This document shows, piece by piece, positions 1 through 64,000 of a DNA stretch of 64,000 bases. The notes beneath the pieces are model-generated. The model saw only the letters and a program-made list of their open reading frames with translations. It searched no databases and was not told the DNA's origin. Both the position numbers and the translations under genes were made by a program. This DNA is from an uncultured SAR86 cluster bacterium. Lineage in GTDB: Bacteria > Pseudomonadota > Gammaproteobacteria > Magnimaribacterales > D2472. Position 1 is the first letter of the stretch. Each line of letters starts with the position of its first letter. The DNA lies in the NCBI GenBank assembly GCA_902541175.1, contig CACBPP010000004.1, positions 1 through 64,000 of the forward strand, in the 5' to 3' direction.

Positions 1-16
1 TAAAAGATAAAAAATT

Positions 17-45
17 GAAGCTGCTTTACGCAGCTTCTTTTTTTT
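17..45 (+). terminator. Rho-independent terminator of an upstream gene
   Basis: GAAGCTGC-TTTAC-GCAGCTTC stem-loop followed by T-tract. Confidence 0.85.
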
Positions 46-64
46 ATGGTACATTTTACATACT

Positions 65-1150
65 ATGATTATTGGAGTTCCAACCGAAGTCAAAAACAAT
101 GAAAATCGAATAGGTTTAACACCTCATTCAGTTAAAAAAATAGTAGATTCTGGCCACGAAGTTTTAATACAAAATAACGCTGGTGCAAACATTGGATTTT
201 TTAACGATCAATACCAAAATGCTGGTGCAAAAATAATTGATTCTGCTGAAGAAGTTTATAAATCTTCTGAAATGGTAGTAAAAGTTAAAGAGCCAATTCC
301 TGATGAGTATAAGTTTTTAAACAGTGATTTAACCCTTTTCACATATTTGCACCTTGCTGGAGATCCTGAAAATGCAAAAAAATTAATTGATACAGGCGTT
401 ACTGGTATTGCTTATGAAACAGTCACTTCATCAGATGGATCCATGCCATTGCTTGCTCCTATGAGTACTATTGCAGGACAACTTGCATTTGTTGTTGGCT
501 CTTATCATCTCCTTAAGCATAATAAAGGAAAAGGTGTCATGATTGGTCATATGGATGATATGGATCCAAGGGTAGTGACAGTTATTGGTGCTGGTGTTGC
601 TGGTACACAATCCATTTTGAAGGCAATTGATAATAGGGCATTAGTAAAAGTTGTTGATTCCTCTCAAACAAAACTCGATGATCTTAAATCTAAATATGGA
701 ACAGATAATGTTGAATATATTCTTTCAACAAAGGATTCAATTCAGGTTTCAGTTAATGAATCTGACCTTGTAATTGGAAGTGTCTATGTTGTTGGCAAGG
801 AAGCTCCTAAGGTAGTTACTAAAGAAATGTTATCATCGATGAATCCGGGCACTGTAATGGTTGATGTTTCTATAGACCAGGGTGGATGTTTTGAGACTAG
901 CAAACCAACTACACATGATAGTCCTACATTTTTAGAGAATGACATTGTTCACTATTGTGTAACTAATATGCCTGGCGCAGTTCCATTGACAGCCACTGAA
1001 GCACTAAACAAAGTTTCACTATCATATGTTGAGAATCTTGCAAATAATGGTATTCAAAATGCTCTTAATTCTGATGAGCATTTGAGAAATGGTCTCAATA
1101 TTCTTGATGGAAGAATTGTTCATCCTGGAGTGAAAGAAGCTCTAGAATAA
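65..1150 (+). CDS. ald: Alanine dehydrogenase
   Basis: ORF; MIIGVPTEVKNNENRIGLTP N-terminus and the VIGAGVAGTQ nucleotide-binding motif typical of Ald. Confidence 0.93.
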   Translation: MIIGVPTEVKNNENRIGLTPHSVKKIVDSGHEVLIQNNAGANIGFFNDQYQNAGAKIIDSAEEVYKSSEMVVKVKEPIPDEYKFLNSDLTLFTYLHLAGDPENAKKLIDTGVTGIAYETVTSSDGSMPLLAPMSTIAGQLAFVVGSYHLLKHNKGKGVMIGHMDDMDPRVVTVIGAGVAGTQSILKAIDNRALVKVVDSSQTKLDDLKSKYGTDNVEYILSTKDSIQVSVNESDLVIGSVYVVGKEAPKVVTKEMLSSMNPGTVMVDVSIDQGGCFETSKPTTHDSPTFLENDIVHYCVTNMPGAVPLTATEALNKVSLSYVENLANNGIQNALNSDEHLRNGLNILDGRIVHPGVKEALE

Positions 1151-1164
1151 CTTTCAGATTTGAG

Positions 1165-2523
1165 ATGTTCAAAAAGTTAAATTTGTATATTTTTTTATTA
1201 TTTTTTTTAGTAACTGTTAACGCATCTAATGATGAAAAAAATGCTTTAATTGAGATTTACAACAATCCAAATGACATCAATTTAATTAATATCGTTATTA
1301 AAGATAATATCGACATTGGTGGCAAAGTTACATCTGCTGGATCCTTGGCACTACAAGATAACATTGCAAAATCGGATGCCTTCATAATAGATAAATTAAA
1401 AAGAGCAAATTATTATATTCTTGGTAAAGCAAATTTATCCGAATGGGCAAACTTTAGATCTGAAGATTCGGTTAGCGGATGGTCAAGTTTGGGTGGTCAA
1501 ACGAAACATTATCTTGATGATATTTATAATCCTTGTGGCTCTAGCTCCGGATCTGCTGTTGCTGTTTCTATGGGGATTGTAGATATTGCTATTGGCACAG
1601 AGACAAATGGATCAATTTCATGTCCATCATCTGTAAACGGAATTGTTGGCATGAAACCAACTACAGGCTTGGTTAGTAGGTCTGGTATTGTTCCAATATC
1701 ATCTTCACAAGATACAGCTGGACCAATGGGTGCAACTGTTAATATTGTTGCAAAAACACTTGAAGTTATTTCAGGATATGATGAAAATGATCCTGCTACT
1801 TCTTTTATTCCATCAAATTTTGATTTTAATTTTTCAAGTGCAACAAAGAATAACTCTCTTAAAGGTGTTCGATTAGGCTTGTTGGATTCAAAAAATACTA
1901 ATCCACAAGTTATTGAATTACATTTAAAAATTAAAGAAATAGTTAATTCTTTGGGCGGTGAATTAATTTTGATAAATGATGACAGGGATTATCCTAATGA
2001 TGCTGAATATTATGTTCTTCTCTATGAGTTTCGAGTGGGGCTAGAAGAATATCTAAAAGATGCTAATTCCTCTATGAAAAAACTTACGGACATAATTGAT
2101 TTTAATAATGCTAATAAAGATATTGTTATGCCATATTTTGGGCAAGACATTTTTTATAAATCTATCGAAAGCACTAATTATCTAAAATTTTTATGGTCCA
2201 AATACAAAATACACAAATCCTATCAGTCCACTAAAGGTCTTATGGATAAATATGACTTAGACGCTTTTATTGGTTTGACTAGAGGCCCTGCATGGAAAAT
2301 AAATTATAATGGAGGTGATTATATTGCTATGAATGACTCGCCTCAATTTGGAAGTGGAGGGTATGCTGCGCACAATGGAATGCCTCACATAACAATTCCT
2401 TACTTTAAAATTAATAAGTTTCCTGTTGGAATTTCAATTATTGGAGATCGTTGGAATGATAAGTTAATCATTGGATATGCGTCAGCAATAGAAAAATCAA
2501 GATATAATTTAGATTCTCAATGA
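1165..2523 (+). CDS. Secreted amidase (amidase signature family)
   Basis: Signal peptide; CGSSSGSAVAVSMG amidase signature; GMKPTTGLVSRSGIVP. Confidence 0.88.
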   Translation: MFKKLNLYIFLLFFLVTVNASNDEKNALIEIYNNPNDINLINIVIKDNIDIGGKVTSAGSLALQDNIAKSDAFIIDKLKRANYYILGKANLSEWANFRSEDSVSGWSSLGGQTKHYLDDIYNPCGSSSGSAVAVSMGIVDIAIGTETNGSISCPSSVNGIVGMKPTTGLVSRSGIVPISSSQDTAGPMGATVNIVAKTLEVISGYDENDPATSFIPSNFDFNFSSATKNNSLKGVRLGLLDSKNTNPQVIELHLKIKEIVNSLGGELILINDDRDYPNDAEYYVLLYEFRVGLEEYLKDANSSMKKLTDIIDFNNANKDIVMPYFGQDIFYKSIESTNYLKFLWSKYKIHKSYQSTKGLMDKYDLDAFIGLTRGPAWKINYNGGDYIAMNDSPQFGSGGYAAHNGMPHITIPYFKINKFPVGISIIGDRWNDKLIIGYASAIEKSRYNLDSQ

Positions 2524-2537
2524 TATAAGGATTTAAT

Positions 2538-3545
2538 ATGGAAAAAGTTTTAGTAACAGGAGCAACAGGTTATATTGGCTTGCATTGTATTCAGCAACTT
2601 CTTGATCAAGGTTACGCTGTTAACGGTTCAGTAAGATCACCTGAAAGAAAAAATGAGATATATGATGCTCTTAAAAAACATAATACTCCTACAGACAATC
2701 TTCAAATTTTTACTTTTAATCTTACAGAAGATGACGGATGGGATGAAGGAATGGAGGGTTGTGATTATTTAATGCATGTTGCATCACCTTTGGCATTGGC
2801 TAATCATGGTGAGGAATTTTTTGTTGGGCCAGCAGTATCTGGTGCAAAAAGAGCTCTTAAGTTTGCAAAAAAACATAATGTAAAAAAGGTAGTTCTTACA
2901 TCTTCAGTGGCTGCAATTTTCGAAACAACTGTCTTAAAGGAATACTATGATGAAAGTGACTGGTCAGATCCAAATAAAGACACCATTAATCATTATGCAA
3001 AAAGTAAAACACTTGCAGAAATGGCAGCCTGGGATTTTGTCAAAGAAGAAAATAATCCCTTTGAACTTGCAGTAATAAATCCTGCTTTGGTGATTGGCCC
3101 ATCATTATCAGGAGATATTGGAGAATCAAATAAAGCTATTGAATTAGTAGCAACTGGAAAAATGCCAGTAGGGGTTCCAATTCAATTTGGATACGTAGAT
3201 GTAAGAGATGTTGCGGCTGCACATATACTTGCAATGCAAAATCCAAATAGCAATGGAAAAAGATTTGCTTTAAGCGAAAAAGATCTATGGTACAAGGATG
3301 TTGCAAAAATCTTAAGAGCTAATGGTTTTAATAAAGCACCTAAATATAGTATTCCAGCATGGATTACTCCTTTACTTGCAGTTTTTAGTAAAGAATTAAG
3401 ATTTTCTCTTCCATATGTTGGAAGAGTAAGAAGTGTCAGGGATGCAACAAACGCTAAGGATATTCTTGGCTGGAAACCAAGACCTGCTGAAGAATCTATA
3501 GTAGAAATCGCTGAGCAAATAAGAGAATTAGGATTAATTAAATAA
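2538..3545 (+). CDS. NAD-dependent epimerase/dihydroflavonol-4-reductase-like protein
   Basis: VTGATGYIGLHCIQQLL Rossmann motif; YAKSKTLAE (YxxxK). Confidence 0.85.
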   Translation: MEKVLVTGATGYIGLHCIQQLLDQGYAVNGSVRSPERKNEIYDALKKHNTPTDNLQIFTFNLTEDDGWDEGMEGCDYLMHVASPLALANHGEEFFVGPAVSGAKRALKFAKKHNVKKVVLTSSVAAIFETTVLKEYYDESDWSDPNKDTINHYAKSKTLAEMAAWDFVKEENNPFELAVINPALVIGPSLSGDIGESNKAIELVATGKMPVGVPIQFGYVDVRDVAAAHILAMQNPNSNGKRFALSEKDLWYKDVAKILRANGFNKAPKYSIPAWITPLLAVFSKELRFSLPYVGRVRSVRDATNAKDILGWKPRPAEESIVEIAEQIRELGLIK

Positions 3546-4287
3546 TTCCTGGAATAATAGCTTTCCTATTTTTTGGATAATCATTGAATTTTTCTTTATA
3601 CCATCTGTGATGTGATAATGCTCTTGGGAAAAGGTTTGCAATCACCCATATTAAAAAAACAATTCCTGATAAACTCCAAGTTAATATAGCCCATCCTAAC
3701 CATTCTATTATTTCACCAAAATAATTAGGAGCTGATAAGTATTTATATAAAAATGCATTAGGAATATGGTAACCAGGCCCTTTCTTTTTTTTCATACCCA
3801 TTATTATGTAATCAGACCTAATGTTGATATACATGCCTATTAAGAAAATTGATAGTCCTACAATAAAGTTTGGACTTGAAATCCAATTTTCAGAATATTG
3901 AGTAAAATAAAAAATACCAAAGGCTTGAATGCTTACATTTACAAGATTAAAAAAGAAAGCTGAAAATGCAATTGAGATAGGCATTTTAGGGTTAGTCATT
4001 TCAATCAAAAACGGATAGATAAAGGTTCTATGAATGTAATGCGATAACCAAATTATAAGAAATACTTTATGAACGATTTGAAGCTGATCTCTAACAACTA
4101 AGGCATAAATTATCATCAAAATTACACAAGGCGACTCCATTACAACCCACCCAAGCCGAGCAGGTATTTCTATTCCCCAACCATCTTTAATATGACGTCC
4201 ATATGGAGCACTTTCAAAAAATAAATACGCAAAGGTTCCTATACCAATAAGAACCCATACTAATGACAATATATAAAATGTATTCAT
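3538..4287 (-). CDS. 3-oxo-5-alpha-steroid 4-dehydrogenase (SRD5A)-like membrane protein
   Basis: Multi-TM; C-terminal LYKYLSAPNYFGEIIEWLGWA...SHHRWYKEKFNDYPKNRKAIIPGII resembles the steroid 5-alpha-reductase C-terminal domain. Confidence 0.75.
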   Translation of the reverse strand: MNTFYILSLVWVLIGIGTFAYLFFESAPYGRHIKDGWGIEIPARLGWVVMESPCVILMIIYALVVRDQLQIVHKVFLIIWLSHYIHRTFIYPFLIEMTNPKMPISIAFSAFFFNLVNVSIQAFGIFYFTQYSENWISSPNFIVGLSIFLIGMYINIRSDYIIMGMKKKKGPGYHIPNAFLYKYLSAPNYFGEIIEWLGWAILTWSLSGIVFLIWVIANLFPRALSHHRWYKEKFNDYPKNRKAIIPGII

Positions 4288-4373
4288 ATAAAAAATTTAT
4301 AAACTAAGTTTACAGCTATGATTCTAAATCATAAACTTAATATATAGTTTGATTTTTTTGGGGAAATTTTAAA

Positions 4374-6053
4374 GTGGAAAAATATGACTTTGTTATTTTA
4401 GGTGCTGGATCTGCAGGATGTGTTCTTGCAAACAAGTTAAGTGCAAATCCTAACTTTAAAGTCTGTTTGATTGAAGCAGGTTCAAAAGATAGTGATCCTA
4501 GAATTCATATACCAATTGGTTTTGCATTTCTAGGTGATGGCAGTAAATACAGCTGGAACTACGAAACTGTTCCTCAAAAAGAATTTGAGAAAGAAGTTGT
4601 TGCTCAGCCTGTTGAAGAGGTCGTTGATTCTGCGGGCGGCACTTATAAAGTTGAAACTGACTCAATGGAACATAGAAAGGGATTTCAACCAAGAGGAAAA
4701 ACATTGGGCGGTTCAAGTTCTATTAATGCAATGTTATATGTTAGAGGCCATAAGTGGGACTATGATCATTGGTCTGAATTAGGGAATCAAGGTTGGTCAT
4801 ATGATGAAGTGTTACCTTATTTTAAAAGAGCAGAACACAATGAGGTATTTGATGATCAATATCATGGACAAAATGGTCCTTTAAATGTTTGCAAGATTCG
4901 AAATCAAAATACTCCTACAGACGATTTTGTTAAAACAGGATCAGAAATATTTGGTTATAACGATGATTTTAACGGGGAAAATCAAGAGGGTATCGGATAT
5001 TATCAAACCACTCAAAAAGATGGAAAGCGCTGCAGTGCTGCAAAAGCATATCTTGTCCCTTCACTTGATAGAGAAAACTTAACAGTTATGACAGACACCA
5101 ATGTAAATAAAGTTATTTTTGAATATAAAAAAGCTGTCGGTGTTGAGTGTTTAAATGAGGCTGGTGAATTAGTAACAATTAATGCAACGAAAGAAGTTAT
5201 TCTTAGCTCTGGTGCATTTGGTTCCCCGCAAATATTATTAAGATCAGGTGTGGGACCTTCTAAAGAAATTCTTAAACATAATATTGAGCATATTCATGAG
5301 TTGCCTGGAGTTGGAAAGAACCTTCAAGATCATATTGATTATCTTTCTGTTCATAGATATAACTCTATAGAACTAATCGGCTTTTCTCTTAAATCGATTT
5401 TTTACAAATTTCCTTTAGAAATTCTTAAATATATTTTTGCAAAAGTTGGAATGTTTACATCAACCGTTGCTGAAGCTGGAGGTTTTATTAGATCATGTGA
5501 TGAAAAAAATATTCCAGATATTCAATTACATTTTGCACCGGCAATGGTAATTGATCATGGAAGAACATCCGTTTGGGGTCATGGCCTCAGTTGTCACGTA
5601 TGTTTATTAAGACCAAAGTCAAGAGGTGAAGTTACTTTAAATTCAGCAGATCCTTTAGATGATCCACTAATAGATCCAAAGTTTTTATCTCATCCTGATG
5701 ATGTGGACGATCTTGTTGCTGGATATAAAAAAATGATGAGTATTTTAAATAAAGATCCTGTAGGAAAATATACTTCAAGTCATACGCAACGACCTATAAA
5801 TTTAGATGATGACAAAGATATTGAGCAGGCAATAAGAGAAGATGCTGATACGGTCTATCATCCTGTAGGTACATGTAAAATGGGATCTGATGAAATGGCA
5901 GTTGTTGATGATAAATTAAAGGTTCATGGCATAGAAAGTTTAAGAGTTGTTGATGCTTCAATAATGCCAACATTAATTGGTGGTAATACAAACGCACCCA
6001 CTATTATGATTGGAGAAAAAGCATCTGACATGATCTTAAGTGATTGGGAATAA
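4374..6053 (+). CDS. GMC family oxidoreductase (choline dehydrogenase-like)
   Basis: FVILGAGSAGCVLANKLS FAD motif; GKTLGGSSSINAMLYVRG; C-terminal HPVGTCKMG...VVDASIMPTLIGGNTNAPTIMIGEKASDMI; GTG start. Confidence 0.93.
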   Translation: MEKYDFVILGAGSAGCVLANKLSANPNFKVCLIEAGSKDSDPRIHIPIGFAFLGDGSKYSWNYETVPQKEFEKEVVAQPVEEVVDSAGGTYKVETDSMEHRKGFQPRGKTLGGSSSINAMLYVRGHKWDYDHWSELGNQGWSYDEVLPYFKRAEHNEVFDDQYHGQNGPLNVCKIRNQNTPTDDFVKTGSEIFGYNDDFNGENQEGIGYYQTTQKDGKRCSAAKAYLVPSLDRENLTVMTDTNVNKVIFEYKKAVGVECLNEAGELVTINATKEVILSSGAFGSPQILLRSGVGPSKEILKHNIEHIHELPGVGKNLQDHIDYLSVHRYNSIELIGFSLKSIFYKFPLEILKYIFAKVGMFTSTVAEAGGFIRSCDEKNIPDIQLHFAPAMVIDHGRTSVWGHGLSCHVCLLRPKSRGEVTLNSADPLDDPLIDPKFLSHPDDVDDLVAGYKKMMSILNKDPVGKYTSSHTQRPINLDDDKDIEQAIREDADTVYHPVGTCKMGSDEMAVVDDKLKVHGIESLRVVDASIMPTLIGGNTNAPTIMIGEKASDMILSDWE

Positions 6054-6059
6054 ATTCAA

Positions 6060-6374
6060 TTGAAAATTTTTTATATTTTTTTAATATTATTTGGCATTAA
6101 TTCAATTGCGGAAGCTTTCATTGTAATTGATGTGAGAACACCTGAGGAATTCATGGCAGGTCATATCGAAGAATCACTGAATGTTGAATGGCAAATAATA
6201 TCTTCAATAACTAATGAAGTAAAAAAGGACCAAAAAATATATACATATTGTAGAAGCGGTAGAAGGTCTCAAAATGCTACTGACATTTTAATCGATCTGG
6301 GATACGAAGATGTAACAAATCTTGGTGGAATAGAAGATGCAGCTATTTTTTTAGAAAGAAATATAACTGAATGA
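6060..6374 (+). CDS. Rhodanese-like domain protein, secreted
   Basis: Signal peptide; VIDVRTPEEFMAGHIEESLNV...IYTYCRSGRRSQNAT with active-site CRSGRR; TTG start. Confidence 0.88.
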   Translation: MKIFYIFLILFGINSIAEAFIVIDVRTPEEFMAGHIEESLNVEWQIISSITNEVKKDQKIYTYCRSGRRSQNATDILIDLGYEDVTNLGGIEDAAIFLERNITE

Positions 6375-7294
6375 AAAATTTTTTTAGTTTTCTAACAAAA
6401 TTTAATCACAAAAAGATAATTTGTTTTGATGGCGGTGGCGTTAGAACAATAGCAGCATTGGTTTTTTTACAAAAACTTGAAGCAGAAAGCGGCAAAAAAA
6501 TTTCAGAAGTGTTCGATATGTTTATTGGAACAAGTGCTGGTGCATTCAATGCAGCGTGTTTTGCATATGGAGAATTTACTGCTGATAAAATTAAAAGATA
6601 TTGGTCTAAAAGTTATTTGGATCAAATTATGAAGAGCTCATTTTTTTGGGATAAGGCATCATTAATTCAGGCCAGACCGAGATATGAAAGCGAAGGTAGA
6701 TTAAAACTCTTAGATGAAATATTTAAGTCAGACACACTTAAACAATCCAATAAACCTTTTTTATGTTATGCATATGATATTGAAAATAGATCTAATAAGG
6801 TATTTGATTCTTTTAATACTCCAGATATTACTTTTAAAGATGCAATAGCTGCCTCAAGCGCAGCACCTATGTATTTTCCTTCATATCAAATGGAAGATAA
6901 ATCATGGATGATTGATGGAAGTATAATAACTAATAATCCAACTTTAATAGGATATTCATATTCTAAGAATTTGCTTGAGACAAATAATATAAGAATTCTT
7001 AGCCTTGGATCCGGACAAAACAAAATAAAAATTGATGGAGAAAATTCCACTAACTGGGGCGGCGTAGGGTGGTTAAGAAATGACATTATGGGGATGTTGC
7101 TTGATTCAGAGATACATAATCAAATATCTTCCAGTTTCTTTGAAGATAATTATTTAAGAGTAAACTCACCATTAGGAAAAGTTAATAAATTGTTAGATGA
7201 CGATTCTGAAGAAAATTTAGAGAAAATACATTTAATGGGCATGGAATGGTGGTCTGACTATGGTGAACAAGCATTGAATTTTATAGATCTTTAA
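6371..7294 (+). CDS. Patatin-like phospholipase
   Basis: FDGGGVRTIAALVFLQKLE oxyanion motif, GTSAG Ser motif, DGS motif; ATGA overlap with upstream gene. Confidence 0.9.
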   Translation: MKNFFSFLTKFNHKKIICFDGGGVRTIAALVFLQKLEAESGKKISEVFDMFIGTSAGAFNAACFAYGEFTADKIKRYWSKSYLDQIMKSSFFWDKASLIQARPRYESEGRLKLLDEIFKSDTLKQSNKPFLCYAYDIENRSNKVFDSFNTPDITFKDAIAASSAAPMYFPSYQMEDKSWMIDGSIITNNPTLIGYSYSKNLLETNNIRILSLGSGQNKIKIDGENSTNWGGVGWLRNDIMGMLLDSEIHNQISSSFFEDNYLRVNSPLGKVNKLLDDDSEENLEKIHLMGMEWWSDYGEQALNFIDL

Positions 7295-7406
7295 GTTTTT
7301 CTAACCAAGTGCATAGAAATACGCCTAATTTATCTTGACATAAATTGGTCAAAAACGTCTAATAATGTTGAAAATTTAAATTTCTTGAAATACCTGGGGG
7401 GTAATC

Positions 7407-10394
7407 GTGAAAAAGTACTTATTATCATTATTATTAATGTTGCCTATCTCTATGTTTTCTATTGCACAGGAAACTAATACAGATGATGAGGTCGAGGAAG
7501 TTGTTGTAACTGGAATTAAGAAAAGCTTAATCAGCGCAATTGATATAAAAAGAAGCAATGTTGGAGTTGTTGATGCAATTACTGCAGAAGATTTTGGTAA
7601 ATTCCCAGACAATAATTTAGCTGAATCTCTTGCAAGAGTAGTAGGTATAGGTATTGATAGAAGTAACGTTGAAGGAGAAAGAGTTGCTGTAAGGGGATTT
7701 GGCCCGGAGTTAAACTTAGTTACTCTCAACGGTCGTCAAATGCCAACAGTTCCTGGTCAATGGGGCGGAGGAAGATCTTTTAATTTTGGAGATATTTCAT
7801 CTCATGGTGTTGCAGCTGTTGAGGTCTATAAATCTACAAATAGCTCATTACCGTCTGGTGGTATTGGCTCGACAATTAACATGGTTACAACAAAACCATT
7901 ATCAATAAATGGTACTTTGAATTCATTTTCAGTTGACGTTTTAGACGACACTACAAGTAGTGATGGTTTAAAGCCTGAATTTAATTTTGTTCATAGCTCA
8001 AACTTTGGTAAGTTTGGTTTTGCAGTATCAGGCTCATTTCAAGACAGAAATAATGTTGAAGAAGGTACTCGAGAATCTAACTGGATAACTGTAGAGGACT
8101 TAGCTGCTATAGAGGGATATTCCAGAGTAGACAAAACAGCTGCTGGAATAACTAACAATAATACAAGAGCTGATGGTAAAACTTTTTACCAAGAGCCAGC
8201 AGCTTATCAAATTAAGGAAAATGATAGAGAAAGAACAAATGCTCAAGTAACAATGCAGTATGCCTTTTCTGATAATGTGATGGCAACAGTTGATTATACC
8301 TATTCTAAGGTTGAATTTAGTTCAATTGGACAAATGTTTGGATCTTGGCTTGGTGGGTGGACAACTTCTCAAGGAACAATAAATGAAAACGGTGTATATA
8401 CTGATGTTGTTGTTGGAGATAGAGGATATGATCATCAGTTAATCTGGGGTGATACTGAAAATGAGAATGGTTCATTAGGTTTAAATATTGAATGGAACTA
8501 TTCTGACGCTCTTTCTTTTGTTTTTGATTATCACGACTCATCTGCTGAAAAAACTGGAACAGAGCTACCTAATGAACTTGGTTTTTCTACTCCAGCCACT
8601 GCAACTATTTATAGTTATAACGGCGGTAAAAATGGTATAAATACTTTCCTCTATGACAGAGATTTTGATTCTGATGATTTTATGTATGGATCACTATATT
8701 ACAGAGATGCCTTCAAAGAAAATCAAATGGAGCAAATGCAGTTCAAAGGCAAATGGGAAAATTTAGATGGCAAAATAAGTGATTCAATAAAATCTATTGA
8801 ATTTGGCATTTCAAGTGCTGAATCTGAATTTAATGACATCAGATCAGAGCAGATTAACAATGCTACGCCAAACACTTCAGCAAGTGCTTCAATTTTTTCC
8901 AAAACTTCTTTATCTGGTTTTATGGGCCTTACAGATATACTTACTACTTATTATTTTGATATTAATAAAAACACGGCAATTAATGAGTGGGTTTCAAACT
9001 TTGGCGAAATAACATCAGGTCCTATTGATATAAACGATAAAATTGAAGAGACACTTAATGCAGCGTTCATTCAAGTTAATATGGAGTTTATATTGAATGA
9101 TAAGCCTCTAAATGTAGTTGCTGGTGTAAGATACGAAGAATCTGATACAACTTCAACAGCATTAGAAGCTACTCCTTCATTGATAAGATGGGACTTTATT
9201 AATGGTCTTATTTATCCAAGTGGTGGCGAAGTTGCTGCTGCAAGATCAGGAAGTAATGATATTGTCCTACCTCAATTAGCAATGGCTTATGAATTAACTG
9301 ATGATCAAGTATTAAGGTTTAGCTATGGTAAGTCTATGGGTAGACCATCATTGCAAGATCTTAGAAGTTCTTTCCAATTTGGGAATAGAGACTTTTTAGT
9401 TCCAACAGCATCAGGTGGAAACCCAGGATTGGAGCCACTTGAGTCTGAAAATATTGATCTTGCTTATGAATATTACTATGACGAAGGTAGTTATTTTTCA
9501 ATCAATTACTTTAAAAAAGATATTGATAACTTTATAAGTTCAGATGTTTCACTAGGTGCTATTGATGGATTAACGAATCCTGCTAATGGTGAAATAGGTG
9601 CTTTTGCTCAAGCTTGTGTTCAAGAATGGGATACAGCTGGTAGGCCGGATACTGTCTCATATGGTGAGCCAGGATCATGGACATACTGTCCATCGCAACA
9701 AGCTATCTGGGCTCAATCATGGATGAATATATATCAACACATGGCGTGGGTTGCTTTAGCAATGCAAGCTCATGGTGGCTCTTTACCTGAAACATGGAAT
9801 AACGGTTGGGCTTTTGATTATGGTGGAGGTTCACCTAACTGTAATGATGGTGGTTGGTGGAGATGTAATCCAGGATACATTGATGGTACAAGTTCAGATC
9901 CAGCGGCTATTTTTGAGATTATGAGACCTCTTAACCTTGAATCAGGCTCTGTAGATGGTTTTGAAATCGTACTTCAACATCTATTTGGTGATTCAGGTTT
10001 TGGAACACAAATTAATGCAACTTTTGTATCTGGTGGAGATGTTGATATTGATAGAAATGACTTAAGCCGACAATTTATTTTACCTGGTCTTGGTGATTCA
10101 AGTAATTTTTCAGTATTCTATGAAGACTCTAAGATAACAGCTAGAGTTGCTCTAAATTCAAGAGGAGAAACAGTTGCTGGTTTTGGAAACTATGATCAAC
10201 CATTATATGTTGAAGAACGAAATCAGTGGGACATATCAATGGCATATAATGTAAATGAAGATGCAGTGGTATTCTTTGAGATCCAAAATATTAATGATGA
10301 ACCAACAAGACTATATGCCAGATATGAAGAGATGTTATTTTTATCTCAAGATCATGGCCCAATTAGAAGGTTAGGCTTTAGATATAAGTTTTAA
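7407..10394 (+). CDS. TonB-dependent receptor
   Basis: Signal peptide, EEVVVTGIKKSLISAID plug start, C-terminal aromatic beta-signal RRLGFRYKF; GTG start. Confidence 0.93.
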   Translation: MKKYLLSLLLMLPISMFSIAQETNTDDEVEEVVVTGIKKSLISAIDIKRSNVGVVDAITAEDFGKFPDNNLAESLARVVGIGIDRSNVEGERVAVRGFGPELNLVTLNGRQMPTVPGQWGGGRSFNFGDISSHGVAAVEVYKSTNSSLPSGGIGSTINMVTTKPLSINGTLNSFSVDVLDDTTSSDGLKPEFNFVHSSNFGKFGFAVSGSFQDRNNVEEGTRESNWITVEDLAAIEGYSRVDKTAAGITNNNTRADGKTFYQEPAAYQIKENDRERTNAQVTMQYAFSDNVMATVDYTYSKVEFSSIGQMFGSWLGGWTTSQGTINENGVYTDVVVGDRGYDHQLIWGDTENENGSLGLNIEWNYSDALSFVFDYHDSSAEKTGTELPNELGFSTPATATIYSYNGGKNGINTFLYDRDFDSDDFMYGSLYYRDAFKENQMEQMQFKGKWENLDGKISDSIKSIEFGISSAESEFNDIRSEQINNATPNTSASASIFSKTSLSGFMGLTDILTTYYFDINKNTAINEWVSNFGEITSGPIDINDKIEETLNAAFIQVNMEFILNDKPLNVVAGVRYEESDTTSTALEATPSLIRWDFINGLIYPSGGEVAAARSGSNDIVLPQLAMAYELTDDQVLRFSYGKSMGRPSLQDLRSSFQFGNRDFLVPTASGGNPGLEPLESENIDLAYEYYYDEGSYFSINYFKKDIDNFISSDVSLGAIDGLTNPANGEIGAFAQACVQEWDTAGRPDTVSYGEPGSWTYCPSQQAIWAQSWMNIYQHMAWVALAMQAHGGSLPETWNNGWAFDYGGGSPNCNDGGWWRCNPGYIDGTSSDPAAIFEIMRPLNLESGSVDGFEIVLQHLFGDSGFGTQINATFVSGGDVDIDRNDLSRQFILPGLGDSSNFSVFYEDSKITARVALNSRGETVAGFGNYDQPLYVEERNQWDISMAYNVNEDAVVFFEIQNINDEPTRLYARYEEMLFLSQDHGPIRRLGFRYKF

Positions 10395-10414
10395 TATATT
10401 CTCGATACTAATAA

Positions 10415-10441
10415 AAAAGAGGGTTTAGTCCCTCTTTTTTA
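10415..10441 (+). terminator. Rho-independent terminator/attenuator after TonB-dependent receptor
   Basis: AAAGAGGG-TTTAGT-CCCTCTTT plus T-tract. Confidence 0.85.
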
Positions 10442-10455
10442 TATATACTATTTTT

Positions 10456-12756
10456 ATGAGTTTACTAAGAACAATAATTATTATTTTTGTGATATCTTCC
10501 TGTGGAGGAGGAGGCGGAGGTGGCGGAAGTCAAACTCCATCTGTTCCTTTCGCAATAACATTAGGCTTAACTTCTTTTAGCTTAGATGAAGATTCTTCTT
10601 TTACTGGTTCAATAGCTGCAACTGCAAATGAAGTAGTTACTTTTTCATATTCTATTGATGACCAAGCTCAAAACGGATCAGTCACTCTTTCATCTACTGG
10701 ACCACAAATAACATATAAACCAAATGCTAATTTTAATGGAAGTGATCAATTTAAATATACAGTTACAGCTTCAAATAATAGAACTAAAAGTGCTACAGTA
10801 AATATAACTGTTAATCCTGTAAATGATCCTCCTTCATTGATTTTGTTAGAGTTAAATGATTCCTATGAAGACAAATTCTCTGATGAAAACTTTACAATAA
10901 AAGTTCAAGTTGAAGATGTTGATAACGATATTTCTGAACTAGTCTTCTCATCAAGTAGTTTATACGGCGATCTCAATACATCTTTTAACTCTGTTGATAG
11001 TATTGTTAGTATTGATACTGCAAATTTTAATTTTGCGGGACCATTAGATGTTGATTTATCTGTCTCAGATGGAACTGATTCAGCTTCAACGCAGGTCAAA
11101 TTCTGGAACCTAAAAAACATATCCGATGAACAATCTGTAAATTCTGTATATACATTTCTTGGCAATCACCTAAATAACGATAGACGTATAAATTACGTTA
11201 TTTTCATTGATGCATTTGAAGATGATGAATTGAGTGGTATTCGTCAAGGGCTTAAAGAATGGGTGGATTTTATAAATGATGATGGGATTGGCTATTTCGT
11301 AAACAATTTTTTTAACATAAATTTAATTGAATTAAGTTCTGAAGAAACAAAACTCAAAATACAAACAGGAAGAACTATAAAAGAAGATAATGATTTTGAT
11401 TCAATGACTGAAGAAGAAATTGATGAATTTTATGATGGAATATTTTCTGAAAGTGGGTGCGGATTAAGAGATGATAATATGTATTGTTTTAATAATGAAT
11501 TTGTAACAAGTGCAGAAGATCTTATAAAAACTTACGGAATAAATGATATCGATAATATTTCAATCTTAACTTCAACTGAAGGTCGAGGAACTGCATGTGG
11601 AGGTTGTAGCACACCAATTAATATTCAAGACGTTTATATTGGTACTAATGCTTCTCAAGACGTTTATATTAGACTGGTTATGGCTACCTTAAAACATGAG
11701 TTTGGTCACTCCTTTAATGACATGGCTGATGAATATAGATCTGATTATTGGGATCCTGATGAGAATCCTGATGGATCTATTAATTGTAAATCAGTCAATG
11801 ATTATTATGATGACTTAATAGAATATGATGTAAATGATGATGGAGTAATTGACGACGAGGAGAATACAGAAATTGAAAGAGATGGCTTAATATTTGATTG
11901 GACATGTGGCTGGGTTGATGCAAGTCCTAACACAACCTCTGAAGATGAGCCCGAGTTTCTAAAATGGAAACACTTACTAGCAAATCCTGACAACATTCCT
12001 GGTTATCATGATGAGGAGACAACAGAAGGGTTAGGCATGTTTAAAGGTACATACTATGGAATAGAGAATACATATAGACCAACATATGAAAATATTATGG
12101 GAAGTCCTAATAGAGATGATAGAGAAGAATGGTGGTATTTTGGTAATAAAACGCCTGCAATGTCTTGGGATAAAGTTGGAGTAGAAAGTTTTGTTATTCA
12201 AGCACTCAAATATCAAGGACTTCATAATCTTAGCTATCAATTTGGTGAAAATAGTCTTGTAATTAATCTAGACTTTGTAATGCCAGATGATATTTTTGAA
12301 ATTAGGTGGTTTATAGACGGAGTTGAAAACAATTCATACAGAAATTCAACTTCAATTACATTACCAAAACTAAGTTCTGGATGGCAAAAAATAGCTTATA
12401 GAATTTTTGAAAACAATAATGAATATAATTTTTTATCAGCCGAAGATTCTCTTGATACTTTTGCAGATGTATATCAAGGATTTTTTACATCATTTAACCA
12501 ATTACATTATTGCGATGAACCCTTCACAGATGCTGAAGGTTATGAAGATCCTATTTGTCATGGAACAGTAACTGCTTATGATATTCAAGACGATGGAACT
12601 ACAGCACAAGGTTATGGAGCATATGATGTAAAAAATTTCAGTGATTTAATAGATCTTTATTGCTCTAATTGCAGTGAAAGTAATCATTGGATGGAGTATT
12701 ATGTTGAATACTCAGGTCTGGGGGGTCAGATTGGAATAAACTGGAACAATTTATGA
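10456..12756 (+). CDS. Lipoprotein with Ig/cadherin-like N-terminal domain and M64-like metallopeptidase domain
   Basis: Lipobox-like ISSCGGGG; HEFGHSFNDMADEY zinc-binding motif typical of peptidase family M64; embedded EF-hand-like DVNDDGVIDDEE. Confidence 0.75.
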   Translation: MSLLRTIIIIFVISSCGGGGGGGGSQTPSVPFAITLGLTSFSLDEDSSFTGSIAATANEVVTFSYSIDDQAQNGSVTLSSTGPQITYKPNANFNGSDQFKYTVTASNNRTKSATVNITVNPVNDPPSLILLELNDSYEDKFSDENFTIKVQVEDVDNDISELVFSSSSLYGDLNTSFNSVDSIVSIDTANFNFAGPLDVDLSVSDGTDSASTQVKFWNLKNISDEQSVNSVYTFLGNHLNNDRRINYVIFIDAFEDDELSGIRQGLKEWVDFINDDGIGYFVNNFFNINLIELSSEETKLKIQTGRTIKEDNDFDSMTEEEIDEFYDGIFSESGCGLRDDNMYCFNNEFVTSAEDLIKTYGINDIDNISILTSTEGRGTACGGCSTPINIQDVYIGTNASQDVYIRLVMATLKHEFGHSFNDMADEYRSDYWDPDENPDGSINCKSVNDYYDDLIEYDVNDDGVIDDEENTEIERDGLIFDWTCGWVDASPNTTSEDEPEFLKWKHLLANPDNIPGYHDEETTEGLGMFKGTYYGIENTYRPTYENIMGSPNRDDREEWWYFGNKTPAMSWDKVGVESFVIQALKYQGLHNLSYQFGENSLVINLDFVMPDDIFEIRWFIDGVENNSYRNSTSITLPKLSSGWQKIAYRIFENNNEYNFLSAEDSLDTFADVYQGFFTSFNQLHYCDEPFTDAEGYEDPICHGTVTAYDIQDDGTTAQGYGAYDVKNFSDLIDLYCSNCSESNHWMEYYVEYSGLGGQIGINWNNL

Positions 12757-13208
12757 AGATTTTTCTAATTCTTTTAATTACTTTGAATTCGAATTCAATA
12801 TTGGCTGAGTTTAAGTTAAAAATAGATCATCATGGTAATGTTGTTAATCCAATAAGTTTAAATAAAACTCAAATTGATCTTCAGGCCGTTGAGTTTGATA
12901 AGGAATTGAAATTTTCATCTGAATTAATTAAGCAACACTTAAAACGTGTTTCAGAAATTGTTCCTGTAAATACTTTTGTTGTTTTATATGGCGATAAAGA
13001 TGGAATAGTTAATGAATTTAATAAAACCTATTTTCAAAAAGAAATATCTCTTTCTCATACTGGAGAGGATCATCACTATCATCCAGAATTCTTTTTGCAT
13101 GACACATTAGAAATAGATATTGAATTAGATGAGCATCAAAAATCTATTTTTATACTGCAAAAAAAGAAAACAACATTAATACCTATAAAAAAATTAGTTT
13201 TAAATTAA
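12753..13208 (+). CDS. Hypothetical secreted protein
   Basis: ORF overlapping upstream gene by ATGA; signal peptide; no recognisable family. Confidence 0.6.
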   Translation: MKIFLILLITLNSNSILAEFKLKIDHHGNVVNPISLNKTQIDLQAVEFDKELKFSSELIKQHLKRVSEIVPVNTFVVLYGDKDGIVNEFNKTYFQKEISLSHTGEDHHYHPEFFLHDTLEIDIELDEHQKSIFILQKKKTTLIPIKKLVLN

Positions 13209-13267
13209 ATTTATAATTTTCTATTGTAAGAATCTACTTAAATATGTATAGTCAGTTTCACTTCATA

Positions 13268-13343
13268 GCGGTACTAGCTCAGTTGGTAGAGCGTCTGCTT
13301 GCCAAGCAGAAGGCCGCCGGTTCGAGACCGGCGTACCGCACCA
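13268..13343 (+). tRNA. tRNA-Gly (anticodon GCC)
   Basis: Cloverleaf GCGGTAC...CTGCTTGCCAAGCAG...GGTTCGAGACC...GTACCGC-A-CCA; CCA encoded. Confidence 0.97.
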
Positions 13344-13429
13344 ACATTTATAATTAAAAAACATACATAATTATTAATTCCGTCCCAATATATTTTTGTT
13401 ATATTATTTATTTATATTAGGAGAGATTT

Positions 13430-14134
13430 ATGAAAAAATTTTTTTATAGTTTGCTAACAGTTCTATTTGTTTCCTCGCAATCATTGGTTGCTGCTGGATA
13501 TATAGCAACATATTCTTTGAATGTTTCTAATCCAGGAGCATACGTCGAAGCAATGGATGATTTAATGGAATCTGATTGGGGAAAATCTTTTCCCGCTGTT
13601 GTTAATTTACACCAATATGTTTTTAATGGTTATGATGACGCTACCCACGTAGTAGTTCTTAATTATGAAGATACTGAAAGTCTTGGAAAAGGTACAGAAT
13701 CATTTTCTGCACCAGTATTTCAAAAGTTCCTAGCAAAAACATCTGAATTTACTGAACAAGTGGAGCAATCATTGAACATGAAGCTAATAAGCGGTGGAAA
13801 TTATGAACCAGAAAATAATCAAGTTTATACTATTTACAGAATGAAGGTTGATGATGCTGCTGCATATGCAAAGGCTTACTCAAAAGTAACCAAAGCTCAA
13901 GAAGAAGCTGGAAATGTAGCTGGAAGCTATGGTTTAAGGGCTCAAATGAGTGGTAGTGTAAATTATTATACTCACTATGCATATACTAGCGCAGGAAGTA
14001 TGACAGAGGCGATGAAATCTGCTGAAACATTATATTCAAGTGATTCATTTGCTGAATTCTCAAAAGACGTTGACGGCAACAGAGAGGTTAGAAACATTTC
14101 AATGATTCAATCCGTCAAAGTGTATAACAACTAG
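13430..14134 (+). CDS. Secreted protein with two tandem (putative ferredoxin-like/DABB-like) domains
   Basis: Signal peptide; two related halves (YSLNVSNPGAYVEAMDDLM / YRMKVDDAAAYAKAYSKV); SD AGGAGAG. Confidence 0.65.
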   Translation: MKKFFYSLLTVLFVSSQSLVAAGYIATYSLNVSNPGAYVEAMDDLMESDWGKSFPAVVNLHQYVFNGYDDATHVVVLNYEDTESLGKGTESFSAPVFQKFLAKTSEFTEQVEQSLNMKLISGGNYEPENNQVYTIYRMKVDDAAAYAKAYSKVTKAQEEAGNVAGSYGLRAQMSGSVNYYTHYAYTSAGSMTEAMKSAETLYSSDSFAEFSKDVDGNREVRNISMIQSVKVYNN

Positions 14135-14150
14135 ATTTAAACGAACTTTC

Positions 14151-14177
14151 AAGGGAGCTTAATGCTCCCTTTTTTTA
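14151..14177 (+). terminator. Rho-independent terminator
   Basis: AAGGGAGC-TTAAT-GCTCCCTT plus T-tract. Confidence 0.88.
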
Positions 14178-14204
14178 TTAAATTTACTGCATTAACATAT
14201 AGGC

Positions 14205-15155
14205 GTGAAAAAATACAAAATAGCTTTCTTAATCTTTCTACTGTCATCATGTGGTGGAGGTGGGTCTTCTAATTCTCAAGATACAAATATTCTTCCTGAA
14301 GCAGATAATGATGATTTATTAAATGAGACATGCGCCAATACCAATAGGGCCGGTATGAAGAGATGCGATTTAAAGCATGATAATTTGGATAGATACTATT
14401 ATATTTATATGCCAGATAATCTAAATGAAAGTTCTAGTATTCCAGTTCTGTTTGCACTGCACGGTTATGGATCTTCTGCTGCTCGGCATTTAGATTACAC
14501 TAATTATTTTTCAATTGCAGACGAAAATAATCTAATTGTTGTATATCCACAAGGCGCATCAACTGCTTCCTTATCTGCACATTGGAATGTTGGAGGTTGG
14601 ACTTCAAAAAGTCCTATCAAAGACCTCGATTTTTTTAATACCCTTATAGATTTAATAAAATTAAAAATTCAAATTGATGAGACTAGAATTTATTCTTCTG
14701 GTATGTCTAATGGTGGTTATATGTCATATCACTTAGCTTGTAATTTAAGTGAAAAGTTTGCAGCAATAGCATCAGTAACTGGATCAATGACAAATGATAC
14801 TTATAATGAATGTAATCCAAGTCATCCAACACCTATTTTACAAATTCACGGATTATTGGATTTTGTAGTTCCATACAATGGCAACGCAGGATCAAAAAGT
14901 ATTCCTGATATAATTGATTATTGGGTCAACTATAACTCATGTAATACAGACCCAAAAACAATTATTAAATATAGCGATTATTCATTAATTTCATATGAAA
15001 CTCATATAAATTGTTTAAATGATGTAAATGTTAAATTAATTCTTCATCCTGAAATGGGGCACGATTGGCCCACAACACAATCATACAATGTTAATGCATC
15101 CTCTGAGATTTGGGATTTTGTATCTAAATACAATATTTACGGTTTAATAGAATAG
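14205..15155 (+). CDS. PHB depolymerase/feruloyl-esterase-like lipoprotein
   Basis: Lipobox LSSCGGGG; VLFALHGYGSS, SGMSNGGYMSYHLAC nucleophile elbow, MGHDWP. Confidence 0.85.
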   Translation: MKKYKIAFLIFLLSSCGGGGSSNSQDTNILPEADNDDLLNETCANTNRAGMKRCDLKHDNLDRYYYIYMPDNLNESSSIPVLFALHGYGSSAARHLDYTNYFSIADENNLIVVYPQGASTASLSAHWNVGGWTSKSPIKDLDFFNTLIDLIKLKIQIDETRIYSSGMSNGGYMSYHLACNLSEKFAAIASVTGSMTNDTYNECNPSHPTPILQIHGLLDFVVPYNGNAGSKSIPDIIDYWVNYNSCNTDPKTIIKYSDYSLISYETHINCLNDVNVKLILHPEMGHDWPTTQSYNVNASSEIWDFVSKYNIYGLIE

Positions 15156-15237
15156 TTACAAAAAATATACATAAATTTAATAAAAATTTTAAATCTTGAT
15201 GATATATTAGAAGTGTTTAAATAATAGGGAGATAATT

Positions 15238-15990
15238 ATGAAATTACTTTTAAGTATATCTTTGCTCTTCAGTTTTGTAGTTCTAGCCGATGATCATGTT
15301 GAATCATCAGGTTATGAGCCAAATGTAGCTGAGTACTATGTTAGTTCTTTTAAAGAAGGTAAGGATATGGATGATATGATGAAATGGGCTGCAAAGTGGA
15401 CTAAATGGGCTGAAGAAAGTGAAGCGCTTAAAGATTATAGATCTGCAATGTTAGTTCCATACTATCATTCTGGCGAATTGCCTCATGATTTTGTTTGGGT
15501 TGGCATTAGTCCAAATCCTGAAGCACATTATGGCGGCAATGATCATTGGATTAATAATGGTCAGAAACTTCAAGCAGAGCTAAACACAATTCTTGAGTCT
15601 GGAAATCAAGCAATTTTTACATGGCAAAGAACAGTTTCAGAAACTCCAGATGGTCAAGCTAGCTATGCAGTATATAGTGACTGCAGATTAGCAGAAGGAG
15701 TTACCTCAGAAGATGTTTATAACGCATATTATGCATATGCAAAAGCAGCAAAAGAACTTGGTGATGTGGCTGGAAGAAAAATGATTTTTCCAGGAGCAGG
15801 AACAGGTTCTGATTGGGATTATGATTATGTTCAATTAGTTACAACATCAACAATTGCTGATTACGGTAAAAATTGGACAAATTTTTGGTCAGATCAAGCA
15901 GGAGAGATGCCGGAGCTTAAAGCTCTTGAAGAACTTGGTGGTGTTTGTGAAAACGAACGATCTTACAGTATTGTTCCCGTCAAGAATTAA
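15238..15990 (+). CDS. Secreted tandem-domain protein, same putative family as 13430-14134
   Basis: Signal peptide; FKEGKDMDDMMKWAAKW / CRLAEGVTSEDVYNAYYAYAK halves; shared G-(D/N)-VAG motif with 13430 product. Confidence 0.65.
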   Translation: MKLLLSISLLFSFVVLADDHVESSGYEPNVAEYYVSSFKEGKDMDDMMKWAAKWTKWAEESEALKDYRSAMLVPYYHSGELPHDFVWVGISPNPEAHYGGNDHWINNGQKLQAELNTILESGNQAIFTWQRTVSETPDGQASYAVYSDCRLAEGVTSEDVYNAYYAYAKAAKELGDVAGRKMIFPGAGTGSDWDYDYVQLVTTSTIADYGKNWTNFWSDQAGEMPELKALEELGGVCENERSYSIVPVKN

Positions 15991-16009
15991 AATATTGTCT
16001 TATTAATTT

Positions 16010-16037
16010 AAGGGAGTTTTTTAACTCCCTTTTTTTA
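16010..16037 (+). terminator. Rho-independent terminator
   Basis: AGGGAGTT-hairpin-AACTCCCT plus T-tract. Confidence 0.87.
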
Positions 16038-16080
16038 TTTTCCCAGACTAAAAAAACTATTTTTTTTTGCAAAAAAAGTG

Positions 16081-16108
16081 TTGACATCTAATTTAGTAGG
16101 AGTAATAT
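16081..16108 (+). promoter_or_regulatory. Sigma70-type promoter for ncRNA
   Basis: TTGACA (16081-16086), 16-nt spacer, TAATAT (16103-16108). Confidence 0.75.
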
Positions 16109-16113
16109 TAAAT

Positions 16114-16337
16114 GTACGGATGGCAACCGACTAGTGACCAACTGCAGACGGGAAGCTAGAGAGAAAGCCAGACGGAGAGACCGAAGGGTGAAAGCATTTG
16201 CAAGAGTCGATGATAAAAAATAGCTTGCAGATCCACCAAGGATTCAAGAGAAAGAATCCAAGGAGCTAAAGAAAATCTCACTTTAGACCCCTGAGGAATC
16301 GATTGAAAGAAACAGAGCTAGTCTCTGTTTTTTTTTG
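16114..16337 (+). ncRNA. Putative structured small RNA (~220 nt), family unknown
   Basis: Consensus promoter upstream, no plausible ORF, multiple hairpins (ATTTGCAAG...CTTGCAGAT; GGATTC...GAATCC), locally higher purine/GC content, strong terminator at the end. Confidence 0.7.
16311..16336 (+). terminator. Rho-independent terminator of ncRNA
   Basis: AACAGAG-CTAGT-CTCTGTT plus T-tract. Confidence 0.88.
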
Positions 16338-16339
16338 CC

Positions 16340-16367
16340 TTGCAAAATGTCATTTATTCATTAATAT
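16340..16367 (+). promoter_or_regulatory. Putative pyk promoter
   Basis: TTGCAA (16340-16345), 16-nt spacer, TAATAT (16362-16367), ATG at 16377. Confidence 0.55.
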
Positions 16368-16376
16368 CGTCATGTT

Positions 16377-17786
16377 ATGGCTTTTACAAGAACAAAAATA
16401 ATTTGCACTATTGGACCACAAAGCTCTAATAAGGCAACATTATGTAAACTTCATTCAGCTGGTATGAATGTTGCCAGGATTAATATGTCCCACGCAACTC
16501 ATAAAAATGCAAAAGAGATTATAGATATAATTAAAAGTATTAATGAGACCAAAAATAGTAAGTTATCTAACATTGGTATATTGCTTGATACTCAAGGTCC
16601 AGAAATAAGAACAGGTGATACCTCTCTTCCAATTAATCTCAAAGTTGGTGACAAAGTTACATTAACTGTTCGTGATGAAGTCGACGTAGAAACCTCATCT
16701 ATAAAGGTCAATTACAAAGGTCTTGTTCATAGTGTTGATGTTGGCTCAAGGATTTCTGTTGATAATGGATTGATTAGTTTTAGAGTTCTTTCAAAAGAAT
16801 CAGATAATTTAGTTTGTAAAGTAATTCACGGAGGAAAGGTAGGCTCAAAAAGACATGTAAATTTGCCAGGCGTAAGATTAGATATGCCTTCAATAACTTC
16901 AAAAGATATGAAAGACATTACCTTTGGAATTAAAAATAATGTAGATTTTATTGCTGCTTCATTTGTCAGAAATAAAAAAGACCTTAAGATATTAGAAGAC
17001 CTTCTTCTTAAACAAAAATCAGAGTCAAAAATCATAGCTAAAATTGAAAATCAAGAGGGATTAGATAATATTGATGAAATTTGTGAATCTGCTTGGGGCA
17101 TCATGGTCGCAAGAGGTGATTTAGGTATTGAAACTAGTCTTACAGACTTACCAAATATTCAAAGAAAAATAATGCATTCTTGTGCAAAAAGGGGCAAAAG
17201 ATCTATTGTTGCTACTCATTTGCTTGAATCAATGATACAAAATCCAACACCAACAAGAGCAGAGGTTACTGATGTTGCAAATGCTGTATATGAAGGTGCT
17301 GACGCCATAATGTTATCTGGAGAAACTAGTATTGGTAAATATCCAGTTGAATGTGTGAAATATTTAAAATCAATATCTAAAAGAACAGAAAAATTTCAAA
17401 CTTTAGAATATGAAAAAGAACTCATAAGAAACTCAGATTGGGAGTCAATTGCTGTTGCTGCTAGAGACTTAAGTGAGTCTATAAAGGCTGATGGAATAAT
17501 TGCTGTTACAAGAACTGGATCAACTGCTGGTTATATATCAAACGCAAAACCAAAAGATATTCCAATCTATACATTTACCAACAATAACAACACATTAAAT
17601 CAATTGTCTTTAGTGGGCTCAGTCATTCCTTTCTATTTAAAGAGATTAAATAATCATAAAAAGACTCTTGAGCATGTTAAGGATGTACTAAAACCATTAC
17701 ATAGAAAAAAGAAATTAAAATTTGTTATGGTTTCTGGCATATTCTCTGAGAAACATTCAGAGGCAATTCAAATAATTAATTTTTAG
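16377..17786 (+). CDS. pyk: Pyruvate kinase
   Basis: RTKIICTIGPQSSN; MVARGDLGIE; IVATHLLESMIQNPTPTRAEVTDVANAVYEGADAIMLSGETSIGKYPVE. Confidence 0.96.
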   Translation: MAFTRTKIICTIGPQSSNKATLCKLHSAGMNVARINMSHATHKNAKEIIDIIKSINETKNSKLSNIGILLDTQGPEIRTGDTSLPINLKVGDKVTLTVRDEVDVETSSIKVNYKGLVHSVDVGSRISVDNGLISFRVLSKESDNLVCKVIHGGKVGSKRHVNLPGVRLDMPSITSKDMKDITFGIKNNVDFIAASFVRNKKDLKILEDLLLKQKSESKIIAKIENQEGLDNIDEICESAWGIMVARGDLGIETSLTDLPNIQRKIMHSCAKRGKRSIVATHLLESMIQNPTPTRAEVTDVANAVYEGADAIMLSGETSIGKYPVECVKYLKSISKRTEKFQTLEYEKELIRNSDWESIAVAARDLSESIKADGIIAVTRTGSTAGYISNAKPKDIPIYTFTNNNNTLNQLSLVGSVIPFYLKRLNNHKKTLEHVKDVLKPLHRKKKLKFVMVSGIFSEKHSEAIQIINF

Positions 17787-17845
17787 ATAATTTTTTTACT
17801 AATAAATTGTTACAATAAGCATACACATCATATTAATTGGGGATC

Positions 17846-19411
17846 ATGTTTTACACTTTAGATTGGATAATCATTGGGCTTTATTGTATCGGTATAATTT
17901 CACTTGCCACTTATGTTTCTAGAAAAAAATCTGGATCTGAAAGAAGTGCTGAAGATTATTTTCTTGCAGGAAGATCTCTACCATGGTGGGCTATAGGTGC
18001 TTCACTAATTGCAGCAAATATATCTGCAGAGCAAATTATTGGAATGTCAGGTCAAGGTTTTGTGGTTGGAATGGCAATAGCAGTTTGGGAGTTAACCGCA
18101 GCAATTGCTTTAATAGTGATGGCTAAATTTTTCTTACCGCTTTTCTTGGAAAGGAAAATATATACGATGCCACAATTTTTGGAACAAAGATTTGATAAGA
18201 GAGTAAGCTTGGTTTTGTCATTTTTCTGGTTAACTGTATACATTTTTGTAAACCTTACAGCGGTACTTTGGCTTGGTTCACTGGCGATAAATACTTTGAC
18301 AGGAATGTCATTAGTAAATGGAATGATTCTTCTTGCATTTTTATCGCTTGCATACTCACTTTCAGGTGGATTAAAGGCAGTAGCAATGACTGATATAGTT
18401 CAAGTAGTTTTGTTGATCTTTGGCGGATTAGCAGTGTCATATATTGCTTTGACTAAAATTGGTGATGGAAATATTGCAACCGGAATGGTTCAAGTCTATC
18501 AACAGATGCCAGAAAAATTTGACATGATATTGTCTCCTGATAATCCTTCGTACAATAACTTACCAGGGATATGGATTCTAATTGGTGCAGGAGTTTGGAT
18601 CGGACATTTTGCATATTGGGGGTTTAATCAATATATCACTCAAAGAGCTCTTGGAGCTAAATCTCTTAAAGAAGCTCAAAAAGGAGTCATGTTTGCAGCT
18701 TATTTAAAACTTTTAATGCCATTAGTTATAGTCTTACCAGGAATATGTGCCGCAATTCTATTTCCGGTTTTAGATAAAACCGATCAAGCATATCCAACTA
18801 TGATGATTGAGCTACTACCAAGTGGTTTATTAGGATTAACTTTTGCTGCACTAATCGCTGCAATAGTTTCTTCATTAGCATCTATGACAAATAGCATTAG
18901 TACTATTTTTACAATGGATATCTGTAGATCATTTTCAAAAAATGAAATTCAACAGCAATCTTTAATATTAATTGGAAGAAGTGCTGTGGTTGGATCTATG
19001 CTAATAGCGCTAGTAATGGCAAAACCCATCTTAGGAAACTCTGATCAAATTTTTCAATATATACAAAATTTTACTGGATTATTTACACCTGGAATACTTG
19101 TAATATTTCTTGTGGCTTTATTTTGGAAAAAAGCTACAACTCTCTCAGTTCTTGTGGCTGCAGTTCTTTCAGTTGTAATGTCTATATTTATCCAAGCATC
19201 CTTTCCAGATTTCCCATATATTCATAGAATGGGTGTTGTTTTCTTTACTTCAGGAATGGGATGTTATTTAACATCATTGGCTCAAGGGTATTTAGATCAA
19301 GAAAAAGCTATTGACTTAAACGGAATAAATTTTAAAACATCAAAGGCATTTAATGTTAATAGTTTAATTATTGTAAGTATTCTTACTTTGATTTATGTAA
19401 CTTTAGGGTAA
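17846..19411 (+). CDS. Sodium:solute symporter (SSS family; sugar transporter likely)
   Basis: ~14 TM; SAEDYFLAGRSLPWWAIGASLIAANISAEQ; track start 17837 (TTG), ATG at 17846 preferred; in operon with GH3 and glucokinase. Confidence 0.88.
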   Translation: MFYTLDWIIIGLYCIGIISLATYVSRKKSGSERSAEDYFLAGRSLPWWAIGASLIAANISAEQIIGMSGQGFVVGMAIAVWELTAAIALIVMAKFFLPLFLERKIYTMPQFLEQRFDKRVSLVLSFFWLTVYIFVNLTAVLWLGSLAINTLTGMSLVNGMILLAFLSLAYSLSGGLKAVAMTDIVQVVLLIFGGLAVSYIALTKIGDGNIATGMVQVYQQMPEKFDMILSPDNPSYNNLPGIWILIGAGVWIGHFAYWGFNQYITQRALGAKSLKEAQKGVMFAAYLKLLMPLVIVLPGICAAILFPVLDKTDQAYPTMMIELLPSGLLGLTFAALIAAIVSSLASMTNSISTIFTMDICRSFSKNEIQQQSLILIGRSAVVGSMLIALVMAKPILGNSDQIFQYIQNFTGLFTPGILVIFLVALFWKKATTLSVLVAAVLSVVMSIFIQASFPDFPYIHRMGVVFFTSGMGCYLTSLAQGYLDQEKAIDLNGINFKTSKAFNVNSLIIVSILTLIYVTLG

Positions 19412-19417
19412 GCATTT

Positions 19418-21289
19418 ATGAAAAAAATATTACTATTAATTTTCTTAAATTCGTATATTGTTGCTGATGTTGATTGGTCAAATACTAATGAGTGTGAACT
19501 TCCCGATTATTCATCCTTTGTAAATAAAATTGTTAATGAAATGACCTTGAAACAAAAAGTCGGTCAAATAATAATGCCTGAGATTAATAGTATTTCACCG
19601 GCTCAAGTAAAGAAATTTCAACTAGGTACCATTCTTAATGGCGGTGGCGGATTTCCAAATCAAAATAAAAATAGCGATATTCAGGATTGGAAAGACTTAA
19701 GTGAAAGCTACTATGATGCATCTCCAGAGGTTAGTGGTATTAAGATACCAATTCTGTGGGGAACAGATGCCGTTCATGGCCATAATAATGTTATTGGCGC
19801 TACGATTTTTCCTCATAATATTGGCCTTGGATCTACAAGAAATCCTAATTTGATAAAAGAGATTGGAAGTGCTGTTGCAAAAGAAGTTGCGTCCACTGGA
19901 ATTATATGGACTTTTGCTCCAACAATTGCTGTACCTCAGAATGATACATGGGGTAGAACTTACGAAGGATACTCTGAAAACTATAATTTAGTGTCTGAAT
20001 TGGGATCAAACTTTATACTTGGTTTACAGGGCGAAGGAGATTCATTCCTAGGTAAAAATAATGTTTTAGCTACCGCAAAACATTTTTTAGGTGATGGCGG
20101 AACCTATCAAGGAATTGATCAAGGCAATACAATAATTTCAGAATCAAAACTTAAAGAGGTTCACGGTACTCCATATTATGATGCCATTGATTCATGTGCA
20201 CTTTCAATAATGGCAAGTTTTAACTCTTGGAATGGCAAAAAGCTTCATGGTGATAGATATTTATTAACAGAAATTTTAAAAACTCAAATGGAATTTGATG
20301 GTTTTATAGTTGGTGACTGGAATGGGCATGGACAGATACCAGGTTGTGAGGATGCAAACTGTCCTCAAGCATTAAATGCTGGTGTTGATATATTTATGGT
20401 TCCTACAGAATGGGAGCCTCTTTATTGGAATACTCTTGATCAGGTTAAGAAAGGAATAATTCCAATAGAAAGACTCAATGATGCAGTTTCACGAATTTTA
20501 AAAGTCAAAAAACATCTTGGGCTTTTTGATAATAGAGTGCCTCATGCCTACAAAGAGAATTATATTGGAAATTCAGATCATAGAAATCTTGCACGACAAG
20601 CAGTAAGAGAGTCTATAGTGCTGTTAAAAAATAATGATGTCCTTCCTATGAACCCAAAGAAGAGTTTTTTAATAATTGGAGATCAATCCAAAAAAATCGA
20701 GAATCAAATGGGTGGCTGGACCATAACGTGGCAAGGAAAAAGCTGGGAGGGAGTTTCACTTTCTAACGAAGACTTTCCTAATACTAACAGTATTTATGAG
20801 TCTTTATCTCAACATATTCTAAATCTTGGTGGTAACGTTGAGTTTTCGAGTGACGGCTCATACTCACAAAAACCTGATTATGTAATTTTTGTATATGGTG
20901 AAACTCCATATGCTGAGGGAGAAGGAGATATTGATGAACTTAATTTTTCAAATACCAATAAAGATTTAATTAAACTCTTAAAAGATTTTAGGAAAAATAA
21001 TATCTCAACAATTTCGTTATTTTTAACAGGAAGACCTTTAATTACAGATAAAGAAATCAAATACTCTGACTCTTTTGTATCCATTTGGTTGCCAGGAACA
21101 GCAGTTGAGGGAATGAATGACGTTATCTTTAGCAATCTTGATGGATCTATTAATTATGACTTTAAAGGTAAGTTATCATTTTCTTGGCCAAGCACTTCTT
21201 CGAATAACCCATTGAATTTTAACGATAAGAATTATTCTCCAAAATTTGAATATGGGTATGGATTAACATACAAAGAAACAAATGAATAG
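19418..21289 (+). CDS. Glycoside hydrolase family 3 beta-glucosidase, secreted
   Basis: Signal peptide; IPILWGTDAVHGHNNVIGATIFPHNIGLG; ATAKHFLGDGGT; GFIVGDWNGH. Confidence 0.93.
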   Translation: MKKILLLIFLNSYIVADVDWSNTNECELPDYSSFVNKIVNEMTLKQKVGQIIMPEINSISPAQVKKFQLGTILNGGGGFPNQNKNSDIQDWKDLSESYYDASPEVSGIKIPILWGTDAVHGHNNVIGATIFPHNIGLGSTRNPNLIKEIGSAVAKEVASTGIIWTFAPTIAVPQNDTWGRTYEGYSENYNLVSELGSNFILGLQGEGDSFLGKNNVLATAKHFLGDGGTYQGIDQGNTIISESKLKEVHGTPYYDAIDSCALSIMASFNSWNGKKLHGDRYLLTEILKTQMEFDGFIVGDWNGHGQIPGCEDANCPQALNAGVDIFMVPTEWEPLYWNTLDQVKKGIIPIERLNDAVSRILKVKKHLGLFDNRVPHAYKENYIGNSDHRNLARQAVRESIVLLKNNDVLPMNPKKSFLIIGDQSKKIENQMGGWTITWQGKSWEGVSLSNEDFPNTNSIYESLSQHILNLGGNVEFSSDGSYSQKPDYVIFVYGETPYAEGEGDIDELNFSNTNKDLIKLLKDFRKNNISTISLFLTGRPLITDKEIKYSDSFVSIWLPGTAVEGMNDVIFSNLDGSINYDFKGKLSFSWPSTSSNNPLNFNDKNYSPKFEYGYGLTYKETNE

Positions 21290-22190
21290 AGGGCTCTTAG
21301 TTGATATTGGTGGTACCAATATGAGATATGCTATTGCCTCAAATGACCATGATGATCTTTCAAAAATTAATAAAATAGAATTTGATACATTAGATTTTGA
21401 AACTTTTCTCAATAAATTAGTTGTTGATAATGAAATTGATACATTAATCATTTCTGTTGCAGGTCCAAAAATAAACAACTCAATTAAAATGACCAACAGA
21501 GATTATTCAATAAATTCAGATGAAATAAAAAAAAGTTTAAATCTTAAAGAATGCATAGTGCTAAATGATTGGGAAGCCATTGCTCATAGTTATGAATATA
21601 TCTCTAGTGAAATTGAGACATTAAAAGATGGATCTATATTCAATAGCACAAAACTTTTTTTAGGTCCTGGAACGGGCTTGGGAGCGGCTGTATCCATAGG
21701 TGAAATTGTTTTTCCAACTGAAATAGGGAACACGCTTAATCCAAGCCTAAAATTGCAACGTAATTATGATATTCAAAACGATAGTCTTTTGGTGCTTGAG
21801 GATCTTGTTTCAGGTACAGCAATATCAAAGATATATGAATTAAAAACTAATAAAAAATTATCTTCTGAGATGGTATATAAGAAATTTAAAGAAAATGATG
21901 AAATTGCTACAAAAGTAATAAATGGTTTCATTAAATCTCTTGCAGAAACTTTATCAGATATAGCTTTAACATTTTTACCTGGTGAGGGTATTTTTCTTGC
22001 AGGAAACTTAATTCGTAATCTTTATAAAGACATAAATAAAAATCATTTTAATAATACTTTTGTTGGAAACAGAAAAGATACTCATAAAAATATTTTGGAT
22101 ATGATATCTATTAATGTGATTATGAAAGAAAGAACTCCTTTGTATGGAAATCTTAAATTATTTAAGAATATTTCAAAAGATTGTGTATAA
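21282..22190 (+). CDS. glk: Glucokinase
   Basis: LLVDIGGTNMRYAIA; LNDWEAIAHS; LGPGTGLGAAV. Confidence 0.9.
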   Translation: MNRGLLVDIGGTNMRYAIASNDHDDLSKINKIEFDTLDFETFLNKLVVDNEIDTLIISVAGPKINNSIKMTNRDYSINSDEIKKSLNLKECIVLNDWEAIAHSYEYISSEIETLKDGSIFNSTKLFLGPGTGLGAAVSIGEIVFPTEIGNTLNPSLKLQRNYDIQNDSLLVLEDLVSGTAISKIYELKTNKKLSSEMVYKKFKENDEIATKVINGFIKSLAETLSDIALTFLPGEGIFLAGNLIRNLYKDINKNHFNNTFVGNRKDTHKNILDMISINVIMKERTPLYGNLKLFKNISKDCV

Positions 22191-22202
22191 TCTTCACCCA
22201 TA

Positions 22203-22397
22203 ATGGCAGATAAAAAACAAACTAAAGTATATTTAATACCTGAGGATGAAACACGCGATAGTCATACCTATCACTACACAGCCATTAAAACCAGAAAGTT
22301 TACTCTTGAAAATAAAAAGATGAGGCTAAAAAAATTCAATCCTGTAAAAAGAGTTCACGAATGGTTTGTTGAAGCTAAATTACCGCCTCACAATTAA
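22203..22397 (+). CDS. rpmG: 50S ribosomal protein L33, N-terminally extended
   Basis: HTYHYTAIKTRKFTLENKKMRLKKFNPVKRVHEWFVEAKL aligns by eye with the L33 pattern (YTTxKNK...LxLKKFDPVxRxHxxxxEAK). Confidence 0.78.
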   Translation: MADKKQTKVYLIPEDETRDSHTYHYTAIKTRKFTLENKKMRLKKFNPVKRVHEWFVEAKLPPHN

Positions 22398-23500
22398 TTA
22401 TTTGTTAATCTTATTTCTGTCGAAGAAATATCATCCCTGAACATTTCTTCATCAATTCCAGTACATCTATCGGCAATAATTTCTGGAACTTTTAAGTTGT
22501 TAAGTGAAATAAATTTTTTATTAATTTTTCTTCCAAATACTAGAAAATTTATGTTGTGATCATTAAACCTTTGAATATGATTCATCATATCTTTATAGTT
22601 TTTATAAAATTTCTCATCGAATACTCTCATCAAAGTATCCGCTCCAATTATAAATACTGAATTTGGAAACATTTCAGCTTTTTCACTAAATCTCCCAGCA
22701 GATGTGAGCATCCAACTTTCATCATTTTGAAATTGATCAAGAGTTCTTTTTATTTCATAAAATGTTAATGGCGGCTTATCAGCGTTGTTAGCACAAATTT
22801 CAAATGTAGTATGCATACCTGTTTTTTTTTCAGCTAATTCTTTCATTTTTATGTGTCCCTCATGAAGAGGGTTAAATGAACCAGGAAATATCAGCTCTGG
22901 GTTGCTCTTATTATTTGATATGAATCCTACTTTGTTATTAAATAATTTTACCCATGATTTTTCTGCAGTAACTTTTTTTATTAATATATCTTCATCAATA
23001 TCAGGAATACTAAATTCAAAACCACATGAGTCTGCTAATAGACCAATAACACATGCAGTGATAAGTTCTTCCTCTTCTTCTCTTGTTCTTTTACCTTTAT
23101 CTAAATAGCATTCAAGATATTTTGTATAGTTATATGCTTGAACAACAATAAAAAACTTATGATCTCCTTTTTTTTCATAAGTTGTTGCAAGATTAGCAGT
23201 AATAGAAATCCCCAAGAGATGTTTTGTTTTTGAAGTTGTATCAATTTGTTTAGACTTCTTAAAAGCGTTTGCTGCCATATTCAAACAAGTATCTAAAGAA
23301 CAATAATGATCAGGTTTTTTGTTTAAAAAAGAGTTCATAGATTCCTTTGAGTAGGGTATATGTGATTCAAGAATAGTATTACTTGCTCCTGGAACTTCTA
23401 ACAGAGCTGATATTGCATTAGTCCCACCTCCGCTTGATACAATTGTAAGCTTGTAGGGAGATTTATGAACTTCGTTAACGATGTCTAAATATTTTTTCAA
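22394..23500 (-). CDS. PncC/CinA-C-like NMN deamidase domain fused to NadD-like nucleotidyltransferase
   Basis: N-terminal VSSGGGTNAISALLEVPGASNTILESHIPYS resembles CinA-C/PncC; C-terminal FPGSFNPLHEGHIKM and ISSTEIR motifs of NMNAT-type nucleotidyltransferases. Confidence 0.72.
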   Translation of the reverse strand: MKKYLDIVNEVHKSPYKLTIVSSGGGTNAISALLEVPGASNTILESHIPYSKESMNSFLNKKPDHYCSLDTCLNMAANAFKKSKQIDTTSKTKHLLGISITANLATTYEKKGDHKFFIVVQAYNYTKYLECYLDKGKRTREEEEELITACVIGLLADSCGFEFSIPDIDEDILIKKVTAEKSWVKLFNNKVGFISNNKSNPELIFPGSFNPLHEGHIKMKELAEKKTGMHTTFEICANNADKPPLTFYEIKRTLDQFQNDESWMLTSAGRFSEKAEMFPNSVFIIGADTLMRVFDEKFYKNYKDMMNHIQRFNDHNINFLVFGRKINKKFISLNNLKVPEIIADRCTGIDEEMFRDDISSTEIRLTNN

Positions 23501-23562
23501 TTATCTTCGCTTAAATATATTTATTTTAACCCAATATTAATAATTCATTGTTAGAATAAATC

Positions 23563-24417
23563 ATGCTCTCAAAAAAAAGCGTAATTTATTTTCTATTTCT
23601 ATTTTTTTCATGTGAATTTTTATCTGATTCTGTAGAAAAAGTCACTTATGCGTCATGGAGTAAACCTGATGTAGAAATGTTGTATGTTCTTCCAAAGAAA
23701 ATTAATGAAAATACAAAAGTGTTATTTATTATTCATGGAAATTCTCGAGATGTTGAAAAATATCTCAATAAGTGGATAGAGCCATCTAAAGATAAAAATG
23801 TAATTTTAGTGGCACCATATTTTGATAATATTAGTTATCCAAATTTTGCAACACTTCAAATGGCAACATCTTCTGGCAAAATTTTAAAGGACCAATCAAA
23901 TAACTTAAAAAACTCACTATCTTCATTTTTCTCATATTTCAAAAGTAAATACAACCTGAGTACTACATCATATTCAATATTTGGATTCTCAGCTGGATCT
24001 CAATTTACTCACAGGTATATGCTATTTAGCGATGATAAACAAATTGATAAAGTTGTTCTTGGAAGTGCGGGGTGGTATACATTTCTAAATAATGAGCCAT
24101 TTCCATATGGCATGAGAAATATGCCTATTGAAAGAGAGAGATATGAATGGTTTTTATCAAGACAAGTTCTTTTTATACTTGGTGCTAAAGATAATGATCC
24201 AAATCATGAATCACTAAATAATAGCAGAGGCGCAAGAAAACAAGGTTCAAATAGATTTGATAGAGGAGCCAGCTATTTTAAAAATATAGTTAGTTATAGT
24301 GAAAAAAATAAGATTCCGTTAAGATGGCGCTATAAAGTCATTTCTAATTTAGACCATAACATATCAATTATCTCTCAAAATGCTATACAATTCTTGCTTG
24401 AGGATCTTGATTACTAG
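23563..24417 (+). CDS. Secreted alpha/beta hydrolase
   Basis: VLFIIHGNSRDVEKYL; SIFGFSAGSQFTHRY nucleophile elbow; LDHNIS. Confidence 0.72.
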   Translation: MLSKKSVIYFLFLFFSCEFLSDSVEKVTYASWSKPDVEMLYVLPKKINENTKVLFIIHGNSRDVEKYLNKWIEPSKDKNVILVAPYFDNISYPNFATLQMATSSGKILKDQSNNLKNSLSSFFSYFKSKYNLSTTSYSIFGFSAGSQFTHRYMLFSDDKQIDKVVLGSAGWYTFLNNEPFPYGMRNMPIERERYEWFLSRQVLFILGAKDNDPNHESLNNSRGARKQGSNRFDRGASYFKNIVSYSEKNKIPLRWRYKVISNLDHNISIISQNAIQFLLEDLDY

Positions 24418-24419
24418 CT

Positions 24420-25916
24420 TTAAATTGTATTTTCTTTAATAAATATCTCTGCTTTTTTAAATATATCTTTTTTTCTTTCTTTATTCATTTTTTCTAAGGA
24501 TCTAGTCATAACTGCTAATCTAGGATTGGATTTAAAAAAGTTAATATTTTTTTCAACAAATCTCCAATATAAACCATCTACCGTATCGCACCATTCGTCT
24601 TTTTTGTAATTAGACATTTTAAGCATATAACTTGATCCACAAATGTAAGGTTTGGTGGAAAATATTCCACCATCAGCATATGAACCCATACCATATACAT
24701 TAGGAACCATAACCCAATCGTATGAATCGATATACATTTCCATAAACCATCTATACATTTCATTAGGGTTAATGCCAGTAAGATTCATAAGATTTGCAAT
24801 GATCATTAATCTATTTATGTGATGAGTATAAGCAAATTTGCTTGATTCAGTTATTGCATCATCAAGGGGAGGGATGCCAGTAGTTCCTTCATACCAGTTA
24901 GAATTTAACTTACCTTTATGAGACCAAAAGTTAAGATTTTTATACTTGGGCATATTTTCCCAATACACACCCTTAATAAACTCTCTCCATCCTAATACTT
25001 GTCTTATAAAACCCTCAACAGAATTTATTGGAATTTCTCCGTTCGATTCGTAATATTTTTTTTCTGCTTTTTTAATACAAATTTTTGGATCAAGGAGGCC
25101 ACAATTAAGATAAGGTGATAATAAAGAGTGAAACATAAAAGTGTTTTCTTTATTTATCGCATCTTGAAATGATCCATAATTTAAAAGATATCTTTCAATG
25201 AAGTCATCTAACAAATCTTCAGCTTCTTCATGAGTAGTAGCCCAATTAAAGTTTTCCAAGGCACCAATTGATTTTGGAAAACACTCCTCTACATCAACCA
25301 TGGCATCAAAAGTTATTTGATCAGGTATTAATTTTTTTCTTTCAGGAATATCTGACTTAAGCTGCTTGATTCCCTTTCTATTATCTTTATCGAAATTCCA
25401 TTTATCTCCAATAGGCTTGCCTTCCTCATTCATAAATATATCGTATTTTTTTCTTAACCAACGATAGTAATATTCTTGTATTCTCGTTTTTTTATCTGAT
25501 GCCCAATCAGTAAAATCCTCTACATTTGAAATAAATTTTTTATCTTCTAAAATTTCTAATTCGATATTGTTTGATTGTGAAAAAAATAAAAGGTCTTTAT
25601 AAATCTTAAAATCTGATGGCTTTGATACCATAATTTTATTTATATTGTTTTTATCAACAATTTTAAATAACGCATCTTTAAAGTTTTGGTTATTTTTTTT
25701 AGTAACTTTATGATGAATGATATTGGTATGTTTAACTTTTGTTACTAACTTTCTAAGAGATGATATTAGAAGTGTAATTTTATGTTTATGATGCCTTATC
25801 TCATAAAAAGTATCTAATGGCTCATAAAATAATAAAAAATCATCTTTATTTAGGTTATTTAAAGCTAAATTTGTTAATGATAATTGATCTGCAAAAATAA
25901 TTCTTAAAACTTTCAT
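24420..25916 (-). CDS. Cryptochrome/photolyase-related protein (FeS-BCP/DPRP-type)
   Basis: LRIIFADQLSLTN N-terminus; VEGFIRQVLGWREFIKGVYW; THHINRLMIIANLMNLTGINPNEMYRWFMEMYIDSYDWVMVPNVYGMGSYADGG. Confidence 0.9.
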   Translation of the reverse strand: MKVLRIIFADQLSLTNLALNNLNKDDFLLFYEPLDTFYEIRHHKHKITLLISSLRKLVTKVKHTNIIHHKVTKKNNQNFKDALFKIVDKNNINKIMVSKPSDFKIYKDLLFFSQSNNIELEILEDKKFISNVEDFTDWASDKKTRIQEYYYRWLRKKYDIFMNEEGKPIGDKWNFDKDNRKGIKQLKSDIPERKKLIPDQITFDAMVDVEECFPKSIGALENFNWATTHEEAEDLLDDFIERYLLNYGSFQDAINKENTFMFHSLLSPYLNCGLLDPKICIKKAEKKYYESNGEIPINSVEGFIRQVLGWREFIKGVYWENMPKYKNLNFWSHKGKLNSNWYEGTTGIPPLDDAITESSKFAYTHHINRLMIIANLMNLTGINPNEMYRWFMEMYIDSYDWVMVPNVYGMGSYADGGIFSTKPYICGSSYMLKMSNYKKDEWCDTVDGLYWRFVEKNINFFKSNPRLAVMTRSLEKMNKERKKDIFKKAEIFIKENTI

Positions 25917-25973
25917 TTTTTATAAAAGGGGTTGGTAAAGATATTCTATAAAACAAAATATACAAGAACAAGT

Positions 25974-26033
25974 TTGACATTTATGTTACATTTATGTAAC
26001 ATAATTTACATATATGTCACACATTTGACACAT
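25974..26033. promoter_or_regulatory. Operator-like array of 11-bp-periodic TGTNAC/ATGTNACAT elements
   Basis: ATGTTACAT (25983-25991) and ATGTAACAT (25994-26002) inverted/direct repeats; TGTCAC (26015) and TGACAC (26026) 11 bp apart; TTGACA -35-like at 25974. Confidence 0.6.
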
Positions 26034-26044
26034 AGGAGGGAGCT

Positions 26045-26470
26045 ATGAAATTATCAAATTTAACTTTATTTTTATTTATTTTATTAAGTTTTTATGATGT
26101 TCAATCGGATGAAGTAATTTTTAACGATGCAAAGAGTGATCTTGAATTAGAATCACCTTATATTGATGTTATTTACGATAAAGATAAAGTATCTGAAATA
26201 TGTCCTAAATATTCTATTGGATGTTATTTATCAAAAGATGGAGGCTATATTTTAATTAGTGATGAAATACCATCAAATCATCACGATGTAGTTTTATACG
26301 GTCTTTATAGTGATTATTTGCAACACAATAATTCAGGACTGATTAATGATGTATTAACATGTGACTTAAAAGTAAATTATCTTAATGAAAATCAAAAACA
26401 TGAACTTGCTAGGCTATATTCTGGTCAATGTGATTCTTTATTTAGAAACAAAGTAATAGTAATGAATTAA
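26045..26470 (+). CDS. Hypothetical secreted protein
   Basis: Strong SD GGAGGGAG; signal peptide; several Cys; family not recognised. Confidence 0.65.
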   Translation: MKLSNLTLFLFILLSFYDVQSDEVIFNDAKSDLELESPYIDVIYDKDKVSEICPKYSIGCYLSKDGGYILISDEIPSNHHDVVLYGLYSDYLQHNNSGLINDVLTCDLKVNYLNENQKHELARLYSGQCDSLFRNKVIVMN

Positions 26471-26492
26471 AATTAAATAAAGTTTTATACAA

Positions 26493-26518
26493 ACCCAGAA
26501 ATATTTCTGGGTTTTTTA
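26493..26518 (+). terminator. Rho-independent terminator
   Basis: Perfect palindrome ACCCAGAAATATTTCTGGGT plus T-tract. Confidence 0.88.
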
Positions 26519-26562
26519 TTTAAACAATACAAATAATATTAAGTTTATTTATAATCTTTCTT

Positions 26563-27297
26563 ATGTATTCTCCAAAGATAATTTCATTAATTTCATTAAT
26601 ACTTATTTCTTGCTCTTCTGAGAATACTAAACAAATAGAGGCAAATTTATTAATAGAACCAAATTTTGAATTTTCAGCAGAATTTTTTGAATGTAAGCTC
26701 AATGATGGTTATACCTTGCTTAATCTTGAATCGTTTCTCTCAACATTAGTAAGATCAGATTTGGAGCAAAATAATGTCAAATACGATATTAATGTCTATT
26801 TTCCAAAGCCAAATTATGTAGATCAATTTATTATTAACGTTAAAAACTACTCAGATCAGGATATATATAACTATATTCTTGATAGATTAAGCAGAAGGGG
26901 ATTTGATGAGATTGCTGGTTGTAAATTTGATAAGGAGGAGTTATTCGGACAAAGCTTATTAGCAAATGAAATTGAAATAAATAACCCTGACTATGTTTCT
27001 GAAATTTTACGTTGTGAATATAATAAGGGATATAACTTTGGAACATTTAGAATTGCAATAGAAAGATTTTCTTTGGAAATAAAATCATTAAACATATCAT
27101 ATGAGGCTTTGTATCTTCATAACAAGGATTATCCAAACTCTTTTATATGGATAAATAATATTTATAAAGATAACTTTTCAAGTGAGATTAACGCAAACTG
27201 GATTAATAATCCCATTGCAGAAAATGTAAAAAAAGAGTTCCAAGAAAATGCCAAATGTATCGATTCAAAGATATATGACGCTTTCCTTATAACTTGA
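26563..27297 (+). CDS. Hypothetical lipoprotein with duplicated C-x3-N-x-GY repeat domains
   Basis: Lipobox-like ILISCSSE; FFECKLNDGYTLLNLESF and ILRCEYNKGYNFGTFRIAIERF repeats. Confidence 0.6.
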   Translation: MYSPKIISLISLILISCSSENTKQIEANLLIEPNFEFSAEFFECKLNDGYTLLNLESFLSTLVRSDLEQNNVKYDINVYFPKPNYVDQFIINVKNYSDQDIYNYILDRLSRRGFDEIAGCKFDKEELFGQSLLANEIEINNPDYVSEILRCEYNKGYNFGTFRIAIERFSLEIKSLNISYEALYLHNKDYPNSFIWINNIYKDNFSSEINANWINNPIAENVKKEFQENAKCIDSKIYDAFLIT

Positions 27298-27310
27298 GTA
27301 TTTAAAAAAT

Positions 27311-27335
27311 AGGGAGCATATTGCTCCCTTTTTTA
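27311..27335 (+). terminator. Rho-independent terminator
   Basis: AGGGAGCATATTGCTCCCT plus T-tract. Confidence 0.87.
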
Positions 27336-27353
27336 TTATAATTTCCCGACAAA

Positions 27354-27429
27354 GCGGGTGTGGTGTTAATGGCTAGCACAATAGCCTTCCAAGCTATTGG
27401 TACGGGTTCGAATCCCGTCACCCGCTCCA
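27354..27429 (+). tRNA. tRNA-Gly (anticodon TCC)
   Basis: Cloverleaf GCGGGTG...ATAGCCTTCCAAGCTAT...GGGTTCGAATCCC...CACCCGC-T-CCA; CCA encoded. Confidence 0.97.
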
Positions 27430-28176
27430 TTATCTTCTAATTGCTACTCCAGAAAAATCAACATTGTTACATGTGAATGCTGCACCTGTTGTTGAAGGAA
27501 GATCACTATTATTATATTTGTTTTGTGCAATTTCTTTTTCAGTACTATTGGCCCATAAATTTAACCAAACAAAGTCTGGTGCTGGATCCGCTGGTTCAAA
27601 TTTTGGGTCTAAAAGGCCATACCAATATGAATCACTCCAATTTGTTGCAGCTATATCATCTCTAAAGGTATCAAGATCAGCCTCGGAGTAGCCTTCATTA
27701 TAGTTACAAAAGTTAAAGCTATTAACAAATGACCCAGTAGCATTTTCAACTTTTGGATACTGTCCTATTGTCCAACCAAAAAGATAAACATTATCTAAAT
27801 CATATTGCATAATGCCATCTATCATAGTGTCCCAATTTGACTGTAAATTTGAAGTCCAATCATTCCAACATGCATCTCGGCTGCTTTGAGAATCCCACAG
27901 CAAAACCCAAATAAAATCATATCCTTCATTCGCAACCTCGGGAGTTAAGATGTTTGCACCCGTCATTCCGCTACACATAGCATCATCTATCATGCCATTC
28001 CAGGATCTAATTAACATAGCAAGATTATCTGCTGAAAAGTCTGATCCAGCTTTATGCCATACATATTCTACGAGAGATGTTGGTGCTTCAGTTGTTTCAC
28101 TCTGATTTTGATTATCACTTTGTGAACAAGCAGTAATTATAAATATTGAAGTAAGCAGTAAAGTAAATTTTTTCAT
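27430..28176 (-). CDS. Hypothetical lipoprotein, tandem-domain family related to 26563/15238 products
   Basis: Lipobox-like IITACSQS; NFCNYNEGYSEADLDTFRDDI motif matching repeats in the 26563 product. Confidence 0.62.
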   Translation of the reverse strand: MKKFTLLLTSIFIITACSQSDNQNQSETTEAPTSLVEYVWHKAGSDFSADNLAMLIRSWNGMIDDAMCSGMTGANILTPEVANEGYDFIWVLLWDSQSSRDACWNDWTSNLQSNWDTMIDGIMQYDLDNVYLFGWTIGQYPKVENATGSFVNSFNFCNYNEGYSEADLDTFRDDIAATNWSDSYWYGLLDPKFEPADPAPDFVWLNLWANSTEKEIAQNKYNNSDLPSTTGAAFTCNNVDFSGVAIRR

Positions 28177-28240
28177 ATTTGTTTATTTAAATTAATTTCT
28201 CTATTTATAACATATTTCTGATAATAAAAATAAAAATATA

Positions 28241-28275
28241 AAAAAAAGCAGGCATTTTTTGCCTGCTTTTAAGAC
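28241..28275. terminator. Bidirectional-looking terminator upstream/downstream of neighbouring genes
   Basis: AAAAAAAGCAGGCATTTTTTGCCTGCTTTT. Confidence 0.75.
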
Positions 28276-28323
28276 CTAGGGGATATGAACTGTGAGGATA
28301 TTCAAAGGCCTTTATCAATATGA

Positions 28324-29151
28324 CTAATTAATAAATGAAAAGTTCATTAAATTTAATACAAAATAGATCAAAGAACTAAGTATCAAAAAAGACCCGAATG
28401 GCAACTCGCCATTAACTGCCTTCTTAGAAAATATAAAATAAAGACACCCCAAAAAAGATCCTATAAACAATATTGCTGGTAATGCGATTGGACCATGGAT
28501 TGAACCAATTCCTCCAAATAAGATAAAGTCTCCTCCACCAATACCATCCTTTTTCTTTATAACTTTAAATATAAGATTTATTAACCAAAGTGAAGAGTAA
28601 CCAAAAAAAAGGCCATAAAACGCAAAAGAAATTGGCCTGATGCCTAAGATCAAAAAAGTTTCATCTATGAATAATTGATATTGAGCATTAAAAGTTATTC
28701 CTAAAAGTACTATTAATAAATTTATGTATACAGGTAGATATAAATATTTATAATCAAGAAAAAATAGTATGTAGAAACAAAAAATAATTACTGTATAGAC
28801 AATAGTTGATAGACCAATTCCATAGTTAGTTGTAAGTAAAATACCAATTAATAAAAAAAATATTTCTGTAAACGGATAAAATTTTGAAATATTTGAATTA
28901 CAAAACTTACATTTTCCACTTTGAATCATAAACCCAAACAAAGGTATCAAATTAATAGCATCAATTTTTTTAGAACATGAAGGACAACAAGATCTTATTT
29001 TAGATAAAGGAAATGGGCTGTTAGGAGCAAGCCTAAAAATTATTGACGAACAGAAACTGCCAATCGATAAAAAAAATATTGAAATTATTATTAAATCAAT
29101 AATTGAAAAAGAACTTAGACTTATAAAAACTGGATTATAGATATTAATCAA
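28324..29151 (-). CDS. pilD: Prepilin peptidase (A24 family)
   Basis: CPSCSKKIDAINLIPLFGFMIQSGKCKFCNSNIS zinc-type CxxC pairs; GGGDFILFGGIG catalytic-type motif; multi-TM; TTG start. Confidence 0.88.
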   Translation of the reverse strand: MINIYNPVFISLSSFSIIDLIIISIFFLSIGSFCSSIIFRLAPNSPFPLSKIRSCCPSCSKKIDAINLIPLFGFMIQSGKCKFCNSNISKFYPFTEIFFLLIGILLTTNYGIGLSTIVYTVIIFCFYILFFLDYKYLYLPVYINLLIVLLGITFNAQYQLFIDETFLILGIRPISFAFYGLFFGYSSLWLINLIFKVIKKKDGIGGGDFILFGGIGSIHGPIALPAILFIGSFLGCLYFIFSKKAVNGELPFGSFLILSSLIYFVLNLMNFSFIN

Positions 29152-29154
29152 TTT

Positions 29155-29241
29155 CTACTTTTTTGTAATATAAAAACAAAATGTTAAAAGGAATAAAACA
29201 GGCAATGCATAAGCACCAATTATCAACAATTTATCAATCAC
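29155..29241 (-). CDS. Putative 28-aa single-TM small protein
   Basis: Read directly: GTG-start VIDKLLIIGAYALPVLFLLTFCFYITKK*, overlaps the end of ggt, SD-like AGGGA upstream; absent from supplied ORF track. Confidence 0.45.
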   Translation of the reverse strand: MIDKLLIIGAYALPVLFLLTFCFYITKK

Positions 29242-30979
29242 TTATATTCCCTGAAGCTAATGCATCCACTCGTCTAAAATCTCCATATCCATAATAAATA
29301 CCATCTTTAAACATTATAGTTTGAAGACAAGTCAATGGTAGCTTTGATTCAGTTTTATACCCCATCTTTTTTAGGTTTTTCTCAATTGAACTATCTAATG
29401 TAAATTCGTATTCAAGAATATCTGGATACCACTGATGATGTATTCTTTTTGCTGCAGTTGTATCTTCTAAGTCCATATCAAAATCTATAATGTTTAAAAT
29501 TGATTGCAATACTGCTGATATTATCCTTGCTCCTCCTGGACTTCCAGTCGTAAAAAATAATTCCTTATCTTTTAGAACTATTGTTGGAGTCATTGAACTC
29601 AAAGGTCTCTTAAATGGAATTATTTCATTAGCTTCTGCTCCTAGTAAATTAAATTGATTTGGTATTCCTGGGGCTGCAGAAAAATCATCCATTTCGTTAT
29701 TCATTAATATTCCAGTTCCTTCAATAACAACCTTTGAACCAAATGTAGAATTTAAAGTGTATGTCATAGAAATCACATTACCTGTTTTATCTACTACAGA
29801 AAAATGAGTTGTTTCATGACTTTCACCATCCATATATTTTCCAGGATTGATTTCATTAACAGGTGTCAATTTTCCAATTTGAATATTTTTATTGATGTCA
29901 TTAGCATATTTTTTACTGGTTATTTTTTTAATAGGAACATCATAAAAATCCGGGTCACCTAAATATTTTGATCTGTCCGCATATGCAAATTTCATTACTT
30001 CAGTCAATAAATTTATATACTCTAGTGAGTTATGACCAATTTTTTTTATGTCATAATTTTCAAGTATGTTTAGCATTTGTATTACGTGAAGACCTCCTGA
30101 GGAGGGTGGTCCCATAGTAATAATCTCAGTATCTCTATAATTTGAGATTAACGGCTCTCTCCAAACTGGAGAGTAATTTTTTAGATCTGATTTTGAAATA
30201 AGACCATTATTTTTTTTAATTTCACTAGATATCTTCTCAGCAATTTCACCTTCGTAAAATCCTTTCCTTCCCTTAGATGCAATTATTTTAAGAGTATTTG
30301 CTAAATCCTTTTGAACAAGAGTTTTATTTTTGAAATTAGGATAATGTAATTGAAATATTTCTTTAGTTTCTGAAAATAAAGATAGGGATTCACTATATCT
30401 TAATAATATATCTGCTAGAAATGGAGTTATTTCAAACCCATTTTCTGCATAATAAATAGCATCTTCGATTAATTCATCCCATGGCAATGAACCAAATTTT
30501 TGATGAACCTCCCATAAACCGGCCACTGTTCCTGGAACGCCAATTGCTAAATAACCAACTGTAGATAGGTTTTTATCATTAAAAGAACCATCTTTATTTA
30601 AATACATATCTTTTGTTGATAGTTCAGGAGCTTTTTCTCTAAAGTCTATGGTGTAAGGCTGTTCTGTTTCTTTATCATAAACCACCATAAATCCGCCTCC
30701 ACCAATATTGCCTGCTCTTGGCAAAACTACTGCAAGTGTGAAAGCAACCGCAATAGATGCATCATATGCATTACCTCCTCGATTTAGAATTTTCTCTCCA
30801 ACTTGAGTAGCCAAGAAATGCTGAGTTGTTATCATTCCGTTTTTACTAGAGGCTATCTCTTTTTGAGCAGGTTCGTAACCTAAGGAATTAAGGTAAGCTA
30901 TAGGCTCTATTGCATAAAGGTATGTTGATGCAATAACAGCAACAACAAGCGAAATATTTTTATTATTTAAAACTTTCAT
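29234..30979 (-). CDS. ggt: Gamma-glutamyltransferase
   Basis: GNIGGGGFMVVYDKE; THFSVVDKTGNVISMTYTLNSTFGS; PLSSMTPTIVLKD; start set at ATG 30979 (MKVLNNKN) rather than track start 31045. Confidence 0.92.
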   Translation of the reverse strand: MKVLNNKNISLVVAVIASTYLYAIEPIAYLNSLGYEPAQKEIASSKNGMITTQHFLATQVGEKILNRGGNAYDASIAVAFTLAVVLPRAGNIGGGGFMVVYDKETEQPYTIDFREKAPELSTKDMYLNKDGSFNDKNLSTVGYLAIGVPGTVAGLWEVHQKFGSLPWDELIEDAIYYAENGFEITPFLADILLRYSESLSLFSETKEIFQLHYPNFKNKTLVQKDLANTLKIIASKGRKGFYEGEIAEKISSEIKKNNGLISKSDLKNYSPVWREPLISNYRDTEIITMGPPSSGGLHVIQMLNILENYDIKKIGHNSLEYINLLTEVMKFAYADRSKYLGDPDFYDVPIKKITSKKYANDINKNIQIGKLTPVNEINPGKYMDGESHETTHFSVVDKTGNVISMTYTLNSTFGSKVVIEGTGILMNNEMDDFSAAPGIPNQFNLLGAEANEIIPFKRPLSSMTPTIVLKDKELFFTTGSPGGARIISAVLQSILNIIDFDMDLEDTTAAKRIHHQWYPDILEYEFTLDSSIEKNLKKMGYKTESKLPLTCLQTIMFKDGIYYGYGDFRRVDALASGNISD

Positions 30980-32582
30980 TAGCAATATTTTTGGCCCATT
31001 TATAATTTGCCTTGCCATTCGGAGCACGCTCAACTTGTTCCACAAATATTACTTTCTTAGGTAGTTTATAGCCAGCAATATATGATCTGGTTGCATCTAC
31101 TAGCGAATCTTCATTAATATCTTTATTTTTTTCAAGAGAGACAACAGCTACCACTTTTTGACCAAATTTTTCGTCATCAACTCCAACAACAAGACAATCA
31201 AAGACTTCATCATTTCTTTTAATAGCTTCTTCTACTTCTTCGGGATATATTTTCTCTCCTGCAGAATTTATACAATTACTTCCTCGTCCTAGAAGAGTTA
31301 TTGTTCCATCTTCTTCAAGTTTGGCATAATCACCAGGAAAGCTATATCTAACTCCGTTTACTTCTCTAAATGTTTCTGCAGATTTTTTTTCATCTTTATA
31401 ATAACCAACTGGAACAAGACCACTTGTTCCAATTAGACCAATTTTTTCTGAACCTGGCTGTAGAATTTCACCATCATCAGCAATTATTATTACACCTGGG
31501 TTTATTGAAAATTTTGCAGTCTTTGGAGGGTTGTCTCTTGTAGATACCGAACTACCCATGCCTCCTTCTGTTGATCCCATGGTATCCATCAACATCATAT
31601 CATGATGCCTTAAAAGACCATTCTTAATTTCTTCGCTCCACATAACACCACTAGAAATAATAACTTTAACACTACTTAAATCATATGGCTTTCCGCTTTC
31701 TTCTGCTCTATCCAAAGCATCTAACATTGGTTTTGCAAATGCATCACCAACAATAACAATATTTGTAGTTCCTGTATCTTCAACTTGTGTCCACATTTGA
31801 TCCGGATCAAATCCTAAATTACGGGATGTAACTGCTGTACCACCAAGAAGAAGAGGTAAAAAAGCGCCAAGCCACATTCCTGTTCCATGCATAAGCGGAC
31901 ACCCAATCAAACTTTTTATGAATGTATTGTCTTTTTTAAAGTTATGTATTTGTTCCTCTAGATTATTTATATCTTCTGGAACGTCATAACCCATTGCTTT
32001 CAATGTTCTAAAAAGAAAAACCAAGAATTCGCCTTGTTTATACATTACTCCTTTTGGCATTCCAGTTGTTCCGCCTGTATAGAGCATATAAATGGTATTT
32101 GGATCTCTATGAATTCTTTCCATAGGATCACAGCTATCAAGAAGCTCTTCAAACTTTAGTGAGTCTTCAAATTCTGATTTAGTACCATCAGCAATTTCAA
32201 TCCAGGCTTTAATATTAGGAAGCGAGCCTGAAATCTCTTTAATTCTGCTGCTGTAACATGCATGATAAAAGACAGCCTCTGAATCAGAGTTATCTAGAAG
32301 ATAAATTAACTCTTCAGCAACATACCTATAGTTAACATTAATAGGGACACCACCAATCTTGAAAATTGCATTTTGACCGATAAGATATTCATTTGAATTA
32401 TTTAGATAAAGTCCAGCCTTTGAATTTGGACCTAATCCTGCATTTTTTAATGCTGTTGCAATCTTACTCGATTGAAAATCATAATCTTTCCAAGAAATAA
32501 TTTCGTCACCACATATCAAGGCGTCATTTTCAGGAACGATATCTGAAATCATCTCCCAGACTGATGCAAAGTCTAAATTCAT
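30963..32582 (-). CDS. Acyl-CoA synthetase (AMP-binding)
   Basis: MLYTGGTTGMPKGVMYKQG; GRGSNCINSAGEKIYPEEVEE; PNGKANYKW. Confidence 0.9.
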   Translation of the reverse strand: MNLDFASVWEMISDIVPENDALICGDEIISWKDYDFQSSKIATALKNAGLGPNSKAGLYLNNSNEYLIGQNAIFKIGGVPINVNYRYVAEELIYLLDNSDSEAVFYHACYSSRIKEISGSLPNIKAWIEIADGTKSEFEDSLKFEELLDSCDPMERIHRDPNTIYMLYTGGTTGMPKGVMYKQGEFLVFLFRTLKAMGYDVPEDINNLEEQIHNFKKDNTFIKSLIGCPLMHGTGMWLGAFLPLLLGGTAVTSRNLGFDPDQMWTQVEDTGTTNIVIVGDAFAKPMLDALDRAEESGKPYDLSSVKVIISSGVMWSEEIKNGLLRHHDMMLMDTMGSTEGGMGSSVSTRDNPPKTAKFSINPGVIIIADDGEILQPGSEKIGLIGTSGLVPVGYYKDEKKSAETFREVNGVRYSFPGDYAKLEEDGTITLLGRGSNCINSAGEKIYPEEVEEAIKRNDEVFDCLVVGVDDEKFGQKVVAVVSLEKNKDINEDSLVDATRSYIAGYKLPKKVIFVEQVERAPNGKANYKWAKNIANESFK

Positions 32583-32614
32583 TTCATTCTCCTCTATAAA
32601 GCTAATGTTTTAAT

Positions 32615-32637
32615 ATGCTATATATTAAATATAGTAT
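32615..32637. promoter_or_regulatory. Inverted repeat between divergent acyl-CoA synthetase genes
   Basis: ATGCTATATATTAAATATAGTAT: CTATA-TATTAAA-TATAG core with AT/AT flanks. Confidence 0.45.
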
Positions 32638-32683
32638 CGTTATAGTAATATTTATAAAAGTAAAATAATATCCATCACATAAA

Positions 32684-34366
32684 ATGACAGATTCAAATCA
32701 ATTATTCAATGAAATCGTATCTGAATTAACCAAACCTGGCCAAATTTTTGAAACACGAGAAATTAAGCATGAAAACGGTAATTCTTTCAGCGAATATGTA
32801 ACTTTTCCTGATAATTTGAAAGGGTATTTTGACTTCGGTTTACTTCATGCAGATAAAGATTTTTTAGTTTATGAGTCGGAGAGACATACTTTTAAAGAAA
32901 CAATCTCAAAGGCAGCTCAAGTTGGAAACGCTCTTATCGAAGAGGGGATTCAAAAAGGGGACAGAGTTGCAATATGTATGCAAAACAATCCAGAGTTTAT
33001 TTTTGCATATATGGGCATTGTTGGAATAGGCGCAGTTTGTGTTCCATTAAATTCTTGGTGGGTTCCTGATGAAATAATTTACGCAATGGAGCATTGCGAT
33101 GCAAAAGTTTTATTTGGAGATCAAAAAAGATTAAAAGGACTTGAATCTTTAACAAATGTAAAGAAAATCATAACCACCTACACGCCTGATGATAGCTTCG
33201 AATCATTTGATGATTTTACAAAAAATCACTCTGAAGAATGGCCCGATATTGATATTAATAGAGATGACCATGCAATAATTTACTATACTTCTGGATCAAC
33301 CGGGAAGCCAAAAGGAGTCTTATCGTCACAACGTGGAGTTATATCTTCCATGTTTAGTTGGGCATTTATTTCAACTGTTTTAAGTCAAAGAGAAGCAAGA
33401 CTTGGTAAAGACGCCACTCCATTGGCAAGTTCAGAATCTTCAATTCTATTATGCGTTCCTTTATTTCATGCCACTGGAAGTCATGTTGCATTTCTAATGT
33501 CTATTTTGGTTGGGAGAAAGGTTGTTATGATGAAAAAATGGGACGCTGGTGATGCAATTAGACTAATTAGTGAAGAAAAAGTATCGGATATAACTGGAGT
33601 TCCCACGCAAACTTGGGAGTTATTGAATCATCCAGATAGAGATAAATATGATCTTTCCTCTTTAAAAGTATTAGGTGGAGGAGGTGGTCCAAGGCCAGCA
33701 GAGCATGTAAAACTTTTAGATGAGAATTTTAAAGGAAGGCCTGGTATTGGATACGGATTAACAGAAACAAATGCATTAGGAACACTTGCAAGCGGCGATG
33801 AATATATTCAAAATCCATCTTCTGCTGGCAGAGTTGTTCCACCATTAACAGAAATAAAAATAATTGACTCGAATTGGAATGAATTACCTGAAGGTGAAAT
33901 CGGTGAAGTTGCAATTAAATCTCAATCAAATATGTTGGGATATTGGAAAAATGAAGATGCGACAAAAGAATGTATGAACAATGAAGGATGGTTTAAATCA
34001 GGAGATATGGGTAAATTTGATGGTCCTTTTTTATACATCGTGGACAGAATTAAAGATATGGTAATTAGAGGTGGTGAAAATATTGCATGCCCTGAAGTTG
34101 AAAATGCTATATATGAACATCCAGATGTTCTTGAAGCATCAGTTTTTGGAATTCCTGATGAAAGACTGGGAGAAATTTTATGCTCAGCAGTAGTCTTAAG
34201 AGAAGGATCTAATCTAAATAAAGATGATTTAGTAAAGTTTTTATCTGACAAATTGGCAGCATTTAAAATTCCAGCTTTAATTAAATTTATGGACTCAAAT
34301 CTTCCTCTTGTAGCATCTGGGAAATTTGACAAGCCAGCTCTAAGAGAAATTTTTACTCAAGAGTAA
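32684..34366 (+). CDS. Acyl-CoA synthetase/fatty acid-CoA ligase (AMP-binding)
   Basis: IIYYTSGSTGKPKGVLSSQ; GYGLTETNALG; GGENIACPEVENAIYEHP. Confidence 0.92.
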   Translation: MTDSNQLFNEIVSELTKPGQIFETREIKHENGNSFSEYVTFPDNLKGYFDFGLLHADKDFLVYESERHTFKETISKAAQVGNALIEEGIQKGDRVAICMQNNPEFIFAYMGIVGIGAVCVPLNSWWVPDEIIYAMEHCDAKVLFGDQKRLKGLESLTNVKKIITTYTPDDSFESFDDFTKNHSEEWPDIDINRDDHAIIYYTSGSTGKPKGVLSSQRGVISSMFSWAFISTVLSQREARLGKDATPLASSESSILLCVPLFHATGSHVAFLMSILVGRKVVMMKKWDAGDAIRLISEEKVSDITGVPTQTWELLNHPDRDKYDLSSLKVLGGGGGPRPAEHVKLLDENFKGRPGIGYGLTETNALGTLASGDEYIQNPSSAGRVVPPLTEIKIIDSNWNELPEGEIGEVAIKSQSNMLGYWKNEDATKECMNNEGWFKSGDMGKFDGPFLYIVDRIKDMVIRGGENIACPEVENAIYEHPDVLEASVFGIPDERLGEILCSAVVLREGSNLNKDDLVKFLSDKLAAFKIPALIKFMDSNLPLVASGKFDKPALREIFTQE

Positions 34367-34436
34367 ATTATTTTTATTTTTTACTTTCAAAATATCAAAA
34401 AAAAAGTAAAAATACATTTTAAATATTGGGGTAACT

Positions 34437-35123
34437 GTGAATATATTAGTTATTGAAGATGAGCCAGATATAAGAAAAAATCTGGAATATAATCTCTCAA
34501 GAGAAAACTATACTGTGACAAGTGCATCTTCATTATCTGAGGCACAATCTGTTTTAAATTCAAATAAGTATTCTTTGATTCTTTTAGATCTTATGTTGCC
34601 TGATGGTTCAGGTTTAGATTTGTGTAAAAAAATGAAATCTAATCCTGAGACAGAAACCATTCCAATAATTATCCTAACCGCTAAAGACGATGAGGTTGAT
34701 AAAGTGGTTGGTTTTGAATTAGGGGCTGATGATTATGTAACTAAACCTTTTAGTGTTCGAGAATTAATTTTAAGAATTAAAGCCATTTTAAAAAGAGGTC
34801 AAAAAAAAGAAGATGTTTTAGAGGTTGGGCGTCAATTTGGTGATCTAAGTATTGATGTTGAATCTCACGAAGTTCAAGTTAACAATGATCAAATAGATTT
34901 AACAGCTTTAGAATTTAGATTGTTGAGACAACTTGTTGATAGAAGAGGAAGAGTTCAATCTAGAGATCAGTTGCTCAGTGACGTTTGGGGTTACAGCTCT
35001 GAAGTTACAACAAGGACTGTTGATACTCACATAAAACGCCTTAGAGAAAAACTTGGGCCAATGGGTAAATATGTTCAAACTATTAGAGGCGTTGGCTATA
35101 AATTCTCTAGATCACCGGATTAG
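34437..35123 (+). CDS. phoB: Phosphate regulon response regulator PhoB-like (OmpR family)
   Basis: Receiver domain (VIEDEPDIRKNLEYNL, LLDLMLPDGSGLDL) plus winged helix ending RTVDTHIKRLREKLG...IRGVGYKF; followed by PhoR-like kinase. Confidence 0.85.
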   Translation: MNILVIEDEPDIRKNLEYNLSRENYTVTSASSLSEAQSVLNSNKYSLILLDLMLPDGSGLDLCKKMKSNPETETIPIIILTAKDDEVDKVVGFELGADDYVTKPFSVRELILRIKAILKRGQKKEDVLEVGRQFGDLSIDVESHEVQVNNDQIDLTALEFRLLRQLVDRRGRVQSRDQLLSDVWGYSSEVTTRTVDTHIKRLREKLGPMGKYVQTIRGVGYKFSRSPD

Positions 35124-35127
35124 ATAG

Positions 35128-36897
35128 ATGGGAATAGGATCCCGATTATTTTTAATTATCTTTATATCCCTAGGATTAGGTATTTTTGTTTCATACATTA
35201 TTGCTGAAAGAGATATCACCGATACCTTTCAAAAGCACATTATTAATGAGTTACAAAATCAAGCCTCTCTTCTTGTAGAAGTTGTTGATGAAGTTGATAC
35301 TATTGGAGATCTTAATGAAGCTGACTCTTTAGCTGACAGACTGGGTAGTGCTTCAAATTCTAGAATAACACTTATATTGTCTGATGGTAGAGTAATTGGT
35401 GACTCAGATGTTGATACTCAGAATATTAATGACATGGATAATCATATTAATAGACCTGAGGTTCAAGACGCTTTTTTAAAAGGAAGAGGCTGGTCTATTC
35501 GTTATAGCGATACCGTAAAACAACAGCAGATGTATTACGCTATTCTGGATAATAATGACGTGAGTCCAAATGTTATTAGAATAGCAGTTCCCTATGTAAA
35601 TGTTGATTCTGCAATAGGAAGTTTAAATCTTTCTATAATTTTAATTGCTTTGGTTGCTTTTATTGTTACATCAATAGCATCTGGTATAGCTGCGAACTAT
35701 GCCTACAGAAGTATTGCAGATCTAGCTTATGCAACTTCAAAAATTGCAGATGCAGATGGAAAGGCAAGAAAGAAAGACTTAAAAGCACTTCCTACTGAGA
35801 GGACTGATGAATTCGGTAATGTTGCCCAAAGTGTTTCACAAATCTCAGAGGAGCTTAAATCAAAAATCAATTTAATTGCTAAACAAAGAGATCAGTTTGG
35901 TTCAGTCTTAGATGATTTAGGAGAGGGTATTATAGTTGCTGATATAGATGGCAAAATCACATATGAAAATGAACAAGTGTCATTGATCTTAAATAAAAAT
36001 GAATTAGTTGGAAAAAAAATTACTGACCTTAATATCAAATCACTTAATTATTTATTAAAAAGGGCAAAAAAGAAAAAAAGAGCCGATATTGAATTTGAAA
36101 TTGAGTTAAACGATAGAAGTACAAGATGGGTTCTTGCAACAATAAATCAATCTAAAACTACAAAAGAATTTATTTTGGTTGTTCATGACATTACTCAACT
36201 AAGAAGATTTAGCTCTATGAGAAGAGATTTTATATCAAATGTTTCTCATGAATTAAGAACACCAGTAAGTGTTATCATGGCAAACTCTGAAACTCTTGTC
36301 GATGGTGCGCTTGATGACAAAAAACAGTCAAAAGTTTTTGCAAAGGCTATTTTACATAACGCTGAAAGACTTAGCGATATGGTATCTTCTTTACTTGATT
36401 TATCAAGAATCGATTATGGAGAGCTAAAACTAAACATTGAAGAACTCCCAATAAATGAACATATTAATAAAGCCATTGATTCTCTAAAAAATCTTGGCAA
36501 AAGAAAAAATATATCTATTACGTGCTCTTGCTCTAAAGGAAAAATAGTTTTAGCAGATAAAAATGCTCTTGAAAGAATTCTAAATAACCTAATTGAAAAT
36601 GCTTTTAAGTATTCTGATTCTCAATCGACAATCAATATCTCTACAAAAAAAGTAAAAGACCATTTGGAAATTAGTGTAAAAGACAGTGGAAGAGGCATTC
36701 CTGATGAAGAGCAAGACTTTTTATTTGATAGGTTTTACAGAACGGCTGAAGCTAGAGCAACTGAGGAAAAAGGAAGTGGTCTAGGTCTTGCTATTGTAAA
36801 AAATCTTGTAAATAATTTAAATGGTGAGGTTGGGGTAAAAAATGCAAAACCTCAGGGATCAATCTTTTGGTTTACTTTACCTTTAAAGATTTCATAA
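35128..36897 (+). CDS. phoR: Phosphate regulon sensor histidine kinase PhoR-like
   Basis: HAMP-PAS-HisKA (FISNVSHELRTPVSVI)-HATPase (GRGIPDEEQDFLFDRFYR, GSGLGLAIVKNL). Confidence 0.85.
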   Translation: MGIGSRLFLIIFISLGLGIFVSYIIAERDITDTFQKHIINELQNQASLLVEVVDEVDTIGDLNEADSLADRLGSASNSRITLILSDGRVIGDSDVDTQNINDMDNHINRPEVQDAFLKGRGWSIRYSDTVKQQQMYYAILDNNDVSPNVIRIAVPYVNVDSAIGSLNLSIILIALVAFIVTSIASGIAANYAYRSIADLAYATSKIADADGKARKKDLKALPTERTDEFGNVAQSVSQISEELKSKINLIAKQRDQFGSVLDDLGEGIIVADIDGKITYENEQVSLILNKNELVGKKITDLNIKSLNYLLKRAKKKKRADIEFEIELNDRSTRWVLATINQSKTTKEFILVVHDITQLRRFSSMRRDFISNVSHELRTPVSVIMANSETLVDGALDDKKQSKVFAKAILHNAERLSDMVSSLLDLSRIDYGELKLNIEELPINEHINKAIDSLKNLGKRKNISITCSCSKGKIVLADKNALERILNNLIENAFKYSDSQSTINISTKKVKDHLEISVKDSGRGIPDEEQDFLFDRFYRTAEARATEEKGSGLGLAIVKNLVNNLNGEVGVKNAKPQGSIFWFTLPLKIS

Positions 36898-36899
36898 AT

Positions 36900-36932
36900 C
36901 TGTAACAAATCTGAAATACTTAGTAACAAAAT
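36900..36932 (+). promoter_or_regulatory. Pho-box-like element
   Basis: CTGTAACAAAT-CTGAAATACTT-AGTAACAAAAT, three 11-nt units similar to the PhoB CTGTCAT-N4 direct-repeat consensus. Confidence 0.5.
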
Positions 36933-37016
36933 TGTTTTTTTAATTTTCGTTAAGTTCAATCTTTAGTAACTCAACTAGATTTAAATATCATTATGTAATC
37001 TCTGGAGGTGCTTATT

Positions 37017-39980
37017 ATGATTTTTAACTCTATCAAAAAAACAACTTTAATATTATCAACATTTATACTCGTAGCATGTGGCGGGGGTGGCGATACAAGT
37101 ATTGTATCACCTGGTGAATTAGGATCTTTAGATGATCCTACTGGTGGCGGTGGTTCAGGCGGCGCTGGCAGTAATATTCGTTCTGGAGTGTGTCCAGAAT
37201 CTCCGTTTATAACAAATGGATCCCCAGTTGCAGGAAACACAGTTTGTGCAATTCAAGGACCTATTACGAGTGACCTTACTCTAACAGCTGACGTTATGTA
37301 TAGAATGCTTGGAAAGGTTGATGTTGGTGTCGACATGGGTGGTGATGGAACAAAATCAGGTGGTGTTTCAGCTATATTAACAATACCTGCTGATGCTGTG
37401 ATCTTAGGAAAAGTTTCTCAGGATTATCTTGTTGTTAACAGGGGTTCAAAAATCATAGCTAATGGTACACAATCAAAACCAATTAGATTTACACACAATA
37501 CTGCAATTGAAGGCACAGTTGGAGAATTAGAGAGAGGTCTATGGGGTGGCTTGGTTATTCTAGGTCAAGCACCAATCAATAAGTGTTCAAACGATGTAAG
37601 AGGTACTGCAGAGTGTGAAAGAGTTGTTGAGGGTTCAAACGCACTAATGGGCGGCGCTAACAAAAATGATAATTCAGGTAAATTAAATTTTGTGAGAGTT
37701 GAATACGCAGGATATGAGATTTTTCCAGGCAATGAATTAAATGGCATAACTTTTGGTGGTGTTGGTGATGCTACAGAAGTCGATTTTGTTCAAGTTCATA
37801 ACAACCAAGATGATTGTGTTGAGTTTTTTGGTGGCACTGTCAATGTTAAGCATCTAATTTGCACAAATGCTGGTGATGACAATCTCGATATCGATTGGGG
37901 ATATCAAGGAAAAATGCAATTTGTAGTTGTTAAACAATCTTCAGATGCAAGTGATCACGTAGTAGAGTCAGATAATACTAACTCAGATAGCTCAGTTGGC
38001 TATCTTACAGAACCAAGATCACGTCCTATGGTTTCAAATTTTACATTTTTAGCTCAAGGTGCTGATGAACCTCTAAAATATAAAGAGGGAGTTTCTGGTA
38101 TTTACATTAATGGTATTGTAAAAAATAACGTATCTCAAAATCTTATTGAATCTACTAATATTGAGACTATCCAAGATGGCGCCATAACACCAAAAATTCA
38201 GCATCACTCCGTCTTTATGGATGCTGCAGGTGATACATCTCCTTTTAAGGCTGATACCTCTTCTAGTGGAGTAACCGCAGAACAATTAGAGGCTTCAATT
38301 AAAGAAAGAGCAACAGATTTAGTAATTGGAACAAATACTCTTGTTTCAGGATTCTTTTTAGGTGATAACGAGAGTGCGGTCACTTCTGCTTTTGATGTAA
38401 CAAAAGTTCAGGGTATGTGTGCAGTTGGACCTCATGCTGCAGGAACACCTACAGATTTATGTCCAACTTATAGCTCAAAAGAGGAGAGATATATTGTTGA
38501 TACTTGGTTTTCAGCTACTAACTATATTGGAGCATTTTCCCCTGGGTCTGATATAGAAAACAACTGGGCTTCTGGTTGGACTTTAGGATTATTCACAGAT
38601 CCTGAATGTCCAGCTGGAACGCTCGAATCAGAGGTGCTCCTAGGAAGGAAGGTATGTTCATTATCTGGAGTTCTAACAACTGATTTAACTTTAGTTGCTG
38701 GAAACTATTATAAATTGGATGGCAAGGTTGCTGTAGGTATTGATATGGGATCAGATGGAACAAAAACAGGTGGCGCTAGTGCTACATTAACAATTGAACC
38801 TGGTGTTACTGTTTTTGGAGAATCTGGAAACGATTATTTGGTTGTCACAAGAGGTTCTAAAATTAACGCAGTTGGAACTTCATCCGCACCAATTATTATG
38901 ACTGGTAGACAGGATATTTTAGGTGAAGCAGATATTGTTAATACAAGAGGTTTATGGGGCGGATTAGTTTTGCTTGGAAAATCTCCTATCAATAAATGCT
39001 CATTCTCAACACCAGGTACTTCATCAACAGCTGGAACAAGAGTTAACCCTTGTGAAAAAGACGTTGAAGGATCCGTTGGAGATACTATGGGTGGTGAAAT
39101 TCCAACTGATAGTAGCGGAACTTTAAAATATGTAAGAGTACAATACGCAGGATATGAAGTTTTTCCTGGTAACGAACTTAATGGAATAACATTCGGTGGT
39201 GTTGGGAGTGGAACAGATGTTTCATATATACAAGTCCATAACAACGCTGATGATTGTGTTGAATTTTTTGGTGGAACTGTCGATGTTAAGTACCTCGTTT
39301 GTACAGGTGCTGATGATGATAACTTAGATATTGACTGGGGTTATCAAGGTAGACTTCAATATGTAATTGTCCAACAATCCAATGATAAAGGCGACCATAT
39401 TGTAGAGTCAGATAATACAAACGCTGATAAGGCAGTTGGTTATTTGACTGAACCAAGATCTAATGCAGTTGTCTCAAACTTTACTTTCATTTCAAAAGGA
39501 TTTGATGATGTTTTCAAGCTTAAGGAAGGTGTCTCAGGCCAATATTTAAATGGAGTTGCAATAGTAAACAGTGCTGTAACAGGCCGAACCACAAATTGCA
39601 TCGAAACAACATTCTTAGAAACAGTTCAAGCAGGAGCTGTTACGCCAACATTCTCAATGAATTCAGTTGCAATGGATTGTCCTGGTTACATAAAAACAGA
39701 TGCATCAGAGGGTGGAGCAACTATTGCACAGGTAGATGCGATCGTTAAAGCAGGATCAAATAATCTTTATGGCGCTAATTCTGGAGGTGGTTCATACGTA
39801 AATACTCTTACTGGAGTCGTTAATGGAACCGCAGAGTCAGCGGCAACCGTAACCGCAATACCAGATGCATATAACACTGACAGCTGGTTTACAACACCAA
39901 CATATATAGGGGCCGTTAGCAGCGCTACTGATACTTGGTATAAGAACTGGACTTTGTCTGGAACTATAGAAGTTCAATAA
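37017..39980 (+). CDS. Large outer-membrane-type lipoprotein with internal duplication
   Basis: Lipobox ILVACGGGG; two ~450-aa homologous halves (YAGYEIFPGNELNGITFGGVG.../YAGYEVFPGNELNGITFGGVG...); ATG at 37017 better placed relative to SD GGAGG than track start 37008. Confidence 0.8.
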   Translation: MIFNSIKKTTLILSTFILVACGGGGDTSIVSPGELGSLDDPTGGGGSGGAGSNIRSGVCPESPFITNGSPVAGNTVCAIQGPITSDLTLTADVMYRMLGKVDVGVDMGGDGTKSGGVSAILTIPADAVILGKVSQDYLVVNRGSKIIANGTQSKPIRFTHNTAIEGTVGELERGLWGGLVILGQAPINKCSNDVRGTAECERVVEGSNALMGGANKNDNSGKLNFVRVEYAGYEIFPGNELNGITFGGVGDATEVDFVQVHNNQDDCVEFFGGTVNVKHLICTNAGDDNLDIDWGYQGKMQFVVVKQSSDASDHVVESDNTNSDSSVGYLTEPRSRPMVSNFTFLAQGADEPLKYKEGVSGIYINGIVKNNVSQNLIESTNIETIQDGAITPKIQHHSVFMDAAGDTSPFKADTSSSGVTAEQLEASIKERATDLVIGTNTLVSGFFLGDNESAVTSAFDVTKVQGMCAVGPHAAGTPTDLCPTYSSKEERYIVDTWFSATNYIGAFSPGSDIENNWASGWTLGLFTDPECPAGTLESEVLLGRKVCSLSGVLTTDLTLVAGNYYKLDGKVAVGIDMGSDGTKTGGASATLTIEPGVTVFGESGNDYLVVTRGSKINAVGTSSAPIIMTGRQDILGEADIVNTRGLWGGLVLLGKSPINKCSFSTPGTSSTAGTRVNPCEKDVEGSVGDTMGGEIPTDSSGTLKYVRVQYAGYEVFPGNELNGITFGGVGSGTDVSYIQVHNNADDCVEFFGGTVDVKYLVCTGADDDNLDIDWGYQGRLQYVIVQQSNDKGDHIVESDNTNADKAVGYLTEPRSNAVVSNFTFISKGFDDVFKLKEGVSGQYLNGVAIVNSAVTGRTTNCIETTFLETVQAGAVTPTFSMNSVAMDCPGYIKTDASEGGATIAQVDAIVKAGSNNLYGANSGGGSYVNTLTGVVNGTAESAATVTAIPDAYNTDSWFTTPTYIGAVSSATDTWYKNWTLSGTIEVQ

Positions 39981-40017
39981 GGTTGTATTTAAAAACATAT
40001 ATTTAATGGAGAGATAA

Positions 40018-42648
40018 ATGAAATCAAAAAATACATTAAAGTTTCTTAAGTACAACATTATTATTGGATTTTCACTATTTTCAATTTTTAGTGTTTCTCA
40101 AGAAATCGAAGAAGTGGTTGTAAGTGGTTCTTTTATTCCAGATGAAAAAAGAGATACTTCTGAAATTTCTGCGATTCTTGATTCATCTGAGATAGAAAGA
40201 ACAGGAGATGATAATATTGCTATAGCTCTAACAAGATTAACTGGTTTAAGTCTTGTTAGAGGCAAATATGTTTATGTTAGAGGTCTAGGAGAGAGATATT
40301 CTGCTGCAACTTTAAATGGTTCAGGTCTTCCAAGCCCAGAACCGCTTAAAAGAGTAGTTCCCTTAGATTTGTTTCCAACCCAGCTTATTGAATCATCAAT
40401 TGTTCAAAAGACCTACTCAGCAGATATGCCAGGTGAATTTGGTGGCGGTATCATAGAGATTAATACCAAAGCTGTTCCCTCAGAAAGAATTTTAGATCTA
40501 TCTTTTTCATCAGGATACAATTCTGAAACATCCCTATCAGACGGCCTTTTGTATGATGGTGGTGATGACGATGATCTTGGATATGATGATGGTACAAGAG
40601 ATTTTCCGTCATTTGTTCAAAGAGCAATTAATGCTAATCAAAAGCTTGATAGGTCAAATTTCAAAACTTATCAACTTTCAAATGCAGGTCGAGAGTTTGT
40701 TAATTCAGAACTTTGGGTTATTCAAGCAGGTGATGTGCCATTGGATAACTCGGTAAGTTTCACCTATGGGGATGAACTAGATATAGGCATTGATGATATT
40801 CTTGATGATGAATCTGCAACTATCGGTGTTCTTCTTACAGCTGGCGTAAAAAGCTCTTGGGAAACTCAAGAAGGAATCAGACAAACTGGTGATATTCAAG
40901 CTCAAGGAGATGGGAGTTCAATAGTTATACGAGGCAATGATAAGACATTTAAGTCTACTTCAAATGATGTAACTTCATATCTTATGGCTGTTTCAGGTAT
41001 TAAAACAGACTCTGCAGAACTTAAATATACTGGCATGTATATTCATAAAGGTACAAAAGAGGCTAGAACCCTTCAAGGATATGATACCTCTGATTCAGGA
41101 AATGTCAGAGAAGATTTCACTGAGTTTTTTGAAAGAGAGCTTATAAATCACCAACTTAACTATAATTATCTTTTTCAAAATAATATGGAGCTTGACATAA
41201 GGCTTGCTGGTGGTGATGCTTCAAGATATGCACCATACGAAAGAGTAGTCTTCTATGAAGATACTGATGATAGAGGCTTTTATCGTTACGATGTAAATAC
41301 CGGCAGGAATCAAACACAATTTAGTTATGTAAATGATGATAATGAGAATTTTGGTATCGATTTAACATTCCCACTACAACTTGGAGACCAGGAAGTAATT
41401 ATAAAGACAGGGTTTGATCAATCAAATAACTATAGAGACGCACAGGTTAGAAGTTATAGATTTTTAGCTGAGGGTGGACCAATACCAACCGATGGATTAG
41501 ACAACAGAATTGATTATATATTTGAAGATAAAAATTTTGATCCATCAAGATTAATAGTAATTGAAAATACTGCAGCTTCATCGCCAGCAGGTTATCAAGG
41601 CGATTTAGAAATTTCCTCTTTATATTTCAACCTAGATGCTTATTTAAATGAAAATTTTAGATTGGCAGCAGGCTTAAGGTTCGAAGACGGCGAACAAATG
41701 GTAAACACCTATGATGTATTCCAAATTGTTGACAACAATATAGAGAAAGTTATTGATGAAGATTACACTTTACCTTCTTTCACATTAACTTATTTACCTG
41801 AATTTGATGAAAATCTTCAAATAAGATTTGGTCTTTCTCAAACTATTGCGAGACCAACATTTAGGGAGCTATCCCCAACATTATTTATTGATGTTGATAC
41901 TGATAGGGTTATATCAGGTTCTCTATACTTGGAAAATTCTGAAATAGACAATATTGATTTAAGAGTTGAATATTATTGGGGATTTAACCAGTTCTTAACA
42001 GCAGGCTTATTCTTTAAAGATATTTCAAAACCAATTGAAGAAGTTGTAAATGAATCTGGTGACTTAATTATTACTTCATATCAAAACGTACCTTCAGCTG
42101 AAGTTACTGGTTTTGAAATTGAGTATGAAAGAATTTATGAAGATCTATTACCTGATTCAAAATGGGGTAGCACTAAGGAATTTATTTTTAAAATGAATTT
42201 TACTGCTACTGATTCTGAGGTAATTTACAGTGATACGGATACGTATATAAATACACAAGGAAGAGAAGTTAATGCTGCCAGCTTGTTTGCAAATGGAAGA
42301 GATACAAGACTTCAAGGCCAATCTGAAGAAATTGCAAACCTTCAACTTGGATGGGACGATTTACAAAATGGCACTCAAGGAACACTCATAGTTAATTATG
42401 TAAGTGACAGAGTTAGAGCGAGGGGTATTGACGTTCTTCCAGATATATATGAGGAACCGCCACTTCTAGTAGATTTTGTATATTCAAAAACAATTTCATA
42501 TATGGGCAGTGACTCTGATCTTAAGATATCACTAGAATTAAGAAACATCCTTGATGAGGAGTATTATGCTGCAATGGCTGATACTGTTATATATGATCAA
42601 TATAATCTTGGAACTTCATTATCTTTAGGCTTTAAATTAAGTTTTTAA
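40018..42648 (+). CDS. TonB-dependent receptor
   Basis: Signal peptide; [41 protein letters not shown]-terminal [13 protein letters not shown]. Confidence 0.92.
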
Positions 42649-42661
42649 TTTATATTTAACT

Positions 42662-42690
42662 AAAATGAGCTACACTTAGTAGCTCATTTT
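42662..42690 (+). terminator. 12-bp hairpin between TonB-dependent receptor and gspC
   Basis: AAAATGAGCTAC-ACTTA-GTAGCTCATTTT; ends 4 nt before gspC ATG. Confidence 0.7.
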
Positions 42691-42694
42691 AATT

Positions 42695-43099
42695 ATGAAT
42701 TTTATTAGATTTAAACAAGTGATAATTACAATTCTGGCTATTCCTGTGCTTTATTTTTTATGCCTTTTATTTATTTCTTTTATTAATAAACCAGTAATTA
42801 AAAATATAAATGTCCCAGATATGACAGATTTTGAATTTAAAAGTAATCAAAATGACATCAGGGATAACAATAATCAAATTGAAAGCCCCTTAACTTTTGA
42901 TTATAAATTAATTGGTTATAGAGCAGGATCAAACAATTCTTCAGTGATTTTAAAAAAAGGCAATAAAGAATTTGTTGTGGCTAAAGGTGAAAAACTTGAG
43001 GATGTCTATGAATTGATTGAGGTCACAAAAGATGAAGTAATATTTCGTAATGAGGAAAAATTATATAAAATTGAGAACCTTGTCGGAAAAAACTTATGA
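42695..43099 (+). CDS. gspC: Type II secretion system protein C-like
   Basis: N-terminal TM; YKLIGYRAGSNNSSVILKKGNKEFVVAKGE resembles the GspC homology region; first gene of gsp operon. Confidence 0.72.
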   Translation: MNFIRFKQVIITILAIPVLYFLCLLFISFINKPVIKNINVPDMTDFEFKSNQNDIRDNNNQIESPLTFDYKLIGYRAGSNNSSVILKKGNKEFVVAKGEKLEDVYELIEVTKDEVIFRNEEKLYKIENLVGKNL

Positions 43100-44943
43100 A
43101 AAAATTATACAAATATAAGCTTCTAGGATTATTTTTATTAGTATTCACCAATTTACAAGCTCAGGATTCCTTTATTTTGAACTACGAAGATGTTGATATT
43201 AAGAAAGTTACTCAAGATATTGCTCAGTTTTCAAAGAAAACAATAATTTTAGATCCAAGAGTAAAAGGTAAGGTTACAATTTATTCAAATGCTAATCTCA
43301 ATAGAAGACAAGTCTGGGATGTATACCTTAGAACAATTCAAGTAAACGGATTTAGCGCGATTTCTGAGGATGGATTTCTTAGAGTAGTCCCTGAAAACGA
43401 AGCAACTAGAGACGAAACTCAGGATTTTTCAGGAGGCGGATTTGAAACTGTTGTTATTCCGTTGATAAATAGATCTACAGAAGAGATTTTACCGATGATT
43501 AAACCAATTACGGGAAGACAATCTCATTTATCAAGTATACCGTCAGTAAATTCTATTCTTCTTGTTGACAGAGCAAGTAATGTTGAACGAATCAAAAATT
43601 TACTTAAAGATTTAGATAAAAATAATACGGCCAAGATATCTATTATAAAACTTGATAATCTATCATCAATAGAAGCTGTTAGGATCTTGGATAGATTAAA
43701 AACACAAAATAATCCAACTATAAATCAATTTGTTGCTATCCCTTTTACACCATCAAATTCTGTTATTTTATCTGCAAATGATTTAATAACTAATAATATT
43801 CTGTCCACACTTAATTCTTTAGATCGAGATGTTACTTCAGATGATTCAATGGATGTGATTTATTTGAAATATGCTCGAGCTGAGGATTTATCTGCAATAC
43901 TAAATTCTATCTCAGGAAGTTTCATAACTGATGCTGAAGGTAAAAAAACAGTAATTACGCATCACGAAAAAACTAATTCTCTTATAATTTCATCAGCTGA
44001 AGATAATTTAAATTCTATAAGAAATATCGTGTCAAAATTAGATATAAGAAGGGCACAAGTTTTAGTAGAGGCTATCGTTGTTGATTTATCAGAAAAAGCT
44101 GCAACCAGGCTCGGTGTTGAAGCAATATATTCTGGAAATGACAAAAACAGTATTCCAGTTGGTATAACAAGATTTTCAGGCACCGGTGCAGATCTTCTTG
44201 CTATAGCAGGAGCTGCTGATGATGAAACTGACGTTACATTAACAACGACTGCAGTGTCCTCTCTATTAAATACACAGGGATTAGTTGCAGGATTTGGTGA
44301 TCTAACAAAAGGAGAAGATAATTTTGTTGGAATCTTGAATGCGATTGCGGATGATACAGACTCAAATATATTATCTACTCCATCTATTCTCGCAATGGAT
44401 AATGAACCAGCAAGATTATTTATTGGTCAGGAAATACCAATTACTACTGGGGAGAGTTTAGGAACAAATAACTCTAATCCATTTAGAACAACATCTAGGC
44501 AAGAAGTTGGAATTGAGCTAGAAATAACACCTCAAATTAATGAGGGAGCATCTGTAATACTTAATATAAAACAAGGCGTTTCTGGTGTTGCTGGAGTTGC
44601 TCAAAGTGGTCTGGATTTGATTACAAATAAAAGAGAAATTGAAACAACTGTTCTCGTTGATAATAATCAGATTATTGTATTAGGTGGATTAATTGACGAA
44701 GATATTCAAGAAGTTATATCTAAAGTACCTTTACTAGGTTCTATTCCAATACTAGGAAGAATTTTTCAATCTTCATCTACTAGCACAAGTACAAAAAATT
44801 TGATGGTTTTCTTAAAGCCAACTATTCTTACAAATTCTGATGTTGCTAATGAAATTTCATTAGAAAAATATAATTATTTCAAAGCAGAACAAGAATTAAA
44901 AAATAATAAATCTATTATTGACCTTACAAAATCTAAAGAGTAG
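43096..44943 (+). CDS. gspD: Type II secretion system secretin
   Basis: N0/N1 domains (FILNYEDVDIKKVTQDIAQFSKKTIILDPRVKGKVTI); secretin domain VLVEAIVVDLSEKAATRLGVEA, GLIDEDIQEVISKVPLLGSIPILGRIF. Confidence 0.95.
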   Translation: MKKLYKYKLLGLFLLVFTNLQAQDSFILNYEDVDIKKVTQDIAQFSKKTIILDPRVKGKVTIYSNANLNRRQVWDVYLRTIQVNGFSAISEDGFLRVVPENEATRDETQDFSGGGFETVVIPLINRSTEEILPMIKPITGRQSHLSSIPSVNSILLVDRASNVERIKNLLKDLDKNNTAKISIIKLDNLSSIEAVRILDRLKTQNNPTINQFVAIPFTPSNSVILSANDLITNNILSTLNSLDRDVTSDDSMDVIYLKYARAEDLSAILNSISGSFITDAEGKKTVITHHEKTNSLIISSAEDNLNSIRNIVSKLDIRRAQVLVEAIVVDLSEKAATRLGVEAIYSGNDKNSIPVGITRFSGTGADLLAIAGAADDETDVTLTTTAVSSLLNTQGLVAGFGDLTKGEDNFVGILNAIADDTDSNILSTPSILAMDNEPARLFIGQEIPITTGESLGTNNSNPFRTTSRQEVGIELEITPQINEGASVILNIKQGVSGVAGVAQSGLDLITNKREIETTVLVDNNQIIVLGGLIDEDIQEVISKVPLLGSIPILGRIFQSSSTSTSTKNLMVFLKPTILTNSDVANEISLEKYNYFKAEQELKNNKSIIDLTKSKE

Positions 44944-44946
44944 GTA

Positions 44947-46446
44947 ATGAGCGATCCTGGTCAAGAAAATATAATAACAGACCTTTTTCCATACGACTTT
45001 GTTAAAGAGAATGAAGTTATTGCAGTTAAAAATGGAAAAGGCATCGTAGTATCATCACCCAAACAAATCTCTTTAAATCTATATAAAGAAATACAAAGAT
45101 ACTTAGATTCAAACTTTACATTTGAACTATGCAAACCTGATGAATTTAATGAAATTCTAACTAGTTCATTTTCTGTGAGTGAACATCAAGATAATTTATC
45201 TGAAGAATTATCTGATGAGTTTGATCTTCAAGATTTCGCTGGCAGCATTAATGCAACTGAAGATCTATTAAGCGGAAATAATGATGCTCCAATTATTAAG
45301 TTAATCAATGGAGTAATAAGTCAAGCTATAAAGAGTAGAGCATCAGATATTCACTTTGAGCCATATGAAGATTTTATAATTATACGATTTCGAATTGATG
45401 GAATTTTAAAAGAAATATTAAGGCAAGATAGTAAAATTGCCTCTGTTCTTATTTCTAGGATTAAAATTATTTCAGGTTTAGATATATCTGAGAGAAGGTT
45501 GCCTCAAGATGGAAGGGTTTCCTTGTCTCTTGGAGATAAAAGTGTTGATGTAAGGGTATCAACTCTCCCATCATCATATGGTGAAAGAATTGTATTAAGA
45601 ATTTTAGATAAACAAGCTGCTCAAATAAATATAGATGATTTAGGATTACCAAAAAAAATTCTTTCTAACTATAAGAGTTCTTTAAAAAATCCAGAAGGAA
45701 TAATACTTTTTACAGGACCTACAGGATCAGGTAAAACAACCACTTTATATGCAGGTTTAAGGTATTTAAGTGATTCATCTCAAAACATTCTTACTGTTGA
45801 AGATCCAATTGAATATACCCTTAATGGAATTGGTCAAACACAAGTTAATACCAAAACAGGATATACATTTGCAAAAGGTTTAAGAGCAATTTTAAGACAG
45901 GATCCTGATGTAGTTATGGTTGGTGAAATGAGAGATATTGAAACTGCTCAAATTGGAATTCAATCAAGCCTTACAGGACATCTTGTATTGTCAACAGTTC
46001 ATACCAATAGTGCTGTAGCAGCAATTACAAGACTAAGAGATATGGGAATTGAATCATTTTTACTAGCCTCTAGCTTAAGAACAATAATTTCACAAAGGTT
46101 AGTTAGACGATTGTGTTCGCATTGTAAATCTGAGAATAAACCAACTAAAGAATCAATTGATATATTTGGATTGGATAAAACTAAATCAGTATATTCTGCA
46201 GAGGGTTGTGATCATTGCAATTTTACTGGCTATCAGGGAAGAATAGCTATAGCAGAATGCATTCAAGTAGATAAAACTTTAAAAGATATGATTCATAACA
46301 ATGACTCTGAAAATGAAATAGCAGATTATGTATTTAAAGATAATCAATCTATTGACCAAGCATCGATTGACTTGATTATTGATGGAGTAACATCTTGTGA
46401 GGAAATAATAAGAGTTAATAATATTAAAGAAGATGCCAGCTTATAG
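44947..46446 (+). CDS. gspE: Type II secretion ATPase
   Basis: GPTGSGKTTTLYAGL Walker A; VEDPIEY; GLRAILRQDPDVVMVGEMRD; CxxC zinc pairs. Confidence 0.95.
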   Translation: MSDPGQENIITDLFPYDFVKENEVIAVKNGKGIVVSSPKQISLNLYKEIQRYLDSNFTFELCKPDEFNEILTSSFSVSEHQDNLSEELSDEFDLQDFAGSINATEDLLSGNNDAPIIKLINGVISQAIKSRASDIHFEPYEDFIIIRFRIDGILKEILRQDSKIASVLISRIKIISGLDISERRLPQDGRVSLSLGDKSVDVRVSTLPSSYGERIVLRILDKQAAQINIDDLGLPKKILSNYKSSLKNPEGIILFTGPTGSGKTTTLYAGLRYLSDSSQNILTVEDPIEYTLNGIGQTQVNTKTGYTFAKGLRAILRQDPDVVMVGEMRDIETAQIGIQSSLTGHLVLSTVHTNSAVAAITRLRDMGIESFLLASSLRTIISQRLVRRLCSHCKSENKPTKESIDIFGLDKTKSVYSAEGCDHCNFTGYQGRIAIAECIQVDKTLKDMIHNNDSENEIADYVFKDNQSIDQASIDLIIDGVTSCEEIIRVNNIKEDASL

Positions 46447-47623
46447 TTACACAGCCATAAACGAAGCTGGAATAAAGAAAAAAGGAATCCTGAGTGCTGA
46501 TTCAGAAAGAGAAGCAAGAAAGCTTGTAAAGGATCTTAAACTCACACCATTAAAAATATCTGAATCAAAGAATTTAGGTAAAACTCTAAGAATTAAAGAT
46601 AAAGAGATTGTTTTAATGACAAGACAACTTTCAACGTTGCTTGAAGCTAGTACACCAATCGTTGATGCGATTGATATTACTTCAAAGCAACTACAGAACA
46701 AAAACCTTGTATATATATTGTTAAATTTAAAAGAGGACCTTATTCAAGGTAAAAGACTTGGTAATTCTATGAAGAAATTCCCTGGAGTTTTTTCAGATAC
46801 ATACATATCCATGGTGTCGGCTGGAGACTCATCAGGAAATCTTGATGTAGTATTTTCTAGATTAGCAGACTATCTAGAGGAAAGTTCATCAATTAGACAA
46901 AAAGTAATATCTGCTCTTACTTATCCATTAATTTTAATTGGATTCTCTATAATTGTTATTATTTCATTATTAGCATTTGTGCTTCCTCAGGTTGTAAATC
47001 AATTTATTAAAGCGGGCGCAGAATTGCCATTTATTACAAAGTTTTTAATTGGCATTTCAAATAATATTGTCCCAATATTATTAGTTTTTTTCATATTGTC
47101 ATTAGGCACATATTACCTTTACAAAAATTACGTGAAAAAAATTGAAAACAGATTATTAATTGATAAAAAAATACTAGGCATACCGCTTTTAGGAAATTTT
47201 ATATTGAATTCTGAAATAGAACGATTTTCCAGTACCATGGAGTTACTTTTAGCGTCAGGAACTAATCTTGATATCTCTTTGGAAGAATGTTCAAAAATTT
47301 TTAATAATCAGTTTCTAGCAACCATTGTTTTGAATGCAAAAAATGACGTTGTTGAAGGAAAAGATTTCATTTCTGCTTTAAAACAAGATGGAGTTTTTCC
47401 AGATATATTTATACAACTTGTTTCAAGTGGTTATAGATCTGGAAATCTTGTAAAAATGTTTAATAAAGTTTCAAATTTCATGAAATCCGAAATTGAAAAT
47501 AAAAGAGCTGTATTTTTATCACTTTTAGAGCCAATAGTAATAATTTTTATGGGCGGATTTATTATGATGATAGTTCTAGCTATACTAATACCAATAATGC
47601 AAATGAATACGTTAGCGATATGA
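46433..47623 (+). CDS. gspF: Type II secretion inner-membrane platform protein
   Basis: MPAYSYTAINEAGIKKKGILSADS; LSTLLEASTPIVDAI; FMGGFIMMIVLAILIPI. Confidence 0.95.
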   Translation: MPAYSYTAINEAGIKKKGILSADSEREARKLVKDLKLTPLKISESKNLGKTLRIKDKEIVLMTRQLSTLLEASTPIVDAIDITSKQLQNKNLVYILLNLKEDLIQGKRLGNSMKKFPGVFSDTYISMVSAGDSSGNLDVVFSRLADYLEESSSIRQKVISALTYPLILIGFSIIVIISLLAFVLPQVVNQFIKAGAELPFITKFLIGISNNIVPILLVFFILSLGTYYLYKNYVKKIENRLLIDKKILGIPLLGNFILNSEIERFSSTMELLLASGTNLDISLEECSKIFNNQFLATIVLNAKNDVVEGKDFISALKQDGVFPDIFIQLVSSGYRSGNLVKMFNKVSNFMKSEIENKRAVFLSLLEPIVIIFMGGFIMMIVLAILIPIMQMNTLAI

Positions 47624-48057
47624 AAAAAAATAACAATGAAAAAGGCTTTACTTTAATAGAATTAATGGCTGTTTTAGTTATCTTGGGTATTTTAGCTACA
47701 GTTGTTGTAGTAAGTGTAGATCCAGTATTTCAAAGAGCAAATCTTGAAAAAATTAGAGCTGATATGGCAAATACTAATAAAGCTCTAGAGTTATATAGAT
47801 TTAATGAATTAACATATCCATCAACATCTCAAGGTTTAGAGGCGTTGGTCAATCCTCACTCAGAATTGAAAAATCCTTTTTTATATCCTGAGGGCGGTTA
47901 TATTTCCTCAATTCCAAAAGATCCTTGGGGTAGAGAATATATCTATGAACATCCTTCAAGACGATCTTTAAAATATGACCTATACACTTTAGGTGCAGAT
48001 GGTATTGAGGGAGGATCAGGTGAGGACGCTGATGTCGGAAATTGGATGCAACAATAA
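47620..48057 (+). CDS. gspG: Type II secretion major pseudopilin
   Basis: KGFTLIELMAVLVILGILATVVVV; PSTSQGLEALV; PWGREYIYEHP. Confidence 0.96.
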   Translation: MKKNNNEKGFTLIELMAVLVILGILATVVVVSVDPVFQRANLEKIRADMANTNKALELYRFNELTYPSTSQGLEALVNPHSELKNPFLYPEGGYISSIPKDPWGREYIYEHPSRRSLKYDLYTLGADGIEGGSGEDADVGNWMQQ

Positions 48058-48541
48058 AGCATATAAGAAAGGATTTACCTTAATTGAAATTCTTGTTGTT
48101 TTAATTATTATTGGAGTTGCAACAACATTAATTACTCTTAACTTCAGCTCTATAGACTCTGTAAAGAAACAAACGAATTCTTTTCATAATACTATTAGAT
48201 ATCTAACAGAAGAGAGTATTGTTACTGGCAGTATAATAGGACTGTATCTAAGTTCAGATTCTCAATATGCAGAATACCTTTCAAATCAAGAAACGAATGA
48301 ACTAAATACAAATTTGAAAAGCGCTTTTTGGACAGATACATCCTCATTACGGAAAACATTTAAGTTTGAAGATGGCTCTGTTATAGAGCTTGTTGAGGAA
48401 AGATTTAATTATCCTACTTTAATTTTTTATCCTTCAGGCGAAAATTCAGGCGGCCGGCTAGAAATATATCACCCAAATTACATTCAAAGAATAGTTGTAA
48501 ATACTAATGGATTAATAAAAGATGAAATCATCAGTTATTAA
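48032..48541 (+). CDS. gspH: Type II secretion minor pseudopilin
   Basis: KGFTLIEILVVLIIIG prepilin motif; position in operon; ATG 48032 preferred over track start 47993. Confidence 0.85.
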   Translation: MSEIGCNNKAYKKGFTLIEILVVLIIIGVATTLITLNFSSIDSVKKQTNSFHNTIRYLTEESIVTGSIIGLYLSSDSQYAEYLSNQETNELNTNLKSAFWTDTSSLRKTFKFEDGSVIELVEERFNYPTLIFYPSGENSGGRLEIYHPNYIQRIVVNTNGLIKDEIISY

Positions 48542-48890
48542 TAGAGGATTTAGTCTAATTGAGGTTGTGGTTGCTCTTTTTATATTTAGCATTTCTGTAA
48601 TAACAATTTATAATCTCATATTATCGACAGCAGCCTCAAGCTTTGATTTAGAACAAAGATATCTTGCAAAGGAAGTAGCTAATAATCGTATATCACTAAT
48701 AAATACCATTGAAAAATCTTCAAGACCAATTGAAAGAAGTGGTGAAATGATTATGGGCGGCCAAAAATGGAAATGGGATGAGATAATTAATATTAGCTCA
48801 AATGACGAATTTTTTGAATATACAATTTCTGTGAAAAGTTTTGATAGTGATTCCTACATTTACTCAATAAATGGATATTATACAAAATGA
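48522..48890 (+). CDS. gspI: Type II secretion minor pseudopilin
   Basis: RGFSLIEVVVALFIFS; EVANNRISLI. Confidence 0.88.
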   Translation: MKSSVINRGFSLIEVVVALFIFSISVITIYNLILSTAASSFDLEQRYLAKEVANNRISLINTIEKSSRPIERSGEMIMGGQKWKWDEIINISSNDEFFEYTISVKSFDSDSYIYSINGYYTK

Positions 48891-49480
48891 GAAAGGGCTT
48901 TACTTTAATTGAAGTTCTAGTTTCATTAGTAATTCTTTCAATGATTGCAGTAATTTCATCAAATATCCTTCAATCATCCCTAGAAACTGAATTTAACTCA
49001 TCTGAAAGATTACATTCTGCAAGAAAATTAAATTTTTCATCAATAACTTTAAGAAGAGATATTAGGCAAATAATTAATGTGCCACTAAGAGATTTTTATG
49101 GAAATCAAATAAAAGGAACATTTATTGGAAATAATATTGATAATAAGATTGCTTTTAACACTAAAATAAAATCAATATCTAATGAAATATCTCCCATAAA
49201 GAGAGTCGAATATGTATTTGAGGAAAATAACTTAGTAAGAAAACAGTTTTACTCTTCCAATCCATATGATGCTGAGGAATTTATAAAATCAGTTTTAATT
49301 GAAGAAGTTTCTGAAATAGATATAAGATTTTTGCATGAGAAAATATGGTATCAAGAATGGCCGGTCGACCCAATCACTCAAAGAAAAATTCCAGAATTAA
49401 TAAAGCTCGAGTTTACAAAAAATAATAAAGAATATACATGGATAATAGAACCAAATTTTGATTATGTCTTCAAGTACTAA
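48887..49480 (+). CDS. gspJ: Type II secretion minor pseudopilin
   Basis: KGFTLIEVLVSLVILSMIAVIS; LRRDIRQIINVPLRD. Confidence 0.88.
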   Translation: MRKGFTLIEVLVSLVILSMIAVISSNILQSSLETEFNSSERLHSARKLNFSSITLRRDIRQIINVPLRDFYGNQIKGTFIGNNIDNKIAFNTKIKSISNEISPIKRVEYVFEENNLVRKQFYSSNPYDAEEFIKSVLIEEVSEIDIRFLHEKIWYQEWPVDPITQRKIPELIKLEFTKNNKEYTWIIEPNFDYVFKY

Positions 49481-50432
49481 AGGAGTTGTTCTCATTTCAA
49501 TACTCCTGATGGTTTTACTATTATCATCAGTAGCAATATTATTTGGGAATAAATATTTCTTATCATTAAAGAGGGCTCAATACATAGAATTTCAGGCTTT
49601 ATCTTTAAATATTTTTAGGAATCTAGAATCTTTATCAAAAGATAAGATAGAAACAGAATTGAGATTTAATTCAAATAAATTATCTAAAAATAATCCAATT
49701 TTAAAAGAACCATTTGTGTTTAATTTAAATGGGGCAGAAGTCATTACCAAGATATTAGATGGAAGTAATTGTTTTAATATTAATTCAATAGTTATCTTAA
49801 ATGATGGTAAATTTGTAGAAAATAAAAATTCCACAGCCGCATTAAGAAAAATTCTATTTCTAGAGGAAATTGATAACAACATAATTGAAGAAGTTATTGA
49901 TCAAGTCATTGATTGGATAGATAAAGATACAAATCCTAGAGCTTATGGATTAGAAGATTATTATTATTCTGGTCCATTACATAATCCAAGAGAATATACG
50001 GGCATGAGGTTAATGGTTTCTATAGATGAATTAAAAAGCCTTCCTGCAGTAAAGAAAGTTAATTGGGAAATATTCAGTAAGCATTTTTGCGCAATGCCTG
50101 AAGCAAATAAAATCTCACTTAATGTGAATACTCTTGATTTAGAGGATGTTTTTCTTCTTAGTTCTATTTTTCCAAATCTGCCTATCAAAGATGCTCAATA
50201 CATTATTGAAAATATTCCTTTATCTGGTTTTGATGACATAAATAGTTTTATGAAGAGTTTTCCAAATATAGATTTTAATGATCCAAATGGCGAGCTTAAA
50301 TTTTTATCGAATATTTTTGAAATCAATACAGAGATCATTTTTAATGAATTTACATCTTCTTCCTCAAGCAAAATAATTTATGGAAATAATAATAATGGTT
50401 TTATTATTTCAAGAATTTATAATGGAATCTAA
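49458..50432 (+). CDS. gspK: Type II secretion minor pseudopilin
   Basis: KGVVLISILLMVLLLSSVAILF; DWIDKDTNPRAYGLEDYYY; NVNTLDLEDVF. Confidence 0.88.
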   Translation: MIMSSSTKGVVLISILLMVLLLSSVAILFGNKYFLSLKRAQYIEFQALSLNIFRNLESLSKDKIETELRFNSNKLSKNNPILKEPFVFNLNGAEVITKILDGSNCFNINSIVILNDGKFVENKNSTAALRKILFLEEIDNNIIEEVIDQVIDWIDKDTNPRAYGLEDYYYSGPLHNPREYTGMRLMVSIDELKSLPAVKKVNWEIFSKHFCAMPEANKISLNVNTLDLEDVFLLSSIFPNLPIKDAQYIIENIPLSGFDDINSFMKSFPNIDFNDPNGELKFLSNIFEINTEIIFNEFTSSSSSKIIYGNNNNGFIISRIYNGI

Positions 50433-51589
50433 TGAATACAATTATTGCATATCCAAATAATCTAGATTTTAGCAATGGAAATTATCATCAAAGTTCTGAT
50501 AATTTTAAAAAAGCAAATAAATTTTTAGATTTTAATGAATTTCAATCTTTAACACATAAAGATACATTTATTTATTTAATTCCCTCATCAATTATTGGAA
50601 ATTATGTTTTTGAAAGTAACAAAAATCTATCAAAGCAGAATAATTTAGCGAATTTCATATCTGAGATTGATACATACATAGTTAGTGATATTTCTAAAAA
50701 TGAATTTTTTATTTCTGATCAAAATGGCTTTGTAATAGATAAATCACTTTACAAAAAAATTAATAATCTTTTAAATTCGTTAAATTGTAAAGTTATCGCA
50801 ATACCCGATTATTTTCTAAATAATAAAACAGACAAAGATACTATCACTGAATTTAATGATAATTTTTTGTTTTCATTTAAAGATGGCACTGGTGGATCAA
50901 TTGACCATGATTCTCTTAAACAGTATTTAGATACAGTAAAATCATCTCATCCAGATTTTAATCCAGACGTTTTCTCAGATAAAAATATAAAAGAATTACA
51001 AACTTTTAACATTAATAAGAATATTAAAGTACCTGAATTCTTAAAAAATATGAAACCTGATTTACCTAATTTATTTAAATTCAAATTTACAATTAAAAAT
51101 ATCTTCAATAAATTGAGTTTTTCTAGGACAGAGATGTACTTATGTATTTTGTTATTAGTATCCTGTTTATCTTTACCACATGTGTTTATTGCTCAAAATA
51201 ACAAACATATCAATATATATGAGTCAGAGACATTCAATATTTTTAGATCGATAGATAAGAATACAAAAAAGATTGTGACACCGAAATTACAAATGGATCA
51301 ATTACTAGAACAAATATCAGTTTCATCTTTGGTTCAAGCCAAAGATATAAAATCAAATTTCGCAAATTTTAGGTTTTTGATATCAATAGGTGACGACTAT
51401 TTAAATAATGTTCAAATCGATTTTAACTCAAATGAGGCTACTTTATCTTTTATTAATTTACCGGATTTACAGTATCGCTTATTAAAAAATTCAGCAACAA
51501 GCTTCAATATTGAGATCCTTAATGAGGATATATTAAATAATGAAAATAAAATAAATGGTCAAATCAAAATTGGATTTAATAATGAATAA
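50432..51589 (+). CDS. gspL: Type II secretion protein L-like
   Basis: Position between gspK and gspM; cytoplasmic domain-TM-periplasmic domain layout; divergent sequence. Confidence 0.65.
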   Translation: MNTIIAYPNNLDFSNGNYHQSSDNFKKANKFLDFNEFQSLTHKDTFIYLIPSSIIGNYVFESNKNLSKQNNLANFISEIDTYIVSDISKNEFFISDQNGFVIDKSLYKKINNLLNSLNCKVIAIPDYFLNNKTDKDTITEFNDNFLFSFKDGTGGSIDHDSLKQYLDTVKSSHPDFNPDVFSDKNIKELQTFNINKNIKVPEFLKNMKPDLPNLFKFKFTIKNIFNKLSFSRTEMYLCILLLVSCLSLPHVFIAQNNKHINIYESETFNIFRSIDKNTKKIVTPKLQMDQLLEQISVSSLVQAKDIKSNFANFRFLISIGDDYLNNVQIDFNSNEATLSFINLPDLQYRLLKNSATSFNIEILNEDILNNENKINGQIKIGFNNE

Positions 51590-52031
51590 CTTTTTTGGTA
51601 ATTTAAATACAAGAGAAAAAAATTTAATTTTAGCTGCATCATTTCTGATAGCTACAGTTATTGTTTTTTTAACAATTAACAATACTATGCAAAGTTTAAG
51701 CTTTTCATCAAAAAGGCTAGAAAAAGCTAAGACTGATTATGAGTACGTAGCTACAAAAGCAGAGCAACTTAGCAATGCATTGATTAATCAGTCAAATGAT
51801 CCAACCGAGATAAAATCATTTTTAGATAATACTATAGATTTAGAAATAAAAAATCTTAAGATAGCTAAAATTGAAAATTATTTAAAAATTTCTTTTGAAA
51901 CCATCAATTTAAAAGAATCAATTTCTATTGCAGATGAGATAGCATCAATGCTGAACAAAGATTTTAGTAAAGTAACTTATTCAAAAAACGAGAAGGGATC
52001 TGTTACAGAGCTTTTTATAATCAATCCTTAA
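51555..52031 (+). CDS. gspM: Type II secretion protein M-like
   Basis: Position; NTREKNLILAASFLIATVIVFLTIN single N-terminal TM. Confidence 0.7.
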   Translation: MVKSKLDLIMNNFFGNLNTREKNLILAASFLIATVIVFLTINNTMQSLSFSSKRLEKAKTDYEYVATKAEQLSNALINQSNDPTEIKSFLDNTIDLEIKNLKIAKIENYLKISFETINLKESISIADEIASMLNKDFSKVTYSKNEKGSVTELFIINP

Positions 52032-52656
52032 AGAAAAATTTATAAAATATAAACGCTATAATTGATCCGACAATCTGTGCCACACAAAATAAGAAAACAT
52101 TTTCGGGACTTATACCAGCAAAGCTGTCAGAGAACATACGTCCAATCGTCCCGGCCAGGTTTGCAAATGAAGTAGATGACGTAAACCAATATGCTGAACC
52201 AATGTATGATGCAACAATTAACGCAATCTTTTCTTTGCTTGAAATTAATATAAAAAATACTAACCCAAAAGTAGCAATAATTTCGGAAAGATAAATATTG
52301 AATCCAGACCTGTTTTTATTAGAGAGCTGAAATAATTCAACATCAAACATAATATTTGCAGTCAAAACTCCAATGATTGCTCCTAAAATCTGCAAAAGTG
52401 TAAATAGTACAAACGTTTTAAAAGAAATTTCTTTGTTTAAAAAAAATGCTAGAGATACAACTGGATTAAAATGATTACTGTATGACTCAAATGATGAAAT
52501 TAAGAAATAAAGAGCGAAAAAAGTTATAACAGCATTAACAAACAAAATAATTGATTCATCATTGGTAAGTGATTGACCCATTATTCCGGAGCCCACAACT
52601 GCACAGAATAGAAAAGCTGTTCCTAAAAACTCAGAAATATATTTATTTAATTTCAT
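52021..52656 (-). CDS. MIP/aquaporin family channel, AqpS-like
   Basis: Six-TM MIP fold; HFNPVVSLAFFL and SFANLAGTIGRMFSDSFAGI (degenerate NPA motifs, AqpS-type C-terminal signature). Confidence 0.82.
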   Translation of the reverse strand: MKLNKYISEFLGTAFLFCAVVGSGIMGQSLTNDESIILFVNAVITFFALYFLISSFESYSNHFNPVVSLAFFLNKEISFKTFVLFTLLQILGAIIGVLTANIMFDVELFQLSNKNRSGFNIYLSEIIATFGLVFFILISSKEKIALIVASYIGSAYWFTSSTSFANLAGTIGRMFSDSFAGISPENVFLFCVAQIVGSIIAFIFYKFFFKD

Positions 52657-53516
52657 TTTTCATTATATATTGATATTTTTTTTGAATAAATTTCATGGAA
52701 AATTTTAACTGCAATTGAATCAGAGACACCCCATTTGGTTGATTGTATAGTTTTAATCTCTAATTTTTTTATAATTCTCTCATAGATTTTTAATCCAAAA
52801 TCAATGACGTCAGCTCTATCATTTGCAAATCCATACTTGTTAATTTTTTCTTCTATTTCAAGATTTCTTAGATTCTTATATTTTTTTAAAAAATCATCAG
52901 ATTTCATTTTTTTTAATTTATGAGCATTTAAAAAGGCTCTAATGTTACCTCCAAGTCCTATGATCTCTGTTATATCATTGAATTGCTTTAACCATTTATC
53001 CAATCTATCCCATTCTTTTCTCTTATCTTTTTTAAGCATTAATCTAACACCACCTAATTGAAAAGATTGAATTGAATGTTTTGGATTATTGTAAATATAG
53101 ATCTCAGTACTTCCCCCACCAACATCAACATATGCTTTATTATTTTCTTTTTGTGCCTTTGGATGAAAACCTATTAACTGAGCTTCTTCAAGACCTGAAA
53201 TTATTCGAATTGGATGTTCAATTTTATTTTCTATATATGTTCTTGCTTCTTCCGAGTTAGTGGTATTTCTTAATGCGCTAGTAGCAATAATTTCGTATTG
53301 ATCAATTTTATCTTTAGTAAATTTTTTCTGATATCTTTTTAGCGTACTTACTAATTCTCTTAGTTTTTTATCAGATATCTTTCCCCCTTCAAAAACTTCT
53401 GCTCCAAGACGAATTGGGGAACGTATTCCATCAATAAACTTAATTGAGGTGGGTGTTGTTTCAAAAATCTTAGATTTTACTGCATTTGTGCCAATATCTA
53501 CGGAAGCAATTTTCAT
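52653..53516 (-). CDS. ppx: Ppx/GppA family exopolyphosphatase
   Basis: VDIGTNAVKSKIFE; SALRNTTNSEEA; AYVDVGGGSTEIYI. Confidence 0.87.
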   Translation of the reverse strand: MKIASVDIGTNAVKSKIFETTPTSIKFIDGIRSPIRLGAEVFEGGKISDKKLRELVSTLKRYQKKFTKDKIDQYEIIATSALRNTTNSEEARTYIENKIEHPIRIISGLEEAQLIGFHPKAQKENNKAYVDVGGGSTEIYIYNNPKHSIQSFQLGGVRLMLKKDKRKEWDRLDKWLKQFNDITEIIGLGGNIRAFLNAHKLKKMKSDDFLKKYKNLRNLEIEEKINKYGFANDRADVIDFGLKIYERIIKKLEIKTIQSTKWGVSDSIAVKIFHEIYSKKISIYNEK

Positions 53517-54355
53517 TATATGTCGTCGCTATATTTGCTTATGATCATAAATTGCTCATATGAAAGGTTGTCAAATTTTACTCCTTCTAGACTTGTTGAA
53601 TAATTATTTAGAGACTTTGACCATTTTGCAGGCTTAAGAATCTTCTTCCCATGATATTCAGTTTTATTCAATAGATATCTTAGTGATGTTAACCGCGCAA
53701 TCATTTTATTATTCGAATTAATTGAAACCCATGGACTAACTTCAGTTCCAGTTTTTTCAAACATCTGCTCTTTGTATAATGTGAAGGCGTTCCATTTAGT
53801 AATTACTTTTTCATCATTTTTTGTAAGCTTCCAATACTTAAGTTCAGAATTTTTTCTTGCTTTCATTCTAATTTTTTGTTGATCTTTTGATAGTGAAAAA
53901 TAAAATTTTGTTAATTCAACTCCATCACTTATTAATTGCTCTTCCCAATTATTAACTTTTTTCATAAACGCTCTGTATTGATTTTCAGTGCAATAACCCA
54001 TAATGGGTTCAGTTATTGCTCGTGTATACCAAGATCTGTCAAGAAATGAAATTTGACCGCTATTTGGAATTACCTTTTTCCATCTCTGGAACCAGTGAGA
54101 TGATTCCCATTTTGTTGGAATTCCTAGCTGAATGTAATTAAAATGTTTTGGCATTAAGTATTCTGAAAAGAATCTAATTGCTGTACTTTTGCCAGCAGTG
54201 TCTCTGCCCTCAAATACGATACATATTCTTCTATTATTTTTAATTACATCTTCTTGAAGTTTCAAAAATTCAATTCTTAGTCTTCTTTTTTCTAAATCGT
54301 AAGATTTTGCATCAAGTTTTTTATAATCAGTTTGATCTAAATTTATAATTTTCAT
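53516..54355 (-). CDS. ppk2: Polyphosphate kinase 2 family
   Basis: VFEGRDTAGKSTAIRFF Walker A; FLDRSWYTRA; QQKIRMKARK. Confidence 0.88.
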   Translation of the reverse strand: MKIINLDQTDYKKLDAKSYDLEKRRLRIEFLKLQEDVIKNNRRICIVFEGRDTAGKSTAIRFFSEYLMPKHFNYIQLGIPTKWESSHWFQRWKKVIPNSGQISFLDRSWYTRAITEPIMGYCTENQYRAFMKKVNNWEEQLISDGVELTKFYFSLSKDQQKIRMKARKNSELKYWKLTKNDEKVITKWNAFTLYKEQMFEKTGTEVSPWVSINSNNKMIARLTSLRYLLNKTEYHGKKILKPAKWSKSLNNYSTSLEGVKFDNLSYEQFMIISKYSDDI

Positions 54356-54444
54356 TTTCTATTTAAATTAGATGACACCTAAAAGTTTTATATTCTTAAC
54401 ACAAATGATAACATTTAAGCGTAAAATTTTTTCTCATAAATAAT

Positions 54445-55692
54445 ATGGAAACTCTGTTCTTAAGCCCTCTTGTAATAGTAATTATAGCATCTATAGTTGG
54501 GTTCTTTATGGCATATGGAATAGGTGCCAATGATGTTGCAAATGCTATGGGAACTTCAGTTGGAAGCAAGGCAATTACTCTAAAACAGGCTATTATTATT
54601 GCTGCAATATTTGAATTTCTTGGAGCATATTTTGGAGGTGGTGAAGTTACCTCAACAATAAGAAAAGGAATTGTTGACCCAACAATTTATGAGGATGCAA
54701 ATAAATTTATTATTGGAATGTTATCGTCATTATTAGCCGCAGGAACATGGTTAATTATTGCCTCAAGAAGAGGCTGGCCAGTCTCCACAACTCATTCAAT
54801 CGTTGGTGCAATAATTGGTTTTGTTTCAATTTCAAAAGGAGTGATTTATGTATCTTGGGGGACAGTAGGTGGCATAGCTTCAAGTTGGGTAACATCGCCA
54901 GTAATTGCAGGATTCCTAGCATTTTTAATTTATTTAAGTGCAAAAAAATCCATTCTTGATAGTGCTAATCCAGGTGGAAGAGCCGTTAAAATAATTCCTA
55001 TATATAGTTTTTATGTTGCTTTTATTATTTCATTAGTTATAGCAAGAAAAGGACTGAAAAATATAGGACTTGAGTTATCAGAGTCAGATGTATATATGTT
55101 TAGTTCAATTTTTGGAATTATTGCAGCTGCAATTACTTATACTCTTTTAAGACAGAATTTTTCAAAAATCAAAGAAAATGGAATTGAATCTGCATTTGCA
55201 ATTTTAATGATTGTCTCGGCATGTGCAATGGCTTTTGCTCATGGCTCAAATGATGTTGCTAATGCAATTGGACCTCTTGCAGCAATCGTTTCCACTGTAA
55301 ATTCAAATGGTATTATAGATACTTCGTCTCCAGTTCAAGCTTGGATTCTTTTTTTAGGTGCAACAGGGATTGTTTTTGGTTTAAGCATGCTTGGAAAAAA
55401 TGTAATAAAAACTGTAGGAGAAAAAATTACTGCATTAAAGCCTAGTCTTGGTTTTTCAGCTGAACTTGCTACAGCAACTACAGTTGTTGTTGCTTCTTAC
55501 GTTGGATTTCCAATTTCAACTACTCATACACTAGTTGGAGGAGTTATTGGAGTTGGATTGGCAAAAGGGGCTAAACATTTAAATACTAAGTCAATAACAA
55601 GAATTATTACTTCATGGTTAATTACAATTCCAATTGGAGCTTTTTTAACAATCTTGTATTGGGTTTTTCTAAGATTAATATTCGGAGTTTGA
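54445..55692 (+). CDS. pit: Inorganic phosphate transporter, PiT family
   Basis: YGIGANDVANAMGTSVGSKAIT and AHGSNDVANAIGPLAAI paired PiT signatures. Confidence 0.94.
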   Translation: METLFLSPLVIVIIASIVGFFMAYGIGANDVANAMGTSVGSKAITLKQAIIIAAIFEFLGAYFGGGEVTSTIRKGIVDPTIYEDANKFIIGMLSSLLAAGTWLIIASRRGWPVSTTHSIVGAIIGFVSISKGVIYVSWGTVGGIASSWVTSPVIAGFLAFLIYLSAKKSILDSANPGGRAVKIIPIYSFYVAFIISLVIARKGLKNIGLELSESDVYMFSSIFGIIAAAITYTLLRQNFSKIKENGIESAFAILMIVSACAMAFAHGSNDVANAIGPLAAIVSTVNSNGIIDTSSPVQAWILFLGATGIVFGLSMLGKNVIKTVGEKITALKPSLGFSAELATATTVVVASYVGFPISTTHTLVGGVIGVGLAKGAKHLNTKSITRIITSWLITIPIGAFLTILYWVFLRLIFGV

Positions 55693-55694
55693 TT

Positions 55695-56288
55695 TTACCT
55701 TTTTATCCAGCTGGTCATGTATGCAACCACAGCTCTAGATGCTTCAATTTTTCCAATATCATTTAATTTACCACTTTCTTTTGTGTTTAATGAAAATATT
55801 GAAAGAATAATTTGAGCTACAACTCTGCAAACACCTTCTTTATTAAAAACATTATCGAGACTTATGGATTCTTCGTAAGTTTCTTGAATGACATTACCTA
55901 ACTGATGAATTGAATCTGAGTCTAAAGGCGGATTTATGGTATTACTAAGAATTAATTTTTGTGCTATTGAAGAATAAAAGAAATATTCATAAATATTATA
56001 AATAATATAATTTGTAACTTTTATAAGATCTCCTTTATCACTATCACTTAAGATGTTTTTTGAAAAGTTTTCTAGACACTCATTAATACATTTTAAGATT
56101 ATTAGTTTTTTTAAGAAATCTACAGTTGGTATGAATTTATAAGTCGATGTTCTTTTTAAACCAGATTTTTCTGCTACTTTTGCAAGAGTAAGATCATCAA
56201 TCTCACCATCTTCAACAATATTAATTGCAGCATCAATTATTTTATTAATTCTTTCTTTGCTTCTGTCTTGTTTTGCTAAAGTCTCCAC
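55695..56288 (-). CDS. TetR family transcriptional regulator
   Basis: N-terminal HTH (INKIIDAAINIVEDGEIDDLTLAKVAEKSGLKRTSTYKFIPT); GTG start; divergent from TonB-dependent receptor. Confidence 0.85.
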   Translation of the reverse strand: METLAKQDRSKERINKIIDAAINIVEDGEIDDLTLAKVAEKSGLKRTSTYKFIPTVDFLKKLIILKCINECLENFSKNILSDSDKGDLIKVTNYIIYNIYEYFFYSSIAQKLILSNTINPPLDSDSIHQLGNVIQETYEESISLDNVFNKEGVCRVVAQIILSIFSLNTKESGKLNDIGKIEASRAVVAYMTSWIKR

Positions 56289-56297
56289 TATTTAATT

Positions 56298-56325
56298 ATG
56301 GACAAATGTCTATAAATGTAAACAT
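56298..56325. promoter_or_regulatory. Candidate TetR operator palindromes
   Basis: ATGGACAAATGTCTAT (56298-56313) and ATGTAAACAT (56316-56325). Confidence 0.45.
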
Positions 56326-56418
56326 AAAAGAACTTAAAAAATTCACATAATGTTCACAAATTAATGTTATTTCTGTTGCACTCCAAATTTAAAATTTCTG
56401 CATTATATTGGAGATTTC

Positions 56419-58956
56419 ATGAAAAAATATATATTCCCATTGTTTCTATCACTATCTTTATTTTCTCAAGAGTCAGAAAATAATACTAACGATGAGCAAG
56501 TTGAAGAAGTTGTAGTAGTTGGTACAAAAGCTAGTATTGTTTCTGCTATTGAAAAACAAAGACAATCAAATTTAATTGTTTCTGTCGTAGATTCTGATGC
56601 TTTAGGTGACTTTCCAGATACAACAGCAGCTGAAGCCATAAGAAGACTATCAGGTATTTCAGTTGAAAACGATCAAGGCGAAGGCAGATATGTAAATATA
56701 AGAGGTATATCTGGTGATCTTAATTCAATTGCAGTTAACGGTGCTCTTGTTCCTGCTCCAGAGGGAGGTAGGGCTGTTATGCTTGATGGTCTGCCAACTG
56801 AATTGCTAGATTCAATAGAAGTATACAAGACACTAACAGCAGATAAAGATGCTGACTCAATTGGCGGAAGAATTGAGTTTAATACTAAAAGAGCTACTTC
56901 AATTGACGGAACACTTCTAAAATTTAAAGCAGACACTTCATACAATGAGCAATCTAAAAATTCTGATAATCCAAAAATGGCGTTTACTTATGGTTCAATG
57001 ATTAATGAAAATATTGGACATGTTCTTGGTTTTACATACGCATCTAAGCAGATTGTTACCTACAACAACGAAACCGGTTTTCCAGCTTGGGATACTGACG
57101 ACGGAAATATCTTTCTTGATGATGATTGGGAGATGAGGTTTTATGATTTAACAAGAGAAAGAACAGGTGTTACATATGATATCGATATGATGATAGATGA
57201 CGATACATCAATTTATGCAAATCTTTTATATAACAAATATGATGATGATGAATTAAGGAATAAAGAAGAATTTGGCTCTCTTAGAACCGGTAACGTATAT
57301 GCAGGCTCAAGCGAGATTAATAGAGTTAGAAGAGATGCTGAAGTTAGAAAAAGAATAGAAACACGTGAAATAAGAACCGTGATATTGGGCGGTGAGACAT
57401 TGATAAACGGCTGGTTCGCAGAAGTGCAGTTTAGTCACTCTTACGCTGAAGAAAATGATACAGATAATGTTGATGTAACATTTAGAAGCGATAGAATTGA
57501 TACTGATGATTGCGGAGGTCCTTGTGGCTCATTCTTTTATCAAGATCCTCAAAAAGTCGGTTTATCTCTCTCATCATATGCTCAAGGTGTGCTTTATGCT
57601 GATTTAAATGTTGATGCATGGGAAGAAGATTGGAGTTTAATCAAAGATACTGAAACAGCGTTTAGTATAGATATGACGAAAGATGGATTTACGTTTATGG
57701 ATGTTCCAACAACAGTAAAATATGGTTTTAAATATAAGTCTAGAGAGAAAAAAGGTGATAGCAATCAAATAGAAGTTGATGATGATAATGTGCAAGCTTT
57801 ACTTCAATCTGAATTTGGACCATACATAAGATCTTGGCCATTCGCCGGACAACAGTACGGTCCTCATGCTGATGAAAATCTTTTATATGCAAGAAAGGGT
57901 CAGTACACTGGTGGTCCTGATTATGATAACTTTGAAGAAGACTTTACAACAAATGAAGATATTACCGCGATATATTTTATGGGTACAATGGATTTTGATA
58001 AGGCAATTGTTATAGCAGGTATTAGGGTTGAAGATACTGATTTCGATACTCTTGGATATAATGATGGTGATGTAGATGATGTGTTAACAGCATCAAAGAG
58101 TTACACGTTTGTCTCGCCAAGTTTAAATGTTAAATATTTCTTAGATGATCAAACTATCATTAGAGGTGCAATATGGAGAGCATTATCTAGACCGGGTTTT
58201 GGTCAAGCAAACTTGATAGCAGATATAAGAGAAAGAGATGATGGTAATTATCGAGGTGAGATGGGTAACCCAGATCTTGACCCGTATGAAGCAACTAATT
58301 TTGATTTATCAATTGAATATTACGGTGATGGCTCTTTCGCATCATTTGGATATTTTAAGAAAGAAATCGAAAATGCAATTTATCCACTTGCAGTGGCTAA
58401 TACAACAGTAAATGGTTTGCTTTTTGACGAATTATTGACATTTGTAAATACAGATGACTCTGATGTTGATGGTTTTGAATTAAATATATTTCAAGAGCTA
58501 AATATGCTGCCAGAACCCTTTGATGGCCTGTTTGTTTCAATGAACTTTACTACTACTGATGGAACTTCGTCATTAGATGTAGATAATGGAACTGTAACAT
58601 TTCCATTCAGAAAATTATCAGAAGATGTTTCTAATATCTCTATAGGTTACGATAAAAATAAATTTGATATAAGGCTATCGTCTGTTTCAAGATCGCCTTA
58701 TTTAGATTACCTTGCAGATGATGATAGCGAAACCATTCAAGAGGATTTAGATAATAATAATATTAGGTATACAGATGATCACACTCAAATTGATTTTAAT
58801 CTTAAATATAAAATTAATGACAATCTAAGTCTTAAATTTGATATCAATAACATAACTGATGAACCAGAGTTTTACTATTGGGGAACTCCAAACAGATTAT
58901 CTCAATATGACGAGTATGGAACAACATATTCAATTGGCATAAGATATAATTTATAA
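56419..58956 (+). CDS. TonB-dependent receptor
   Basis: EQVEEVVVVGTKASIVSAIEKQRQSN; plug RYVNIRGISGDLNSIAVNGALVPAP; terminal YSIGIRYNL. Confidence 0.93.
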   Translation: MKKYIFPLFLSLSLFSQESENNTNDEQVEEVVVVGTKASIVSAIEKQRQSNLIVSVVDSDALGDFPDTTAAEAIRRLSGISVENDQGEGRYVNIRGISGDLNSIAVNGALVPAPEGGRAVMLDGLPTELLDSIEVYKTLTADKDADSIGGRIEFNTKRATSIDGTLLKFKADTSYNEQSKNSDNPKMAFTYGSMINENIGHVLGFTYASKQIVTYNNETGFPAWDTDDGNIFLDDDWEMRFYDLTRERTGVTYDIDMMIDDDTSIYANLLYNKYDDDELRNKEEFGSLRTGNVYAGSSEINRVRRDAEVRKRIETREIRTVILGGETLINGWFAEVQFSHSYAEENDTDNVDVTFRSDRIDTDDCGGPCGSFFYQDPQKVGLSLSSYAQGVLYADLNVDAWEEDWSLIKDTETAFSIDMTKDGFTFMDVPTTVKYGFKYKSREKKGDSNQIEVDDDNVQALLQSEFGPYIRSWPFAGQQYGPHADENLLYARKGQYTGGPDYDNFEEDFTTNEDITAIYFMGTMDFDKAIVIAGIRVEDTDFDTLGYNDGDVDDVLTASKSYTFVSPSLNVKYFLDDQTIIRGAIWRALSRPGFGQANLIADIRERDDGNYRGEMGNPDLDPYEATNFDLSIEYYGDGSFASFGYFKKEIENAIYPLAVANTTVNGLLFDELLTFVNTDDSDVDGFELNIFQELNMLPEPFDGLFVSMNFTTTDGTSSLDVDNGTVTFPFRKLSEDVSNISIGYDKNKFDIRLSSVSRSPYLDYLADDDSETIQEDLDNNNIRYTDDHTQIDFNLKYKINDNLSLKFDINNITDEPEFYYWGTPNRLSQYDEYGTTYSIGIRYNL

Positions 58957-58975
58957 TTCAAATAAATTTAAATAA

Positions 58976-59006
58976 TAAGGCAAGTCTTTAACTTGCCTTA
59001 TTTTTA
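58976..59006 (+). terminator. Hairpin/terminator between TonB-dependent receptor and phytase
   Basis: TAAGGCAAGT-CTTTA-ACTTGCCTTA plus T-tract. Confidence 0.82.
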
Positions 59007-59012
59007 TAAGAA

Positions 59013-60098
59013 ATGAAATACTTATTAACAACATTATTTATATATTCGCTTTCTGTAGTATCTGATCCTATAGATAAAATTATTCATATAGTTCCTGCAA
59101 TCGACGAGACTCCTCAAGTAATCTCAAAAGGAGATGCTGCAGATGATCCTGCCATTTGGCTAAATAAATTAAATCCAGATAGATCACTAGTATTTGGAAC
59201 AGATAAGAGAAGTGGCATATATACATATAACTTAAAGGCCGAAAAAATAGGCTACACAGAAATTGGAGATATCAATAATATTGATGTTAGAACAATGAAT
59301 GTTACTGATGATGATAACAAAGACATAGGTAGTTATTCATTTATCTTTGCATCAAATAGAACTTCAAACACACTTGATATTTGGGTATATAAAGACACTA
59401 ATATTGATAAGGCTATAAAGGATAATAATTTTGAAATTTCAAAAGAGCCATACATAAATGCTAAAGCAAACATGGTAGTTTATGGAGTTTGTGCAGGCAT
59501 TGATTCAAGATTTGGATTAATAGCATTTCTAACAGAAGATGAGGGATCAAAGGTACAGATGTGGAATTATGGTCCCTTTGGAATGACTCTTTTAACAACA
59601 TTTAATAATGGAAATGCAACTCAATCTGAGGGATGTGTTTACGACGATGAAAATAGAACTCTTTTTATATCTGAAGAACAAGATAGAGGTATTTTAAGAG
59701 CCTATAAAATAAATAACGAGTTAGATTTTTCAAGTCCTATTATTATTGATAATAGATCTGGAAATATAGATGATGATCCTGAAGGTGTAACAGTTTATAA
59801 GTCTTCTGAAAAAGATGGCTATGTTATCGTTTCATCTCAAGGTGATAGTTCTTTTAATATTTATAATCGACAAGAGCCTTATAACTACCTAGGCAGTTTT
59901 AAAGTTGGTAGTAACAAGGACATTGATAATGTTAATGACACTGATGGTATTGACGTTATTAATTTCAATTTTGGTAATAAATATCCTATGGGTTTATTTG
60001 TGCTGCAGGATGGAACAAATGATGGTAAAAATAAGGTTAAGAGACAGAATTTTAAATATGTTTCTTTTGCTGATGTTCTAGAAAAATTAGATCTTTAG
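59013..60098 (+). CDS. Beta-propeller phytase (3-phytase)
   Basis: Signal peptide; GDAADDPAIWLNKLNPDRSLVFGTDKRSGIYTYNL; EGCVYDDENRTLFISEEQDRGI; DDPEGVTVY; TDGIDVINF. Confidence 0.9.
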   Translation: MKYLLTTLFIYSLSVVSDPIDKIIHIVPAIDETPQVISKGDAADDPAIWLNKLNPDRSLVFGTDKRSGIYTYNLKAEKIGYTEIGDINNIDVRTMNVTDDDNKDIGSYSFIFASNRTSNTLDIWVYKDTNIDKAIKDNNFEISKEPYINAKANMVVYGVCAGIDSRFGLIAFLTEDEGSKVQMWNYGPFGMTLLTTFNNGNATQSEGCVYDDENRTLFISEEQDRGILRAYKINNELDFSSPIIIDNRSGNIDDDPEGVTVYKSSEKDGYVIVSSQGDSSFNIYNRQEPYNYLGSFKVGSNKDIDNVNDTDGIDVINFNFGNKYPMGLFVLQDGTNDGKNKVKRQNFKYVSFADVLEKLDL

Positions 60099-61214
60099 TT
60101 TCTTTATAAATTCTATAATATCCTTAGAAAGTGACTCAGGTTGCTCTAAGGCTGCAAAATGTCCGCCTTTGTGAGTATTCCATTGAACTACATTATAGAT
60201 TTCTTCAGCCCATGCTCTTGGAGGTGCAATTAAGTCTCTTTCAAAAACTGCGCCTGCCATAGGTTGCTTAATGTTCTCAAAAGAAAATCCTAAGTCTCCA
60301 TTTTCTTTATATAACCTTGTTGATGAAGTTATTGATTCACTAAACCAATACAAAGATATTATTGCCAAAACATCATCATCAGAGACAACTAGTTTATTCT
60401 CTTCACCATCAAACCATCCATAAAACTTCTCTACAATCCATGCAGCAAGTCCAACAGGAGAATCATTTAAGCCATAACCAAGTGTTTGTGGTTTTGTTTT
60501 TTGTATCTCATAGTACCCAACTCCTTGTTCTTTATATTTTTCATAATTTGCCATTAATTTTTGTTCTTCTTGTGAGGTATTTTCTAATGGATCTTTATCA
60601 GCAGGTGGCCAAGCAATAATCATATTAAGATGAATGCCAATACAATGATCTGGATAAAGTTCAGCCATCCATTTGCTTATGGTAGCTCCCCAGTCACCAC
60701 CTTGAACAATATATTTATCATATCCAAGAGCTATTAGAAGCTCATGTTGCAAAATAGCAATCTGTTTGGAATCCATACCAACTTCTTTTGGTTTATCAGA
60801 AAATCCAAACCCTGGGAGAGAAGGGCAAATAATATCAATTGGAATATCAGAGTTTTTTTGAATGATTGGTATTATTTTTAAAAATTCCTGGATGCTTCCA
60901 GGCCATCCATGAGTCATTACTAATGGAATAGCATTATCATTGTTTGACTTTGAATGAAGGAAATGAAGTTTAAGTCTGGACTTGGTTGTATATCTGTAGC
61001 TACCAATGTCATTAATCTTTTTTTCATGATCTCGCCAATTAAATTCATTTCGCCAATAGTTTGTTAGTTCTTTTAAGAAATTAAGATCCGTTCCATGAGA
61101 CCATCTATGATTTATTTCATCAGGCCATCTTGTTAGATCTATTTTTTTATTTAGTAAATCAATATCTTTTTCAGATACTTTAACTATAAATTCTTCTATA
61201 TTTTTCATAAGCAA
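60087..61214 (-). CDS. Epoxide hydrolase (alpha/beta hydrolase with EHN domain)
   Basis: LTRWPDEINHRWSHGTDLNFLKELTNYWRNEFNWRDHE; THGWPGSIQEF; PGFGFSDKP; QGGDWGATISKWMA. Confidence 0.92.
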   Translation of the reverse strand: MLMKNIEEFIVKVSEKDIDLLNKKIDLTRWPDEINHRWSHGTDLNFLKELTNYWRNEFNWRDHEKKINDIGSYRYTTKSRLKLHFLHSKSNNDNAIPLVMTHGWPGSIQEFLKIIPIIQKNSDIPIDIICPSLPGFGFSDKPKEVGMDSKQIAILQHELLIALGYDKYIVQGGDWGATISKWMAELYPDHCIGIHLNMIIAWPPADKDPLENTSQEEQKLMANYEKYKEQGVGYYEIQKTKPQTLGYGLNDSPVGLAAWIVEKFYGWFDGEENKLVVSDDDVLAIISLYWFSESITSSTRLYKENGDLGFSFENIKQPMAGAVFERDLIAPPRAWAEEIYNVVQWNTHKGGHFAALEQPESLSKDIIEFIKKLKI

Positions 61215-61279
61215 TTATTTAGTTTAATTTATATCACACCTTAAATATATTGAAGTAAAATATCTTTTTTTAGGTAGAT

Positions 61280-61783
61280 ATGTTTGAGAATATAGAGTCT
61301 TTTCTTAGTAATAATAATGAATTAGCTTGGATTGCTATATTCATGTTTGCTTTTATGGAATCGTTTATCTTATCTGGCATTATTGTTTCAAGTGCTATTT
61401 TGTTTTCAGTATGCATTTTTGTTTTCAATATGGAGTTATTACCTTTATACACAATTGTAATGGTTGCAATGCTTGGCGCTCATTTGGGTGATGTTTCAGG
61501 CTTCTTTTTTGGGAAAACTGTTGGTCCAAGCTTGTTAGCAACTAAATTTATTTCTAAAAGAGAAAAGACAATAAAAAGAGCTCAAAAATTTTTGGATAAA
61601 ACAGGACAATACACTGTAATTTTCGGTAGATTTGTTCCTGCCATAAGACCGATTGTTCCTTTTTTGCTTGGTATTTCTGATCTAAAAGCTGTAAGATTTT
61701 ATATTGCTGATGTCGTCGCATGTACATGTTGGGGAATTGCCTTAGCATTACTGGTAACAGGAGTCGGATCTTTAATAGGATAA
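61280..61783 (+). CDS. DedA/SNARE-associated family membrane protein
   Basis: GDVSGFFFGKTVG; FGRFVPAIRPIVPFLLGISDL. Confidence 0.88.
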   Translation: MFENIESFLSNNNELAWIAIFMFAFMESFILSGIIVSSAILFSVCIFVFNMELLPLYTIVMVAMLGAHLGDVSGFFFGKTVGPSLLATKFISKREKTIKRAQKFLDKTGQYTVIFGRFVPAIRPIVPFLLGISDLKAVRFYIADVVACTCWGIALALLVTGVGSLIG

Positions 61784-61787
61784 AAAT

Positions 61788-61976
61788 ATGTTAAGTATGT
61801 TTATATTAGTAGTTAGTTCAATAGCAGTTTTATTTTTGTTATTTCAATTAATCAAAGCAAGCAGACAAGGTAGATTTCTTCAGACCTTAAGAGATCTCTT
61901 AATTATACTTTTAGCTATTTTGATGACGGCAGCAATTTTTTATATTGGATTTAGATTCTTCAGAACCTTTATTTAG
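61788..61976 (+). CDS. Hypothetical small membrane protein
   Basis: 62 aa, two hydrophobic segments, tightly spaced between DedA and HIT genes. Confidence 0.6.
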   Translation: MLSMFILVVSSIAVLFLLFQLIKASRQGRFLQTLRDLLIILLAILMTAAIFYIGFRFFRTFI

Positions 61977-61977
61977 A

Positions 61978-62319
61978 ATGTCATTAACTTTATTTGAAAA
62001 AATTATTAATAAAGAAATACCTGCTGAAATTATTTATGAAGATGACGTTTCTATTGTTATCGAAGATATCAATCCACAAGCGCCCACACACTTACTGATT
62101 ATTCCAAAAAAAGTAATTCCTAAATTGTCTGATGCATCAAATGAGGATCAAGAAATATTAGGTCACTTAATGCTTGTAGCTGGGAAAATTGCAGATCAGC
62201 TTGGTTTAGATGAAACTTTTAGATTAGTTGTTAATAACGGCGCAAAAGCTGGGCAAAGTGTTTTTCATCTTCATCTTCACCTTATTTCAGGAAGGCCTCT
62301 TAATTGGCCTCCAGGCTAA
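61978..62319 (+). CDS. HIT family (histidine triad) protein
   Basis: TLFEKIINKEIPAEIIYEDD; GQSVFHLHLHLISGRPLNWPPG; ATG 61978 preferred. Confidence 0.94.
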   Translation: MSLTLFEKIINKEIPAEIIYEDDVSIVIEDINPQAPTHLLIIPKKVIPKLSDASNEDQEILGHLMLVAGKIADQLGLDETFRLVVNNGAKAGQSVFHLHLHLISGRPLNWPPG

Positions 62320-62414
62320 AAATAAATATAAGCGCCTAGACCTAATAAAAAAACAATAATTCCTATTCCTATAGCAAAATAAGAACCATACTTTAAAGTT
62401 GAACTGTCATCCAT
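62316..62414 (-). CDS. Putative 32-aa single-TM small protein
   Basis: Read directly: MDDSSTLKYGSYFAIGIGIIVFLLGLGAYIYF* with SD-like AAGGGG upstream; absent from supplied ORF track. Confidence 0.55.
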   Translation of the reverse strand: MDDSSTLKYGSYFAIGIGIIVFLLGLGAYIYF

Positions 62415-62507
62415 AATAAATCCCCTTAAAAAAAATATATCAAAAATTAATTCTTTTTCAAACGATTTTTTAAGATAAAATGGTCTAAAATTCATAACTA
62501 TTAAATC

Positions 62508-63755
62508 TTGAGTAAATCAAAACTATCTAGAGAAATAAAAGCTTGGATATCTTATGATCTAGGTAACTCAGCTTTTGCAACTACTGTTTTAGCAGCGTTT
62601 TTTCCTATCTTTTACAATCAATATTGGGCGTCTACATTAGACTCTACTTTATCAGCAGAGTATCTAAGTTGGACTCTAGTAATTTCAAATCTTACTTTAT
62701 TATTCACCGCACCTCTCATAGGAGCTATAACCGATATAAGTAAGTCTACTAAATTGATGTTTATATCAATGGTTTCAATATCCATTATTTGCGTTGGTTT
62801 ATTATATTTTTTACAAGTTGGATCCTGGTTATATGCTTTAGTATTTTTTGGTATTGCTAACTATTTCTTTTCTGCATCAAATGTTCTGTATGACAAAATT
62901 TTAGTTCAAATAGCATCTCCTGATTTATTTTCAAAGATTTCAGGTTACGGGTATGCCTGGGGATATTTTGGAGGAGGGTTGCTTTTTCTTGTAAATGCTT
63001 TGATGAGCCTTTATCCAGAAATGTTTGGATTGAGCTCTCAAGCTGATGCAATAAGATGGTCATTTATTACAGTATCTGTCTGGTGGACAATATTCCTATT
63101 ACCTCTATCAATTACATACAAAGAAAGAGTTGTTAATTCATCACAAAGGGTACTTAAGGATTCTTTTAGAAATTTTGTTAATACTCTTAAATCTGTATCA
63201 GAGTATAGAAATGCATTCATATTTTTGATCGCTTTTTTTCTATTTATAGATGGCGTTCATACTGTTATAGCACTTGCTTCAACCTTTGCTATAAATCTAG
63301 GTCTTGATACAAGCTCAATTATTATTGCTTTAATTTTAGTTCAATTTGTAGCATTCCCCTCAACATTGATGTGGGCATTTGTTGCAGAAAAGTACGGAGA
63401 TAAATTAGTAATTAATATAACGATTATTATCTACATCATATTAATTTTGTATTCATTTAATTTATCTGATGGAATTGAATTTTATATTCTTGCAGGATTA
63501 ATAGGTTTTATTCAAGGAGGCATTCAGGGTAGTTCTCGTAGCTTATTTGCTAAGTTAGTCCCATCTGATAAAGCAGGAGCATTTTTTGGTTTGTTTAATA
63601 CCTTCGGAAAGGCTGCAGCATTTATTGGTCCAGCACTTATAGGTATTTTCTTAGCAATATTTAAAGATACAACATTAATGCTTTTGCCTTTATTAATTTT
63701 ATTTGTATTAGGCATTGTTGTTTTATATTTTGTTGATACCGATGAAGTTATTTAG
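62508..63755 (+). CDS. MFS transporter, UMF1/Atg22-like family
   Basis: REIKAWISYDLGNSAFATTVLAAFFPIFY; GYGYAWGYFGGGLLFLVN; TTG start. Confidence 0.88.
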   Translation: MSKSKLSREIKAWISYDLGNSAFATTVLAAFFPIFYNQYWASTLDSTLSAEYLSWTLVISNLTLLFTAPLIGAITDISKSTKLMFISMVSISIICVGLLYFLQVGSWLYALVFFGIANYFFSASNVLYDKILVQIASPDLFSKISGYGYAWGYFGGGLLFLVNALMSLYPEMFGLSSQADAIRWSFITVSVWWTIFLLPLSITYKERVVNSSQRVLKDSFRNFVNTLKSVSEYRNAFIFLIAFFLFIDGVHTVIALASTFAINLGLDTSSIIIALILVQFVAFPSTLMWAFVAEKYGDKLVINITIIIYIILILYSFNLSDGIEFYILAGLIGFIQGGIQGSSRSLFAKLVPSDKAGAFFGLFNTFGKAAAFIGPALIGIFLAIFKDTTLMLLPLLILFVLGIVVLYFVDTDEVI

Positions 63756-63927
63756 CACAAAATCAATAATTTTTTATAGCATATTAGGGGCAATAACAGC
63801 CTTTTTAATCGCTCCATTTATAAGAAGTCTTATTGATTTTAGTACTGGTATTGAGTTACTTATCACCACAGCAATAATAATACCAATGTATGCTGTCATC
63901 ACAAGATTTTTAAAAAAGTATCTTTAA
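63742..63927 (+). CDS. Hypothetical small membrane protein
   Basis: Hydrophobic ORF overlapping the MFS 3' end; start at MKLFSTK. Confidence 0.45.
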   Translation: MKLFSTKSIIFYSILGAITAFLIAPFIRSLIDFSTGIELLITTAIIIPMYAVITRFLKKYL

Positions 63928-64000
63928 GATTTTTGAAGTGTTTCAAATAAAAGTTTTGGTTTGTCAGTAATTATTCCATCAACTTTAAGATCGATCAAAT
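63924..64000 (-). CDS. 3' end of a probable glycerophosphodiester phosphodiesterase (truncated by window)
   Basis: Reverse translation LIDLKVDGIITDKPKLLFETLQKS* matches the GDPD C-terminal (VDGIITDxP) pattern. Confidence 0.55.
   Translation of the reverse strand, partial: LIDLKVDGIITDKPKLLFETLQKS

Follow-up and report, generated by a model that had tools for sequence, protein, structure and literature searches.

IMES-1 in SAR86 bacteria: a stand-alone RNA gene with two self-complementary loops that point to self-association

In the dimerisation initiation site of HIV-1, a nine-nucleotide loop displays a palindrome of six bases with purines on either side, an arrangement like that of the AA-CUGCAG-AC loop of the RNA described here, IMES-1. 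The two are unrelated by descent, and IMES-1 is a free bacterial RNA that carries two such loops. IMES-1 was reportedly highly abundant in marine RNA samples when it was first described and is said to have had no assigned host at that time. In bacteria, the symmetric kissing loops OLE L9.3 and GOLLD L21a have been seen by cryo-EM and were argued from palindromic covariation too, in a study of OLE, ROOL and GOLLD that makes no mention of IMES (PMC12286853). The OLE dimer is like IMES-1 in that its palindromic loop L9.3 switches among relatives and kisses symmetrically between molecules (PMC12286853), but OLE is far larger, binds protein and uses a tetranucleotide, whereas IMES-1 has hexamers, 12 loop variants and two loops. 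The nanocages of GOLLD and ROOL are likewise formed by ornate bacterial RNAs of unassigned task that assemble by kissing loops, and in GOLLD the palindrome of L21a covaries (PMC12286853); these RNAs are much longer and form cages, whereas IMES-1 measures about 220 nt and its self-assembly is proposed from sequence. The argument for IMES-1 draws on more loop variants than those for OLE L9.3 and GOLLD L21a. 6S RNA and CsrB/RsmZ share size and a stand-alone nature with IMES-1, but the host has a separate 6S gene and no CsrA.

The IMES-1 gene and its fold

The window, the whole 64,000-nt stretch of DNA analysed, is part of a 1.155 Mb, 13-contig genome of the SAR86 order. An Rfam 15 scan matched RF02034 (IMES-1) to window positions 16121-16312 on the + strand, as are all features below; the match scores 190 bits where the cut-off is 81 (E 1.4e-44). 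The alignment spans all 191 model positions and all model helices, and RF02034 is the sole strong Rfam family at 16081-16337. The locus is wholly like the family in sequence and in its marine bacterial source, the one difference being that Rfam draws the palindromic loops as plain hairpin loops. By this match we identify 16081-16337 as a stand-alone gene for IMES-1, a previously described RNA family of ocean bacteria. The initial annotation had described an orphan structured ncRNA, equipped with a promoter and a terminator of its own, for which no Rfam family was recognised; a discrete structured ncRNA it is, and the orphan status gives way to RF02034.

The gene has a sigma-70-type promoter (16081-16108; TTGACA at 16081-16086, 16 nt, TAATAT at 16103-16108), with a predicted transcription start at about 16114-16117, and an intrinsic terminator (AACAGAG-CTAGT-CTCTGTT-T9, 16311-16336). 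A single consensus promoter is on its own near chance level (2 found against 1.1 expected), but this one recurs 5' of 66 homologous IMES-1 copies in the window's family (f1), with TTGAC in at least 61 of the 66 and with differing flanking genes. The terminator was not listed by a generic terminator scanner, and its stem is kept in 52/52 aligned copies. Both elements had been read correctly from the sequence at the outset, as had the roughly 220 nt devoid of a credible open reading frame (none of 50 aa or more lies within 16081-16337) and the enrichment in GC (0.44, against 0.32-0.37 in the flanks) with a strong purine skew.

The fold comprises a 5' domain and a multiloop. The 5' domain (P1/P2, 16117-16174), defined by the minimum-energy fold, the helix list and double changes in relatives, contains the pairs CG/CG and TGGC/GCCA (16121-16124/16167-16170), CTAGT/GCTAG (16131-16135/16155-16159) and CC/GG (16138-16139/16151-16152), and presents the loop 1 palindrome CUGCAG (16142-16147), located by alignment and family comparison and proposed as the first self-kissing site. 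A proposed long-range contact between GACTAG and CTAGTC in the terminator loop did not hold up, for relatives differ in their terminator loop and CTAGT has a local partner in the GCTAG at 16155-16159. The multiloop is closed by P3 (16177-16300; GA/TC, CC/GG and AGGG/CCCT), a helix of the Rfam model with pair changes in relatives. Within it, hairpin P4 (ATTTGCAAG/CTTGCAGAT, 16196-16204/16224-16232) has most of its pairs changed on both sides in relatives and bears at its tip the loop 2 hexamer GUCGAU (16206-16211), which is self-complementary with G.U ends and is the proposed second self-kissing site; the conserved GAUAAAAAA follows it. Hairpin P5 (16236-16263) pairs GGATTC with GAATCC (16240-16245/16254-16259) and is extended by CC/GG across an AA/AA internal loop, and hairpin P6 (16266-16286) pairs CTAAAG with CTTTAG; pair changes in relatives accompany both, and P6 also belongs to the Rfam model.

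Minimum-energy folding of the window sequence alone recovered the Rfam helices, including the P4 and P5 hairpins recognised from the start, and both of these covary in relatives. Changes on both sides were observed at 28/62 pairs among 77 copies of f1 and at 15/25 pairs across families. The helices of IMES-1 are thus supported by covariation in relatives. The purine-rich single strands are highly conserved in an alignment of 52 copies.

Selection for self-pairing of loop 2

A palindrome kept through sequence change, one mark of a natural homo-oligomeric RNA of the OLE/ROOL/GOLLD kind, is what the comparison of loop 2 reveals. In 94/94 distinct IMES-1 sequences from three families loop 2 is self-complementary, in 67 strictly by Watson-Crick pairs and in the rest with G.U, counted per family because the MAFFT alignment of 52 copies misaligns loop 2 between families. 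These loops comprise 12 hexamer types (GUCGAC, GUCGAU, GUCGGC, GUUGAC, GUUAAC, GUAUAC, GUGCAU, GUGCGC, GCUAGC, GGUACC, GCCGGC and GCAUGC). When halves were exchanged among these 12 types, a mean of 3.8 remained self-complementary, and all 12 were reached in 0/100,000 shuffles. A tree inferred with the six loop 2 bases removed requires 21 or more changes of the hexamer, and all three of its nested base couples changed (10, 11 and 6 times). A scan of GTDB genomes and IMG/VR, using a pattern that allowed any base at the six positions, returned self-complementary hexamers in 45/45 true IMES-1 copies, many of them from genomes already in the first set, so that the scan mainly fixes the chance rate, which at 5/86 among chance matches in other organisms equals random expectation. 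From this comparative evidence, we regard selection for self-pairing of loop 2 as demonstrated.

Loop 1 has two forms, AA-CUGCAG-A (f1 and f4) and AA-CUCGAG-A (f2 and f3), such that its palindrome survives a switch from GC to CG between families; having two states only, this covariation may derive from a single event. Both hexamers are predicted to be accessible, with unpaired probabilities of 0.66 and 0.72 against an average of 0.44. Because adjacent bases of one chain cannot pair together, such loops would pair between molecules, and since a protein-bound DNA palindrome would keep its sequence and not symmetry alone, that origin of the palindromes is disfavoured. Copies within one genome were mutually compatible in their loops in 20/20 cases, against 41% for random genome pairs, a comparison confounded by the common descent of the copies. 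IMES-1 very probably forms a homodimer or homo-oligomer through its two self-complementary loops; kissing through loop 1, and the geometry and stoichiometry of the assembly, we infer.

These observations support a model in which the IMES-1 gene would use its own sigma-70 promoter and terminator to yield a transcript of about 220 nt, as the conserved sequence suggests. The transcript would fold, as covariation supports, into a hairpin domain at the 5' end and a three-hairpin multiloop. Each loop would then kiss its own counterpart on another copy, loop 1 through CUGCAG and loop 2 through GUCGAU. The product would be a homodimer that uses both loops, or a ring or chain if the loops reach different partners, and IMES-1 would work as a free-standing RNA or as an RNA scaffold. 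We assign this model as a whole, an own-promoter, folded, stand-alone RNA of about 220 nt joined by two symmetric kissing loops, a probability of roughly 0.82. A further step, in which the two different two-fold loops link copies of about 220 nt into closed rings or cages and so into an RNA-only particle, is tentative and in our estimate somewhat improbable. If true, IMES-1 would represent a class of natural RNA homo-oligomer that is both new and unusually small, and one of the most common bacterial groups of the ocean surface would be making a particle of RNA alone.

Among the alternatives, the one that survives best, and that we nonetheless consider unlikely, holds that the loops give occasional dimers only and that IMES-1 works as a monomer in complex with a protein or ligand. 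The highly conserved purine-rich single strands do resemble a binding site, but the repeated compensatory changes in loop 2 mean that selection acts on self-pairing itself. Less plausible again is an internal contact of loop 2 with another site of its own molecule, as a pseudoknot, or its pairing with a different RNA, self-complementarity being a by-product. In 8/94 sequences, all with GUCGAU, the hexamer could also pair with six bases close to the 3' end (AUCGAU or AUCGAC), and the window's own sequence carries AUCGAU there, which makes an intramolecular contact of loop 2 possible in the window's clade. The remaining 86/94 sequences, spanning 12 hexamers, offer the hexamer no complementary run of six bases at any other place in the RNA, which argues for intermolecular pairing; a palindrome would be unnecessary for a heterologous target, and the same palindromes evolved repeatedly in separate lineages, namely GUUAAC (two f1 genera and f3), GUCGAC (f1 and f4) and GCUAGC (f3 and f4).

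The pair of proposed kissing loops is not universal in IMES-1, since loop 2 is altered in f2, where the RNA is shorter at that point and loop 1 is retained. The free-duplex energies of GUUAAC, GUUGAC and GUCGAU are weak, at about -6 to -7 kcal/mol. A third palindromic site was considered in the P5 loop (AGAUCU, f4) and near the 3' end (UUCGAA, f3) and was set aside, as each is invariant and confined to one family and hence offers no covariation. A separate observation concerns the base that precedes AGCUU within the P4 loop (window 16221 and its f1 homologues), which tracks the loop 2 hexamer with few exceptions, being G with GUCGAC, GUCGGC, GUGCGC, GUGCAU and GUUGAC and U with GUCGAU, GUUAAC and GUAUAC; this second-order covariation is perhaps a lineage effect only.

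The literature searched, which comprised work other than the original 2009 description, makes no mention of self-complementary loops in IMES-1. To our knowledge its proposed self-association is new, and it is well supported by the comparative data; the palindromes were possibly noticed in the 2009 description. This strong evolutionary signature provides a testable clue to how IMES-1 works, and it places a short RNA among the very few natural RNAs whose homo-oligomerisation has evolutionary support.

Protein partners, housekeeping RNAs and neighbouring genes

It is very unlikely that IMES-1 is a housekeeping RNA in disguise. The 6S RNA gene is separate (G000 C1:289160-289332) and RF00013 gave no match at the IMES-1 locus, and tmRNA and RNase P RNA are encoded elsewhere in the same genomes. 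What speaks for an SRP RNA is that RF00169 is otherwise unmatched, in 10 SAR86 genomes at E<=10, but it is equally unmatched at the IMES-1 locus, and there appears to be no particle for such an RNA to serve. The Ffh/FtsY GTPase family yielded mere scraps in 21 near-complete SAR86 genomes against 14/14 positive controls, and a tblastn search with E. coli Ffh found no match in the single-contig genome G195, though rplS, trmD, rimM and rpsP were found there. With no Ffh or FtsY found, IMES-1 is therefore not a replaced SRP RNA. As an observation in its own right, SAR86 apparently lacks the entire signal recognition particle (G195, L286-L336, and 20 further genomes). The order thus seems to be without a recognisable SRP, and an order-wide loss of this near-universal particle would, if true, be notable.

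The gene pyk, encoding pyruvate kinase (16377-17786; PF00224 and PF02887), lies outside the RNA unit. Its start only 65 nt after the RNA, and its position as the next gene in many relatives too, could suggest a cis-regulatory leader, yet this reading is scarcely tenable: the conserved terminator intervenes, and in other relatives the next gene encodes an FAD enzyme, an SSF symporter, a patatin, glucokinase or PDH E1. Convergent genes also adjoin IMES-1, namely an oxaloacetate decarboxylase gene in some relatives and, in f3, a DUF1285 gene, with ETF-QO on the other side; in f4 IMES-1 precedes pheA (PheA) and in f2 trpS (TrpS). The same downstream gene across relatives, which would mark a leader class, was thus not observed, and promoter, RNA and terminator are kept as one unit while neighbours change. 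On this comparison IMES-1 is a free-standing RNA gene and no pyk leader. The link to the glycolytic gene pyk drawn in the initial annotation is incidental, because neighbours differ between genomes.

A role as a CsrB/RsmZ-like CsrA sponge, conceived from several GGA triplets and the purine-rich single strands, is excluded here because CsrA (PF02599) is absent from 36/36 searched genomes of f1, as it is from f4, which also has IMES-1, while sister families f2 and f3 and the controls E. coli and B. subtilis match, a refutation that holds unless the host has a CsrA unrecognisable to PF02599. An antisense RNA dependent on Hfq or ProQ was likewise rejected, as the host order has neither (0/60 searched genomes for each). 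IMES-1 can now be given a host order, a stand-alone gene structure, and independence of CsrA, Hfq and ProQ.

Distribution and copy number

IMES-1 was detected in 128/203 genomes of the order and in all four families, weakly and in one genus in f2, and in 0/14 control genomes; among genomes in one or two contigs, 9/9 carry it. Weak RF02034 matches in other f2 genera (L141, L142) were rejected, as they resemble coding sequence. Named records with a true IMES-1 are nearly all labelled SAR86 cluster bacteria, including SAR86A, the two exceptions being Pseudohongiella sp. AG-343-G22 and a Neomarinimicrobiota bin, with labels as deposited. Three IMG/VR fragments of about 2 kb (L277, L282 and L344) contain IMES-1 pieces that abut phage coding or structural-gene sequence abruptly, at three different points. 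Most likely they arose when assembly fused two sequences that are both abundant, and the idea that IMES-1 is phage-borne or marks an attachment site was rejected on that appearance; L345, also from IMG/VR, was discarded as a chance match.

Two or three matches were present in 29/128 genomes, and in several pairs the two copies agree at every base for about 190 nt despite different flanking genes. IMES-1 copies may undergo gene conversion and may promote rearrangement. Contig ends often lie in or near IMES-1, and paired copies, often identical, flank gene modules of carbon metabolism (L125, L128, L134, L114, L115, L153 and others).
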